This document shows, piece after piece, positions 1 to 48,756 of a stretch of 48,756 nt of DNA. The DNA comes from an uncultured Alphaproteobacteria bacterium. GTDB lineage: Bacteria > Pseudomonadota > Alphaproteobacteria > RF32 > CAG-239. Position numbers and translations under genes: made by a program. The notes beneath the pieces are model-generated. The model was not told the DNA's origin, searched no databases, and worked only from the letters and a program-made list of their open reading frames with translations. Location of the stretch: assembly GCA_944392865.1 (NCBI GenBank), contig CALXYD010000007.1:1-48756 (forward strand), in the 5' to 3' direction. Position 1 is the first letter of the stretch, and the number at the start of each line of letters is the position of its first letter.

Positions 1-325
1 GCACAGGTTTGTGGATTGGTGGCCGCGCCACGGGCAGTGCGCGTATATGTGCCTGACGGCACGGACGCTCGCGATGACGGGAAATGAGGCAAGCGGCTTT
101 TGTTTGATGAATTTTTAGAAGATGTATTCAAAATGGTAAAGATGAGGCAAGACCATTGTAACCCTGACGGGGCAAACACGCAAGGCGTGTTTGGTGGATA
201 GATAATTGAGGACGGGAGCTATAAATACCTCAATAAATTACGAGGCTTTAACGGGGGTGGGCTTCGGAATACGAAAAAAGCAGGCGTTACAACCTGCTTT
301 TTCTCACAAACCCAGAGTAGCTACA
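1..325. other. Gene-free left edge with one perfect hairpin
   Basis: I see no convincing gene here. Frame 1 is open from base 1 to a stop at 85-87 but shows no recognisable domain and has no visible start, so it could be the tail of a truncated gene or spacer. Bases 173-181 and 185-193 form a perfect 9-bp stem (CAAACACGC/GCGTGTTTG) with a three-base AAG loop and no T-tract, so it is not a standard terminator. The real terminator of the leftward operon lies at 275-302. Confidence 0.5.
275..302 (-). terminator. Terminator of the ackA-to-dsbA operon
   Basis: AAAAAGCAGG (275-284) pairs with CCTGCTTTTT (293-302) around an 8-base loop. Read leftward the stem is followed by a U-tract. It begins 24 bases past the stop of the DsbA-like gene, which fits an intrinsic terminator. 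The symmetry would also let it work rightward. Confidence 0.8.
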
Positions 326-1189
326 TTATTTGCCAGAGGCTTCACGCAAGACGTCTATCGCGCGTTGCAACTGAATTTCCTCCACGGCATACAGCGGCAG
401 GCCGTTTAAGACCAGCGTCGGGACGCTTTTCATCTTAATCTTGTCGGCCGTCGCTTTTATGCTCTGCAAAATGTTCCTGGTTTCGTTGGAGGCATAGTCC
501 TTTTTGAACTTATCCATATCCAATTTCAAATTGCGCGCCAGCTTGTCAATCGCCGGTTCGTTAATCACGCGTTCCGCCATCAGACCGGAGTACATCTCCA
601 AAAACTTGCCCTGGTTATGCGCGGCAACCGCCGCCTTTGCCGCCAGTTCGGAATTCGGCGACAAGAAAGATACCGGCTTGAACACGACTTTGACATCGGG
701 GTTCTTTTTGATTATGTTGGCGATGCGCGGCGCCATCTGGCGACAATAACCGCACGAAAAATCAAAGAACTCAACCAGCGTGAACTTGCCGTCCGGATTG
801 CCGGCGAACAATTCGGCACGGTTGATTTCTTTGGCATACTGGCGATAAACTTCCGCCTCTTCCATCAGCTTTTTCTGCTCTTCCTGTTGCTGGTAAATCT
901 GCAGGGCGCCGACGATAATCGGCGGATTGTCCATCAGCACTTCGGCGACTTTTTTCTCCAGCCCGGACAGTTCCTTTTCGCTTTCGGCTTTCTGCTCGTT
1001 AGCGTCCTTGTTAAACTTGACCAGCGCGTCATACGCGATTTTCGGGTCTTTTTTCAACACGTTGACGACGGCGCGGGCAATTTCCTCTTCCGACACGTTG
1101 TCGTAATTTTCCGCGGCGGACGCCGTATTGACGCCGAATGCCAGCATTACCGCCAGAGCCGTTGCCGACAATAATTTTATCTTTCTCAT
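326..1189 (-). CDS. DsbA-family thiol:disulfide oxidoreductase, periplasmic
   Basis: This is a 287-residue exported thioredoxin-fold protein that should oxidise or isomerise disulfides in the periplasm. An N-terminal signal peptide ends near ANTASA-like residues 22-26. A charged helical region (about 30-120) precedes the DsbA-like domain, which starts near residue 135. The active site is C146-G-Y-C149 and the cis-proline loop reads SVPTLVLNG. The helical N-terminal part is typical of alphaproteobacterial and Com1-like DsbA proteins rather than E. coli DsbA. An upstream GAGAGGA ribosome site supports the start. It is the last gene of a four-gene leftward operon, 34 bases after the EF-hand gene. 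I cannot tell oxidase from isomerase function from the sequence. Confidence 0.9.
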   Translation of the reverse strand: MRKIKLLSATALAVMLAFGVNTASAAENYDNVSEEEIARAVVNVLKKDPKIAYDALVKFNKDANEQKAESEKELSGLEKKVAEVLMDNPPIIVGALQIYQQQEEQKKLMEEAEVYRQYAKEINRAELFAGNPDGKFTLVEFFDFSCGYCRQMAPRIANIIKKNPDVKVVFKPVSFLSPNSELAAKAAVAAHNQGKFLEMYSGLMAERVINEPAIDKLARNLKLDMDKFKKDYASNETRNILQSIKATADKIKMKSVPTLVLNGLPLYAVEEIQLQRAIDVLREASGK

Positions 1190-1223
1190 CTTGGGGTTCC
1201 TCTCTAAAATAAATTGGGTGCCG

Positions 1224-2414
1224 TTATTGGCAGGTTTCCTGATTAAATTCGCACGCGCTCAAATCCGTTCCGCGGCTGTCAATATAACGTATCCGCATAT
1301 TGATGCCGTCATTTAAGAACAACTGTTGGAAGCGCGGGCACATCTCGGCGCGCGCTTTGGCGCAAATTCCGGTTTTTATCTCGTTTTGCAGGGTTTTCTT
1401 TTCTGCCGGAGAAAATTCGGACGTATCCACGTTGGCCTGATAGACGTAGGCAATCGCCTTGTCTTTATACTCAATATCCGTCCAGGTGGTTACTTCGTCA
1501 ATCTTCTTGGGCAGGGTCTTTTTTATCGTGTCCAGCATAAAGCCTATCTGCTTATCGCGTTCCGCCACTTCTTCCGGCGTCCGGTTCGCCAGCTCTTCGG
1601 CTTTGGCTTTGCGGGCGGCCTCTTCCTCAGCTTTGGCCTTTTCGGCGGCGGCTTTGGCGGCTTTTTCTTCCGGCGTGGCGGTTATGTCAGCCATCATTTG
1701 TTGAAAGCTCTCTTCTTCGGATAAAGATAAATCCAGCTCAGGCTCGGCTTCAGGTTCCGCTTCCGGCGCGTTTTCCGCCGTTTCTGCGGCGGCAGCCTTA
1801 TCCGGCGCGTCTTCCTCCGCGGCGGCAAAAATATCATCCGATAAAATATCCGCATCAGGCAGGACATCTTCTTTATCCAGCTTTTCCGGCTCGCCCGGCA
1901 GCGCCAAATCTTCCAAGGACAAGCCATCAAATGCCAAGTCTTCGCTCGGCGGCAGGTCTTCCTCTTCTTCCAACTCGTAGTTTGCCATCTCAAGCAGGGC
2001 GTTGTTGACATCGGTCAGCGATTTCAGCCCGTCATCGGAATCGGCTTTATCCGCCGTATCGGTAGCGGCCGGGGTTGTATCCGCCTCTTCTTCCGTTTCT
2101 GGCGCAAGCGTTTCCGTCACGTCTTTTTCAGCCTTGGCGTCCCTGGCTTTATTTTTAGCGTCCGGCGACGGCGTATCAAAATCCACCGCGTCAATTATGG
2201 TGGCGCGGAAATTTTCAAACTGGTGGCTTAAATATTCTTCAAGCGACAATTTGCCGTCTTTGTTGTCATCCATTTTATGAAATTCGCCGACAAAGATGGC
2301 TTTGGTTTCACGCAGCTGATCCGCCGCGGTCAAGGCCTCCGCCCTGCCCGCCGCCATCGCCATCAACGAAACCGGCAATAAATAAAGATATTTTTTCATG
2401 CGCATAACTTTCAT
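1224..2414 (-). CDS. Secreted acidic EF-hand protein, function unknown
   Basis: About 396 residues. An N-terminal signal peptide ends around AGRAEA. Just after it comes a textbook EF-hand loop (DDNKDGKLSLEE), with Asp, Asn, Asp, Gly and terminal Glu at the calcium positions. A long low-complexity Ala/Glu/Asp-rich region (about residues 90-285) follows, then a folded C-terminal domain with paired cysteines (TGICAKARAEMCP and SACEFNQETC) that fit periplasmic disulfides. The start could be TTG 2417, ATG 2414 or ATG 2399; I prefer 2414 because AAGG lies about ten bases upstream. The gene immediately precedes the DsbA-like gene, which could oxidise those cysteines (inference). I do not recognise the C-terminal domain. 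Confidence 0.75.
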   Translation of the reverse strand: MKVMRMKKYLYLLPVSLMAMAAGRAEALTAADQLRETKAIFVGEFHKMDDNKDGKLSLEEYLSHQFENFRATIIDAVDFDTPSPDAKNKARDAKAEKDVTETLAPETEEEADTTPAATDTADKADSDDGLKSLTDVNNALLEMANYELEEEEDLPPSEDLAFDGLSLEDLALPGEPEKLDKEDVLPDADILSDDIFAAAEEDAPDKAAAAETAENAPEAEPEAEPELDLSLSEEESFQQMMADITATPEEKAAKAAAEKAKAEEEAARKAKAEELANRTPEEVAERDKQIGFMLDTIKKTLPKKIDEVTTWTDIEYKDKAIAYVYQANVDTSEFSPAEKKTLQNEIKTGICAKARAEMCPRFQQLFLNDGINMRIRYIDSRGTDLSACEFNQETCQ

Positions 2415-2456
2415 CAAAAAATCAGCCTTTATGCGCGTATGGTGACACGGATTATG

Positions 2457-3098
2457 TTAAATTTTCTTTAACGGATGGAAATTATTTGCTCCGTCAAACA
2501 ACTTTACGGCAGGCGTCAGCTCCCGATAGGCGGCAATGTATTTTTGCACGCCGGACGCCCGTTCGCGGATAACTTCCTCGGGGATATAGCGTTTGGTCTG
2601 TTTCGCCCGTTCAGCCGCGCGGGCAATCGCCAAACCGGTGTCGCAAACAATAAAGTCAACCGCGGTGCGATAGCCTTTTTTGCGGATATTTTTAAACAAT
2701 TCCAGATGCGCCGGATTGGTGCCGCTGTGTTCAAACAATATATTAAGCTTTTTGTTCATCGCGCGGCGCAACAGTTCGTAACCGATTATGCGCGCCGGCA
2801 TTTCGTTGTTTTTATAGGCGGCGACACTGCCCAACTGCGCCAAATCGCGCCGGTAAGATGCCAGGGACAGCATTATCCTGTCAAAACTCAAAAAAAGAAA
2901 ATTCGGCGGCAGGTGTGCGGCGCAGAACGTGCTTTTGCCGGCGCCGGGAATGCCCGACACCTGGCGAAGTTCCGGTTTTTCCACCGGGGTCAGCCCGTGC
3001 AGACTCTCCTGCAACAAAGCCTCGGTTTCCGGCGACTTGACGCTTTTGTAATCCGCGGTGATGAGCCGGTTTATGGAAGGCATTATGGTTTTTAACAT
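2457..3098 (-). CDS. Zeta-toxin-like P-loop kinase
   Basis: A 213-residue protein with Walker A GIPGAGKS (residues 49-56), an Asp in SFDRIM (D73) where zeta toxins have their catalytic base, and FEHSGT further on where zeta proteins bind substrate. Arg/Lys residues near RAAERAKQ could be the lid. Zeta toxins phosphorylate UDP-N-acetylglucosamine, while related family members are housekeeping kinases. No epsilon-type antitoxin is adjacent. The gene sits 23 bases after ackA and 39 before the EF-hand gene on the same strand, so it looks like an operon member rather than a toxin-antitoxin locus. The ribosome site AAGGAA supports the start. The substrate is unknown. Confidence 0.75.
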   Translation of the reverse strand: MLKTIMPSINRLITADYKSVKSPETEALLQESLHGLTPVEKPELRQVSGIPGAGKSTFCAAHLPPNFLFLSFDRIMLSLASYRRDLAQLGSVAAYKNNEMPARIIGYELLRRAMNKKLNILFEHSGTNPAHLELFKNIRKKGYRTAVDFIVCDTGLAIARAAERAKQTKRYIPEEVIRERASGVQKYIAAYRELTPAVKLFDGANNFHPLKKI

Positions 3099-3121
3099 TG
3101 TTTTTCCTTTTTCATACTTCT

Positions 3122-4336
3122 TTACACGGCCAGAGGCTCTGCGGCAGCCAGCTCTTCCAAAAGCGCAAAGGTTTCCGTGGCAATCATCAACTCCTCATTG
3201 GCGGGAATGACCAGCACTTTGACTTTGCTTTCGGGGGCGCTGATTTCCGCCGGCGCGGGGCGTTGCGCATTCTTTTCCTTATCCAGCGCCAAGCCAAGAT
3301 ATGCCAGACGGGCGCAGAGCTTTTCACGAATTAACGAGGCGTTTTCACCGATGCCGGCGGTGAATATCAAGGCGTCAATTCCGCCCAACTCCGCAACATA
3401 CGCGCCAATGGTTTTTAACAGCCCGTAGATGTAGCTCTCTATCGCAAAGGCGCAGTTTTCATCGCCTTTTTCCGCGTTTTCCATAATATCGCGCATATCG
3501 GAATGGCCGCCCGACAAGCCATAAAGCCCGCTTTCCTTATTCAACATCCGGTTGACGTCATCGGCGGTTTTATGCTGGGTTTTCATAATGTGCAGCGGGA
3601 TATATGGGTCCATATCGCCGGAGCGGGTCGCCATCATCACGCCGGCCGAGGGGGTGTAGCCCATGGTCGTATCCACGCTCTTGCCGCCCTTTATCGCGGT
3701 TACGGAAGCGCCGCCACCGAGATGGCAGCAGACAAAGCGCCCTTTGCACCCCAAGATTTCCGCCGCTTTATGCGCCGCGTAATTGTGCGACGTGCCGTGA
3801 AAGCCGTAACGGCGGATACGCTCTTTTTCATAATACTCGCGCGGAATGGCGTAAGTAAACGCAGGCTTTGCCATGCTCTGATGAAAAGCGCTGTCAAACG
3901 TTGCCACCTGCAAAACGCCGGGAAGCAAGGCTTCCGCCGCCTCAACGCCGTGGACGAATGCCGGACCGTGCAGGGGCAAAAGCGGCAACGTGTCGTAAAT
4001 CTTTGCCATAACCTCATCATCAATAATTACCGAGCGGTCAAAATATTCGCCGCCGTGCCCCATACGATGCCCGACCGCCGAAAGTTCCGCGGCGCTTTTC
4101 AGATACCCGTGCGACAGGTAATCCAATATCGCTTTTATCGCTTCTTTATGGTCGGCAATCGGATATTCGCAGGCGAATTCGCCCCCTGCCCCCGCGCGGA
4201 CAACCAACTTGGAGCCGGATAGCCCGATACGCTCCACCACGCCTTTGGCCAGCACTTCGTGCATGCCTTTATCCATCTTGAAAAGCTGGAATTTTACGGT
4301 GGTTGAGCCGGAATTCAAAACCAGTATTTTTTCCAT
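3122..4336 (-). CDS. ackA: Acetate kinase family enzyme
   Basis: A 404-residue cytoplasmic short-chain acyl kinase. Acetate kinase makes ATP from acetyl phosphate in mixed-acid fermentation. Visible family elements are NSGSTTVK near the start, GHRMGHGGEYF with R91, the RRYGFHGTSH block with H180, ATRSGD with R238, and AGIGENASLIRE near the C-terminus. Two conserved blocks differ from typical AckA: the usual LHNP reads LHGP (123-125) and the usual HLGNG reads HLGGG (205-209), the latter as in butyrate kinases. Substrate preference is therefore less certain than the family. No pta gene is adjacent. It is the first gene of a four-gene operon, with an AAAGGGAA ribosome site. Confidence 0.9.
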   Translation of the reverse strand: MEKILVLNSGSTTVKFQLFKMDKGMHEVLAKGVVERIGLSGSKLVVRAGAGGEFACEYPIADHKEAIKAILDYLSHGYLKSAAELSAVGHRMGHGGEYFDRSVIIDDEVMAKIYDTLPLLPLHGPAFVHGVEAAEALLPGVLQVATFDSAFHQSMAKPAFTYAIPREYYEKERIRRYGFHGTSHNYAAHKAAEILGCKGRFVCCHLGGGASVTAIKGGKSVDTTMGYTPSAGVMMATRSGDMDPYIPLHIMKTQHKTADDVNRMLNKESGLYGLSGGHSDMRDIMENAEKGDENCAFAIESYIYGLLKTIGAYVAELGGIDALIFTAGIGENASLIREKLCARLAYLGLALDKEKNAQRPAPAEISAPESKVKVLVIPANEELMIATETFALLEELAAAEPLAV

Positions 4337-4368
4337 ATATTCCCTTTCGGAAGTTCATATTGCCAAAT

Positions 4369-4397
4369 CGCATAGCACGTTTTTGCCTTTTTGGCAA
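4369..4397 (-). promoter_or_regulatory. Predicted promoter of the ackA operon
   Basis: On the minus strand TTGCCA (4392-4397) and TATGCG (4369-4374) are 17 bases apart, and TG precedes the -10 as in an extended -10. The -10 match itself is weak. It drives the ackA start 33 bases downstream. Confidence 0.45.
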
Positions 4398-4409
4398 CAA
4401 AAAAAATTA

Positions 4410-4422
4410 TTCCCCTGGGGAA
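4410..4422. promoter_or_regulatory. Short palindrome between divergent genes
   Basis: TTCCCCTGGGGAA is a perfect odd-length palindrome lying between the leftward ackA promoter and the rightward rsmB-type promoter. It is placed like an operator but could be chance; no regulator is identified. Confidence 0.25.
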
Positions 4423-4437
4423 ACTCCTTTTCCGCGC

Positions 4438-4466
4438 TTGCCAAACGCCCTCAAACGCGCTATTCT
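4438..4466 (+). promoter_or_regulatory. Predicted promoter of the RsmB-family gene
   Basis: TTGCCA (4438-4443) and TATTCT (4461-4466) are separated by 17 bases. It lies inside the upstream extension of the reading frame, which supports the downstream start at 4559. Confidence 0.5.
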
Positions 4467-4558
4467 CAGGCAATCGGCGGTGCAAAATGCAAAGGTTTTG
4501 CATTAAGCCGGCGCGACAACCCTTTATAAATGCGAAAGAAAAGGCGAAAATTGCAAAA

Positions 4559-5788
4559 ATGAAAGAAGCAAGCAGAGTGCAGGCGGTGATTGAAGTGCTG
4601 GAGGAGGTTTGGCAAGACGGCAAGCCCGCGGACGGCATATTGGACAGATATTTCAAGGAACGGCGCTATATCGGCGCGAAAGACCGGCGGTTTATTGCCG
4701 ATACGGCGTGGCGGATTATTCGCAACCGAATGAAAATCGGCGAAGCGCTCGGCGGAAAGCTGACGGCGCGGCTGGCGGCGGCGCTGGAGGCCGGCGGCGA
4801 TGACCCGGAGCTTATTTTTAACGGCGAGGCGTATGCGCCTTCCCCGCTTACGGCGGAAGAGAAGAAACGGCTGGCGGCGGCAAGGTCGTTTGACGATTAC
4901 AGCGACTGCGCGCTTAACGAATGTCCGCAATGGCTAACGGAAAAAATCAATAATCCGCGCCTGATTGAAGCATTAAACGACACGGCGCCGGTTGATGTGC
5001 GCGCCAATCTGACCGACCGCGAACACGCGCGCGACCGCCTCCGCAAAGAAGGGCTGTTTTTTGCGCCGACTCCTTTTTCGCCTATCGGGCTACGTTCGCA
5101 TGACCGAATCAATCTCAACAACTGCATGGCTTATCAGGACGGGGAAATTGAGGTGATGGACGAAGCGTCGCAGCTTATCGCCCTGCTCTGCCGGGTTAAG
5201 CCGCACCATAAAATTATAGACTACTGCGCCGGGGCGGGCGGCAAAGCGCTCGCTTTCGGCTCACTTATGCACAACGACGGGCTGATTTGGGCGCACGATA
5301 TTAACAAAGAACGGTTGGCGCGGCTGAAAAAACGGGCGGAACGGCTTGATATTACCGACATCAAGACCATTGATACGGTCAGCGACAAAGATTACACGCG
5401 GTTTATTATTGACGCGCCCTGTTCGGGCAGCGGCACCTGGCGGCGGGCGCCGGACGCCAAATTCCGCTTAACGCCGGAGAAGCTTGCGGAAATCTGCCGG
5501 ACACAAGCGGAGCTGCTTGAATTCGGCGCAACCCACACGGCGGAAAACGGGTGGCTTATTTATATTACCTGTTCCGTTCTGCCGGAAGAAAACGAAGCGC
5601 AAATTGAAGACTTTTTACGCCGACATCCGGAATTTGCGCCGCTTGACCATAGAAAACTCTGGCAGGAAACGCTTGAGATGCCGCTCTACCCGTTTGACAG
5701 CGAAAAATGGCTCAAATTTTCGCCGCTCAACACCAAGACCGACGGCTTTTTCTTCTGCGCCTTAAAAAAATCCGCCGAAAGACTGTGA
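4559..5788 (+). CDS. RsmB/NOP-family 16S rRNA cytosine-C5 methyltransferase
   Basis: About 409 residues. The enzyme transfers a methyl group from S-adenosylmethionine to C5 of a cytosine in rRNA. An N-terminal helical region (1-140) precedes the Rossmann domain, with SAM-binding YCAGAGGK, DAPCSGSG (C288, motif IV) and ITCSVLPEEN (C338, motif VI). The two cysteines are the catalytic pair of m5C methyltransferases. The frame is open back to a TTG at 4391, but that stretch contains the predicted promoter and low-quality coding sequence, so I start at ATG 4559 (MKEASRVQAV). The ribosome site is weak. A single-gene unit with its own terminator. Confidence 0.85.
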   Translation: MKEASRVQAVIEVLEEVWQDGKPADGILDRYFKERRYIGAKDRRFIADTAWRIIRNRMKIGEALGGKLTARLAAALEAGGDDPELIFNGEAYAPSPLTAEEKKRLAAARSFDDYSDCALNECPQWLTEKINNPRLIEALNDTAPVDVRANLTDREHARDRLRKEGLFFAPTPFSPIGLRSHDRINLNNCMAYQDGEIEVMDEASQLIALLCRVKPHHKIIDYCAGAGGKALAFGSLMHNDGLIWAHDINKERLARLKKRAERLDITDIKTIDTVSDKDYTRFIIDAPCSGSGTWRRAPDAKFRLTPEKLAEICRTQAELLEFGATHTAENGWLIYITCSVLPEENEAQIEDFLRRHPEFAPLDHRKLWQETLEMPLYPFDSEKWLKFSPLNTKTDGFFFCALKKSAERL

Positions 5789-5829
5789 TTAAGTCGTTCT
5801 TCGGGCTTGATTCGGCGGCAGATTTTTTT
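5772..5829 (+). terminator. Terminator after the RsmB-family gene
   Basis: CCGCCGAA (5772-5779) pairs with TTCGGCGG (5811-5818), with a partly paired interior, followed by a run of eight T (5822-5829). The left arm overlaps the end of the coding sequence. Confidence 0.65.
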
Positions 5830-5908
5830 TAGCCTGTTTTAAACCGGGCAAAAAACAGGCGCAAGCCGGAATCTCCGGCGAAACAACAATATTAGGCAGG
5901 AAAGTGCG

Positions 5909-6493
5909 ATGATTTTATACCTGATGAGACACGGACAAACCGAATGGAACCTTGCCCAACGCGTCCAAGGGTGGAACGATACGCTGCTTGACAAAGAAGG
6001 GCAAAAACAGATACGCCTGGCCGCAGAGAAACTGGCGGGCGAAGAAATTGAAACAATTTACGCCAGCGATTTGAAACGCGCGAGAAAGAGCGCCGATATT
6101 GCCAGCAACATCCTTGACTTGCCGGTACATTACACCAAACGGCTGCGCGAAATGAATTTCGGCAAGGCGGAGGGGATGAAAAAAAGCGACTTGCCGACGG
6201 TTTTTCCGTATATCTATCAGGCTTTTAACGATATAAACAACCCCGACCGCTACGAAACCGGCTATCCGGAAGGGGAAACCATCGGCGAAGTGCAACAGCG
6301 GTTTATGAAATTTATCAATAAACTGTATGAAGAGGGGCGCGAGCGCGTGCTGCTGGTTACGCACGGAATGCTGGTGCGGATTTTTGCCGAAACCTGTCTG
6401 AAAAAGACTATCCGGCTTGACAACGGGGCGGTGCTCCGGGTGGTATTTGACGAGAAAACAAAGAAGTTTAAATCGGCAAAAGTGCTGTTTTAG
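5909..6493 (+). CDS. Histidine phosphatase family protein (phosphoglycerate mutase-like)
   Basis: A 194-residue cytoplasmic protein of the histidine phosphatase superfamily. The signature LMRHGQTEWN holds the phosphorylated histidine (H8). The second histidine is in LLVTHGMLVRI, and an acidic proton donor lies near REMNFGKAEG. Members include cofactor-dependent phosphoglycerate mutases, cobalamin-pathway phosphatases (CobC) and broad sugar phosphatases, and the length fits the phosphatase branch. The ribosome site AGGCAGGAAAG sits before ATG 5909. It lies downstream of a terminator, so it is probably transcribed separately. The substrate cannot be read from the sequence. Confidence 0.85.
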   Translation: MILYLMRHGQTEWNLAQRVQGWNDTLLDKEGQKQIRLAAEKLAGEEIETIYASDLKRARKSADIASNILDLPVHYTKRLREMNFGKAEGMKKSDLPTVFPYIYQAFNDINNPDRYETGYPEGETIGEVQQRFMKFINKLYEEGRERVLLVTHGMLVRIFAETCLKKTIRLDNGAVLRVVFDEKTKKFKSAKVLF

Positions 6494-6556
6494 GCGGCTT
6501 TATGCAATATTTGCCGGCAAATCGCGAAAAATCTGTGATTTAAAGCGGCGGACGGG

Positions 6557-6584
6557 TTGCCTTTATGGCAAACAGGATTATTAT
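6557..6584 (+). promoter_or_regulatory. Predicted promoter of the DUF805 gene
   Basis: TTGCCT (6557-6562) and TATTAT (6579-6584) are 16 bases apart, 33 bases before the start codon. Confidence 0.4.
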
Positions 6585-6616
6585 GTATTTGATTTTTAAT
6601 TTTTTGAGAGGGAAAG

Positions 6617-7735
6617 ATGGTTAGCAAAAAGACTTCATCCGAAGCGAGCGCCAAAACCGCAGGCAAGGCCGAGGAAACGGCGAAAAAAGCGGCGGCGAAA
6701 GCGGTTGCCGGCAGTGCGAAAACGACGACAAAGGCCGGAAAAAACGCAAAACCGGCGGCGAAGGCGGCAACGGCAAAGACAGATAACGCCAAAACGGCGG
6801 CAAAGAAAGAGGCTAAGGCCGTCCCGGCGACAGCGAATCGCGATATTGCCGCGGAAGTTTTGAATATCAAATCGGCAAACGAAGAGAAGAAAACGGCGAA
6901 AAAATCCGGCGGAAGGGTTCAGAGCGCCGTTGCGGGCAATGCCGTTTCCGAAGGCGAACCCGGAAAGAAGGCCGCCAACAACAGCAAACGCGCCGAAGTG
7001 TTGGAAAACGCCAAAATCGCCGAGGCGAAAAAGTTTTTGGAGATGAAAGAAACCGCTCCGGCCTGCGACTCGGCCTGTGCCAAAAAAGAATGTACCGGTT
7101 GCGGCGGCGGGGCTTTTTGCTCCTGGATTAAGGCTTATAAAAATATTTTCAACTTCAAAGGGCGGACTTCCCGGTTTGAATTTTGGAGCTTTATGCTCAT
7201 CAACCTTTTTGCGGTTGTCCTGCTTACGTTCGGCGTCGGATTTTTATCCGCTTTTATGCCGACTGTTTCGCTGGTGCTGGCCGTTATCCTGTATGTTGCG
7301 GAGATTTTGGTTTATCTTGCGATTATTACGCGGCGTTTGCACGATGCCGGCTATACCGCGTGGAAAGGATTTTTCCGCCCGTGCCTGTTTAGCTGGATCG
7401 GCGGCATGGCCTTTGCGATTGGCGCTGCTTATCTGTTTAACGCGATGGTTGAAAGCGGCTCCGGCGACCTTACCGGTATTAAATGGACGGGCGGCGCGGC
7501 GATTGCCCTGTTTATCGCTTATCTTTATTACTGCATAAAGATTTTCATTGCGGCGGGCTTTTTTGAAGAAGAAAACGGCACCAACGCATACGGCGCAATG
7601 TCCGCTTATTGCGACCACGCCCACAAGCAGCGCGCGCTCAGATACGCGGCTATTTATCTGTTGCTGGTATTGCTCAGCAATGTGATTCAGCTGGCTTCTT
7701 ATATGTTAGGAATGTTGGGCGGCAGCGTCTATTAG
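6617..7735 (+). CDS. DUF805 membrane protein with histone-H1-like N-terminal tail
   Basis: A 372-residue protein in three parts. Residues 1-145 are rich in Lys and Ala with scattered Thr/Ser, like eukaryotic histone H1 tails and bacterial AlgP/HU-tail sequences, and should be unstructured, basic and cytoplasmic. A five-cysteine cluster (C150, C154, C159, C162, C168) links it to a DUF805 domain from about 172, recognised by FNFKGRTSRFEFW and TRRLHDAGY and by several membrane segments. The role of DUF805 is unknown. The tail could touch DNA, RNA or the membrane surface (inference). The GAGAGGGAAAG ribosome site is strong. A transcription unit of its own, ending at the hairpin at 7953. Confidence 0.8.
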   Translation: MVSKKTSSEASAKTAGKAEETAKKAAAKAVAGSAKTTTKAGKNAKPAAKAATAKTDNAKTAAKKEAKAVPATANRDIAAEVLNIKSANEEKKTAKKSGGRVQSAVAGNAVSEGEPGKKAANNSKRAEVLENAKIAEAKKFLEMKETAPACDSACAKKECTGCGGGAFCSWIKAYKNIFNFKGRTSRFEFWSFMLINLFAVVLLTFGVGFLSAFMPTVSLVLAVILYVAEILVYLAIITRRLHDAGYTAWKGFFRPCLFSWIGGMAFAIGAAYLFNAMVESGSGDLTGIKWTGGAAIALFIAYLYYCIKIFIAAGFFEEENGTNAYGAMSAYCDHAHKQRALRYAAIYLLLVLLSNVIQLASYMLGMLGGSVY

Positions 7736-7952
7736 CGGCGTGACGGCAAGGCGCGCAGAGCGTGTTGCGTTGTGCGCGCGAGGCTTTGAGACTGTTTCAG
7801 CCGGGCGTGAGTATTTGAGTCGCGACCGGTGCGGATTGGACGGTTAAGAGGCTGAGCCGCTCAAGAAACGACGGACGGGCTTGTGAAATTTTATACGCAA
7901 GGCGTCTTATGCGGCTTGTGTTGCATAACGCAGTTCCGGTTGATAAATAAAG

Positions 7953-7980
7953 GGGGAGGTTTTATGCCTCCCCTCTTTTC
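7953..7980 (+). terminator. Terminator downstream of the DUF805 gene
   Basis: GGGGAGG (7953-7959) pairs with CCTCCCC (7967-7973) around a TTTTATG loop and is followed by TCTTTTCTT. It lies about 220 bases after the stop codon, so the transcript would have a long 3' tail. Confidence 0.65.
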
Positions 7981-8038
7981 TTGGAGAATGAAACTTTTTT
8001 ATTTTTTCAGGAAATAAAATTTTATCTGACGGAGAGAT

Positions 8039-8143
8039 AGTCCGGCGGGGCGGTTTTCCTTTATAATGTGTCCCGCGGACGAAGCAGCCTGACGCTGCAC
8101 TTTTAATGTGTCCCGTCGGGGCAAGGTAAGTCCGGCGGGGCGG
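8039..8143. repeat. Nested direct repeats in a spacer
   Basis: AGTCCGGCGGGGCGG occurs at 8039-8053 and again at 8129-8143. TAATGTGTCCCG occurs at 8064-8075 and 8104-8115. Between them is the hairpin at 8084-8098. The arrangement looks like an intergenic repeat element or the worn ends of a small mobile element; no transposase is present. Confidence 0.6.
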
Positions 8144-8178
8144 ACTGTGCCTTTCGGCGGCGACAAATATGGAGCTGC

Positions 8179-8859
8179 CTATTCTCCCGCCAGGGCGCGC
8201 AGCACCATATCCACCATCAAAGCGGATTTTTCCGGCACATTCTGCCAAAACCGGCGATACTCTTCTTCCTGATGGGGCTTGCCGACAACATCGCTGATTA
8301 TACGCAACGACAAAAACGGGCGGCGTTCGTTCAAAAAGCAGGTTTGGGCAATGGCGGCGCTCTCCATATCCACGGCCAGCGCGGCGGGAAATTCCTTTTT
8401 TATTGTTTGCAGGCGGCGCGCGTTCGTCAAAAACTGGTCGCCGGTAACCGTTAAGCCCGTTTTAACGTAATTCTCCGGCAGGGCGGCGACAATTCTTTCC
8501 ACCATTTCCGCGCGCGGCGCAAAATATAACGGCATATCCTGCACCTGCCCTTTGGCGTTCGGCTCGCCGCACCAGACATCGTGATAGCAGACTTTCTCCG
8601 CCAGAACAATATCGCCCTGACTCAACGACGAATCTATACCGCCCGCCAGCCCGGTTGACATGATGATTTCCGCACCGGCGTCACACGCTTTTTGCGCGGC
8701 AATCGCCGCATTGACTTTGCCGATACCCGATTTTACCAACCATACTTCTTTGCCGTGGACTTTGATATGCGGAAAATCGCCGTCTTCGTCAAAGCCATAC
8801 ATCTTATTCACCGCATTATATTCGCTTTCCATCGCGGTAATGATTGCCAGCGCTGCCAT
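8179..8859 (-). CDS. mtnN: 5'-methylthioadenosine/S-adenosylhomocysteine nucleosidase
   Basis: A 226-residue cytoplasmic hydrolase that splits methylthioadenosine and S-adenosylhomocysteine into adenine and the ribosyl thioether, recycling products of SAM-dependent reactions. Family marks are IITAMESE with E12, MSTGLAGGID, AVDMESAAIAQ (substrate-binding Met-Glu pair) and RIISDVVG with the catalytic Asp. The length matches the family. The GGAGGA ribosome site is excellent. It begins 14 bases after the lexA stop, so it is probably co-transcribed with lexA and under its control. It also fits a cell rich in radical-SAM and methylation reactions (HydG, RsmB-family enzyme), since 5'-deoxyadenosine is a known MtnN substrate. 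Confidence 0.92.
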   Translation of the reverse strand: MAALAIITAMESEYNAVNKMYGFDEDGDFPHIKVHGKEVWLVKSGIGKVNAAIAAQKACDAGAEIIMSTGLAGGIDSSLSQGDIVLAEKVCYHDVWCGEPNAKGQVQDMPLYFAPRAEMVERIVAALPENYVKTGLTVTGDQFLTNARRLQTIKKEFPAALAVDMESAAIAQTCFLNERRPFLSLRIISDVVGKPHQEEEYRRFWQNVPEKSALMVDMVLRALAGE

Positions 8860-8873
8860 TTTATCCTCCGATG

Positions 8874-9548
8874 TCAGTTATACTTGCGGACAATGCCGTA
8901 TAAAATACCCTGTATTTTCAGCCGGTCAGCGGTCAACTTTATCGGCTCATATTCCTTATTGCACGGCAAGAGCCACACCTCATTGCCGGTTTTGCGCTGC
9001 AAGACTTTGAGCGTCGCCTCTTCATTATCTACCAACGCTACGACAATCTGCCCGTTATCGGCGCGGTCAGCACGGCGGATAATCGCGGTATCGCCGTCAA
9101 AAATCCCCGCCTCCACCATTGATTCGCCCTCAATGGTCAACGCATACAGCTCCGATTTGGTGGAAAATGTTTTCGGGATATAAATATATTCCGACGGATT
9201 GGCTATGGCCTCTATCGGCGTTCCGGCGGCAATTTTGCCATACAAGGGAATTTGCAAAGAAAATTCCGTTTCGCCGTTGTCATTGGCAAAATGCTTCTCC
9301 GAATCGGATTCATCTTCCAGAATGTGCGGCTCCAACTGCGGCACTTTCAGCACTTCCAGCGCCCGCGCGCGGTGCGGCAGTTTGCGGATAAAGCCCCGCT
9401 CCTCCAACGCGTTCAAAAGCGCGTGCACACCGGATTTTGACTTCAGCCCGATAGCGGCTTTCATCTCCTCAAAAGACGGCGAATGACCGGTTTCCTTGAT
9501 AAATCCGTCAATAAAAACCAGCAATTTGTGTTGTTTCGGCGTTAACAT
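8874..9548 (-). CDS. lexA: LexA SOS-response repressor
   Basis: A 224-residue transcriptional repressor. Residues 1-65 form the winged helix-turn-helix (SFEEMKAAIGLKSKSGVHAL). The C-terminal S24 peptidase domain has the self-cleavage site A108-G109 in GKIAAGTP, nucleophile S143 in GESMVEAG and general base K181 in EATLKVLQ. RecA filaments on damaged DNA trigger self-cleavage. The linker (about 70-98) is long and acidic, as in alphaproteobacterial LexA. Its own promoter holds a LexA box over the -10, indicating autoregulation. The GGAGGG ribosome site supports the start. First gene of lexA-mtnN. Confidence 0.97.
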   Translation of the reverse strand: MLTPKQHKLLVFIDGFIKETGHSPSFEEMKAAIGLKSKSGVHALLNALEERGFIRKLPHRARALEVLKVPQLEPHILEDESDSEKHFANDNGETEFSLQIPLYGKIAAGTPIEAIANPSEYIYIPKTFSTKSELYALTIEGESMVEAGIFDGDTAIIRRADRADNGQIVVALVDNEEATLKVLQRKTGNEVWLLPCNKEYEPIKLTADRLKIQGILYGIVRKYN

Positions 9549-9573
9549 ATTCCCTCCGTAAGACTGTTGTTTT

Positions 9574-9588
9574 GTTCTAATTTAGTTC
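9574..9588 (-). promoter_or_regulatory. LexA operator (SOS box)
   Basis: On the plus strand this reads GTTC-TAATTTA-GTTC, the direct-repeat GTTC-N7-GTTC operator known for alphaproteobacterial LexA. It covers the -10 of the lexA promoter, so bound LexA would block RNA polymerase. Confidence 0.88.
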
Positions 9589-9607
9589 TTGTTTTTCATC
9601 TTGTCAA
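9579..9607 (-). promoter_or_regulatory. lexA promoter
   Basis: On the minus strand TTGACA (9602-9607) and TAAATT (9579-9584) are 17 bases apart; the -35 is a perfect consensus. The -10 lies within the LexA box. Confidence 0.8.
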
Positions 9608-9718
9608 GCGCTTTTTTGCAACAAGCGGCGGCACAAAACCGGCGGCGCGCGATGTTTTAAGTTTTTTTTAACTTTTGCAGGCTAAAAGTGATGGATATAT
9701 TGACGGGGAGTTCTTTTG

Positions 9719-10417
9719 ATGGATAGGTATAAATACAAAGCGTTTCAGTCCGGCAGCAAAGTTTCCAAGCTGATTGTTTTTTTGCACGGCTACAACGGCT
9801 GTATTGAAGATGTGGAGCCGTTTGCGGAGATGTTGCTCAAAAACCTGAAGGACACGCTGGTGGTTATCCCTGAAGCCGATATGCAAAGCGAACGCAACCC
9901 GATGAAAAAGCAATGGTATGCTCTGCTTGACGTTGACCCCGACCGGCGGCGGCGCAAGCCCGAAACCTCAACGGCGGAAATCGTGGAGATTTATAACAAA
10001 ACCGGAACGCGTATCAGCGAGGCGGCCAAGAAGATGAACGCCTTTATCAGCCAGTTGCAAAAAGAGCTCAAAGTCAAGAATAAAGATACCTATATTATGG
10101 GGTTTTCGCAGGGGGCGATGATGGCGATTTACGTCGGATTGACGCGCAAGTACGAACTCGGCGGCGTTTTTCCGTTTGCGGGCATTGTCTGCGGCAAAGA
10201 TATGCTGGAGAAAGAACTGGCATCGCGGCCGGAAATTTATCTCTTCCACGGCACGAAGGATTTGTCGGTGCAATATAAGACGCTTGATTTTACCAAAGAC
10301 TGGCTTGACCGGCACGATATTGACTGGGAAGCGATTGAATACGATGGAATTGAGCATAAGCTGATTGAAGACGAAATGGAAGACGCGGCGGAAATCATCA
10401 ACCGGCGGTCAGCTTAG
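9719..10417 (+). CDS. Alpha/beta hydrolase, phospholipase/carboxylesterase family
   Basis: A 232-residue serine hydrolase. The catalytic triad can be read: S130 in the nucleophile elbow GFSQGAMM, D181 in HGTKDLSVQY and H213 in GIEHKL. The oxyanion region is FLHGYNGC near residue 22. The family (Pfam Abhydrolase_2) hydrolyses short acyl esters, lysophospholipids or acyl-thioesters of proteins. No signal peptide is seen, so it is cytoplasmic. The frame opens at TTG 9716 but ATG 9719 follows a GGGGAG site and is preferred. It starts divergently from lexA and ends 23 bases from a convergent gene. Confidence 0.87.
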   Translation: MDRYKYKAFQSGSKVSKLIVFLHGYNGCIEDVEPFAEMLLKNLKDTLVVIPEADMQSERNPMKKQWYALLDVDPDRRRRKPETSTAEIVEIYNKTGTRISEAAKKMNAFISQLQKELKVKNKDTYIMGFSQGAMMAIYVGLTRKYELGGVFPFAGIVCGKDMLEKELASRPEIYLFHGTKDLSVQYKTLDFTKDWLDRHDIDWEAIEYDGIEHKLIEDEMEDAAEIINRRSA

Positions 10418-10440
10418 TTTTTTTCTTTGATTTTATTTTT

Positions 10441-11406
10441 TTAATTTATGGAATTGTTTTTCAGCCAATCCAGTATGGCTTTGAACCGGCGAGCCGAAGC
10501 GGCGGCGCTTAGTTTTTCGGCGGTTATGCGGCGGGCGGCGGTTATTTTTTCCGCGGAAATTTCCGGCTGGTTCAGGTAATATTCCGCAAGCCCTAAAATC
10601 TCCTCATCGGCACGGGCGGCGATAACGCTGTCGCCATACATTTCCTTTACCGCCGGATTATCGCCGGTAATAACCAGCGCACCGGCAGCGGCGGCCTCGG
10701 CGATTTTGGGAGAGATTATCTTATTTTCCGGCGCGCCGGAAGGATAATACACCACGGCAACGGAAGTTTGCGACAGCACCCTGCCCTTTTCCTTAGCCTC
10801 AACGGCCGGAAGCAATCTTGCGCTTTTTTCCCAAAAATTACCGAGAATATACGAATCGGGGTGGGCGATTATTTTTTCGGCCAACGGCGTTTGGCGGTTG
10901 TTATCGCCATACCAGACCAACGGATATTTTTTGCCGGCATCGGCCGCGGCGGGCGCCGTATAGTCCGCCGTGTTTACCCCCAACGTAAACATTGCCGACT
11001 TGATATTGGAGCGCGCATAGTGTTCGTATATCTCGCGATACGGGGTCAGCATAACCGGCATTTTCGCCAAGCCGCGCCAGTCAAACGGGTAATAAGCCTC
11101 GCTGTATATAAAATCATACGCGGCTTCGGAATCGGCCAGGTTGCGGGCAAATTCCGGCGCGCGAAACCAGACGGCGGCGACGCTTTTATCCGGCTTATTT
11201 TCAGGATTGACTTTTACTTCGCAGCCTAACTTCTTTAATTCACGAATAAAACCCGCCTCGCGCGAATCGGGTTCAGGCGAGGCGGAATAAACATAAACAA
11301 TATCTTTTTGCGTTTTTGCCGCCAAAAACGGCAGGGTGCAAAGCACCACTGCCGCAACGGCTGCCCCCAGCCCCAACCAGATTTTTTGAGCCGCAGGCAA
11401 TTTCAT
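10441..11406 (-). CDS. Membrane-anchored glycosyltransferase-like protein (CgeB-type), paralogue B
   Basis: A 321-residue protein with an N-terminal anchor (residues 9-30, Lys before it) and a GT-B-like region after it. Visible blocks are YGDNNRQTP, YILGNFWEK and a nucleotide-sugar-site-like stretch SPKIAEAAAAGALVITGDNPAVKEMYG, resembling the C-terminal glycosyl transferase 1 domain of CgeB-like proteins. The charge pattern predicts the domain outside the cytoplasm, which is odd for an enzyme using nucleotide sugars. It starts two bases after the stop of its upstream paralogue, so translation is probably coupled. Function is not established; a glycan-binding or inactive role is possible. Confidence 0.65.
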   Translation of the reverse strand: MKLPAAQKIWLGLGAAVAAVVLCTLPFLAAKTQKDIVYVYSASPEPDSREAGFIRELKKLGCEVKVNPENKPDKSVAAVWFRAPEFARNLADSEAAYDFIYSEAYYPFDWRGLAKMPVMLTPYREIYEHYARSNIKSAMFTLGVNTADYTAPAAADAGKKYPLVWYGDNNRQTPLAEKIIAHPDSYILGNFWEKSARLLPAVEAKEKGRVLSQTSVAVVYYPSGAPENKIISPKIAEAAAAGALVITGDNPAVKEMYGDSVIAARADEEILGLAEYYLNQPEISAEKITAARRITAEKLSAAASARRFKAILDWLKNNSIN

Positions 11407-11408
11407 CG

Positions 11409-12422
11409 TCAGAGTTTCTTCTCGTTAATCAAAAACTCAACCAATCCGTTTATACGCTGGACAAACATATCCGCATTGTATTCGGATACCGCGATTTTAT
11501 AAGCCTTTTCGGCTTTTGCGGCGCGGGCTTTCGGGTCATTGCTATACTGCTCATACAAAGCTTTCAGCTCGTCCGCATTTTTGAACATCGGAATCGCATC
11601 GCCGAAGACAGCTTCAATTTCCTTATTATACGGCGCAATCATAAAGCCCTTGCTCGCGGCGATGTCATAAACGCGCGACGGAATTATGCCGAACTGGCTT
11701 TCCTGCTCGGTAATGTTGACCAGATTGATTTTTGCCGATGAGAAATACGCGCCCAGGTCATTATCGTGGATATATTCGCCCTTGACAAAGCCGTCATCAA
11801 TATTGCCAACCCAGAAGCGGCCATAGATTTCCAACGGCAAGCCGGCTTCAACCGCGGCGGCAATCGCCGGACTCGGGCGCTCGTTATCGCCGACATAGAG
11901 CAGATTGCGCTCAAGTTTCGGATCCGGCGCCGGATAGAACACGGACGGGTCGGTCATTTCCGGCACATACGCCGTGGCATAGCCCGCACCCAGCAGATAA
12001 TTGTAGAAATCGCGCGAGGCCGTGGCAACGCCGTCAAAAACTTTCAACTCTTCTTCAAACAAAGAATCGTAGCTGCGGATATAAATTACATTCACCGCCT
12101 TTTTGTTGGTTTTAACCTCATTAAACGGGCCATAGCCGCGCAAATAGAGATTGACGCCGGCATCCGCCGCCGTATCCGGATACAGGTTGTCTTCGGTTGC
12201 GGAAACAACATTGTAGCCAACGCGGGCAAAAGCCTTTTCCATCATCGCATTCACATCGGCGCGGTTCATCGTCTGATACTGGCGCAACTCGCCGATACGC
12301 AGTGCAAGCTTATTCAAATCCGTCTTTACGGAACTCCCTTTCAGGGCAACCAGGCCGACAATCAACGCCAGCAGGATTACCGTCAAAACCGAAAGGATTA
12401 TTTTCATCGTTTTATCACTCAT
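11409..12422 (-). CDS. Membrane-anchored glycosyltransferase-like protein (CgeB-type), paralogue A
   Basis: A 337-residue protein with the same architecture as the next gene. A single N-terminal membrane segment (about 7-27, after MSDKTMK) is followed by an extended linker and a GT-B-like C-terminal half. The matching blocks are VGDNERPSPAI, LEIYGRFW, and GIIPSRVYDIAASKGFMIAPYNKEIEAVFGD, which resembles the CgeB-type glycosyl transferase 1 signature (S-x-R-x-Y-D-x-x-A). The GGGAGA ribosome site supports the start. First gene of a two-gene unit with a good promoter. Most likely tethered on the periplasmic face. Substrate unknown. Confidence 0.68.
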   Translation of the reverse strand: MSDKTMKIILSVLTVILLALIVGLVALKGSSVKTDLNKLALRIGELRQYQTMNRADVNAMMEKAFARVGYNVVSATEDNLYPDTAADAGVNLYLRGYGPFNEVKTNKKAVNVIYIRSYDSLFEEELKVFDGVATASRDFYNYLLGAGYATAYVPEMTDPSVFYPAPDPKLERNLLYVGDNERPSPAIAAAVEAGLPLEIYGRFWVGNIDDGFVKGEYIHDNDLGAYFSSAKINLVNITEQESQFGIIPSRVYDIAASKGFMIAPYNKEIEAVFGDAIPMFKNADELKALYEQYSNDPKARAAKAEKAYKIAVSEYNADMFVQRINGLVEFLINEKKL

Positions 12423-12475
12423 AAAAATCTCCCTGTTGTCTGTTTTGCCCCTCTGCGTATCCCCGCCGCGCGGCG

Positions 12476-12504
12476 TTTATACGTCTTTTAAGGCTGTAAA
12501 GCAA
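12476..12504 (-). promoter_or_regulatory. Predicted promoter of the CgeB-like pair
   Basis: On the minus strand TTGCTT (12499-12504) and TATAAA (12476-12481) are 17 bases apart, about 55 bases before the start of the first gene. Confidence 0.5.
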
Positions 12505-12590
12505 AACCTTTTGCAAAGTTTGCCTGTAGTTTATGTCGGCTTTAATACGCGCTCAAGACAAAATTTTTTTCTTTACACAGCTTTTAATAT

Positions 12591-12619
12591 TTGACTTTTA
12601 TTTTCCGGCTCCCTAAATA
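12591..12619 (+). promoter_or_regulatory. Predicted promoter of the rubrerythrin gene
   Basis: TTGACT (12591-12596) and TAAATA (12614-12619) are 17 bases apart, 41 bases before the start codon. No regulator site was recognised. Confidence 0.55.
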
Positions 12620-12660
12620 TACCGTGGTTTAAAGAATTTTATTGTGAAGGGACGATTGAA

Positions 12661-13200
12661 ATGAAATATATTTGCACCGTCTGCGGACAGGTTATTGAGA
12701 GCGACACCATGCCGGAAGTTTGCCCGGTTTGCGGCGCGAAAACATTTAAAGTGCTTGATGAGGAAAACAAAAACTATGCCGACGAACACAGAATCGGCGT
12801 TGCCAAAGGGCTGGACGAGCGGGTTGTCGCCGGTTTGCGCGAACACTTTACCGGCGAATGTAGCGAAGTCGGCATGTATCTGGCCATGAGCCGCCAGGCC
12901 GACCGCGAAGGCTATCCGGAAATTGCCGAAGCCTTTAAGCGTTACGCTTTTGAAGAAGCCGACCATGCGGCAAGAATTGCGGAAATGCTCGGCGAAGTGG
13001 TTACCGACTCGACAGAGAAGAATGTGGAAATGCGGGCGGCGGCCGAATTCGGCGCCTGCGACGGCAAAAAGAAGATTGCCACGCTGGCCAAGGAACTCGG
13101 TTATGACGCCATCCACGACAGCATTCATGAAATGGCCAAAGACGAAGCCCGCCACGGCAGAGGCTTTGACGGCCTGTTGAAACGGTATTTCGGCAAATAA
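12661..13200 (+). CDS. Reverse rubrerythrin (peroxide-reducing, rubredoxin domain first)
   Basis: A 179-residue iron protein. Residues 1-35 form a rubredoxin-like iron site with C5, C8, C21 and C24. A ferritin-like four-helix domain follows, with diiron ligands visible in [21 protein letters not shown] and [10 protein letters not shown]. In normal rubrerythrin the rubredoxin domain is at the C-terminus; this reversed order matches the clostridial type that acts as NADH peroxidase with partner reductases. It detoxifies hydrogen peroxide in the cytoplasm of anaerobes. The GAAGGGA ribosome site and own promoter and terminator mark a single-gene unit. The family is commonest in anaerobic Firmicutes, so transfer is possible. 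Confidence 0.9.
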
Positions 13201-13225
13201 GGCTCTGCCCTAACGCCTAAATTAC

Positions 13226-13259
13226 AGCCCGCGGGTCTTATCCTGCGGGCTTAGTTTTT
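13226..13259 (+). terminator. Terminator of the rubrerythrin gene
   Basis: AGCCCGC (13226-13232) pairs with GCGGGCT (13245-13251), then TTAGTTTTT follows. It lies 26 bases after the stop. Confidence 0.75.
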
Positions 13260-13280
13260 GGATTGTTTTTATCGCACAGC

Positions 13281-13646
13281 TTATTTTTTTGCGGCGGGTT
13301 TGAAGTTTTTGGCGTAGCGATTGAAATCTTTGACCTGTTGTTCGCCCCAGCCCAACACATAATGGTCGCCCATAACGATAAACGGCGTGCCGAGGGTTTG
13401 CTCCGGTATCTTAAATTTTTTGGCGTAGCGCATCAGATAGCCCATATTGTTGCCTTCGCGGATATTCAGCTCCTTTATGTCATAACCGCGATAATAACGC
13501 GCCATATATTCGCGGGCGTGTTCGCAATGGCCGCAGCCGGGCTGGGAAAAGACATAAATGCGGTTGGCCTGCGGCGACGGGCTGTCCTTGCAGCCGCCAA
13601 GCGCCAAAGTTGCACATAACATCAATACCGTAAACAGACGTTTCAT
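13281..13646 (-). CDS. Thioredoxin/glutaredoxin-fold lipoprotein
   Basis: About 121 residues. A lipoprotein signal ends at LGGC (C19), so the mature protein should be lipidated and face the periplasm. A small thioredoxin-fold domain follows, with the redox pair C38-G-H-C41 in FSQPGCGHCEHA and a cis-proline region GTPFIVMGDHYVLGW. It may reduce or shuffle periplasmic disulfides. The frame opens at TTG 13664, but AAAGGA lies inside that extension and just before ATG 13646, so I use the latter. A single gene, convergent with the rubrerythrin gene. Confidence 0.82.
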   Translation of the reverse strand: MKRLFTVLMLCATLALGGCKDSPSPQANRIYVFSQPGCGHCEHAREYMARYYRGYDIKELNIREGNNMGYLMRYAKKFKIPEQTLGTPFIVMGDHYVLGWGEQQVKDFNRYAKNFKPAAKK

Positions 13647-13742
13647 TTTTCTTCCTTTATCCAAGTTGCCTATTGGCGGTTATTTTATCCGACAAGCGTT
13701 AAAAAAGCTTAAACAGCCAAATAAAAGTGCGCACTTATCTTC

Positions 13743-13771
13743 TTGACAGGCGGCTTTTTTTGGTATTTACT
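13743..13771 (+). promoter_or_regulatory. Predicted proS promoter
   Basis: A consensus TTGACA at 13743-13748 is followed after 17 bases by TTTACT (13766-13771); TATTTA at 13764 with a 15-base spacer is the alternative -10. Confidence 0.45.
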
Positions 13772-13810
13772 CAATGAGGTTTAATTAAAAGCATAAAAGG
13801 ATTTTTGATT

Positions 13811-15334
13811 ATGGCGCTGAAAAATTTGAGAGAAAACAGCTATCCCGACTGGTATCAAAACGTGGTTGCCGCCGCGGATATGGCCGAAGTTTCGTCCTCG
13901 CCGGGGTGTATGGTCATCAAGCCCTGGGGCTACGGAATATGGGAACGCATCCAACGGATGCTTGATGAAAAAATTAAAGAAACGAATCACGAAAACTGCT
14001 ACTTCCCGCTGTTTATCCCGCTCAGCTATTTTCAGAAAGAAGCCGAACACGTTGAGGGATTTGCCAAAGAAATGGCGATTGTTACCCATTCGCGCCTCAG
14101 CATGGAAGACGGCAAACTGGTGCCGGCCAGCCCGCTTGACGAGCCGCTGATTGTCCGTCCGACGTCGGAAACCATTATTGCCGACTCGTTTTCCAAGTGG
14201 GTGCATTCATACCGCGATTTGCCGGTTTTGATTAACCAATGGGCGAACGTCGTGCGTTGGGAAATGCGTCCGCGCCTGTTTTTGCGAACCCGCGAGTTCT
14301 TATGGCAGGAAGGACATACCGCGCACGCGACGTTTGACGAGGCCGAAAAAGAAGCCGAAACGATGCTCAACGTATATGAAGACTTGTGCGTCAACGATAT
14401 GGCGATGCCGGTTATTAAAGGCAAAAAGCCGGAATATGACAAATTCCCCGGCGCGGTTACGACTTATTGCATTGAGGCGATGATGCAGGACGGGCGTTCG
14501 CTGCAGGCGGGAACATCGCACTTCCTCGGGCAGAATTTCGCCAAGTCGGCAGATATTAAATTTATCAACACCAATAACGAGCCCGAATACGCCTACACGA
14601 CATCCTGGGGCGTTTCCACCCGGCTTATCGGCGGGCTGATTATGACACACGCCGATGACGAGGGTATGTGTGTGCCGCCGAAACTGGCGCCGCAACAGGT
14701 CATCATTATCCCGATTATCAAGGATAAAAGCAAGGCCGCGGAAATTACCGCCTACGCCGAAAAGCTCCGCGATGCGCTCAAGAGCCAGATTTTTGCCGGC
14801 GAAAAGGTGCGGGTCAGATTTGACAACCGCCCGAAAGAAGCGGTTGACAAGATGTGGGAGTGGACACGCAAAGGCGCGCCGCTGATTGTTGAGGTCGGCG
14901 CCAAGGATTTGGAAAAGAACGCGGTGATGTTCCGCAACCGCATCCACATCAATCAAGACGGCTGGAAGAACTTTGAAGACGTTGATGTGTTTATCGCAAC
15001 GGTCGCCGAAAAGCTGCAGACCATCCAAGACGAGATGTTGGCGCGGGCAAAGGCGCGACTCGACGGAAATATCGTAACCGATATTAAAACCGCCGCCGAA
15101 TTTGAGGCTTATTTTGCCAACAACAACGTTTATCTTGACAACGGCGGCAAGGCGCCGAAAGTTGCTTTTGTCCGCGGCAAGTGGTGCGGCGACGAGGCGA
15201 CGCTGGATAAACTTAAAGAAATGCGGCTGACTATCCGCTGTATTCCGTTTGACCAGAGCGGCAGCGAAGGCGAATGCCTGCTTTCGGGCAAAAAAGGCGC
15301 GACGCTTGATGTTATCTATGCGCGTTCCTACTAA
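13811..15334 (+). CDS. proS: Prolyl-tRNA synthetase, archaeal/eukaryotic type
   Basis: 507 residues. It charges tRNA-Pro with proline in the cytoplasm. Class II motifs are visible: RWEMRPRLFLRTREFLWQEG (motif 2) and GVSTRLIGGLIMTH (motif 3), then the anticodon-binding domain (PQQVIIIPI onward) and a C-terminal domain ending in ...DVIYARSY. The terminal tyrosine, the ~500-residue length and the lack of an inserted editing domain mark the ProRS type 3 (archaeal/eukaryotic) form, not the short bacterial form usual in Alphaproteobacteria. Start ATG 13811 follows AAAAGG; the frame opens slightly earlier at TTG 13805. A monocistronic gene with clear promoter and terminator. Horizontal acquisition is likely but not shown. 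Confidence 0.95.
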   Translation: MALKNLRENSYPDWYQNVVAAADMAEVSSSPGCMVIKPWGYGIWERIQRMLDEKIKETNHENCYFPLFIPLSYFQKEAEHVEGFAKEMAIVTHSRLSMEDGKLVPASPLDEPLIVRPTSETIIADSFSKWVHSYRDLPVLINQWANVVRWEMRPRLFLRTREFLWQEGHTAHATFDEAEKEAETMLNVYEDLCVNDMAMPVIKGKKPEYDKFPGAVTTYCIEAMMQDGRSLQAGTSHFLGQNFAKSADIKFINTNNEPEYAYTTSWGVSTRLIGGLIMTHADDEGMCVPPKLAPQQVIIIPIIKDKSKAAEITAYAEKLRDALKSQIFAGEKVRVRFDNRPKEAVDKMWEWTRKGAPLIVEVGAKDLEKNAVMFRNRIHINQDGWKNFEDVDVFIATVAEKLQTIQDEMLARAKARLDGNIVTDIKTAAEFEAYFANNNVYLDNGGKAPKVAFVRGKWCGDEATLDKLKEMRLTIRCIPFDQSGSEGECLLSGKKGATLDVIYARSY

Positions 15335-15359
15335 ACCGCAATCACGGCGAAAAATTTTT

Positions 15360-15386
15360 AAGGATGCTTTCGGGCATCCTTTTTTA
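15360..15386 (+). terminator. proS terminator
   Basis: AAGGATGC (15360-15367) pairs with GCATCCTT (15374-15381), loop TTTCGG, followed by T's to 15386. It starts 26 bases after the proS stop. Confidence 0.88.
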
Positions 15387-15431
15387 TTTTATGCTTTATG
15401 CGTTTTTTTGGACAAAATATGCATTTTATGA

Positions 15432-15460
15432 TTGCAAAAATATTTTTGCTATGGTATAAG
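15432..15460 (+). promoter_or_regulatory. Predicted promoter of the 15511 gene
   Basis: TTGCAA (15432-15437) and TATAAG (15455-15460) are 17 bases apart in an AT-rich stretch just after the proS terminator. Confidence 0.6.
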
Positions 15461-15510
15461 AGAGGCAGTTTTTTTAATTTTATGTTTCACTATTATAAAT
15501 TTTTTTCAGT

Positions 15511-15948
15511 ATGAAAAAGAAAAATTTTGTGGCACAGGGCGATATGAACGCTGCGGCCAGCCAGACAAAAAGAGTAAGAAATGCCCGCAAAGCTTCTCAG
15601 GCAAAAGTACATTCACCGTATATTGCTTTGAGATGTCTGGCGGCTCATTTCGGATTATTCGTCCAAGGGCTTTCTTTTGCCATTGCCGAAACGCCGGACG
15701 GCGAAGACGGCATAGATTTGACGCCCGCGGTTTTGATTGCCAATTCGCCAGATTATATTGATTTGGCGCATGGGACAATGCAGGACAAGCAGCTCAATGC
15801 TTTCGGCGGTATACGGACTTTTGTGCCGGCCTGCGTCAAATATGACAACGGCGAGTTTGTCTTTAAGGCGCACAGACTTAACGCCGAGGCGCGGATAAGC
15901 GAAGACAAGCTCAAAGATTATTTCGGCGACACGGTTGTGGCTAAATAA
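15511..15948 (+). CDS. Hypothetical protein, 145 residues
   Basis: I do not recognise this protein. It starts with a basic, Ala/Ser-rich stretch (1-33), then a hydrophobic segment around YIALRCLAAHFGLFVQGLSFAIA (about 37-60), which may be a buried helix or a weak membrane segment, then a mixed acidic soluble region ending at DTVVAK. There is no clear ribosome site before ATG 15511. An alternative start at ATG 15544 follows CAGGGCG and would shorten the protein by 11 residues. A promoter upstream and a hairpin terminator downstream support a real single-gene unit. Confidence 0.6.
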   Translation: MKKKNFVAQGDMNAAASQTKRVRNARKASQAKVHSPYIALRCLAAHFGLFVQGLSFAIAETPDGEDGIDLTPAVLIANSPDYIDLAHGTMQDKQLNAFGGIRTFVPACVKYDNGEFVFKAHRLNAEARISEDKLKDYFGDTVVAK

Positions 15949-15970
15949 ACCCGCCGCCTTGCCTATTAAA

Positions 15971-16005
15971 AAAAAGCAGTTTTCCCGAAGGAGAACTGCT
16001 TTTTT
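15971..16005. terminator. Bidirectional terminator between convergent genes
   Basis: AAAAAGCAGTT (15971-15981) pairs with AACTGCTTTTT (15994-16004+) and gives a T-tract in either direction. It serves both the 15511 gene and the leftward acetyltransferase gene. Confidence 0.85.
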
Positions 16006-16037
16006 GTTTTACACAACGGCTTTTGCGACCAACCATG

Positions 16038-16616
16038 TCAGATTTTTCTTTCAAAACCCCGTATCGGGTAAGGACTAATTTTGACATATGTTTCCCTATC
16101 GTGCAAACCGGTGTAATGATACAAGGCCTCTTTAGCCGTGCTTTCCAGCGTGTAACCCGCCCGTTTGGCAACATTGGCGGAATTGAAATTATGCACGTCG
16201 CAACGTATTTCTACTCGATGTATACCAGCCAAAAACAGCTCATTTTCCAGAGCCTGAACCGCCTCGGCCATATAGCCTTTGCCGGTTTCCGACAGACGCA
16301 GCCAGTAACCCAACTCCGCGGTTTGATTCATAAAGCTGATGCCATGCACGCCGATACAACCGAGAAAACGATTGTCCGGAAGAGAATAAAGGTTGTAACA
16401 CCATTCGCCGTCTTCATCCCATTTTTTAGCGAACATATCCGTTGCTTTGACGACATCGGCATAAGTTTTTGTACTATCTACCCAAAACAGGTATTCGCGC
16501 AAAAAACTGCGGCTTTCCTCAATCGCCAGCCAGACATCCGCATCGTGTTCGTGCCGACGTTGCAACAATATCAGGCGGCCGGCCAAAATGCTTTCTTTTA
16601 ATTTAAATTTTTCCAT
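16038..16616 (-). CDS. GNAT acetyltransferase, RimJ/RimL-like
   Basis: A 192-residue N-acetyltransferase. It should use acetyl-CoA to acetylate a protein N-terminus or a small molecule in the cytoplasm. The fold is seen in the order LAGRLILLQRR (first strand), FLGCIGVHGI and AELGYWLRLSETGKGYMAEAV, where the stretch before GKGYMAEA is the acetyl-CoA-binding motif A. It continues to HRVEIRCDVHNFNSANVAKRAGY, the RimJ/RimL C-terminal motif B. The ribosome site GGAGGA is strong. The target is not identifiable; ribosomal-protein specificity should not be assumed. Confidence 0.85.
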   Translation of the reverse strand: MEKFKLKESILAGRLILLQRRHEHDADVWLAIEESRSFLREYLFWVDSTKTYADVVKATDMFAKKWDEDGEWCYNLYSLPDNRFLGCIGVHGISFMNQTAELGYWLRLSETGKGYMAEAVQALENELFLAGIHRVEIRCDVHNFNSANVAKRAGYTLESTAKEALYHYTGLHDRETYVKISPYPIRGFERKI

Positions 16617-16666
16617 ACGTCCTCCTTTTTTAATAATATTTTATATCAGTTATTTGGTTTGGCAAC

Positions 16667-16715
16667 AAAAAAAATCCTGCCCGGCGCGATTATGCGGACA
16701 GACAGGATTTTTTTT
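16667..16715 (-). terminator. Terminator of the 16726 gene
   Basis: A-rich AATCCTG (16673-16679) pairs with CAGGATT (16703-16709), with A and T runs extending the stem on both sides. It lies just past the stop of the leftward gene at 16726. It could act in both directions. Confidence 0.75.
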
Positions 16716-16725
16716 AAGATACAAG

Positions 16726-17529
16726 CTACCGGCTTTCCTCTTCAGGGGCTTTTTCAAGCGCCTGTTTGCGTATTTCGTGATACGTCTGTTGCGCCTGTGA
16801 GCGCAAGCCGTATTTTTCAAAATACGTTTTGGCCAGTCCGTAGTGTTTCTCCACAAGCAACAACTGCGCCTTGTCGGAATTTAATTCGCGTTCGTTGATA
16901 AAATATTCTATCAGCGCTTCCGGCGCGTTGCCGATAAAGAATTCTTCCTGTTCACGGGTAAAACGGGCTTTTTGCAACACATATTGTGCGGCATAGTTGC
17001 CCGGATACTTTATCAATTCCGGCAACAGGTCATCATTCATCAGCTCGCGGGCGTTGTTGTCCACATAGGTTTTAAGAACTTCCGTGCAAGCCATTTTTCC
17101 TTCGTTCACGTTTTGCACCATTGTCATGATGTAGACGCTTTCATTCCGGTAATCAAAACGGCGGTACGGATCAAAAATTCCTCGCGGCAGGAGATAACTC
17201 TCAAAATACCGGACATCGTTGATGGAAATCAGCAATGCCTGCTGTTCCGTGGTCAGCTTGTTCTGGCGCAGCATATCGTCAATAAACCGCTGCAATTTTT
17301 CATCGGCTATTTCCGACCAATCCTGCAATATCATCGTTATCTGCCGGAGCGATAACTTATGATATTTAATGTACTCGCGCAAGAGCGATACGTTGCAACA
17401 TTCTATCTGCCGGAAAACGATGTCCTCGTTTAAATGGCGTTTAGAAATGTACCATGACAAAAGGCCTCTGAACAGCCCAATTCTCCCGAGACTAATCAGA
17501 AGACGTTGGATGAAACTTCTCTTTTCCAT
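16726..17529 (-). CDS. Hypothetical helical protein, 267 residues
   Basis: I do not recognise a domain. The N-terminus (1-30) is basic and amphipathic with one hydrophobic stretch (LLISLGRIGLFRGLLSWYIS) that may touch the membrane. The rest is predicted helical, with short spaced repeats of charged helices (LLREYIKYHKLSLRQI, EKLQRFIDDMLRQNKL, QEEFFIGNAPEALIEYFINE) that suggest an alpha-solenoid. No catalytic motif is seen. No strong ribosome site precedes ATG 17529. A terminator follows directly. Codon use looks like its neighbours. A scaffold or regulatory role would be a guess. Confidence 0.65.
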   Translation of the reverse strand: MEKRSFIQRLLISLGRIGLFRGLLSWYISKRHLNEDIVFRQIECCNVSLLREYIKYHKLSLRQITMILQDWSEIADEKLQRFIDDMLRQNKLTTEQQALLISINDVRYFESYLLPRGIFDPYRRFDYRNESVYIMTMVQNVNEGKMACTEVLKTYVDNNARELMNDDLLPELIKYPGNYAAQYVLQKARFTREQEEFFIGNAPEALIEYFINERELNSDKAQLLLVEKHYGLAKTYFEKYGLRSQAQQTYHEIRKQALEKAPEEESR

Positions 17530-17625
17530 AATCTCAATATTTAATAGTTTGACATAATTCTAATTTTATTTCGTCATAAATAGCGAGTTTTTTATATTTT
17601 GTCAAGCATTATTTTACGAAACAAC

Positions 17626-17661
17626 AAAAAAGCCGTCGGAAATTCTACCGACAGCTTTTTT
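17626..17661 (-). terminator. hydG terminator
   Basis: AAAAAAGC plus GTCGG (17626-17639) pair with CCGAC plus GCTTTTTT (17648-17661), with one mismatch. Read leftward it ends in a U-run and lies about 20 bases beyond the hydG stop. Confidence 0.85.
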
Positions 17662-17680
17662 TACTTACTTTCAGGCTTTG

Positions 17681-19099
17681 CTAAAAGAAAACGACTTTGC
17701 CCTCTTTGAGCATATCCATACGCTTTTGCAGATATAAGCGCCGGGGGGCGGGCAGTTGCGCCATCTCTTCACGGAGCAGCTTTTCGCCGACGGCAACCGT
17801 CGCCGGGGCGGCGTAGTTGTCCAGATACTCCTTCAAGGTCAACAGCGCGTTCGGGGTGCAGAAATTATGTATCGCCTGCTTCTTACACAGCGCCATAAAA
17901 TCTTCGCCGACGCGGCCGTTGCCGTAACAGGAGGTGCAAAAACTCGGAATATACCCCTGCTCCATGAGCCAACGGACAACCTCGTCCAGACTGCGCCGGT
18001 CGGAAATTTCAAACTGGGCGCTGTCGGCTTCCGGTTCATCCTGAGCGGCATAGCCGCCGACGCTGGTTTTGGAACCGCCGCTAATCTGAGAAATGCCAAG
18101 CCGTAACGCCGCCTCACGGATACGCTGCCCCTCACGGGTTGAGATTATCATCCCCGTATAAGGCACGGACAGGCGAAGCAAGGCGATGATTTTCAGGAAA
18201 ATCCCGTCCGGCAACGCGTTGGCAAAATCCGCCGTATCAATGTCATCAGCCGGACACAGGCGCGGAACGCTTATGGTGTGCGGCCCGGCGCCGTAAACGG
18301 CTTCCAGATGTTCGGCGTGCATCAACAGCCCGACAAATTCGGAGGCGTAATTGTGCAAGCCAAACAAGACACCCAAGCCGACATCTTCAATGCCTGCCTG
18401 CATGGCTCTGTCCATCGCTTCGGTGTGCCACGCATAATCGGCCTTGGGACCGCGGGGGTGGAGCTTTTGATAATCCGCTTTGTTGTAAGTTTCCTGAAAC
18501 AAAATATAGGCGCCGATTTTTGCGGCGTGCAGCCGGCGGTAGTTTTCTACCGTGGTGGCGGCAATGTTGACATTAACACGGCGGATAGCGCCGGCCTTGT
18601 GCCTGATACCGTAAATCGTGTCTATACTTTCCAGAATATACTCCAGCGGATTATACACCGGGTGTTCGCCCGCCTCCAGAGCCAGCCTCTTATGTCCCAT
18701 ATCCTGCAGCGCCATTACTTCCGCCTTTATCTCCTCCTGCGTCATTTTTTTGCGAAAAATGTGCCTGTTCTGAGCGTGATAAGGGCAGTAAGTGCAGGCG
18801 TTGACGCAGTAATTGCTCAGATAAAGCGGGGCAAACAGAACAACGCGGTTGCCGTAATAAGCGTTTTTGATTTCTTCGGCAAGCGCGGCAATTTCGTGCC
18901 AGACTTCCCGGTCTTCGTTTAACAGCAAAACCGCAGCTTCGGTATGTGTCAACCCGTGCTTTTCCTTCGCTTTAGCCAAAATATGGCGCACCATCGCCGT
19001 ATCGGCGCAATACTTTCGCGCATAAGCCAGCGTGTAAGCGATTTCCTTCTCGTTGATAAAGCTTTCCGCCTTATCCGACATTAAATCATACTTTTCCAT
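17681..19099 (-). CDS. hydG: [FeFe]-hydrogenase maturase HydG (radical SAM tyrosine lyase)
   Basis: About 472 residues. HydG cleaves tyrosine and releases the CO and cyanide ligands for the [FeFe]-hydrogenase H-cluster. The radical-SAM cluster motif is NYCVNACTYCPYH (C98, C102, C105 from this start). The C-terminal auxiliary cluster motif is C-X2-C-X22-C in SFCTSCYGNGRVG...HNFC, which distinguishes HydG from the related ThiH. The 5' end is uncertain: ATG 19099 lacks a ribosome site and would sit almost at the predicted transcript start, while ATG 19081 has GGAAAAG upstream. No hydE, hydF or hydrogenase gene is in the window, so partners must be elsewhere. It implies anaerobic hydrogen metabolism. 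Confidence 0.94.
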   Translation of the reverse strand: MEKYDLMSDKAESFINEKEIAYTLAYARKYCADTAMVRHILAKAKEKHGLTHTEAAVLLLNEDREVWHEIAALAEEIKNAYYGNRVVLFAPLYLSNYCVNACTYCPYHAQNRHIFRKKMTQEEIKAEVMALQDMGHKRLALEAGEHPVYNPLEYILESIDTIYGIRHKAGAIRRVNVNIAATTVENYRRLHAAKIGAYILFQETYNKADYQKLHPRGPKADYAWHTEAMDRAMQAGIEDVGLGVLFGLHNYASEFVGLLMHAEHLEAVYGAGPHTISVPRLCPADDIDTADFANALPDGIFLKIIALLRLSVPYTGMIISTREGQRIREAALRLGISQISGGSKTSVGGYAAQDEPEADSAQFEISDRRSLDEVVRWLMEQGYIPSFCTSCYGNGRVGEDFMALCKKQAIHNFCTPNALLTLKEYLDNYAAPATVAVGEKLLREEMAQLPAPRRLYLQKRMDMLKEGKVVFF

Positions 19100-19109
19100 A
19101 CACAAAAAT

Positions 19110-19138
19110 ATTTAAGTTATTATTTTACCGTTTGTCAG
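19110..19138 (-). promoter_or_regulatory. Predicted hydG promoter
   Basis: On the minus strand CTGACA (19133-19138) and TTAAAT (19110-19115) are 17 bases apart. Transcription would start near 19103, favouring the internal start codon at 19081. Confidence 0.4.
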
Positions 19139-19235
19139 ATTAGCCCTTTTGCCGGCAATGTCAACCCCTTTTGCCCAAAATAAAAGACGCGGCGAAAGAA
19201 TCGCACACGCCTTACTTTTTTTTACAGAACAGCCG

Positions 19236-19901
19236 CTATCGGGCAAGGGCAACCATTGCATTTACCATTGCTTCGGCACCGGCCGCCACTTCCTTAACCG
19301 AATGCGCCAACATATACGCGGGCGTGGTGACAATGCGGTTTTTGGCGTCAATACAGGCTTCGCTTACCGGCGTGTCCTGATGTCTGGCACCGGTCAACTC
19401 AATGGTTTTGGCGACGGTTTTGTCGTTGCCGATGGTTACGGTAATACCGTGTTTTCCCAGCACTTTGGCGACGGTTACCGGCGCAATGCACATCGCCCCG
19501 ATGACGAGTTTGTTTTTGTAGGCCGCCTCCAGGACGCGGCTGACGGAACTTTCCACCGTGCAGTTTATCCCTTTTTCGGCAAAGTCGCACCAATTGACGA
19601 CCGCGCCCAAACCGCCGGGGAAGACGATGCAATCAAAATCTTCAGGCTTAAATTCGGCAAGATTTTTTATTTCACCGCGGGCAATACGCGCCGACTCGAC
19701 CAAAACGTTGCGGCGCTCTTCCATTTTTTGCGCGGTCAGATTGTTGATGACAACCGCCTGTTCAATATCCGGGGCAAAGCACTGGCAGGTGCAGCCGGCC
19801 TTGTCTATTGCCAAAAGCGCGGTTACGGCTTCGTGTATTTCCGAACCGTCGGCGCGGCCGCAACCGGACAAAACCACGGCAAATCGGGGCATTTTTTTCA
19901 T
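19236..19901 (-). CDS. elbB: ElbB family glyoxalase/DJ-1-fold protein
   Basis: A 221-residue cytoplasmic protein of the DJ-1/PfpI superfamily. The ElbB signature is visible in the N-terminal VVLSGCGRADGSEIHEA, and the nucleophile elbow reads VIGAMCIAPVTVA with the conserved cysteine. IVFPGGLGAVVNWCDFA is the oxyanion-side motif. ElbB has been linked to isoprenoid synthesis and to glyoxalase III activity; the physiological substrate is unclear. The GGAGAG ribosome site and ATG 19901 are well placed. It lies between hydG and a divergent M16 peptidase gene. Confidence 0.9.
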   Translation of the reverse strand: MKKMPRFAVVLSGCGRADGSEIHEAVTALLAIDKAGCTCQCFAPDIEQAVVINNLTAQKMEERRNVLVESARIARGEIKNLAEFKPEDFDCIVFPGGLGAVVNWCDFAEKGINCTVESSVSRVLEAAYKNKLVIGAMCIAPVTVAKVLGKHGITVTIGNDKTVAKTIELTGARHQDTPVSEACIDAKNRIVTTPAYMLAHSVKEVAAGAEAMVNAMVALAR

Positions 19902-20007
19902 TTTTCTCTCCTTTATCTGTTACATAAGCGATTTCTTTTTTTCTATACATATATAAAATTAAAAAAATTTTAAGGGGGTATATTTATATCTTCCCGTATA
20001 AATCATA

Positions 20008-20035
20008 TTGATTTATTTTTTATCGGGGTTATACT
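20008..20035 (+). promoter_or_regulatory. Predicted promoter of the M16 peptidase gene
   Basis: TTGATT (20008-20013) and TATACT (20030-20035) are 16 bases apart, giving a transcript start about 34 bases before the ATG. Confidence 0.6.
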
Positions 20036-20075
20036 GCCTAACCGAGATTTAACAACATTTATTTAATTACGACCA

Positions 20076-21347
20076 ATGAGCAAGGAAATCAGACAGTCTA
20101 TACTGAACAACGGCCTGAAAATCATTACGGCCGAACGCCCGCAGCTGGAGACGGTTTCACTCGGCGTGTGGGTCAATACGGGAGCGGCTTCCGAATCCGC
20201 AGAGGATAACGGAATTTCGCATTTTATTGAACACATGGTGTTTAAGGGAACGAAAAAACGAAACGCGCGGCAAATTTCCGAAGATATTGAAAATGTCGGC
20301 GGCGCAACGAACGCCTATACCTCGCGCCATTTTACCTGTTTTTATGCCAAAATGCTGAAAGACGACCTGGAACTGGCGACGGACGTTATTTGCGATTTTA
20401 TTACCGATCCGACGTTTGACAACGGCGAGATGACGAAAGAAAAAGAAGTGGTGGTGCAGGAAATCAAACAGTCCATTGACGCACCGGACGATTTGGTATT
20501 TGATTATTTTCAGGCGGCGGCGTTTCCCCATCAGGCGGCGGGGCGCACTATCCTCGGCACAACCGAACAGGTGCGCGGCTTTACCCGCGAGAGAATGCTC
20601 GGCTATATGGCCAGCCACTACACGGCGGACAATATGATTGCCGTGGCGGTCGGCAAAGTGGATCACGACAAGTTTGTCAAAATGATTGAGGAGCGGATGG
20701 GCGCCCTGCCCGCGCATATCGGCTTTACGGAAGAAGAGCAGCGCTATACCGGCGGCGGACGCGTTGAAAGCAAGGATATTGAACAGACGCATCTGGTGCT
20801 TGGTTTCCGCGGCGCGTCCTATCTGGATAAGGATTATTACCGCTATTCGGTGTTATCAACGATTTTCGGCGGCGGCATGTCGTCGCGCCTGTTTCAGGAA
20901 ATTCGCGAAAAGCGCGGGCTGGTTTATACCATCAGCAGCTTTAACCAGGCGCTTAAAAACGCCGGCGTGTTCGGAATTTACGCCGGAACAACGCCCAAAG
21001 AGCTTAATGAACTGCTGCCGGTGGTGGCGACAGAAATTAAAAAGCTGACGAACGACAAGGTCAGCGAGGCCGAACTAAAACGCGCCAAAACACAAATCAA
21101 GGCGAGCCTCCTGATGTCTTTGGAAAGTTCTTCCACCACGGCGGAAATTATGGCGCGGCAGATGCTCTTGTTTAAACGGATTATCCCGACGGAAGAAATC
21201 GTGGCTAAGATTGAGGCGATTACCGCCGATGAACTGCTTAATCTGGCGCAACGGATATTCGTTACCACGCCGACTTACGCGCTTTTGGGGTGCGAAGGGC
21301 ATACCTATCCCGGTTATGACGAAGTGTGCGCTCTGTTGAATAAATAG
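20076..21347 (+). CDS. M16 family zinc peptidase (processing-peptidase-like)
   Basis: 423 residues, a single M16A+M16C pair. The inverted zinc motif HFIEH gives H49, E52 and H53. E130 in KEKEVVVQEIKQ is the third zinc ligand at the usual distance. The C-terminal half carries the R/Y region SSRLFQEIREKRGLVYTISSF. The family includes the beta subunit of mitochondrial processing peptidase, whose bacterial relatives in Alphaproteobacteria are single-chain and close in length. No signal peptide is seen. No good ribosome site is visible before ATG 20076. A single gene with its own terminator. It degrades peptides or processes a protein; the substrate is unknown. Confidence 0.92.
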   Translation: MSKEIRQSILNNGLKIITAERPQLETVSLGVWVNTGAASESAEDNGISHFIEHMVFKGTKKRNARQISEDIENVGGATNAYTSRHFTCFYAKMLKDDLELATDVICDFITDPTFDNGEMTKEKEVVVQEIKQSIDAPDDLVFDYFQAAAFPHQAAGRTILGTTEQVRGFTRERMLGYMASHYTADNMIAVAVGKVDHDKFVKMIEERMGALPAHIGFTEEEQRYTGGGRVESKDIEQTHLVLGFRGASYLDKDYYRYSVLSTIFGGGMSSRLFQEIREKRGLVYTISSFNQALKNAGVFGIYAGTTPKELNELLPVVATEIKKLTNDKVSEAELKRAKTQIKASLLMSLESSSTTAEIMARQMLLFKRIIPTEEIVAKIEAITADELLNLAQRIFVTTPTYALLGCEGHTYPGYDEVCALLNK

Positions 21348-21387
21348 AGGGCGGCGAATCTTCAGCAACGGAAAAGGCGGAAACAAC

Positions 21388-21422
21388 AAAAAGGCGGGAG
21401 CCGCGAACTCTCCGCCTTTTTT
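21388..21422. terminator. Bidirectional terminator, convergent genes
   Basis: AAAAAGGCGG (21388-21397) pairs with CCGCCTTTTT (21412-21421). A T-tract follows in either direction. It separates the M16 peptidase gene from the convergent GtrII-like gene. Confidence 0.85.
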
Positions 21423-21440
21423 CTTGGCAAACGCCGCTAT

Positions 21441-23009
21441 TTATCTTCCGATTTTCCGGCGGGCTTTATCCAACCCCTCTCCGGTTAAGACAACGACGAC
21501 AATATCTCCGTCAATATATACCGATTCCTGCGCCGGCCAGGGTTTTGCCGTTGTCGCGATAAATTCTTTGCCACGCGGCGACAATTCTTCTACCACGGCG
21601 TTGGCATAGAACACATCTTCCGGATAATAGAAATTATAAACGATACGCGACATAAATTCCGGCGTGAAAGATGTTTCCAGCAAGTCAAGGCTTGTTTCTT
21701 CCCCCGCGCCGCGGCGGTAGTAATTTTGCCGCAGGGAGAAGCTGCCTATCTGCAACAGGCGATAGCGGCGGCGGATATTAAACTCCGGCCGGCTCTCTAT
21801 ACGCGCGACAACCCGTTCGTGTGCTTTCATCTCCGCGTCAAAGCCCAATTTCCAGACCTTTTGCGCATACATATCCCGCACGCAGGACATAAAGACCAAA
21901 ACGACGATAAACGCCAGACCCGCTTTGCGCCATCTGCCGGCCGAAAAACGCAAGACTAACGCCGCCGCCAGGGCATAGATATAAGCCAACCCGTAGAAAT
22001 CCAACCGCGGCACATAGGCAAAATTTTCCATCTCCGCCAAAATCTGCCCGCGCTCATCGGCGATGAAAAACGCCGCTTTGCTTGCCAACAACAAACCGCC
22101 GGCGGCTAATAACAGCAACGGCATTTTTTTAAGCCCGGCGCGCCAAACAGCCGCCCCAAAACCAAACAGACAGAAAACCAGCAGCAAGAGTTTGTATTTA
22201 TATTCCATAAACGGCAACGGAACGACAAACTGACTCAGCATCGCTTTTAGCGTTTCCATCAGTTTTTCCGGCAAATACGCCAGCGTGATAATCCGGGTGT
22301 TGTAATCGGAAGTTATGTCGGAAAAAGCCAAAACGCATTTATACAAAACCAACGCAACGCAAACATCCAACATTGCGAACAGCGGCGCGCGCACCGCCGT
22401 CCGGAAACTTGCGCCGCCGGCATAAGCCGCAATAAAAGCGCCGATAAGGCAGACGCCGAATAAATTGATGACCGCGGCATACGAGGCGATGGCAAAAAAC
22501 ATCAGCAAAACCGCCGGCAAGTGCAACCAGGGCTTTTTTTGTTCCACCGCAACCGCCGCGCACAACAAAGCAGCAATGCTCAGCAGTGGCAGACTCAGAT
22601 TTATCAGCGTATCTTTGGCATAATAGAGCCAGACCAACGTATAAGGCAAAACCGCGGGAAAAGCGGCAAACAAGGCGTAATCCGCCACGCTTAACGGCAG
22701 TTTCCAGTATTTTGCCAGCAATATCCCACTCAAAGCCATGGCGGCAAACGCCAGAAAATTATTTAAGAACGGCAGAATCTGCCCGCCGAAAAACAGGCTC
22801 TGCAAGACAAAATGCAGCGGACGCCCCTCAAATGCGCCTTCGTTCCAATAAGTCGCGCCGCGGACATAGTTCCAATCGTGGTCGCCGAACATAAAATTTA
22901 TGCTGTGAAACAAAAACGCCAGATTTATCAGCGCAAACGCCCAAACGAACGCTTTAACATACCGCTTATCCATCTGTTTCAAGGCTTTTTCCAATTCCGA
23001 ACAACGCAT
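21441..23009 (-). CDS. GtrII-like multispanning glucosyltransferase
   Basis: A 522-residue integral membrane protein. About nine to ten hydrophobic segments run from residue 20 to about 380, followed by a soluble tail of about 140 residues. The N-terminal loop FGDHDWNYVRGATYWNEG resembles the Asp-containing loop of GtrII family enzymes, which transfer a polyprenyl-linked glucose to O-antigen in the periplasm. The role here is probably decorating a surface glycan. The start could be ATG 23009 or an internal Met before DKRYVKAF at about residue 13; neither has a strong ribosome site. It ends a leftward run with the Fe-ADH and beta-barrel genes but is not obviously functionally linked. Confidence 0.75.
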   Translation of the reverse strand: MRCSELEKALKQMDKRYVKAFVWAFALINLAFLFHSINFMFGDHDWNYVRGATYWNEGAFEGRPLHFVLQSLFFGGQILPFLNNFLAFAAMALSGILLAKYWKLPLSVADYALFAAFPAVLPYTLVWLYYAKDTLINLSLPLLSIAALLCAAVAVEQKKPWLHLPAVLLMFFAIASYAAVINLFGVCLIGAFIAAYAGGASFRTAVRAPLFAMLDVCVALVLYKCVLAFSDITSDYNTRIITLAYLPEKLMETLKAMLSQFVVPLPFMEYKYKLLLLVFCLFGFGAAVWRAGLKKMPLLLLAAGGLLLASKAAFFIADERGQILAEMENFAYVPRLDFYGLAYIYALAAALVLRFSAGRWRKAGLAFIVVLVFMSCVRDMYAQKVWKLGFDAEMKAHERVVARIESRPEFNIRRRYRLLQIGSFSLRQNYYRRGAGEETSLDLLETSFTPEFMSRIVYNFYYPEDVFYANAVVEELSPRGKEFIATTAKPWPAQESVYIDGDIVVVVLTGEGLDKARRKIGR

Positions 23010-23046
23010 CTGCCGCCCCTTTCTTCCTTACCGGTTGTTTTTTTAC

Positions 23047-24216
23047 TCAGCGATATGACTTTTCATAGATGTCTATGCAATCCTTTAAGGTCAAATCGCA
23101 CGGGTCAACCCGGAAAGACGCGGCGTTCTGATTTTTTGCCGTCGCGGCAAATTCTTTCAAACGGCTCCTGTCAATCCCGTAATCGCTCATTTTCAACTTA
23201 TCGGCACCGCACGCCTCCTGCAGTTTTTTCAGCGCGGCGATAAAATCGGACGGGGCGGAAGCTTTCGGATTGCCCATTGCTTTCGCCATCGCAATCAGGC
23301 GCTCGTCGGCGCAATGCTTTTCGGCTATCTTTTCAAAATAAGCAACGCTCAACATTATCAGGCCGGCGCCGTGCGGCAGTTTTTTATATTCGCCGCTCAG
23401 AACGTGTTCCAGCGCGTGTTCGGAAATGCACGCCGAAGTGCTTTCCACCATGCCCGACAGGGTATTGGCCAGAGCCATATTTTCGCGGGCAACGATGTCT
23501 TTGCCGTCAAACACCGCGGCGGGGAGATTTTCCGCGATAAGGCTGATGGCTTTAAGCGCCAGAATATCGCTTATCGGGGTGGCGATGTTGGCGAGATAGC
23601 CTTCCAAACTGTGAAACAGCGCGTCAAACCCCTGGTAAACGGTATAGGCCGGCGGAACGGTCAACATCAGTTCCGGATCCACAACGGCCAGCACGGGGAA
23701 TGTCCCGTCTATGCCAAAACCGAATTTCTCGCCGGTTTCGGCGTTGCTGATAACCGTCCACGGGTCGGCCTCGGTGCCGGTTCCGGCGGTCGTGGTTATC
23801 GCCACTATCGGCAGGGGCTTTTCTTTAACCGGCTTCTTTTTGCCGCTGCCGCGCTGCATATAATCCCAGTAATCTCCCGGATTGGTTGCCATAATGGCTA
23901 TGGACTTGGAGGCGTCTATCGGCGAACCGCCGCCCAGCCCGACGATGAAGTCGCATTTTTCTTCCCGCGCCAGAGCCGCACCGGCCATTACCTCGCTCCG
24001 ATCCGGATTGGCGGTTATTTTATTAAATAAAACATAAGTGCAACCGGCTGCTTTTAGCTCTTCTTCCACCCGTGCCAGATAGCCGTTATCCACCACCGAA
24101 CGTCCGCCGGTGGTAACAATCAGGGCGCGCCTGCCCGGCAGTTCCTCTTTGTGGAGATTGTTGAGCTGGCCGCGGCCGAACAATATCCTGGTGGGAATGT
24201 AATATGTAAAATTCAT
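23047..24216 (-). CDS. Iron-containing alcohol dehydrogenase
   Basis: A 389-residue group III dehydrogenase that reduces aldehydes or ketones to alcohols with NAD(P)H. The nucleotide-binding motif GLGGGSPIDASKS, the ITTTAGTGTEAD motif, and metal-site residues in QGFDALFHSLEGY, ISEHALEHVL and LPHGAGL match the family, close to butanol dehydrogenase/YqhD-like members. Length and order are typical. The AAGGAGA ribosome site confirms the start. It regenerates NAD(P)+ in fermentation, in keeping with acetate kinase and HydG. It lies 52 bases after the beta-barrel gene. The exact substrate is not readable. Confidence 0.92.
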   Translation of the reverse strand: MNFTYYIPTRILFGRGQLNNLHKEELPGRRALIVTTGGRSVVDNGYLARVEEELKAAGCTYVLFNKITANPDRSEVMAGAALAREEKCDFIVGLGGGSPIDASKSIAIMATNPGDYWDYMQRGSGKKKPVKEKPLPIVAITTTAGTGTEADPWTVISNAETGEKFGFGIDGTFPVLAVVDPELMLTVPPAYTVYQGFDALFHSLEGYLANIATPISDILALKAISLIAENLPAAVFDGKDIVARENMALANTLSGMVESTSACISEHALEHVLSGEYKKLPHGAGLIMLSVAYFEKIAEKHCADERLIAMAKAMGNPKASAPSDFIAALKKLQEACGADKLKMSDYGIDRSRLKEFAATAKNQNAASFRVDPCDLTLKDCIDIYEKSYR

Positions 24217-24268
24217 AAGCTTCTCCTTTCTTGGTTTTTCCGCGTAAACAAATAAGCTTTTTACCCGG

Positions 24269-25177
24269 TTATTTCAGCAAATCAAAACTTTTGTTATAAC
24301 TCAGCGACAGGCCGAACGTGCTTTGGGCGCGGGATTTATGCGCGCCGCGGGTTTTCGCCAATTCGTAGTCATAAAACGGCGCAAGGTATAAATCGCCGGT
24401 CAGCTTGGTTTCTATCCGGTTGCGGGCTTTCAGGCGATATTCAAAATCCGTCGGCTCCTTTTGGCTGTAACTGAAGAAATGGCGGTAGTAGCCCTCGGAA
24501 ATAAAAGAGGTGTTCTCGTTAAACGGATAATTAAACTCATAGCCGATTTCGGCACCGGTTTTCATATTATCCTCGTCATAAGTCATATCATCTTCTTCAA
24601 CCACCGCGACATAAAGCTGCTTGAAATACTGCCCGTCATAGAACTTCAAGCCGGTTTTGCCGCGGAGAATCTGCGTGCGGTAATCCGTCCCCTCCAAATT
24701 AAAATCGGTAAACTCGGTTTCATACCCCAGATACGCGAACGGGCCGATAACGCCCTGCTCCAGCTGCCAGACCTTGTGCGTATAGTCGGTATAGAGCAGA
24801 ATTTCATCTTCATTCTCGTTTTCGGTTTTGACGCCGTCTTCGGTGGTTTCGGACTTGTTGTATTCCATATAAAGCCCGTTCACCCAGACCATATCGCCCT
24901 TTTCATAAGTCAAATTGCCGTCAAAGGTGCCGCCAATGCTGCTTTCCTCATCCGCATTGTATGATTCGGGATAATTCGGATCATTTTTATTGGTGGCGCT
25001 GTGTTCCATATATTCAATCGCAATGCGCTTGATGTTGGCGGCAAACGTTCCCGCGGCCGGCGCCTTTTCTTCCGCAGCCTTAACCGAAACGGCGTTATCC
25101 GCCTCCGCCGCCCAAACTTCCGTTGCCAACAAACAAACCGCGCATACTGCCGCCGCCACTCGTCCCGTCAATTTCAT
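24269..25177 (-). CDS. Secreted outer-membrane beta-barrel-like protein
   Basis: A 302-residue protein with an N-terminal signal peptide (about 1-24) and a long C-terminal part made of alternating short strands, such as YLGYETEFTDFNLEGTDYR, GLKFYDGQYFKQLYVAVVE and GAEIGYEFNYPF. It ends in a beta-hairpin FGLSLSYNKSFDLLK, as in outer-membrane barrels. An acidic, low-complexity stretch (about 90-125) looks like an extracellular loop. It resembles uncharacterised barrel families but I cannot assign one. A strong promoter and ACGGAAAG ribosome site precede it. Function unknown. Confidence 0.7.
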   Translation of the reverse strand: MKLTGRVAAAVCAVCLLATEVWAAEADNAVSVKAAEEKAPAAGTFAANIKRIAIEYMEHSATNKNDPNYPESYNADEESSIGGTFDGNLTYEKGDMVWVNGLYMEYNKSETTEDGVKTENENEDEILLYTDYTHKVWQLEQGVIGPFAYLGYETEFTDFNLEGTDYRTQILRGKTGLKFYDGQYFKQLYVAVVEEDDMTYDEDNMKTGAEIGYEFNYPFNENTSFISEGYYRHFFSYSQKEPTDFEYRLKARNRIETKLTGDLYLAPFYDYELAKTRGAHKSRAQSTFGLSLSYNKSFDLLK

Positions 25178-25212
25178 CTTTCCGTCCTTTTTTTTGCCAT
25201 TATGCAGGGGAA

Positions 25213-25240
25213 AGTATAAACGCTTTTACGGCAACGGCAA
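25213..25240 (-). promoter_or_regulatory. Predicted promoter of the beta-barrel gene
   Basis: On the minus strand TTGCCG (25235-25240) and TATACT (25213-25218) are 16 bases apart, 36 bases before the start codon. Confidence 0.6.
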
Positions 25241-25293
25241 AAGTTTTTGACGATTTATCAACGGATAATTCGCGGCTTTAACGCGATAAGGCG

Positions 25294-26139
25294 CTAATTC
25301 CCTTTTTTATTAAACAAGGCGCGGAAAACCAGCCGGCAACGGTCGCAGAATTTCAATTCCGGCTTAGGAGAAATGATTTCCCAGCCGCGGCGGTCCATCA
25401 GCTCAAAATAGGCGTGATACAAATTCAGCATATAGACAATCGGCTTGGAGTTGCGGTTGTTGTTCTCTTCCAGCAGGCGATACGCTTCCGCATAGGAGCG
25501 GCGCGCCACTTCGGCAAATTTCTGGCGGGCAACGTATAAATTTTTGTGGGTCAGTATTTCCTTTGCGGACAGGCCTTCTTCTATTTCCGCGGCGCGCAAA
25601 TATTCATCGGGAATATAGACGTGTCCGCCGGCGATGTCTTCCTTGACATTTTTCAAAATGTTGGTGATTTCCACGGCGCGGCCGATGAGGCGCCCGAGCG
25701 ATACGGTCGTTTCCTCGTCAAATTCGGCGATGACTTTTAATATCATATAGCTCGGCATTTCCGCCACGCCGCGGCAGTATTCCTCAAATTTCGCGACCGA
25801 GGGGCGAAACAGCGGGTGCGGACAATCCATCGCAAAGCCCGCCAAAACCGTTTCCAGACATTCGCGCGGAAATTTAAACCGCATACAGTTTTTGTAAATC
25901 CGGCGGCCGATACCGGTTTCCGGCACTTTTTTATCATAGATGTTGACAATCTCGCGTTTCCAGGCTTCCAATATCTCAGCCTTATCCTTTTCCGGCAAGG
26001 CGCTGGCGCTTAAATCGTCAAAATGCTTTACCAGCGCATAAAGCGTATAGACCGCCTCGCGTTTGGCCTTGGGGTAATGCCTGGTGCACCAAAACACGGC
26101 TGAGTGATTTTTTCTGACAATCCGTCCGATAGAGCTCAT
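25294..26139 (-). CDS. Squalene/phytoene synthase family protein with altered metal motifs
   Basis: 281 residues with the trans-isoprenyl diphosphate synthase fold. The first Asp-rich motif is HFDDLSA (D41, D42, third Asp replaced by A45) and the second is TNILKNVKED (N164 to D168), where active enzymes have DVxED and so a first Asp. The family condenses isoprenyl diphosphates, and mitochondrial NDUFAF6 is a related non-enzymatic member. Loss of one Asp in each motif suggests weak or absent catalysis. It is the third gene after trmFO and a degenerate paralogue, on one operon. The ribosome site GGAAAA is modest. An isoprenoid or complex-I assembly role is possible, not shown. Confidence 0.75.
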   Translation of the reverse strand: MSSIGRIVRKNHSAVFWCTRHYPKAKREAVYTLYALVKHFDDLSASALPEKDKAEILEAWKREIVNIYDKKVPETGIGRRIYKNCMRFKFPRECLETVLAGFAMDCPHPLFRPSVAKFEEYCRGVAEMPSYMILKVIAEFDEETTVSLGRLIGRAVEITNILKNVKEDIAGGHVYIPDEYLRAAEIEEGLSAKEILTHKNLYVARQKFAEVARRSYAEAYRLLEENNNRNSKPIVYMLNLYHAYFELMDRRGWEIISPKPELKFCDRCRLVFRALFNKKGN

Positions 26140-26177
26140 TATTTTTCCTTAATTTTCCAAAGTATCACACCCGCCGG

Positions 26178-26930
26178 CTACAATTTATCCAAACCGCGGG
26201 TTTTATGGTTTACGGTTAAAGTATGCCACAAACCATATAAAAATGCGTTAACATAAGCAAAAAAATTTATTTTTTTCCACCCGTTATCCGGCGCGGTTTG
26301 GCTCAAAACACGCCCGAGCCCGATAAAAAAGCCGATTTTCAAGCGGAAGGCGCCCCAGGAAGTTACCGATAACAGCTGCAGCGACTCTTTTTGCAACAGC
26401 GGCAATCCTTTTTGCAGGCGCGCCTCGTCTACGGTTATGCCATTTTTTTGCAGGAGAGCGGACAATTCCGGCGCGGCCAGCAGGTAACGCGCGGCGGCGA
26501 TAAACGCCAAATCGGCAAACGGCTGGTAGAACGGCGGCTGTTGATTATTCAGCACGGCGACCAGACGGGCAAGCGGCGAAACAATTTGCAGCCATATCGG
26601 CGAGGCGGCGGACAATTCCAACGGATAGCGGTTTTTGGACAGCCACTCAAACCCGTCCAGCGGCTCCAACAGCAGCGACAGCGACACGTTGCGGGCGATG
26701 AAAGCTTTTTGCAGACCGCCCAACAGCGTTTTTTCACCCCACGAGCGGCTTACCGCGCGATAAAGCAGATTAAAACTTTTCGGATGTCTGCCCTTTTGCC
26801 CCAGACCGCGGCGCAACAGCAACGCCAAATAGCCGGTATAGCGGCGCAACAGCGCACGGTCTGGCGATGGCACCAGACATTCATAAAGGCGCACGGGCGG
26901 CAACCGGTTTTCCTTTGTTTCAGGCAACAT
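26178..26930 (-). CDS. Degenerate squalene/phytoene-synthase-like protein
   Basis: A 250-residue mostly helical protein. The region [27 protein letters not shown] resembles the middle of squalene/phytoene synthases (DGxExD...RY), but neither Asp-rich motif can be found, so it is probably not an enzyme. It starts inside the end of trmFO, overlapping it by 11 bases, so translation is probably coupled. It precedes a second family member on the same operon, so the two may form a complex. Similar paralogues beside trmFO recur in Alphaproteobacteria (my recollection, unverified). The call rests on weak motif likeness. Confidence 0.55.
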
Positions 26931-28269
26931 CGCGCAACCACCTTTCCGCGGCGGCGAGCGCCCGCGCCGTCAACGCTTCTTTTTTCTCCAGGCCTTTCAA
27001 ATGGCGGCGCTTTCCTTTGGCGGTCATTACCGGCGGCAATTCCGGAAACAGGCCGAAATTTATGTTCATCGGCTGAAAATGCGCCGTATCGGATGTGTCG
27101 GACAGGTGCGCCAACTGGCAGCCGAAAGCCGTTTCCCGCGGCGGCAACGGCGGTTCTTCCCCGCGCAACAAGGCGGCGGCAAAAAAGCCGGCCAGCCAGC
27201 CGAGCGAGGCGCTTTCAACATATCCCTCGCAACCGGTTATCTGTCCGGCAAACATCAGGTGCGGACGCGTTTTCAGACGCAGGTATTTATCCAAAAGCAC
27301 CGGCGATTTGATAAACGTGTTTTTGTGGATACCGCCCAAGCGGGCAAAGACCGCATTTTCCAGCCCCGGAATCATACGGAAAACTTCCGTCTGCGCGGCG
27401 TATTTCAACTTGGTCTGAAAGCCGACCATATTGCGCAACGTGTCTTCCCGGTTATCCTGGCGGAGCTGGACGACCGCATAAGGGCGCTCGCCGGTATGGG
27501 CATTCGTCAATCCGACCGGTTTCATCGGACCGAATCGCAGCGTATCTTCGCCGCGGGAAGCCATTATCTCCACCGGCAGACAGCCGTCAAAATACTGCGG
27601 CCTTTCAAAATCGTGAAACTCTGCCTGCTCACCGGCTAACAGGGCGCGGACAAATTCTTTATACTGCTTTTCATTAAGCGGGCAGTTGATGTAATCATAT
27701 TTGTCGCCTTTGTCATAACGGGACTGGTACCAGGCTTTGGAAAAATCTATGCTCTCCTTATAAACAACCGGGGCAATCGCATCATAAAACGACAGCCTTT
27801 CACCGCCGACGGCCGCGGCGATGTCCGCCGCCAGAGCGTCAGAGGTCAACGGGCCGGTTGCGATAATGCTCAATCCCCGTTCGGGCGGCGGCAAGGCGGT
27901 TACTTCCCGATTAACCACGGTTATCAGCGGATGCGATTTCAACTTTGCGGTAATATAGGCGGAGAAACCCTCCCTGTCCACCGCCAACGCCCCGCCGGCA
28001 GGAACCCGGTTTTTATCGGCGCTTTCCATCACAAGCGATCCGGCCAGGCGCATTTCCTGATGCAACAGCCCGACGGCATTGCCGCGGCAATCGTCCGAAC
28101 GCAGCGAGTTGGAGCAGACCAGCTCGGCAAACCCGTCCGCCTTATGCGCCGGCGAACGCTTAACGGGCTTCATCTCATACAAACAAACGGACACGCCCCG
28201 CTTTGCCAGCTGCCAAGCCGCCTCGGCACCGGCCAGACCGGCGCCGACAACATTCGCGTTTAATTCCAT
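26920..28269 (-). CDS. trmFO: TrmFO, folate-dependent tRNA uracil-54 methyltransferase
   Basis: About 449 residues. It uses methylenetetrahydrofolate and FAD to make ribothymidine at position 54 of tRNA. The FAD-binding start is [19 protein letters not shown], followed by the TrmFO-specific stretch [10 protein letters not shown] with the conserved cysteine. [18 protein letters not shown] and [13 protein letters not shown] near the C-terminus match the family. The frame opens at TTG 28284, but GAGGAAAG lies just before ATG 28269, which I use. First gene of the operon with two squalene-synthase-like genes. A predicted promoter lies at 28324-28352. Confidence 0.95.
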
Positions 28270-28323
28270 TTTATCTTTCCTCAACTTATCCGCACCGCTT
28301 TTGGCGCTTTTTCAGTCAGTAAG

Positions 28324-28352
28324 GTTATAAATGCAGTTCTTTGGTTTGTAAA
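28324..28352 (-). promoter_or_regulatory. Predicted promoter of the trmFO operon
   Basis: On the minus strand TTTACA (28347-28352) and TATAAC (28324-28329) are 17 bases apart, about 55 bases before the trmFO start. Confidence 0.5.
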
Positions 28353-28387
28353 TACCAAAAATTAGATGATTTTTAATTTTGCCTTGT

Positions 28388-28393
28388 TATAAT
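28388..28393 (+). promoter_or_regulatory. Possible -10 of the 28416 gene
   Basis: A perfect TATAAT lies 23 bases before the ATG at 28416. No convincing -35 is visible, so a -10-only or activator-dependent promoter is possible. Confidence 0.35.
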
Positions 28394-28415
28394 GGCGTAA
28401 ACAGAGTTTGAGAAA

Positions 28416-29384
28416 ATGAGCAAAAACAGTTACGCAACAGCCTTTTTTATTGCAGCGGCGCTTCTGGCAGCCGGCGCAGAGGTTGTTTTTGCCCAGTCGG
28501 AAATGGATGCGCTGATGTTTGAGCATACAGCAGGCCATGCGGATAACCGCGGACGGAATAAAAATGCCGGCAAAAGCGAATCGGGCATTAACGTCAAAGA
28601 ATCGCTGACCGACAACCTGTCGGCAAACAAGGACAGCGAATCGGAAGAAGACGAGGAAGAGGAACAGGAAAGCTGGCTCAAAAGCCTGATTACCAAAGGG
28701 ACAAGCGAATTGTTCAAGTCGCAGGACGCGCGGGTGCAGGCGGTGGAAAAACAACGGATTGAACAGGTTTTACAAAACAGGAAGTCCAATGCCGCCAATT
28801 TTGATATTTCCGGCGTCAAACTGCGGATGAGCCCGAAAGAAGTGGAAGATACGCTCTTAAAACAGGGATACCGCAAAATTACCGAAACGCTTGACGTGCC
28901 GAATTTTATCAAATGGCGCAGCGAAGAACTTTGCCGGCAACACGGCGTCATCGGTTTTGAGCGCCTTAACGCCTGTGCGACGATGATTGCCAAAGAAAAC
29001 GGTTTCCAGTTTGTTGACCGGCAGGTTTACAACCGCTATATTACCCGCGAGAGCATTGAGGTTTATTTTACCTCCACCTTTACGGACAATCTGGCGTTCA
29101 GCATCCGCTATAAAAGCAGCGTGCCTTTTTCGGACAGCAAGGCCTCAAAGAACGTTTATCTCAACAATATCAAAGTGTTTGATTTCTGGCGGCGGATTGA
29201 TCTGAAATACGGCGCGCCGGACAACGAAAGCGAAGTAAAATGGGGGTTGGGCGGCAAAAAGCCTTATCTCAAGGCCGGAACCGGACGGCTGGAACTGACC
29301 GACCCGCTGTTGAAAGATTTGGACTCGGCGCGGATGCTCAACGAGGATACCCGTTTTGCCAACACGCAGTATTACACGTTTTGA
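28416..29384 (+). CDS. Secreted hypothetical protein, 322 residues
   Basis: I do not recognise this protein. It has a signal peptide ending around VVFAQ (residue 27), an acidic low-complexity linker (about 60-88) with a run of Glu/Asp, then a soluble C-terminal domain with the sequence DISGVKLRMSPKEVEDTLLKQGYRK near residue 130 and a pair of cysteines (ELCRQHG and NACATM). The C-terminal part alternates strands and polar turns. SPKEVEDTLLKQGY resembles short lipoprotein or SmpA-like helix-turn elements but I would not assign it. It is 27 bases before chpT on the same strand and may be co-transcribed. Function unknown. Confidence 0.65.
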   Translation: MSKNSYATAFFIAAALLAAGAEVVFAQSEMDALMFEHTAGHADNRGRNKNAGKSESGINVKESLTDNLSANKDSESEEDEEEEQESWLKSLITKGTSELFKSQDARVQAVEKQRIEQVLQNRKSNAANFDISGVKLRMSPKEVEDTLLKQGYRKITETLDVPNFIKWRSEELCRQHGVIGFERLNACATMIAKENGFQFVDRQVYNRYITRESIEVYFTSTFTDNLAFSIRYKSSVPFSDSKASKNVYLNNIKVFDFWRRIDLKYGAPDNESEVKWGLGGKKPYLKAGTGRLELTDPLLKDLDSARMLNEDTRFANTQYYTF

Positions 29385-29411
29385 CGGCTATTATATTTAA
29401 GAGGGAATAAA

Positions 29412-30014
29412 ATGAGACAAGACATTCAGCTCAGCGAAATGATTGCAACCCGCCTGTCGCATGACCTTATCGGCAATATCGGCGCGGTTGCCAACGCGGT
29501 GGAGCTTTTGAACGAAGGGGACGAAGAAGACAGGGAAGACATCGGCAATATTCTCAATTTCAGCGCAAAAGTGCTGAGCCGGCGGCTAAAATTTTTCCGC
29601 CTGTGTTTCGGGCTTTCCAACGCGACGGTCAAGACGCTTGACGAGTTGCGCACGGTTACGGAAGATTATCTTTTGACGCTCGGCAATCCGAATCTGCCGA
29701 TAAAAACGGAAATTGCCATTTCCACCCCGAAGATTTACAAACTGGTTATGCCGGCGGTGATGATGATGGCGGATACGCTGATTAAAGGCGGTAAGATTGC
29801 GGTGCAACAGACGGAAGACGATTTGAGGATTACCGCTTTGTCCGAGGCGCCGCTGAACAGCGAAAAGCTTAAAAACATTGCCGATGCGATAAAAGGGAAA
29901 GAGCCGGACGAGAATCCATCCTCCTATGCGCCGCTGTTTTATCTTTTGGCTTATCTGGACGATACAGGGGTGGCGGTTCGGCTTGACGGCGCGACGCTCA
30001 TTATCGGAGCATAG
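29412..30014 (+). CDS. chpT: ChpT-type histidine phosphotransferase
   Basis: A 200-residue cytoplasmic dimeric phosphotransferase. The phospho-accepting histidine is H17 in RLSHDLIGNIGAVANAVELL, matching the dimerisation-histidine helix of Caulobacter ChpT. The degenerate kinase-like C-terminal domain follows (about 80-200). ChpT passes phosphate from the CckA histidine kinase to CtrA and CpdR, controlling the cell cycle in Alphaproteobacteria. CckA and CtrA genes are not in this window. The ribosome site AGAGGGA is good. It lies directly upstream of priA. The family call rests on the H17 motif and length. Confidence 0.85.
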   Translation: MRQDIQLSEMIATRLSHDLIGNIGAVANAVELLNEGDEEDREDIGNILNFSAKVLSRRLKFFRLCFGLSNATVKTLDELRTVTEDYLLTLGNPNLPIKTEIAISTPKIYKLVMPAVMMMADTLIKGGKIAVQQTEDDLRITALSEAPLNSEKLKNIADAIKGKEPDENPSSYAPLFYLLAYLDDTGVAVRLDGATLIIGA

Positions 30015-30021
30015 GCCGGCG

Positions 30022-32202
30022 ATGGCGGTTTACGGCATTTTGCTTCCCCTGCCCTTTAACGACGTTTTTGACTATACGTCGGACGAACCGTTGGCGCCCG
30101 GACAAATCGTTGAGGTTTCCTTCGGGCGGGAAATTTTAGTCGGGGCGGTGTGGAAAATCGGGCAGAGCGCGGATATTGACGCACAGAAAATCAAGCCGGT
30201 CAGGCAAATTGTCAACCTGCCTAAACTCACGCCGGAGATGATGGATTTTATCAACAAAACCGCCGCTTACAATATGGCGCCGCGCGGGTTGGTGCTAAAA
30301 ATGGCGCTCGGACACAAGAGCAATCAACTGCCCCGGCAGAAAGTTGCGCTCTACGGGCTTAAAATCAAAAACGAAAATCTTGACGGCGTCCGGATTTCGG
30401 AAACGCGGCAGGCGGTGTTTGATTTTCTCGGCGGCGGCTTTGAAGCGGAAAAAGACGACATTATCGCCGCAACCGGCGCCAGCGGCAATGTTATCAACGC
30501 AATGATTAAAAGCGGCTTTTTATATAAGCGCGAAGTGTTGATTAACGAGGAGGCGGAAGAACAGAAAGTCAACCTTAACAAGACGGCTCTGCTCACGGAA
30601 GAGCAACAGCAGGCGGCGGAAATTCTGATGCGCAAAGTCGGCAACGGCTTTTCGGCGACGCTGTTGGATGGTGTTACCGGGTCGGGCAAAACGGAAGTCT
30701 ATTTTGAGGCGATAGCGGAAGCGTTGGGGCAAGGAAAACAGGTTTTGGTGCTGGTGCCAGAAATCTCGCTGACATCGCAATGGCTGAGCCGTTTTGAACG
30801 GCGGTTCGGCGTAACGCCTTTTATCTGGCATTCGGAGGTGGGGGTGCGCGAAAAAGCGAAAACCTGGAAAGCGGTTGCCCTTAACAAAGCCAAAGTCGTG
30901 GTCGGCGCGCGGTCAGCGCTGTTTCTGCCGTTTGCCGGGCTCGGGATTATCGTGGTGGACGAAAGCCACGACCATTCTTTCAAACAGGAAAGCCTGGTAA
31001 CGTATCAGGGGCGGGATATGGCAGTTCTGCGGGCGCATCTTGAAAAAATACCGATTATATTATCTACGGCGACGCCGGATCTGGAAACCATCGTCAACGT
31101 TGAAGAAGGGAAATACGATTGCGTCCGGCTGACAAAACGTTATGCGCGCGCCGTTCTGCCGGAAATAAAAATCATAGATTTGAAAAAGGACAAACCGCAA
31201 AAAGGCGCATGGGGTGTGTCATTCCTGGCGCCGACGCTGGTTGGCGAGCTTGAGAAGAATCTTAAACGCAGCGAGCAATCCATGCTCTTTTTAAACCGCC
31301 GCGGCTATGCGCCGCTCCTTATCTGCCGCGACTGCGGCTACCGTATCCAATGCCCGCACTGCACGGCGTGGCTGGCCGAGCACCGGATGACCGGCGAGCT
31401 TATCTGCCACCATTGCGGCTTTAAGATGTTTACGCCCAAGCGCTGCCCGGACTGCGGTTCGGAGGACGGACTGACCGCCTGCGGCCCCGGGGTGGAGCGA
31501 ATCGCCGAAGAAGTGCGCAATCGTTTTCCCGATGCGCGCACGGCTATCCTTTCCAGCGACATTACGACCAATTACAAACAGATTTCCGAAGTTATCCGCC
31601 GGACGGCCGACAAAGAAATTGACATTCTCATCGGGACACAGATTTTAGCCAAAGGACACAATTTTCCGGATTTGACGCTGGTCGGCGTGATTGATGCCGA
31701 TTTGGGGCTGATGGGGACGGATTTGCGCTCCAGCGAGCAGACCTATCAGCTTTTGGCGCAGGTTTCCGGACGGGCGGGGCGCGGCGATAAAAAAGGCGTG
31801 GTTTATCTGCAAACGCTTTATCCCGACAATCCCGTTCTGCAAGCAGTGATTGAACATAACCGGCAAAAATTCATTGATATTGAAAAAAATTCGCGGCGGC
31901 TGCTTAAAATGCCGCCCTACGGAAAGCTCGCGGCGCTGATTATATCTTCAACCAACCAACAGGCGGCAGAGGCGGCGGCTTATTATCTCGGCAAGTGCGC
32001 ACCGCATACAGAATTGATTGAGGCACTCGGGCCGGCACCGGCGCCGATGAGCCTGCTGCGCGGGCGATACCGCTACCGGCTGTTGCTCAAAACGGCACGC
32101 AACGTCAACATTCAGGAAGTTTTGAAAAAATGGCTCAGTATGGTCAAAATCAAAAGCAATGTCCGGGTTGATGTTGATATAAATCCCTACTCTTTTATGT
32201 AG
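30022..32202 (+). CDS. priA: Primosomal replication-restart helicase PriA
   Basis: 726 residues from ATG 30022, which lies seven bases after the chpT stop. PriA binds stalled forks and reloads the replicative helicase. Visible elements are the N-terminal fork-binding domain (YGILLPLPFNDVFDY), Walker A GVTGSGKT near residue 218, the DEAD-type motif DESHD, and eight zinc cysteines in the middle: CRDCGYRIQCPHC, CHHCGF and CPDCGS. The helicase motifs GTQILAKGHNFPD and QVSGRAGR follow. The DEAD box reads DESHD instead of the usual DEEHD. Placement before atpHAGDC recurs in Alphaproteobacteria. Confidence 0.97.
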   Translation: MAVYGILLPLPFNDVFDYTSDEPLAPGQIVEVSFGREILVGAVWKIGQSADIDAQKIKPVRQIVNLPKLTPEMMDFINKTAAYNMAPRGLVLKMALGHKSNQLPRQKVALYGLKIKNENLDGVRISETRQAVFDFLGGGFEAEKDDIIAATGASGNVINAMIKSGFLYKREVLINEEAEEQKVNLNKTALLTEEQQQAAEILMRKVGNGFSATLLDGVTGSGKTEVYFEAIAEALGQGKQVLVLVPEISLTSQWLSRFERRFGVTPFIWHSEVGVREKAKTWKAVALNKAKVVVGARSALFLPFAGLGIIVVDESHDHSFKQESLVTYQGRDMAVLRAHLEKIPIILSTATPDLETIVNVEEGKYDCVRLTKRYARAVLPEIKIIDLKKDKPQKGAWGVSFLAPTLVGELEKNLKRSEQSMLFLNRRGYAPLLICRDCGYRIQCPHCTAWLAEHRMTGELICHHCGFKMFTPKRCPDCGSEDGLTACGPGVERIAEEVRNRFPDARTAILSSDITTNYKQISEVIRRTADKEIDILIGTQILAKGHNFPDLTLVGVIDADLGLMGTDLRSSEQTYQLLAQVSGRAGRGDKKGVVYLQTLYPDNPVLQAVIEHNRQKFIDIEKNSRRLLKMPPYGKLAALIISSTNQQAAEAAAYYLGKCAPHTELIEALGPAPAPMSLLRGRYRYRLLLKTARNVNIQEVLKKWLSMVKIKSNVRVDVDINPYSFM

Positions 32203-32394
32203 GTTTGGGCATAAGGCACGCCGGCAAGGGCTTTTCCATACCGTTTTTTGCAAATAGGTTGTGAAAAAAAGCGTTTCGTGGTGGAAATTTTAATTTAAAA
32301 TAAGTAATTTTATGCTAGTTGTTGCGGCAAACGGGCGGACGGCAGTCTGCCAAGAGCGCAGACGGCAGAGCAGATTACGGAGATTGCCAAACAA
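32203..32394 (+). promoter_or_regulatory. Spacer priA-atpH with possible atp promoter
   Basis: The 192-base spacer contains TAAAAT at 32296-32301 with a weak TTTCGT 16 bases upstream; it is AT-rich around 32250-32320. A dedicated atp promoter is plausible but unproved. No hairpin terminator of priA is clear. Confidence 0.3.
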
Positions 32395-32946
32395 ATGCAA
32401 AAGGTTTCCAAATATAAAACAGCGGCGGTTTATGCCAGAGCGTGGCTTGATGCGGCCAAAGACAAGAAAATTGAAGAAAAAGCCTTTGAAGAAGCCAAAC
32501 TGCTCAAAGATGCCTGCCATGACGCGCCGGAAACATGGAAGCTTCTGGCGGCGCCGGCCGAAAACGAATCGGCGCGCAGGGAAATTATCGCCGCGGTTGC
32601 CAAACAGTTTAAGCTTTCAGCCGTTTCCACCGAAACGCTTTTGCTGGCGGCGGAAAACGGGCGGCTTAAGTATATCCGACTGATGGCGGAGGAATTTATC
32701 AGGCTTTATTATGAAGACAAAGGGATTGTGCAGGTTCTGGTTGAGACGGCGGTTCCTTTGAGCGAATCGCAGGACAGGAAACTGAAAAACGCGCTGGAGA
32801 AAAAGTTAAATGCGCCGGTGCTGACGGAATACGCCGTCAAGCCTGAAGTATTGGGCGGGTTGCGCGTCCGGTTTAATTCGTATCTGATTGACGATACGCT
32901 GGAGAGCAAGCTGGCAAAGATGGCGCAGATGATTAAAGAGGGATAG
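32395..32946 (+). CDS. atpH: ATP synthase F1 delta subunit
   Basis: A 183-residue subunit of the peripheral stalk, connecting alpha3-beta3 to subunit b. The N-terminal helices ([19 protein letters not shown]) and the C-terminal signature ([33 protein letters not shown]) match the delta family. First of five F1 genes, order atpHAGDC. Fo genes are absent, which is normal for Alphaproteobacteria where Fo is encoded separately. The ribosome site is distant (ACGGAG). Confidence 0.96.
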
Positions 32947-33001
32947 AGCTTTTTTAAGATATGGTTTTCGTAAAACAGACGATGAGGAAAGGAAGACGGA
33001 T

Positions 33002-34585
33002 ATGGCGGTAAAAGCAGAGGAAATTTCCGCAATTCTGAAAGAGAAGATAGAACAATACAACTTTAACCCGGATATGGAAGAAGTCGGCCGCGTTCTGTCG
33101 GTCGGGGACGGTATTGCCACCGTTTACGGGCTGACCGGCGTTGAATATAACGAGATGGTTGAGTTCTCCTCCGGCGTCAAGGGTATGGCACTTAACCTCG
33201 GCGAAGACAGCGTCGGGGTGGTTATCTTCGGTTCGGACGCGGAGATTAAAGAAGGCGATACGGTCAAACGTACCAACACGATTATCAGCGTGCCGGTCGG
33301 CAAAGAGCTGCTGGGCAGAGTCGTTGACGCGCTCGGACAGCCGATTGACGGACTGGGCGCCGTCAAGGCCAAGGAATTTGCCAATGTGGAAACGCGGGCG
33401 CCGGGAATTATTGACCGACGCAGCGTGCATGAGCCGGTGCAGACGGGCTTGAAGATGATTGATTCGCTTATTCCTATCGGACGCGGGCAACGCGAGCTGA
33501 TTATCGGCGACCGGCAGACCGGAAAAACCTCCATTATCGTTGACACAATCATCAACCAGAAGGCAACCAACGACGCGGCAAAAAGCGATAAGGAAAAGCT
33601 TTACTGCATTTATGTCGCCGTCGGGCAGAAGCGTTCAACCGTGGCGCAGGTGGTTAAGACTTTGCGCGACTACGGGGCGCTTGATTATACCATTGTTGTC
33701 GCGGCTACCGCTTCAGATGCGGCGCCGTTGCAGTATATCGCGCCATACGCGGGTTGTGCGATGGGCGAATATTTCCGCGACCGCGGCATGCACGCCGTTA
33801 TCTTTTACGACGACCTGTCCAAGCAGGCAACGGCCTACCGCCAGATGTCGCTGTTGCTCAGAAGGCCGCCGGGGCGCGAGGCTTATCCAGGCGACGTCTT
33901 CTATCTGCATTCGCGCCTGTTGGAGCGGGCGGCGAAGCTCAGCGAAGAAAAAGGCAGCGGGTCGCTGACGGCATTGCCGGTTATTGAAACGCAGGCCGGC
34001 GACGTGTCGGCGTATATTCCGACAAACGTTATTTCAATTACCGACGGACAGATATTCCTGGAAACGGCGCTGTTTTATCAGGGGGTGCGGCCGGCAGTCA
34101 ATGTCGGCATTTCGGTCAGCCGTGTCGGTTCGGCAGCGCAGGTTAAGGCGATGAAACAGGTTGCCGGAACGATGAAGCTGGATTTGGCACAATACCGTGA
34201 AATGGCGGCGTTCTCACAATTCTCGTCCGATTTAGACGCGGCGACGAAAAAGCTGTTGGAGCGCGGCGTGCGCCTTACCGAATTGCTGAAGCAACCGGTT
34301 TATCACCCGTTGGCGTTGGAAGACGAGGTTGTTTCCCTGTTTTCGGGCGCGAGGGGTTATCTTGACACGCTTGAAGTCGGGCAAGTCAAAGAGTTTGAAG
34401 CCTATCTATTGGATAAATTCAAAAAGGAAAGAACCAGCGTGCTGAAGGAAATCCGCGAGAAGAAGGTTATTTCCGATGAGCTGGAGAAAGAACTTGCCGA
34501 ATATGTCGGGCAGTGCGTTGCGGCTTTTAAGAAGATGAAAGCCGATGAGGCGGCGGCTGCGGCGAAAGACGCTCCGGCGGCATAA
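33002..34585 (+). CDS. atpA: ATP synthase F1 alpha subunit
   Basis: A 527-residue non-catalytic nucleotide-binding subunit. The Walker [10 protein letters not shown], the [29 protein letters not shown] stretch with the alpha-specific arginine finger region, and ITDGQIFLE all match. Length slightly above the usual 510 because of an extra acidic Ala-rich C-terminus ([14 protein letters not shown]). The ribosome site AGGAAAGGA precedes the ATG. Gap of 55 bases to atpH and 128 to atpG. Confidence 0.98.
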
Positions 34586-34598
34586 AGGTTGGCGATTT

Positions 34599-34691
34599 CC
34601 GGCTGCCTGCCCCGCATCAGGTTTATAGCAGCGGGCGGCCGGACGGTTTGAACAGAAAATAAACATTACGGTGCGGAAGGCTATTCTTCCG
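34599..34691 (+). other. Two hairpins in the atpA-atpG spacer
   Basis: Bases 34599-34615 (CCGGCTGCC...) and 34631-34642 form an imperfect GC-rich hairpin, and CGGAAG (34674-34679) pairs with CTTCCG (34686-34691). No T-tract follows, so they are not standard terminators. They may adjust mRNA stability or atpG translation (inference). Confidence 0.45.
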
Positions 34692-34713
34692 GACGTTGCG
34701 GAAAGGAACGGTT

Positions 34714-35625
34714 ATGGCAGGCTTAAAAGAACTGCGGACACGGATTGAAAGCATAAAGTCAACACAGAAAATCACTTCGGCGATGAAGATGGTTGCGGCT
34801 TCCAAGTACCGGCGCGCCCAGTTGACGCTGGATAAAAGCGAATTGTTCCAGAAAATGATAATCCGCAATATCAAAAACGTTTTGGCGGCGATTAAAGCCG
34901 AAGAAGCGGAGAAAGGCATAACCTATCTTCTGCCGGAAATGCTGGTGCAGCCGAAGAACCCGAAACGCTACGCGCTGTTTGTTCTGGCGTCCGACCGGGG
35001 ACTGTGCGGCAGTTATAATCTGCAAATCGCCAAAGAGGCCAAACGGCGGATTGACGAGCTGACGAAACTCGGCAAAGAAGTGGTTATTTTCTGCTATGGC
35101 AAAAAAGGCTATGCCGCGCTGAAACGGTTGGGAATAACGGAAATTGAGGGCAATTACGCCAACGTTATCAAAAAACATCTGACTTATGAGGAAGCTTTGG
35201 CTTTCCTGCATGATGTCTGGGAGAAAAAAGAGCAATACCGTGCCGATGTCTGCGAAATCGTTTACAGCGATTTTTTATCCGGCCTGTCGCGGACGCTGGT
35301 TTCCAAGCAGGTTGTTCCCTATGATATTGCGCTTGAACCGGAAGACGCCGGCGTTGACCGTGTCGGCAATGCTTTTTACGGCTATATGCCCGACAAGCTT
35401 GAGCTGCTGCATAAACTGTCAAGCATTTATATGCGGACGGCAATGTTTGAAGTGCTTATCAATTCGCAGGCTTCCGAACATGCGGCACGGATGAGTTCAA
35501 TGGACAACGCCAACCGTAATGCCCGCGATATGATAAGTTCGCTGACATTCAAATACAACAGCCTGCGACAGTCGGCAATTACAACCGAGCTGACGGAAAT
35601 CGTCGCCGGAGCGGAAGCAATGTGA
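34714..35625 (+). CDS. atpG: ATP synthase F1 gamma subunit
   Basis: The 303-residue central shaft. N-terminal MAGLKELRTRIESIKSTQKITSAMKMV and C-terminal ARMSSMDNANRNARDMISSL coiled-coil parts match gamma, with ASDRGLCGSYN in the middle. The frame opens at TTG 34696, but GGAAAGGAACG precedes ATG 34714, which I use. It sits between atpA and atpD with the hairpin spacer upstream. Confidence 0.97.
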   Translation: MAGLKELRTRIESIKSTQKITSAMKMVAASKYRRAQLTLDKSELFQKMIIRNIKNVLAAIKAEEAEKGITYLLPEMLVQPKNPKRYALFVLASDRGLCGSYNLQIAKEAKRRIDELTKLGKEVVIFCYGKKGYAALKRLGITEIEGNYANVIKKHLTYEEALAFLHDVWEKKEQYRADVCEIVYSDFLSGLSRTLVSKQVVPYDIALEPEDAGVDRVGNAFYGYMPDKLELLHKLSSIYMRTAMFEVLINSQASEHAARMSSMDNANRNARDMISSLTFKYNSLRQSAITTELTEIVAGAEAM

Positions 35626-35628
35626 TGA

Positions 35629-37197
<1,569 letters not shown>

Positions 37198-37200
37198 GAA

Positions 37201-37557
37201 ATGGCGGAAGATATTGAGCTGAAAATTTATATGCCGGAAAAACTGGCGCTCCATAAAAAAGTCCACCGGGTGTTTTTGCCGTCGGACAGCAAGCCGATGA
37301 CGGTTATCAAAGACCGGGCGCCGACCCTGATGGCGCTGGATATGGGCGCGGTGAAAATCCTTGACGAGAGCAACAATGTCGCCGAGGAGTGGCTGATTTC
37401 CGGCGGTGCGGCCGATATTCAAAACAACACCTGCACGATTTTGACCGAATCGGCATTGGCGCGCAAAGGGCTGACGGCGGAAAAAGCCGAAGAGCTTAAC
37501 GCCGATTTTCCGAACCCTTTTTACCAATGGCTTATCGGCTATCTGAAACAGAAATAG
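37201..37557 (+). CDS. atpC: ATP synthase F1 epsilon subunit, short form
   Basis: Only 118 residues, against about 130-140 in relatives. The N-terminal beta sandwich is recognisable (LKIYMPEKLALHKKVHRVFLPS; ALDMGAVKI), but the usual GExGVLPGHxP region reads SKPMTVIKDRAP. The C-terminal two-helix domain is nearly absent: the protein ends at NPFYQWLIGYLKQK. That domain normally inhibits ATP hydrolysis, so control of the enzyme may differ. Start is three bases after the atpD stop, ribosome site GGGAGCGG. Terminator follows. Confidence 0.9.
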   Translation: MAEDIELKIYMPEKLALHKKVHRVFLPSDSKPMTVIKDRAPTLMALDMGAVKILDESNNVAEEWLISGGAADIQNNTCTILTESALARKGLTAEKAEELNADFPNPFYQWLIGYLKQK

Positions 37558-37591
37558 CCGCTGAAAAGTTGCCCGGATATCGGGAGGGAGG

Positions 37592-37620
37592 CTGCCGCGT
37601 CATCTGCGGCAGTTTTTTTT
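37592..37620 (+). terminator. Terminator of the atp operon
   Basis: CTGCCGC (37592-37598) pairs with GCGGCAG (37606-37612), loop GTCATCT, followed by eight T. 34 bases after the atpC stop. Confidence 0.92.
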
Positions 37621-37682
37621 GCGGACGTGGGAGCGGTGTTTTGCGGACGAGGCGGCGGTTTTGCGGGCTGGAGCGGCGTTTT
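37617..37682 (+). repeat. Imperfect tandem repeat, three copies of 20-22 bp
   Basis: Units begin at 37617, 37639 and 37659, each TTTTGCGG followed by a G-rich stretch ending in GCGG. They lie immediately downstream of the atp terminator, in the spacer before the GT-C gene. No function assigned. Confidence 0.6.
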
Positions 37683-37771
37683 ACCGCATTGTGCGTAAAC
37701 GGACTTTGCCGGTTGACGGCGGGGGATTTTCTTTTTACTTTAGCTTAAAGTATACATAAAACGGATTGAAT

Positions 37772-39298
37772 ATGCGCTGTTTTTTTAAAAATATCTTCCG
37801 GAGCTTTTATGGAAAAGGCGGGCTTATCGTCGGGTTTACCGCGCTTAGTTATGCGTTGCTTATCAATAATCTTAATCTATGGAGCGATGAAATTTATTCG
37901 GTGCTGATGGCGCGCGACAGCCTGCCGGAGATGTTTTATCTGCTGATGACCGAAGATTCCAAACCGCCGCTCTATTATCTGTATCTTAAAGGCGTTTTGG
38001 CGCTGTTTTCGCCACAATACGAGATATGGGGCGCGCATTTTGCCTCTTTTATTCTGTTGATTGCCGCGCAGATTTTTGTTTTGACGGCGGTGCGGCGCGA
38101 TTACGGCGACCGGACGGCGCTGATTGCGGCGGGGCTGATTATGGCCTTGCCCCCTTCCCTGTGGTTGGCCTTTGAAGTGCGGGCGTATATGCTGGCAAAC
38201 CTCTGTTTGCTGATGGCGGCGGTTTACGGATTGCGGCTTTTAGACAAGCCGACAACGGCAGATGGCGGCAAATTTGCGGCGGCAATGACGGCGGCGCTTT
38301 ATACGCACTATTACTGCGCCGTGTGGCTGATGTTTTTCTGCCTGTTTCTTTTGGTTATTTTGATAAGGGAAAATAACAAGGCGGCATTCAAGAAGTTTTT
38401 ATGGGCGGTTACGGGGACGGCGCTCGCTTTCGCACCGTGGCTTGCGGTGCCGCTTACAACCGGCGGCGGTATCAGCCAATATTGGTATGTCAATATGTCC
38501 TTTGTTAAAATGAGCGCGCAGTTTTTTACGACGCCGCTTACGGCAGAAATGTGGCAAACGGCATTGGCAACGGGGACGGTGCTGTCCTTTTCGGCTTTCA
38601 GCGCTATCGTCCTTTGCGGATTATGCGCCGGCAAACAAGGTTTTGACGGAAGCGGCGGCAAGAAACTGCGGCGGTTAATTTACGCCACGGCGGGGACGAC
38701 GCTTGCGGCTTATCTGCTGTTGGTTATTTTGTCGGTTACGGTGCGCCCGATGGTTACGTCGCGTTATCTGATGACATTTGCGCTGATGTGGTATCTGGCC
38801 GGGGCAGCGGCGCTGACACAATTCCGCTTTTTGCGCAACGGCTTTTTAATCGTGGCCGCCGCCGGGTTTATCGGGGCATACCACGATATCCGGCTCGCCT
38901 CTTTTGACCGCGGCTTTTACAATCTGGCGCACGATGTGCGGAAGTATATTTCCAAAGACCGCCCGATTGTGGTTTTTGATAACAACAATCTGTTTTGCGA
39001 ATATTATCTGCCGGAATATACCTGCCTTTCCGCAGTTGGCGAACGCGGGGAAATTCTCCGCCTGCCGACGATTATGGAAAATTATGACAAATATCTGCCT
39101 TACGCGCAAAATCCGGCGGCGGTTACGTTTTCGCTTTCCAGCTACCTCAAATTAAACGATGAGAAGAAGTGTATGACCTATGGTTCGTCCTACCGGATTA
39201 ACAATGCGACTTATCTGTGCCGACTGGGCGCTGAAGTTACGCAAAAATTATTGTCGGACAGCGTCAATTTACGGTTGCACAAGTATAAATCGCATTGA
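37772..39298 (+). CDS. GT-C family glycosyltransferase (ArnT/PMT-like)
   Basis: A 508-residue multispanning membrane protein with about ten to twelve hydrophobic segments. The first loop carries LWSDEIYSVLMARD, the acidic catalytic loop typical of GT-C enzymes (W-x-D-E), and EDSKPPLYYLYLKG, a family-39-like motif. A soluble C-terminal tail (about 390-508) resembles periplasmic carbohydrate-binding tails. GT-C enzymes use polyprenyl-phosphate sugars and modify lipid A, proteins or surface glycans from the periplasmic side. The frame opens at TTG 37766; ATG 37772 is used, though the ribosome site is weak. Confidence 0.82.
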   Translation: MRCFFKNIFRSFYGKGGLIVGFTALSYALLINNLNLWSDEIYSVLMARDSLPEMFYLLMTEDSKPPLYYLYLKGVLALFSPQYEIWGAHFASFILLIAAQIFVLTAVRRDYGDRTALIAAGLIMALPPSLWLAFEVRAYMLANLCLLMAAVYGLRLLDKPTTADGGKFAAAMTAALYTHYYCAVWLMFFCLFLLVILIRENNKAAFKKFLWAVTGTALAFAPWLAVPLTTGGGISQYWYVNMSFVKMSAQFFTTPLTAEMWQTALATGTVLSFSAFSAIVLCGLCAGKQGFDGSGGKKLRRLIYATAGTTLAAYLLLVILSVTVRPMVTSRYLMTFALMWYLAGAAALTQFRFLRNGFLIVAAAGFIGAYHDIRLASFDRGFYNLAHDVRKYISKDRPIVVFDNNNLFCEYYLPEYTCLSAVGERGEILRLPTIMENYDKYLPYAQNPAAVTFSLSSYLKLNDEKKCMTYGSSYRINNATYLCRLGAEVTQKLLSDSVNLRLHKYKSH

Positions 39299-39322
39299 CT
39301 CACAAAAAAAACAGGATATAGT
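39295..39322 (+). promoter_or_regulatory. Predicted promoter of the PfkB-family gene
   Basis: TTGACT (39295-39300), overlapping the stop codon of the upstream gene, and TATAGT (39317-39322) are 16 bases apart. Confidence 0.65.
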
Positions 39323-39365
39323 GTTAAGTAATTGTTAACCTTTTCTCAGAGAATACGGGGAAAAT

Positions 39366-40223
39366 ATGGCCGGAAGAACAAAGAAACCTCACGTTATCGC
39401 TATCGGGGAAGTTGTCTATGATATTATGCCGGACAGCCGGAAACTCGGCGGCGCGCCGGCAGATTTTTTGCATTATGCGGTCAAAGCGGGCGCCAAAGGT
39501 TCGCTTATCAGCGCTATCGGCGCCGATGACCTCGGGCGGGAAGTGGTTGCCGAATTAAATAAATTTAATATAGAGCCGGTATTGGCGATTACCCCGTATC
39601 CGACCGGGCGGGTGCTGATTTTTAAGAATTCCGACGGACGACACACGGCGCATATTTTGGAAAATGCCGCGTGGGACTATATTCCCTATACCGAAGCGGC
39701 GGAGAAATGCGTTCAGACGGCTGACGCCGCTTTCTTCGGGACGCTGGCGCTCCGCAAACCTTATTCGCGCGGGACGGTGTTGGATTTAATTGATGCTGTG
39801 CCGGAAAAGGCTTATAAATTTTTTGATGTCAACCTGCGGCAGGACTATTATGACAAAGAGCTTATCCAGTCCCTGCTCCATAAAGCCAATATTCTAAAAC
39901 TCAATACCGACGAATTGAAAGTTTTGAAACCGCTGCTTAGATTAAACGGCAATACGGAAGATGTTTGCAAAAAGCTTAAAAATGTTTACGGGCTCAAATA
40001 TCTGATTTTGACCGATGCCTCCAAGGAAAGCCGTGTTTACGGGAAAGAACTGACGGTAGTGAAAAACAGCGGCGTGCGGCAGGCTTTCGCCTACGGCGCG
40101 GGAAATGCCTTTGCGGGGACTTTTATGACATCGCTGTTGAACGGCGCGACGCAACAGGAAGCCCACGACGCGGCGAATCAGGCGGCTATCAGCGTTTGCG
40201 TGGCGAACAGCAAGAAAATATGA
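39366..40223 (+). CDS. PfkB-family sugar kinase homologue, catalytic Asp replaced
   Basis: 285 residues with a ribokinase/fructokinase fold. The N-terminal IGEVVYDIMP, the substrate motif LGGAPADFLHYAVKAGA with GADDLGREV, and FFDVNLRQDYYD are clear. The anion-hole motif normally reads D-T-x-G-A-G-D with Asp as catalytic base; here it reads AFAYGAGNAFAG, so Asn 247 replaces the base and the DT is lost. The reading frame is intact with good codon use, so it is not an obvious pseudogene. It may be a non-catalytic or altered protein. GGGGAA ribosome site. Near mlaE but likely separate. Confidence 0.8.
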   Translation: MAGRTKKPHVIAIGEVVYDIMPDSRKLGGAPADFLHYAVKAGAKGSLISAIGADDLGREVVAELNKFNIEPVLAITPYPTGRVLIFKNSDGRHTAHILENAAWDYIPYTEAAEKCVQTADAAFFGTLALRKPYSRGTVLDLIDAVPEKAYKFFDVNLRQDYYDKELIQSLLHKANILKLNTDELKVLKPLLRLNGNTEDVCKKLKNVYGLKYLILTDASKESRVYGKELTVVKNSGVRQAFAYGAGNAFAGTFMTSLLNGATQQEAHDAANQAAISVCVANSKKI

Positions 40224-40300
40224 GACTTTCGGCGGTGCGCAAAAGAGTTATAAAATTAAGAATAAAAAAAGGGTAACCTATAAAAGAATGATGGCAGAAG

Positions 40301-41590
40301 ATGACGGCAGAATTAAAAAATAACAACGGAGAAATTTCCATCTGTATCCGCCAGCCGGAAACGTCAACAGAAGCGGCAACGGCGGTGCTAAGCGGCGCTA
40401 ATACCGACGCTACTGCCGGCGCTGTGACGGATACGACAAGCGGTGCTAATACCGACGCTACTGCCGGCGCTGTTGCGGACGGAACGGAGATGGAACGGCT
40501 TCCCGGACACGCCGCGGGCAAAAACTTTTCCGCTGACAACGGACGGGACGATGACCGCCTGTTTGAAGATATTCTGCAACAAAGCCGGGCGGCGGGCAGT
40601 CATAAAATCTATGCGGCTTTGCCGGAGGGAACGCCCTATTCTTCCGCCGCGGCGGCGGAGTTTTTTTATCTGGCAAAAAAGCTGAAAGAAAAAGGGATTA
40701 CGCTTGATTTGTCACGGCTGCCGCAAAATGTGCAAGATGTTTTAAATCTGGCGATGAAAGGCGGAAACACGCCGCCGAAAGATGAGGTTGCCCACAAGGA
40801 TTTCCTTGAGCGAATCGGGACAAAATCTTTCCTTATTTATGAAGATGTCAAGAACGCCCTGCGCTTTATGCGTGAAACTTTCGGCGCAGTCGGGCGTTTT
40901 ATGGCGGGAACGGCGGTCTGGCGGCGCAAGGATTTCTGGTTTATTTTCGGCGATTGCAGCTACAAGGCAGTCGGAATTATCGCCTTAGTCAGCTTTTTGG
41001 TCGGGCTGATACTGGCGTTTGTCGGAGCGTTACAACTGCGCACGTTTGGCGCGGGGATTTATGTGGCCAGCATGGTGGCGCTCGGAATGACGCGGATTAT
41101 GGCGGCAATTATGGTCGGTATCATTATGGCGGGGCGGACAGGCTCCTCATACGCGGCGACGCTCGGCACAATGCAGGTTAATGAGGAAATTGACGCGCTA
41201 AAGACGCTCGGGGTTAAGATTTCCGATTATCTGGTCGCGCCGCGGCTGGTTTCTCTGGTACTGACCATTCCGTTTTTAACCCTGCTTGCCGATGCGCTGG
41301 GTATTTTGGGCGGCGCAGTCGTCGGGGTGAGCTTTTTGGATTTGTCTTCATCTTCTTATTTAGAATACTCTGTCAAAGCGCTCAGTTTAAAGAATATTTT
41401 AGTCGGGCTGTTCCACAGTATTGTCTACGGGGTGATTATTTCCCTATGCGGCTGCTATGAGGGGCTGAATGCCGGACGGGACGCGGACAGTGTGGGCAAG
41501 GCAACGACCGGAGCCGTGGTTACGGCGTTGGTGTGGATGATTGTCGCAACCGGCATTTTGACCGTGGTTTTTGAGGAGATGGGAATATGA
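40301..41590 (+). CDS. mlaE: MlaE-type ABC permease with STAS-like N-terminal extension
   Basis: A 429-residue inner-membrane permease for MCE phospholipid transport. The first 80 residues are low complexity and include a 16-residue tandem repeat (SGANTDATAGAV...) at about 31-62. A STAS-like segment follows (about 85-150; YAALPEGTPYSSAAAAEFFYLAKKL and ITLDLSRLP). The MlaE domain (about 195-429) has family blocks MVALGMTRIMAAIMVGI and EEIDALKTLGVKISDYL. STAS-fused MlaE permeases are known in some bacteria. The ribosome site is weak. It overlaps mlaF by four bases (ATGA). The tail-first length is unusual. Confidence 0.9.
   Translation: MTAELKNNNGEISICIRQPETSTEAATAVLSGANTDATAGAVTDTTSGANTDATAGAVADGTEMERLPGHAAGKNFSADNGRDDDRLFEDILQQSRAAGSHKIYAALPEGTPYSSAAAAEFFYLAKKLKEKGITLDLSRLPQNVQDVLNLAMKGGNTPPKDEVAHKDFLERIGTKSFLIYEDVKNALRFMRETFGAVGRFMAGTAVWRRKDFWFIFGDCSYKAVGIIALVSFLVGLILAFVGALQLRTFGAGIYVASMVALGMTRIMAAIMVGIIMAGRTGSSYAATLGTMQVNEEIDALKTLGVKISDYLVAPRLVSLVLTIPFLTLLADALGILGGAVVGVSFLDLSSSSYLEYSVKALSLKNILVGLFHSIVYGVIISLCGCYEGLNAGRDADSVGKATTGAVVTALVWMIVATGILTVVFEEMGI
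40391..40486 (+). repeat. 48-bp tandem duplication inside mlaE
   Basis: Two 48-base copies (40391-40438, 40439-40486), nearly identical over the first 35 bases, encode the 16-residue repeat SGANTDATAGAV-x-D-x-T. Being a multiple of three, it keeps the frame. It may vary in copy number between strains. Confidence 0.8.
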
Positions 41591-42336
41591 GCAGAGAAAT
41601 CATTGCCGTCAAAAACCTGAAAGTGGCCTACGGTGATTTTGTTTTGTTTGATGACATTAATTTTACGGTCAACGAAAAGGATATTTTCATCATCATGGGG
41701 GCGAGCGGTTGCGGCAAGAGCAGTATGTTGCGCGTGCTGACCGGGTTGGTTACGCCGGTTCAGGGCAAAGTGATGATTGACGGCAAAGACTTTTCCGGCG
41801 CCGATGACGCGGCGAAAACGGAGATTATGAAAAGCTGCGGGGTATTGTATCAGAGCGGGGCGCTGTTTTCTTCCATGACGCTTAAAGAAAACGTGGCCAT
41901 GCCGCTGGAGCTTTATACCGCTTACACGCCCAAAGAGATTGACGAGCTGGCAAGTTACAAACTGGCGCTGACCGGGCTTTACGGTTTTGAAGATTTTTAT
42001 CCGTCGGAAATTTCCGGCGGTATGAAAAAACGGGCGGCGCTGTCGCGGGCGCTGGCGCTTGACCCGAAAATCGTTTATTGCGACGAGCCGTCGGCAGGGC
42101 TTGACCCTATCAGCTCCAAACGGCTTGACGATCTGATTTCGGAACTTAACCAAAATCTCGGCACAACGTTTGTTATCGTAACGCATGAGCTGCAGTCGCT
42201 GCTCAGTATCGGCACAAATTCCATCTTTTTGGAGAACAGCGTTAAGAATATTACGGGACGCGGCAATCCGCAAGAGCTGTTGCGCAACCCGCCTAACGAC
42301 ACCATTCGCGAATTTTTAACCAGAGGAAAAAAATAA
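41587..42336 (+). CDS. mlaF: MlaF-type ABC transporter ATPase
   Basis: A 249-residue nucleotide-binding subunit. Walker A GASGCGKSS, signature motif SGGMKKR, Walker B IVYCDEPSAGLDP with the catalytic Glu, and the switch histidine in VTHELQS. It overlaps the end of mlaE and is followed by mlaD with a shared base (TAATG), so translation is coupled. It drives lipid exchange between inner and outer membrane with MlaE and MlaD. Confidence 0.95.
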   Translation: MSREIIAVKNLKVAYGDFVLFDDINFTVNEKDIFIIMGASGCGKSSMLRVLTGLVTPVQGKVMIDGKDFSGADDAAKTEIMKSCGVLYQSGALFSSMTLKENVAMPLELYTAYTPKEIDELASYKLALTGLYGFEDFYPSEISGGMKKRAALSRALALDPKIVYCDEPSAGLDPISSKRLDDLISELNQNLGTTFVIVTHELQSLLSIGTNSIFLENSVKNITGRGNPQELLRNPPNDTIREFLTRGKK

Positions 42337-43178
42337 TGATAAAACAACCTAATATGAAAATGATCGGATTATTCGTCTGCACCGGCCTGTTGGCGTTGGT
42401 GCTGATGTTCGGATATTTTTTGAAAAGCAAATTTTCCGACAACGAATCGACGGTGGTGATGTATTTTGACGAATCGGTCAAAGGACTGGATATCGGCGCG
42501 CCGGTGCTGTTTAAGGGCGTGAAAATAGGCGAAGTGGCCGAGGTGCGCCTGCAGGCCGATATGCAGACGATGCAGTTTATGATTCCGGTTTATGCCAAAA
42601 TCTATAACGGCAAATCGCTGATTACCAATATGCACAACGAGCGGGAGCGGCTTGACCAGTTTATTAAAGACGGGTTGCGGGCGCAACTGACGACAAGTTC
42701 GGTGATTACCGGACAGTTGGCCATTGAGCTGGATATTTTCCCCGACTCGCCGGTTGTCCTCTATAAAACGGATAAAAACGTGTTGGAAATTCCGACTATC
42801 GGCTCGCCGCTTTCGGCTATTTCCAAGACGCTACGGGTTATGCCGATTGCGCAAATTGCCGGCGACGTCCACCATATCACGCAGACGCTCAATAAAGAAC
42901 TGCCTATGCTGTTGACACGGCTTAACTCCACGTTGGATACGTTTGACAATATTCTCAAGGAAAACAAAAACAATACCGCCAAAATGGTTGAAGAACTCGG
43001 CACGGCGGCGCAGAATGTCGGCGGGGCGGCGCAGTCTTTTGACCTGATGGTCGGCGAAAACGCGGCAAGCATTGCAACGATGATTGAAAGCTTTTCCGCG
43101 GCGGCGGCTTCAATGAAAAATCTGACCGATTATCTGCAGATGTATCCAAGCGCAATTCTTACAGGAAAGGGATATTAA
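42336..43178 (+). CDS. mlaD: MlaD-type MCE domain protein
   Basis: A 280-residue periplasmic protein anchored by an N-terminal segment (about 9-27). The MCE domain lies at about 38-125 (VVMYFDESVKGLDIGAPVLFKGVKIGEV). A helical tail of about 130 residues with Asn/Ala/Thr heptad-like pattern (NKNNTAKMVEELGTAAQNV) may reach across the periplasm as a bundle. MCE rings carry phospholipids. Coupled to mlaF and followed by a lipoprotein gene. Gene order E-F-D-lipoprotein is the LinKLMN-type arrangement rather than E. coli MlaFEDCB. Confidence 0.93.
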   Translation: MIKQPNMKMIGLFVCTGLLALVLMFGYFLKSKFSDNESTVVMYFDESVKGLDIGAPVLFKGVKIGEVAEVRLQADMQTMQFMIPVYAKIYNGKSLITNMHNERERLDQFIKDGLRAQLTTSSVITGQLAIELDIFPDSPVVLYKTDKNVLEIPTIGSPLSAISKTLRVMPIAQIAGDVHHITQTLNKELPMLLTRLNSTLDTFDNILKENKNNTAKMVEELGTAAQNVGGAAQSFDLMVGENAASIATMIESFSAAAASMKNLTDYLQMYPSAILTGKGY

Positions 43179-43179
43179 A

Positions 43180-43746
43180 ATGAAAAAACTGATGATTGCC
43201 TTAATGGCGCTGACAGCGGCGGCCTGCTCCAGCCCGGCGCCCGACTTTTATCAACCGGTGGCGTTTAAAACAACCGATGCGGCTTATCCTAACGTTAAGG
43301 CGACAATTTTAATCGGAAATGTTTTATTGCCGGCGGAACAGGCGCGGCCGCAAATAACAACACTCGGCAAAGAGGACTATGAAGTGCGGATTGACGAATT
43401 TAACCGCTGGGGCGCGGCGCCGGAGCGGCTTATCCAACAGGTTTTGAATGAAAATCTCAGTCTGCTTCTGCCGAACGCCATGGTGGAAAACCAAACTACG
43501 CTCAGGAAGAACTATAAATATGCGGTGATGACGGAAATTCGCGAGATGAACGGGCGACTCGGCGAATCGGCGGTTCTGAAGGCGTCTTATTTTATCCGCA
43601 ACAAACAGGGCAAAATCGTCAAACAAGGGCGATTTGAGCGGAAGACGGAAACCGGTTCGGGCTATGAGGCCTATGTTCCGGCGCAGAGCCGGCTGCTCGG
43701 CGAACTGGCGGCGGTTATAGCGGCGGATTTGGCCAAGCTTAAATAA
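43180..43746 (+). CDS. MCE-associated lipoprotein (PqiC/ABC auxiliary component)
   Basis: A 188-residue lipoprotein. Lipobox TAAAC gives lipidated C16. The domain (about 45-188) resembles the PqiC/DUF330 ABC-type transport auxiliary family, with FNRWGAAPERLIQQVLNENLS as the best block and a conserved LGELAAVIAADLAK helix at the end. It likely anchors the MCE tube to the outer membrane. It starts two bases after mlaD stops; the ribosome site GGAAAGGGA lies inside mlaD. Completes the transporter operon. Confidence 0.83.
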   Translation: MKKLMIALMALTAAACSSPAPDFYQPVAFKTTDAAYPNVKATILIGNVLLPAEQARPQITTLGKEDYEVRIDEFNRWGAAPERLIQQVLNENLSLLLPNAMVENQTTLRKNYKYAVMTEIREMNGRLGESAVLKASYFIRNKQGKIVKQGRFERKTETGSGYEAYVPAQSRLLGELAAVIAADLAKLK

Positions 43747-43777
43747 TTCCGTTTTGTTCCCCCTGTCCGCGGCAAAA

Positions 43778-43803
43778 CCTGTTTCAGCGGCGGGCGAAAC
43801 AGG
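43778..43803 (+). other. Perfect 8-bp hairpin without T-tract
   Basis: CCTGTTTC (43778-43785) pairs with GAAACAGG (43796-43803) around AGCGGCGGGC. No T-run follows, so it may stabilise the end of the mla mRNA or be a weak terminator. Confidence 0.5.
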
Positions 43804-43849
43804 ACGGTGATTTTAGACATTATAGATATTAGATGGAAAGGACTTTTTA

Positions 43850-45412
43850 ATGAGATTTCGGCAAAATACCGTTGAGTTTCTGAGTCTGTGCGGGGCGTTG
43901 GTATTTTTTGCGCTTTTCTTTTATCAGACGACAAACAACATTTACCGAATCGACGGGACGTTTATGGACTTTTCGCTTGCCGGCTGGGCGGCGATGCTGG
44001 CGCTGTGGGGCGCGGGGCTATGGCGTTATTTTAAGCAACGGAAAGCCGGCGTGCTTATCTTTGCGGTGCAGGCGGCGGTTGTCTGCTATGCGTTTGATTG
44101 CTGGCGGCTGTTTATTTATGCGGCTGATTTGATGATGAAACCGTATATTCTGGGTATTGTGGCGGCGGAAGCGGCGGTGTTTTTAATTGCGGTGTTCGGG
44201 CGCTACAAAACGGCGGCGCTAAACGCGTTGGCGGCAGGGCTTGTCATTTTCTTCGGCTATTACATAATGTATCCGCTTTTGTTGCCGTTGCCGGCGACGA
44301 TGATGATTGCGGTATTGCTGATGTTGATTTATCCGCTGATGACAGGAACGGCGAGAGCGCGCAAGCTTGCCGGCGGTGTATGGGCGGTGAGTTTTCTGGC
44401 GTTTGCCGGGTTGATGTTTAGGTTTTGGCTGAATGCGCCGGGGATACATTTTTATGAACGCGAAGTGGCGAAACCGGCGGAGAAGGTTAAAGTCAGCGTG
44501 GTGGTGCCGATTTACAATGTGGAGAAGTATCTTGAGCCGTGTTTGGACAGTTTGCGCAAGCAGACGCTTAAAGATATTGAAATTATCTGCGTCAATGACG
44601 GCTCAACCGACAAATCAGGCGAGATTTTGGCGGAATATGCGGCGCACGACAAGCGCTTTAAGGTCATCACGCAGGAAAATCAATACGTCGGGGCGGCGCG
44701 CAACCGCGGGATTGAGGCGGCGCGCGGCGAATATATCGGCTTTATGGATAGCGATGACTTTGTCTCGCCCGATTATTTTGAAGATTTATACAACGCGGCG
44801 AAAAAATATAATACCGATGTCGCGATTGCCGAACAGGTGTATACTATTGACCAAGAGCCTTTTATCTGGGAAAAATTTTTGAATACGTTTAAGAAAGGCC
44901 TTTCCAGACGCCAGACGCTCTCTTTCTTTCTGCATGACAAAACTTTACTTGAGGCTTTTAACCTCTATGAAATAGTCTATGGTTCTTATGTTTGGGACAA
45001 GATTTACAGCCGTAAACTTTTAAATAATCATAAGTTACGTTTTTCACCTTATCGGTCGGTATATGAAGATAATTATTTTTCCATACCGGCGGTTATGTAT
45101 AGCGGGCGCGTTGCGGTTGCCCATAACGGCCAGTATTACTATAGCCGTATCAACAACGGGATGTCAACGCAAACCGAGCATTCGCCCAAAGATCAGGCGG
45201 CAGAAACGTTCGCAGATCTTTATAACCTGATAAACAATGCGGATATGCCGTCGGATGAAAAAGATAAATGGCTAGCGGTTGCCGATATGTACCGAACGCA
45301 TTGGATGACCGAATACTATTTTCTACTATCGCCTGAAAATCAGGAAATCTGGCGCGAGCGTTGGCATAAATATTTCCCCGATGACGATATTGACAAGGCA
45401 ATTGATGATTGA
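43850..45412 (+). CDS. Membrane-anchored family 2 glycosyltransferase
   Basis: 520 residues. The N-terminal ~200 residues contain about six hydrophobic segments; the family 2 GT domain begins at about 212 (KVSVVVPIYNVEKYLEPCLDSL), with nucleotide-binding VNDGSTDKSGE and the metal motif MDSDDF (D-x-D). It should add a sugar, from a nucleotide sugar on the cytoplasmic face, to a glycan. The membrane part sits before the GT domain, the reverse of the commoner order. The ribosome site AAGGA is good. It stands alone between the mla operon and an unknown gene. Confidence 0.87.
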   Translation: MRFRQNTVEFLSLCGALVFFALFFYQTTNNIYRIDGTFMDFSLAGWAAMLALWGAGLWRYFKQRKAGVLIFAVQAAVVCYAFDCWRLFIYAADLMMKPYILGIVAAEAAVFLIAVFGRYKTAALNALAAGLVIFFGYYIMYPLLLPLPATMMIAVLLMLIYPLMTGTARARKLAGGVWAVSFLAFAGLMFRFWLNAPGIHFYEREVAKPAEKVKVSVVVPIYNVEKYLEPCLDSLRKQTLKDIEIICVNDGSTDKSGEILAEYAAHDKRFKVITQENQYVGAARNRGIEAARGEYIGFMDSDDFVSPDYFEDLYNAAKKYNTDVAIAEQVYTIDQEPFIWEKFLNTFKKGLSRRQTLSFFLHDKTLLEAFNLYEIVYGSYVWDKIYSRKLLNNHKLRFSPYRSVYEDNYFSIPAVMYSGRVAVAHNGQYYYSRINNGMSTQTEHSPKDQAAETFADLYNLINNADMPSDEKDKWLAVADMYRTHWMTEYYFLLSPENQEIWRERWHKYFPDDDIDKAIDD

Positions 45413-45446
45413 GGCAAATAAATCGACGGCAGCGGAAAAATAATGT

Positions 45447-45474
45447 TTGACAAAAAATATTACCCTGCTATACT
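45447..45474 (+). promoter_or_regulatory. Near-consensus promoter of the 45507 gene
   Basis: TTGACA (45447-45452) and TATACT (45469-45474) are 16 bases apart: the best promoter match in the window. Confidence 0.75.
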
Positions 45475-45506
45475 TGGCAACGTATTCATATTAAAAACAT
45501 ATTTTT

Positions 45507-46172
45507 ATGGACGAAAAAGTTATCAAGACCATCTTATGGTCAGATGCAGAAGGGCTATTGGCCTCTCTTGCGAGTAAAAATTTGGGCAGGGCTGCAAACA
45601 AAAAGAAGCCGGCCGATTTTAGCGAGTTTATCAAAGCATATCCCGCGGTATCCCGCAGGCGTATGCTGGACTTTCTGGAAGACATCGCCATGCGCAACGC
45701 ATTCCGCGATGTTACTTCAGAAGCGACCAGTGCCGAGGATTGTTGCCTTTTCGCACCGGAAACGGCGACTTCGCTGGAAATTATCCTGCGCCATCTGAGA
45801 ACACTCAATACCGGCGGCATACTTAAGTCGCTATGGGGCTTTTTAGATGAAGACAGAAAGGCGGTTATCCACTTTGTCAAAAAAGGCAAAGACAGATGGT
45901 ACGCCGAGGCTTATTTTAACAGCCCCGAAGAATTGTCGGTATTGCATCTCTGGAGTGCGCCGGACGGAGAGAAGAGTTTTCTTCCGGTTACTTTTACCAG
46001 CGACCTGAGCAAAATCTCCGCCCAGGCGAGTGCGATGGGGGCTTTTTGCCTGCATGACTACCTGCCGCGCCACAAAGGCGATTTGCTTTCCAAGAAAGGG
46101 CATAAGAAACGCTCTTCCGAAAAGAAAAGCGAATCTTCGGGCAGGCGCCACGACAAGTGGGACAGCTTGTAA
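45507..46172 (+). CDS. Hypothetical protein, 221 residues
   Basis: I do not recognise this protein. It has no signal peptide or membrane segment. It holds a central soluble region (about 60-165) with two cysteines together (EDCCLFAPETATSL) and aromatic strands (DRWYAEAYFNSPEELSVLHLW), then a basic C-terminal tail (LSKKGHKKRSSEKKSESSGRR) that could bind nucleic acid. A near-consensus promoter precedes it but no ribosome site does; the ATG is 33 bases after the -10. A terminator lies 200 bases downstream. Confidence 0.6.
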   Translation: MDEKVIKTILWSDAEGLLASLASKNLGRAANKKKPADFSEFIKAYPAVSRRRMLDFLEDIAMRNAFRDVTSEATSAEDCCLFAPETATSLEIILRHLRTLNTGGILKSLWGFLDEDRKAVIHFVKKGKDRWYAEAYFNSPEELSVLHLWSAPDGEKSFLPVTFTSDLSKISAQASAMGAFCLHDYLPRHKGDLLSKKGHKKRSSEKKSESSGRRHDKWDSL

Positions 46173-46549
46173 AGCGGCGCGACTTGCAAAAAATTTTGGT
46201 ATTTTCGCTTAGCCGGACAAGGAAGCTTTCGGGCTTTTGGCGCCGGACGGGCGATTTTCCCAATGTACTTTGTACGTTCACAGAAAATTTGTTTTTACAA
46301 ATTTTTTGTTTTGCATGTTGAAAAAGGGAGCCGCGAGGTTCAGACTTTTTCCGAATTTTACTAGTGTTTATTTATTGAAGAACCCCGTTGCGAAACGCGG
46401 TTCTTTATTTTTGTGCGCGAATTTGGCGGGGCGTTGTTGTAAACCGGGGCGCGGCGCGGAGAGCGGGCGGTGTTTTTTGTGGGCAGAAAAAGTTTATGGT
46501 TGCAAGTTTTCAGCGGGCGGATATTTTAGAAGAAATAAGGAGTTTGCCA
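46173..46549 (+). other. 377-bp gene-free spacer with two hairpins
   Basis: No convincing gene. AAAATTTG (46284-46291) pairs with CAAATTTT (46298-46305), followed by TTGTTTTG. A terminator follows at 46378. GTACTTTGTAC at 46265-46275 is a short palindrome. The distance from the upstream stop leaves room for a small RNA (speculative). After 46412 a G-rich stretch leads to the lolC/E ribosome site. Confidence 0.4.
46378..46412 (+). terminator. Terminator before lolC/E
   Basis: AAGAACC (46378-46384) pairs with GGTTCTT (46399-46405), with CGTT/AACG inside, followed by TTTATTTTTG. Confidence 0.8.
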
Positions 46550-47809
46550 ATGTTTTTCTCAAAGTTTGAAAATATGGTCGCCGGCAGGTATCTGCGCGCC
46601 AAACGCAAAGAGGGGTTTATCTCCGTCATTACCTCGTTTGCTTTTATCGGCATTGCGCTCGGGGTGGCGACGCTGATTATCGTAACCTCAGTGATGAACG
46701 GTTTTAAGGAAGAGCTGCTCGGGCGTATTCTCGGCATTAACGGGCATATCAGCATTGCCGCCGTCCGCAACGCGCCGTTTGACAATTATTCCGACGCGGT
46801 CAAAATGCTGGAGGAGAGAATCCCCGGCGTTGACGTGGCTATCCCGATGGTGGAGAAGCAACTGCTGGCAACGGCAGGTAATACGGCTGAGGGCGTGATG
46901 GTGCGCGGCGTGCGCGGTATTGATTTGCAAAAGAAACAGGTTTTGCGCGACGGGTTTAAAGATTTTGACCTGAAACTGTTTGAGGGCGATATTGTCGTGC
47001 TGGGGGCAAGGCTTGCCAATAAACTCGGGGTTATGCCCGGCGATGAAATTACCCTGCTCTCGCCGAACGGAAAAATTACCATGTTCGGCACGGTGCCGCG
47101 GATGAAAAGCTATCGGGTGGCGGGAACTTTCAATTTCGGCATGTATGAATATGACGCGAATTTTGTGTTTATGCCGCTTGCCGCGGCGCAGAAATTCTTT
47201 TCGCTCGGCAACGGGGTAACGGGTATTGACGTTACGCTTAAAGACGAGGCCGACACAGATTATGTGCGCCAGGTTATCGGGGCGGCGATTGAAAGCTCCG
47301 GCAACAAGGCGTTTGTTTATGACTACCGGCAGACAAACTCCGCTTTTTTTAATGCGATTGACGTGGAACGCAACGTGATGTTTATCGTGCTGACGTTGAT
47401 TATTCTGGTAGCGGCGTTTAATATTATCACCGGGCTGATTATGCTGGTCAAAGACAAGGGGCGCGACATTGCGGTGTTGCGCACGATGGGGGCGACCAAA
47501 GGAATGGTTATGCGGATATTCTTTTTGGACGGCGCTTTTATCGGCGTGGTCGGGACGTTTCTCGGCGTGGTTCTGGCGTTGCTGTTTTGCGACAATATTG
47601 AAAATATCCGGCAATTTTTGCAATCCATTTCAGGGCGGGATTTGTTCGCGGCGGAAATTTACTTTTTATCCCAGTTACCGGCTAAAGTGGAAATGCCGGT
47701 GGTGTTGACGGTGGCGGGGATTTCGCTGTTGCTGTCTTTTTTAGCGACGCTGTATCCGGCGTACCGGGCGGCGAAAATGGATCCGGTGGAGGCTTTGCGT
47801 TATGAATAA
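46550..47809 (+). CDS. lolC: LolC/LolE lipoprotein-release permease
   Basis: 419 residues. It extracts lipoproteins from the inner membrane for delivery to LolA. Four membrane segments: one near residue 22-47 (SVITSFAFIGIALGVATLIIV), then three at the C-terminus (FIVLTLIILVAAFNIITGL, GAFIGVVGTFLGVVLALLF and VVLTVAGISLLLSFLATLYPAY), with a large periplasmic domain between: the FtsX/MacB fold. The end motif AAKMDPVEALRYE is typical. The frame opens at 46388, but AAGGAG (46537-46542) precedes ATG 46550 by seven bases. Overlaps lolD by eight bases. A single permease gene here suggests a LolF-like homodimer. Confidence 0.93.
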   Translation: MFFSKFENMVAGRYLRAKRKEGFISVITSFAFIGIALGVATLIIVTSVMNGFKEELLGRILGINGHISIAAVRNAPFDNYSDAVKMLEERIPGVDVAIPMVEKQLLATAGNTAEGVMVRGVRGIDLQKKQVLRDGFKDFDLKLFEGDIVVLGARLANKLGVMPGDEITLLSPNGKITMFGTVPRMKSYRVAGTFNFGMYEYDANFVFMPLAAAQKFFSLGNGVTGIDVTLKDEADTDYVRQVIGAAIESSGNKAFVYDYRQTNSAFFNAIDVERNVMFIVLTLIILVAAFNIITGLIMLVKDKGRDIAVLRTMGATKGMVMRIFFLDGAFIGVVGTFLGVVLALLFCDNIENIRQFLQSISGRDLFAAEIYFLSQLPAKVEMPVVLTVAGISLLLSFLATLYPAYRAAKMDPVEALRYE

Positions 47810-48536
47810 CGAAGAACAGAATAACAATGTTTTGGAATTAAGCGGCGTTGTCAAAACTTACAAACAGGGCAAACAGACGCTGGAAGTGTTGGCGGGCGTC
47901 AACCTTACGGTGCGGCCAAAGGAAATTGCCGCATTGGTCGGGCAGAGCGGCGCGGGAAAATCTACCCTGTTGCAAATCGCCGGGCTTCTGGACAGGCCGA
48001 CGGGCGGGCGCATTTTTATCAACGGCGAAGATATCAGCAAGGCTTCCGACGACCTGCGCACCCATCTTCGGCGCGACTATATCGGCTTTGTTTATCAATA
48101 CCATAACCTGCTGGGCGATTTTTCGGCGCTTGAAAACGTGATGATGCCGATGTTGATTGCCGGCAAGGATAAAAAGGCGGCGGCGGAACACGCGGCAATG
48201 CTTTTGGACAAGCTCCACCTGTCGCACCGCCTGAAACACCGTCCGGCGGAACTTTCGGGCGGCGAACAGCAGCGGGTGGCGATTGCGCGGGCGCTTGCCA
48301 ATTCGCCCAAACTGCTGCTTGCGGACGAACCGACCGGCAACCTTGACCCGAACACGGCGGAAGAAGTTTTCGGCGCTTTGCTCAACGTTATCAAAGAAAC
48401 CGGGTTGGCGGCGCTGATTGCCACGCACAATATGGAACTGGCGGCGCGGATGAACCGGCAATACCGCCTTAAAGACGGCGTTTTGGAAGATATTAACGAG
48501 CCGCTGTTTGCCAAAGTGCGCAAGAGTTTTTACTAA
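47802..48536 (+). CDS. lolD: LolD lipoprotein-release ATPase
   Basis: A 244-residue ABC ATPase. Walker A GQSGAGKST, Q-loop YQYHNLLGDFSALENVMMP (LolD-typical), signature LSGGEQQRVAIARAL, Walker B LLLADEPTGNLDP and switch His in ATHNMELA. It energises LolC/E. Start ATG lies in the end of lolC/E, so translation is coupled. Confidence 0.95.
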   Translation: MNNEEQNNNVLELSGVVKTYKQGKQTLEVLAGVNLTVRPKEIAALVGQSGAGKSTLLQIAGLLDRPTGGRIFINGEDISKASDDLRTHLRRDYIGFVYQYHNLLGDFSALENVMMPMLIAGKDKKAAAEHAAMLLDKLHLSHRLKHRPAELSGGEQQRVAIARALANSPKLLLADEPTGNLDPNTAEEVFGALLNVIKETGLAALIATHNMELAARMNRQYRLKDGVLEDINEPLFAKVRKSFY

Positions 48537-48640
48537 ACGAAAGATTTTATGCAAAACTGCGATTATTTGTGAAAAAAATGCTTGCAAAATTATTTTTTTG
48601 CGGTATTTTAGGGGCACTTCCGAGAAAGAGGGTAGCACTC

Positions 48641-48756
48641 GGGGCTTTGGATTGTGCAGTTCGGCCTTTTGGGGTTGGCGCAGAATTTGGGGCTTGAGCC
48701 GGAAATGTTCGGCGGGGCTTTGGATTGTGCGGTCTGGCCTTTTGAGGTTGGCGCAG
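48641..48756 (+). repeat. 43-bp direct repeat reaching the window edge
   Basis: Copies at 48641-48683 and 48714-48756 match at 39 of 43 bases, 73 bases apart (start GGGGCTTTGGATTGTGC, end GGTTGGCGCAG). The second copy ends exactly at the window edge, so the array may continue. It lies 104 bases after lolD. Confidence 0.85.

Follow-up and report, generated by a model that had tools for sequence, protein, structure and literature searches.

We take YhaH of Escherichia coli to be a member of the DUF805 family (PF05656). Among the matches listed in the literature on DUF805 and YhaH, we found no molecular function for the domain. In the excerpted text of PMC12548472, an E. coli yhaH mutant loses its sensitivity to two phages, and complementation restores it. 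Two further proteins serve as comparisons for a lysine-rich tail. AlgP, in the excerpts of its report, has a whole-protein net charge of +55, carries C-terminal KPAA repeats in a DNA-binding, Lys-rich and disordered C-terminal region, and associates with polyphosphate granules (PMC9239181). TubY, likewise in excerpt, is a MerR-like regulator with a lysine-rich tail that binds both DNA and lipid and folds into an amphipathic helix with lipids (PMC7762940).

The window analysed here is a 48,756-nucleotide stretch of DNA from an uncultured alphaproteobacterium, whose draft genome (1.58 Mb, 87 contigs) contains five DUF805 matches. One of its genes encodes a tail followed by a DUF805 membrane domain (Table 1), starting with an ATG a short distance 3' of GAGAGGGAAAG. 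The Pfam match scores 45 bits against a gathering score of 25.7. The 172 aa ahead of 'AYKN' contain 32 K, 43 A, 3 R and 18 D/E, with a net charge of +17, and five cysteines counted on the protein sequence (C150, C154, C159, C162 and C168) all fall within the last 40 residues of the tail. The original prediction, of about 145 Lys/Ala-rich residues and a five-Cys cluster ahead of a DUF805 domain, described this layout correctly, its 145 residues fitting the part of the tail that precedes the cysteines. The protein also has the GRxxRxEFW-like entry and the RRxHD of DUF805, as named from our own alignments, together with a multi-helix domain in which R183, R186, E188, W190, R239, R240, H242 and D243 are invariant across 18 orthologues. 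An Rfam and tRNA search of the window found nothing, and an NCBIfam search with three orthologues found nothing either. A terminator-like stem-loop at 7952-7974, readable on both strands, lies between the convergent DUF805 and nucleosidase-like genes.

Table 1. Features of the tailed DUF805 gene, in window positions
Feature	Positions	Strand	Evidence
Complete ORF of the tailed DUF805 membrane protein (372 aa)	6617..7735	+	ORF and Pfam; match in each of 18 genus genomes
N-terminal linker, aa 1-73, Lys-rich, Arg-free, predicted disordered	6617..6835	+	K 0.23, R 0.00, A 0.34; pLDDT <50 for aa 1-85
Conserved motif 1, aa 74-92 (NRDIAAEVLNIKSANEEKK)	6836..6892	+	Mean pairwise identity 0.53 (153 pairs), gap fraction 0.00
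Variable linker 2, aa 93-121	6893..6979	+	Mean pairwise identity 0.27
Conserved motif 2, aa 122-144 (core ENAKIAEAKKFLEMK)	6980..7048	+	Mean pairwise identity 0.51 (136/153 pairs)
Five-Cys cluster adjoining the membrane domain, aa 150-168	7064..7120	+	At least 2 Cys in 14/18 orthologues
Best-conserved stretch, aa 173-192 (AYKNIFNFKGRTSRFEFWSF), membrane entry	7133..7192	+	Mean pairwise identity 0.79
DUF805 domain (PF05656), aa 177-326	7145..7594	+	Pfam; long helices in model

The membrane part has a match in all 18 genomes of the genus, our own included. A profile of the tail gives one match in each of these 18 genomes and none in 108 others searched in the family; as it was itself built from 15 of the 18 sequences, the zero outside the genus is the informative half of this result. 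Outside the genus, the best match of the membrane domain reaches 52.5 bits, with 29% identity over residues 5-163 of 208. The orthologues are 303-381 aa long and their tails 96-181 aa, with 17-26% Lys and a net charge of +8 to +27 (n=18); starts were set by rule, at an ATG with M[VA]xK or else at the first ATG, except in L016, where MATRKT was chosen manually as the beginning of the protein. In each of the 17 relatives included in the comparison, the gene is adjoined by nucleosidase-like and lexA genes. Upstream, the genes for the His-phosphatase and rsmB are several kb off in two of these relatives (L070, L072) and lie outside the pieces at hand for two others (L067, L074). When the His-phosphatase neighbour was searched for in 49 family genomes, the matches outside the genus were too weak and too many to place the syntenic locus.

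Conservation within the tail is concentrated in its two motifs, which are better conserved, by mean pairwise identity among the 18 orthologues, than most of the membrane domain (0.35 after aa 192, against 0.53 and 0.51). The N-linker (0.35), linker 2 (0.27) and the Cys region (0.27) show lower values than the motifs, and the linkers vary in both length and sequence, with gap fractions of 0.25-0.29. K85 and N88 of motif 1 are invariant in all 18, while motif 2 is gapped out in L014 and poorly kept in L019. Every segment and pair that gave an estimate (six pairs, short segments) has a dN/dS below 1: 0-0.12 for the motifs, estimable in five of the six pairs, with 0-0.08 for motif 2, and, over five pairs, 0.24-0.53 for the N-linker, 0-0.79 for linker 2 and 0.11-0.43 for the membrane domain, all of these being rough figures from 20-69 codons per tail segment and from pairs some of which share members. 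Motif 1 of L008/L009 shows no change at all. In L006/L007, our protein's own closest pair, most segments are saturated, and identity is 60% in motif 1, 96% in motif 2 and 54% in the domain. The L015 and L016 proteins do not differ at all in the motifs or in linker 2, with a membrane domain that is 63% identical; given the low dS in motif 1 and linker 2, this identity may reflect recombination. Taken as sequence evidence, the pattern indicates that the tail is maintained by evolution and is not neutral filler.

The recurrence of a similar N-terminus in relatives shows the tail behaving as coding sequence, and it is unusual coding sequence for these genomes. Among 369 mechanically called ORFs of at least 100 aa from 449 kb of our own genome, a single one has a Lys-rich basic N-terminus (9 or more Lys, a net charge of at least +6 and no more than 13 residues that are hydrophobic or Cys, all in the first 60 aa), and it is the gene described here. 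Of 284 ORFs in 17 genus regions around the gene, 14 pass the same test and all 14 are orthologues, so that the pooled samples give 15 of 653 ORFs, every one the tailed DUF805 protein. The test is strict, as it fails 2 of the 18 orthologues (L019, L021) and passes 5 of 11 group-B proteins (a sister group, see below); 14 of the 17 regional orthologues were caught, that of L016 being missed in the scan owing to a mechanical start further upstream. We therefore rejected a genome-wide habit of Lys-rich N-termini. A tail common to other proteins of the genome was also rejected, given the one profile match per genome, as was a tandem-repeat expansion, with 0 tandem DNA arrays at 6500-7800. Lys-rich windows at any position occur in 6 of 409 ORFs and are N-terminal in our protein only. 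In a separate 330-aa ORF (L094, 1931-2923, plus strand), the middle part is rich in Lys, Ala and Gly and precedes a hydrophobic segment.

An AlphaFold2 model from nine sequences has a mean pLDDT of 57.9, with the tail mostly below 50. It predicts weak, low-confidence helices at 77-96 and 121-145, covering motifs 1 and 2, and long helices near aa 186-211, 215-243, 248-280, 286-319 and 334-371. Across the orthologues, mean K+R is 37.8 in the N-tail and 4.0 and 4.3 in loops 2-3 and 4-5, against 0.2, 0.6 and 0.1 on the opposite side, a distribution that favours an N-in, C-out topology in which the tail is probably cytosolic. The PDB holds no relative by sequence at E 1 and no fold match at E 0.001 (best E 1.0, with the weak model as query). 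When 35 motif sequences were compared with their own shuffles, not one exceeded 95% of them in amphipathicity, and on this ground the motifs were rejected as amphipathic membrane binders.

How far Lys-rich tails extend through the DUF805 family was followed in a tree of 85 domains, midpoint-rooted and with its bootstrap not settled, that leaves out nine ORFs without the GR motif; there a branch with support 100/99 has the 18 genus proteins (group A) and their sister paralogue group B together on one of its sides, and the placement of a very long row (L141) within the group is probably an error. Group-B tails are shorter and mostly Lys-rich, and 10 of the 11 count as tailed by the label rule (L028 does not). 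Two proteins from another genus of the same family (L046 and L047, genus g5) have Lys-rich N-tails on the opposite side of that branch, which suggests a second gain. To the eye, the C-terminal region of L046 and L047 is pilin-like, with no Pfam pilin match for L046; another DUF805 protein of the family (L057) has a C-terminal PilS pilin domain (PF08805, E 2.9e-8). At the syntenic place, contig G008:C39 (L069 / L042) carries three tandem DUF805 copies, of which only one has the long Lys-rich tail. The two others, with N-termini of about 28 aa, group with L015/L016 on the tree, so the tail can be lost once the gene has duplicated. Adjoining a group-B DUF805 gene, a 357-aa ORF (L005, 83-1156, plus strand) has GKPKSGANGSGRPKP-type repeats towards its C-terminus.

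A class-wide search found DUF805 in 81 of 240 genomes. Of 40 regions selected in other genomes of this class (mostly places with an open frame of about 200 aa or more, G270:C129 being at least one such place outside the set), 36 gave 44 DUF805 ORFs and four (L143, L146, L148, L151) had none by profile. No Lys-rich basic tail occurs among these 44; L164 has 21% Lys but is SHOCT-like, with a net charge of +2. The search for other tailed DUF805 proteins that the original prediction called for gave them throughout the genus, in most of group B and in L046/L047, and in 0 of the 44 ORFs from the selected regions. Other modules occupy the N-terminal position instead. By eye, seven ORFs (L128, L130, L131, L152, L154, L158 and L163) have a cold-shock-like domain there; of the 12 PDB rows for a profile of six of these domains, 9 are cold-shock proteins, two with E <0.01 (best 0.0016), although Pfam, run on four of the ORFs, gave at most a weak match to cold-shock (E 0.13). 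Three ORFs have a SHOCT-like piece, in the one checked by Pfam with E 6e-7. These arrangements suggest that DUF805 may be an anchor for exchangeable cytosolic modules, be it SHOCT, cold-shock-like or the Lys-rich arm.

What could such a protein do? Observed features are its anatomy, the way conservation varies along it and charges placed in keeping with an N-in topology, and the tail probably holds something at the membrane. Our preferred reading, to which we give a probability of about 0.5, is that of a genus-specific membrane-anchored scaffold made of an anchor, a Lys-rich arm and two docking motifs, of which we infer the binding steps and the partner. The DUF805 domain, with five predicted helices and a cytosolic N-terminus, would fix the protein in the inner membrane, and the tail of about 100-180 aa would be a flexible cytosolic arm. 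The Lys-rich, Arg-poor linkers would attract a polyanion weakly and in a salt-sensitive way, with nucleic acid the likeliest candidate and anionic lipid or polyphosphate possible, while motifs 1 and 2 would dock a specific protein partner. The net effect would be to keep this partner, and the polyanion that it acts on, at the membrane. The idea of a membrane tether in the original prediction thus keeps its general part, as a genuine, conserved and probably cytosolic basic extension on a membrane domain is most naturally read as a tether of some sort. The variant suggests a testable anchor-plus-module idea for DUF805, and its motifs are two conserved peptides directly usable as bait for the partner.

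The strongest competitor, which we still consider doubtful, is a tether in which the Lys-rich tail, through non-specific binding, keeps chromosomal DNA, RNA or ribosomes at the inner membrane and the motifs are simply part of the binding surface. Nucleic acid is a possible ligand of the tail, plausible from its composition, the analogy with AlgP and TubY and the cold-shock-like modules elsewhere: in being Lys-rich, Arg-poor and disordered, the tail is similar to the C-terminal region by which AlgP, as excerpted, binds DNA (PMC9239181), and the TubY excerpts describe a lysine-rich tail able to bind both DNA and membrane (PMC7762940). Seven ORFs of the class also place a cold-shock-like domain, a nucleic-acid-binding fold, at the same position. 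Cold-shock proteins bind RNA through aromatic residues, yet these residues look, by eye, largely lost in the DUF805-linked domains. The charge of the tail is moderate too, at +17 over 172 aa against the +55 excerpted for the whole of AlgP, and although our tail is low in pLDDT and the tails are Lys-rich across the genus, their net charge is only +8 to +27. KPAA tandem repeats are lacking in our tail (no DNA array, one KPAA by eye), and the conservation of the motifs favours specific docking over bulk charge.

Composition also bears on this tether, which had been proposed from a 'histone-H1-like' look. In the first linker, across regional GC contents of 31-51%, Lys stays at 0.20-0.32 and Arg at 0-0.03, against a K/R of 1.54 in the genome sample. 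The Ala content of the N-linker ranges from 0.07 to 0.34 and rises with GC (Spearman rho 0.82), and its Lys drops somewhat (rho -0.54, p 0.02), GC here being that of the 7-49 kb pieces at hand, from which whole genomes may differ. The Ala-rich tails are those of L006 and L007, the members highest in GC, so our own copy owes its histone-like, Ala-rich appearance partly to its high GC. What was called Lys/Ala-rich is really Lys-rich and Arg-poor, with a preference for Lys over Arg that persists, and the histone-H1 label, drawn from composition alone, is not supported as worded when Ala tracks GC, net charge is below that of AlgP and KPAA-type repeats are lacking. It is tempting to speculate, although we think it unlikely, that a lineage-specific integral membrane protein uses a lysine-rich disordered arm to link the inner membrane physically with nucleic acid (nucleoid, mRNA or ribosomes), with its two short motifs recruiting a specific partner, as a membrane-bound counterpart of AlgP/PhaF on a general DUF805 anchor that takes lineage-specific modules. 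Should nucleic acid prove to be the ligand, the protein would represent a type of membrane tether absent among the literature matches listed on lysine-rich membrane proteins.

It is improbable, in our view, that the tail binds no nucleic acid and engages anionic lipid head groups or polyphosphate, or only enforces the N-in topology. Charge alone would attract a membrane-adjacent, Lys-rich segment to anionic lipid, and AlgP, as excerpted, does associate with polyphosphate granules (PMC9239181), but the motifs are not amphipathic above their shuffles, which speaks against this reading. A few charges suffice as a topology signal, yet the tails run to 96-181 aa.

A metal or thiol sensor, with the membrane-adjacent Cys cluster as its active part and the tail as a spacer, is very unlikely. 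In its favour, 12 of the 18 orthologues have 3-5 Cys in the last 40 tail residues, and five Cys within 20 aa occur in 4 of 376 sampled ORFs, of which ours is one. Their spacing, however, is not fixed across orthologues, so the fixed-spacing pairs of a zinc-ribbon-like module are lacking, and the four orthologues with no Cys there (L018, L019, L022 and L023) still keep the Lys-rich tail and motif 1. The cluster is therefore best described, from the alignments, as a frequent accessory and not as core. Elsewhere, a large ORF that looks PPDK/PtsI-like by eye (L082, 12352-15045, minus strand; the same gene is cut in L001) has a Cys-rich end, SAECCCKKAC.

Finally, a functionless, neutral low-complexity expansion, which the original prediction had expected tailless relatives and variable insertions to reveal, is hardly credible: distant DUF805 proteins do lack such a tail, two G008 copies have short N-termini, the linkers vary and Ala follows GC, but all 18 genus orthologues keep the Lys-rich tail, in which Lys remains high and Arg almost absent across widely differing GC contents, there is no tandem DNA array, and the conservation of the motifs (dN/dS 0-0.12 where estimable) largely refutes it.

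Set beside known systems, the scaffold that we favour would be a lineage variant of an uncharacterised family: it shares with DUF805 a membrane domain above the curated cut-off and adds the long Lys-rich tail, the two motifs and an extra C-terminal helix after the Pfam match. With AlgP and PhaF it has in common a Lys-rich extension predicted to be disordered, but the tail here is N-terminal, lacks repeats, is less charged, and comes with conserved motifs and a membrane domain. TubY, as far as its excerpts go, offers the likeness of a lysine-rich tail, whereas our protein has a multi-helix membrane anchor and motifs that are not amphipathic above shuffles. The SHOCT-DUF805 and cold-shock-like-DUF805 proteins are similar in bearing an N-terminal module on DUF805; their modules are small and of a folded type, while the genus described here carries a disordered, Lys-rich arm.
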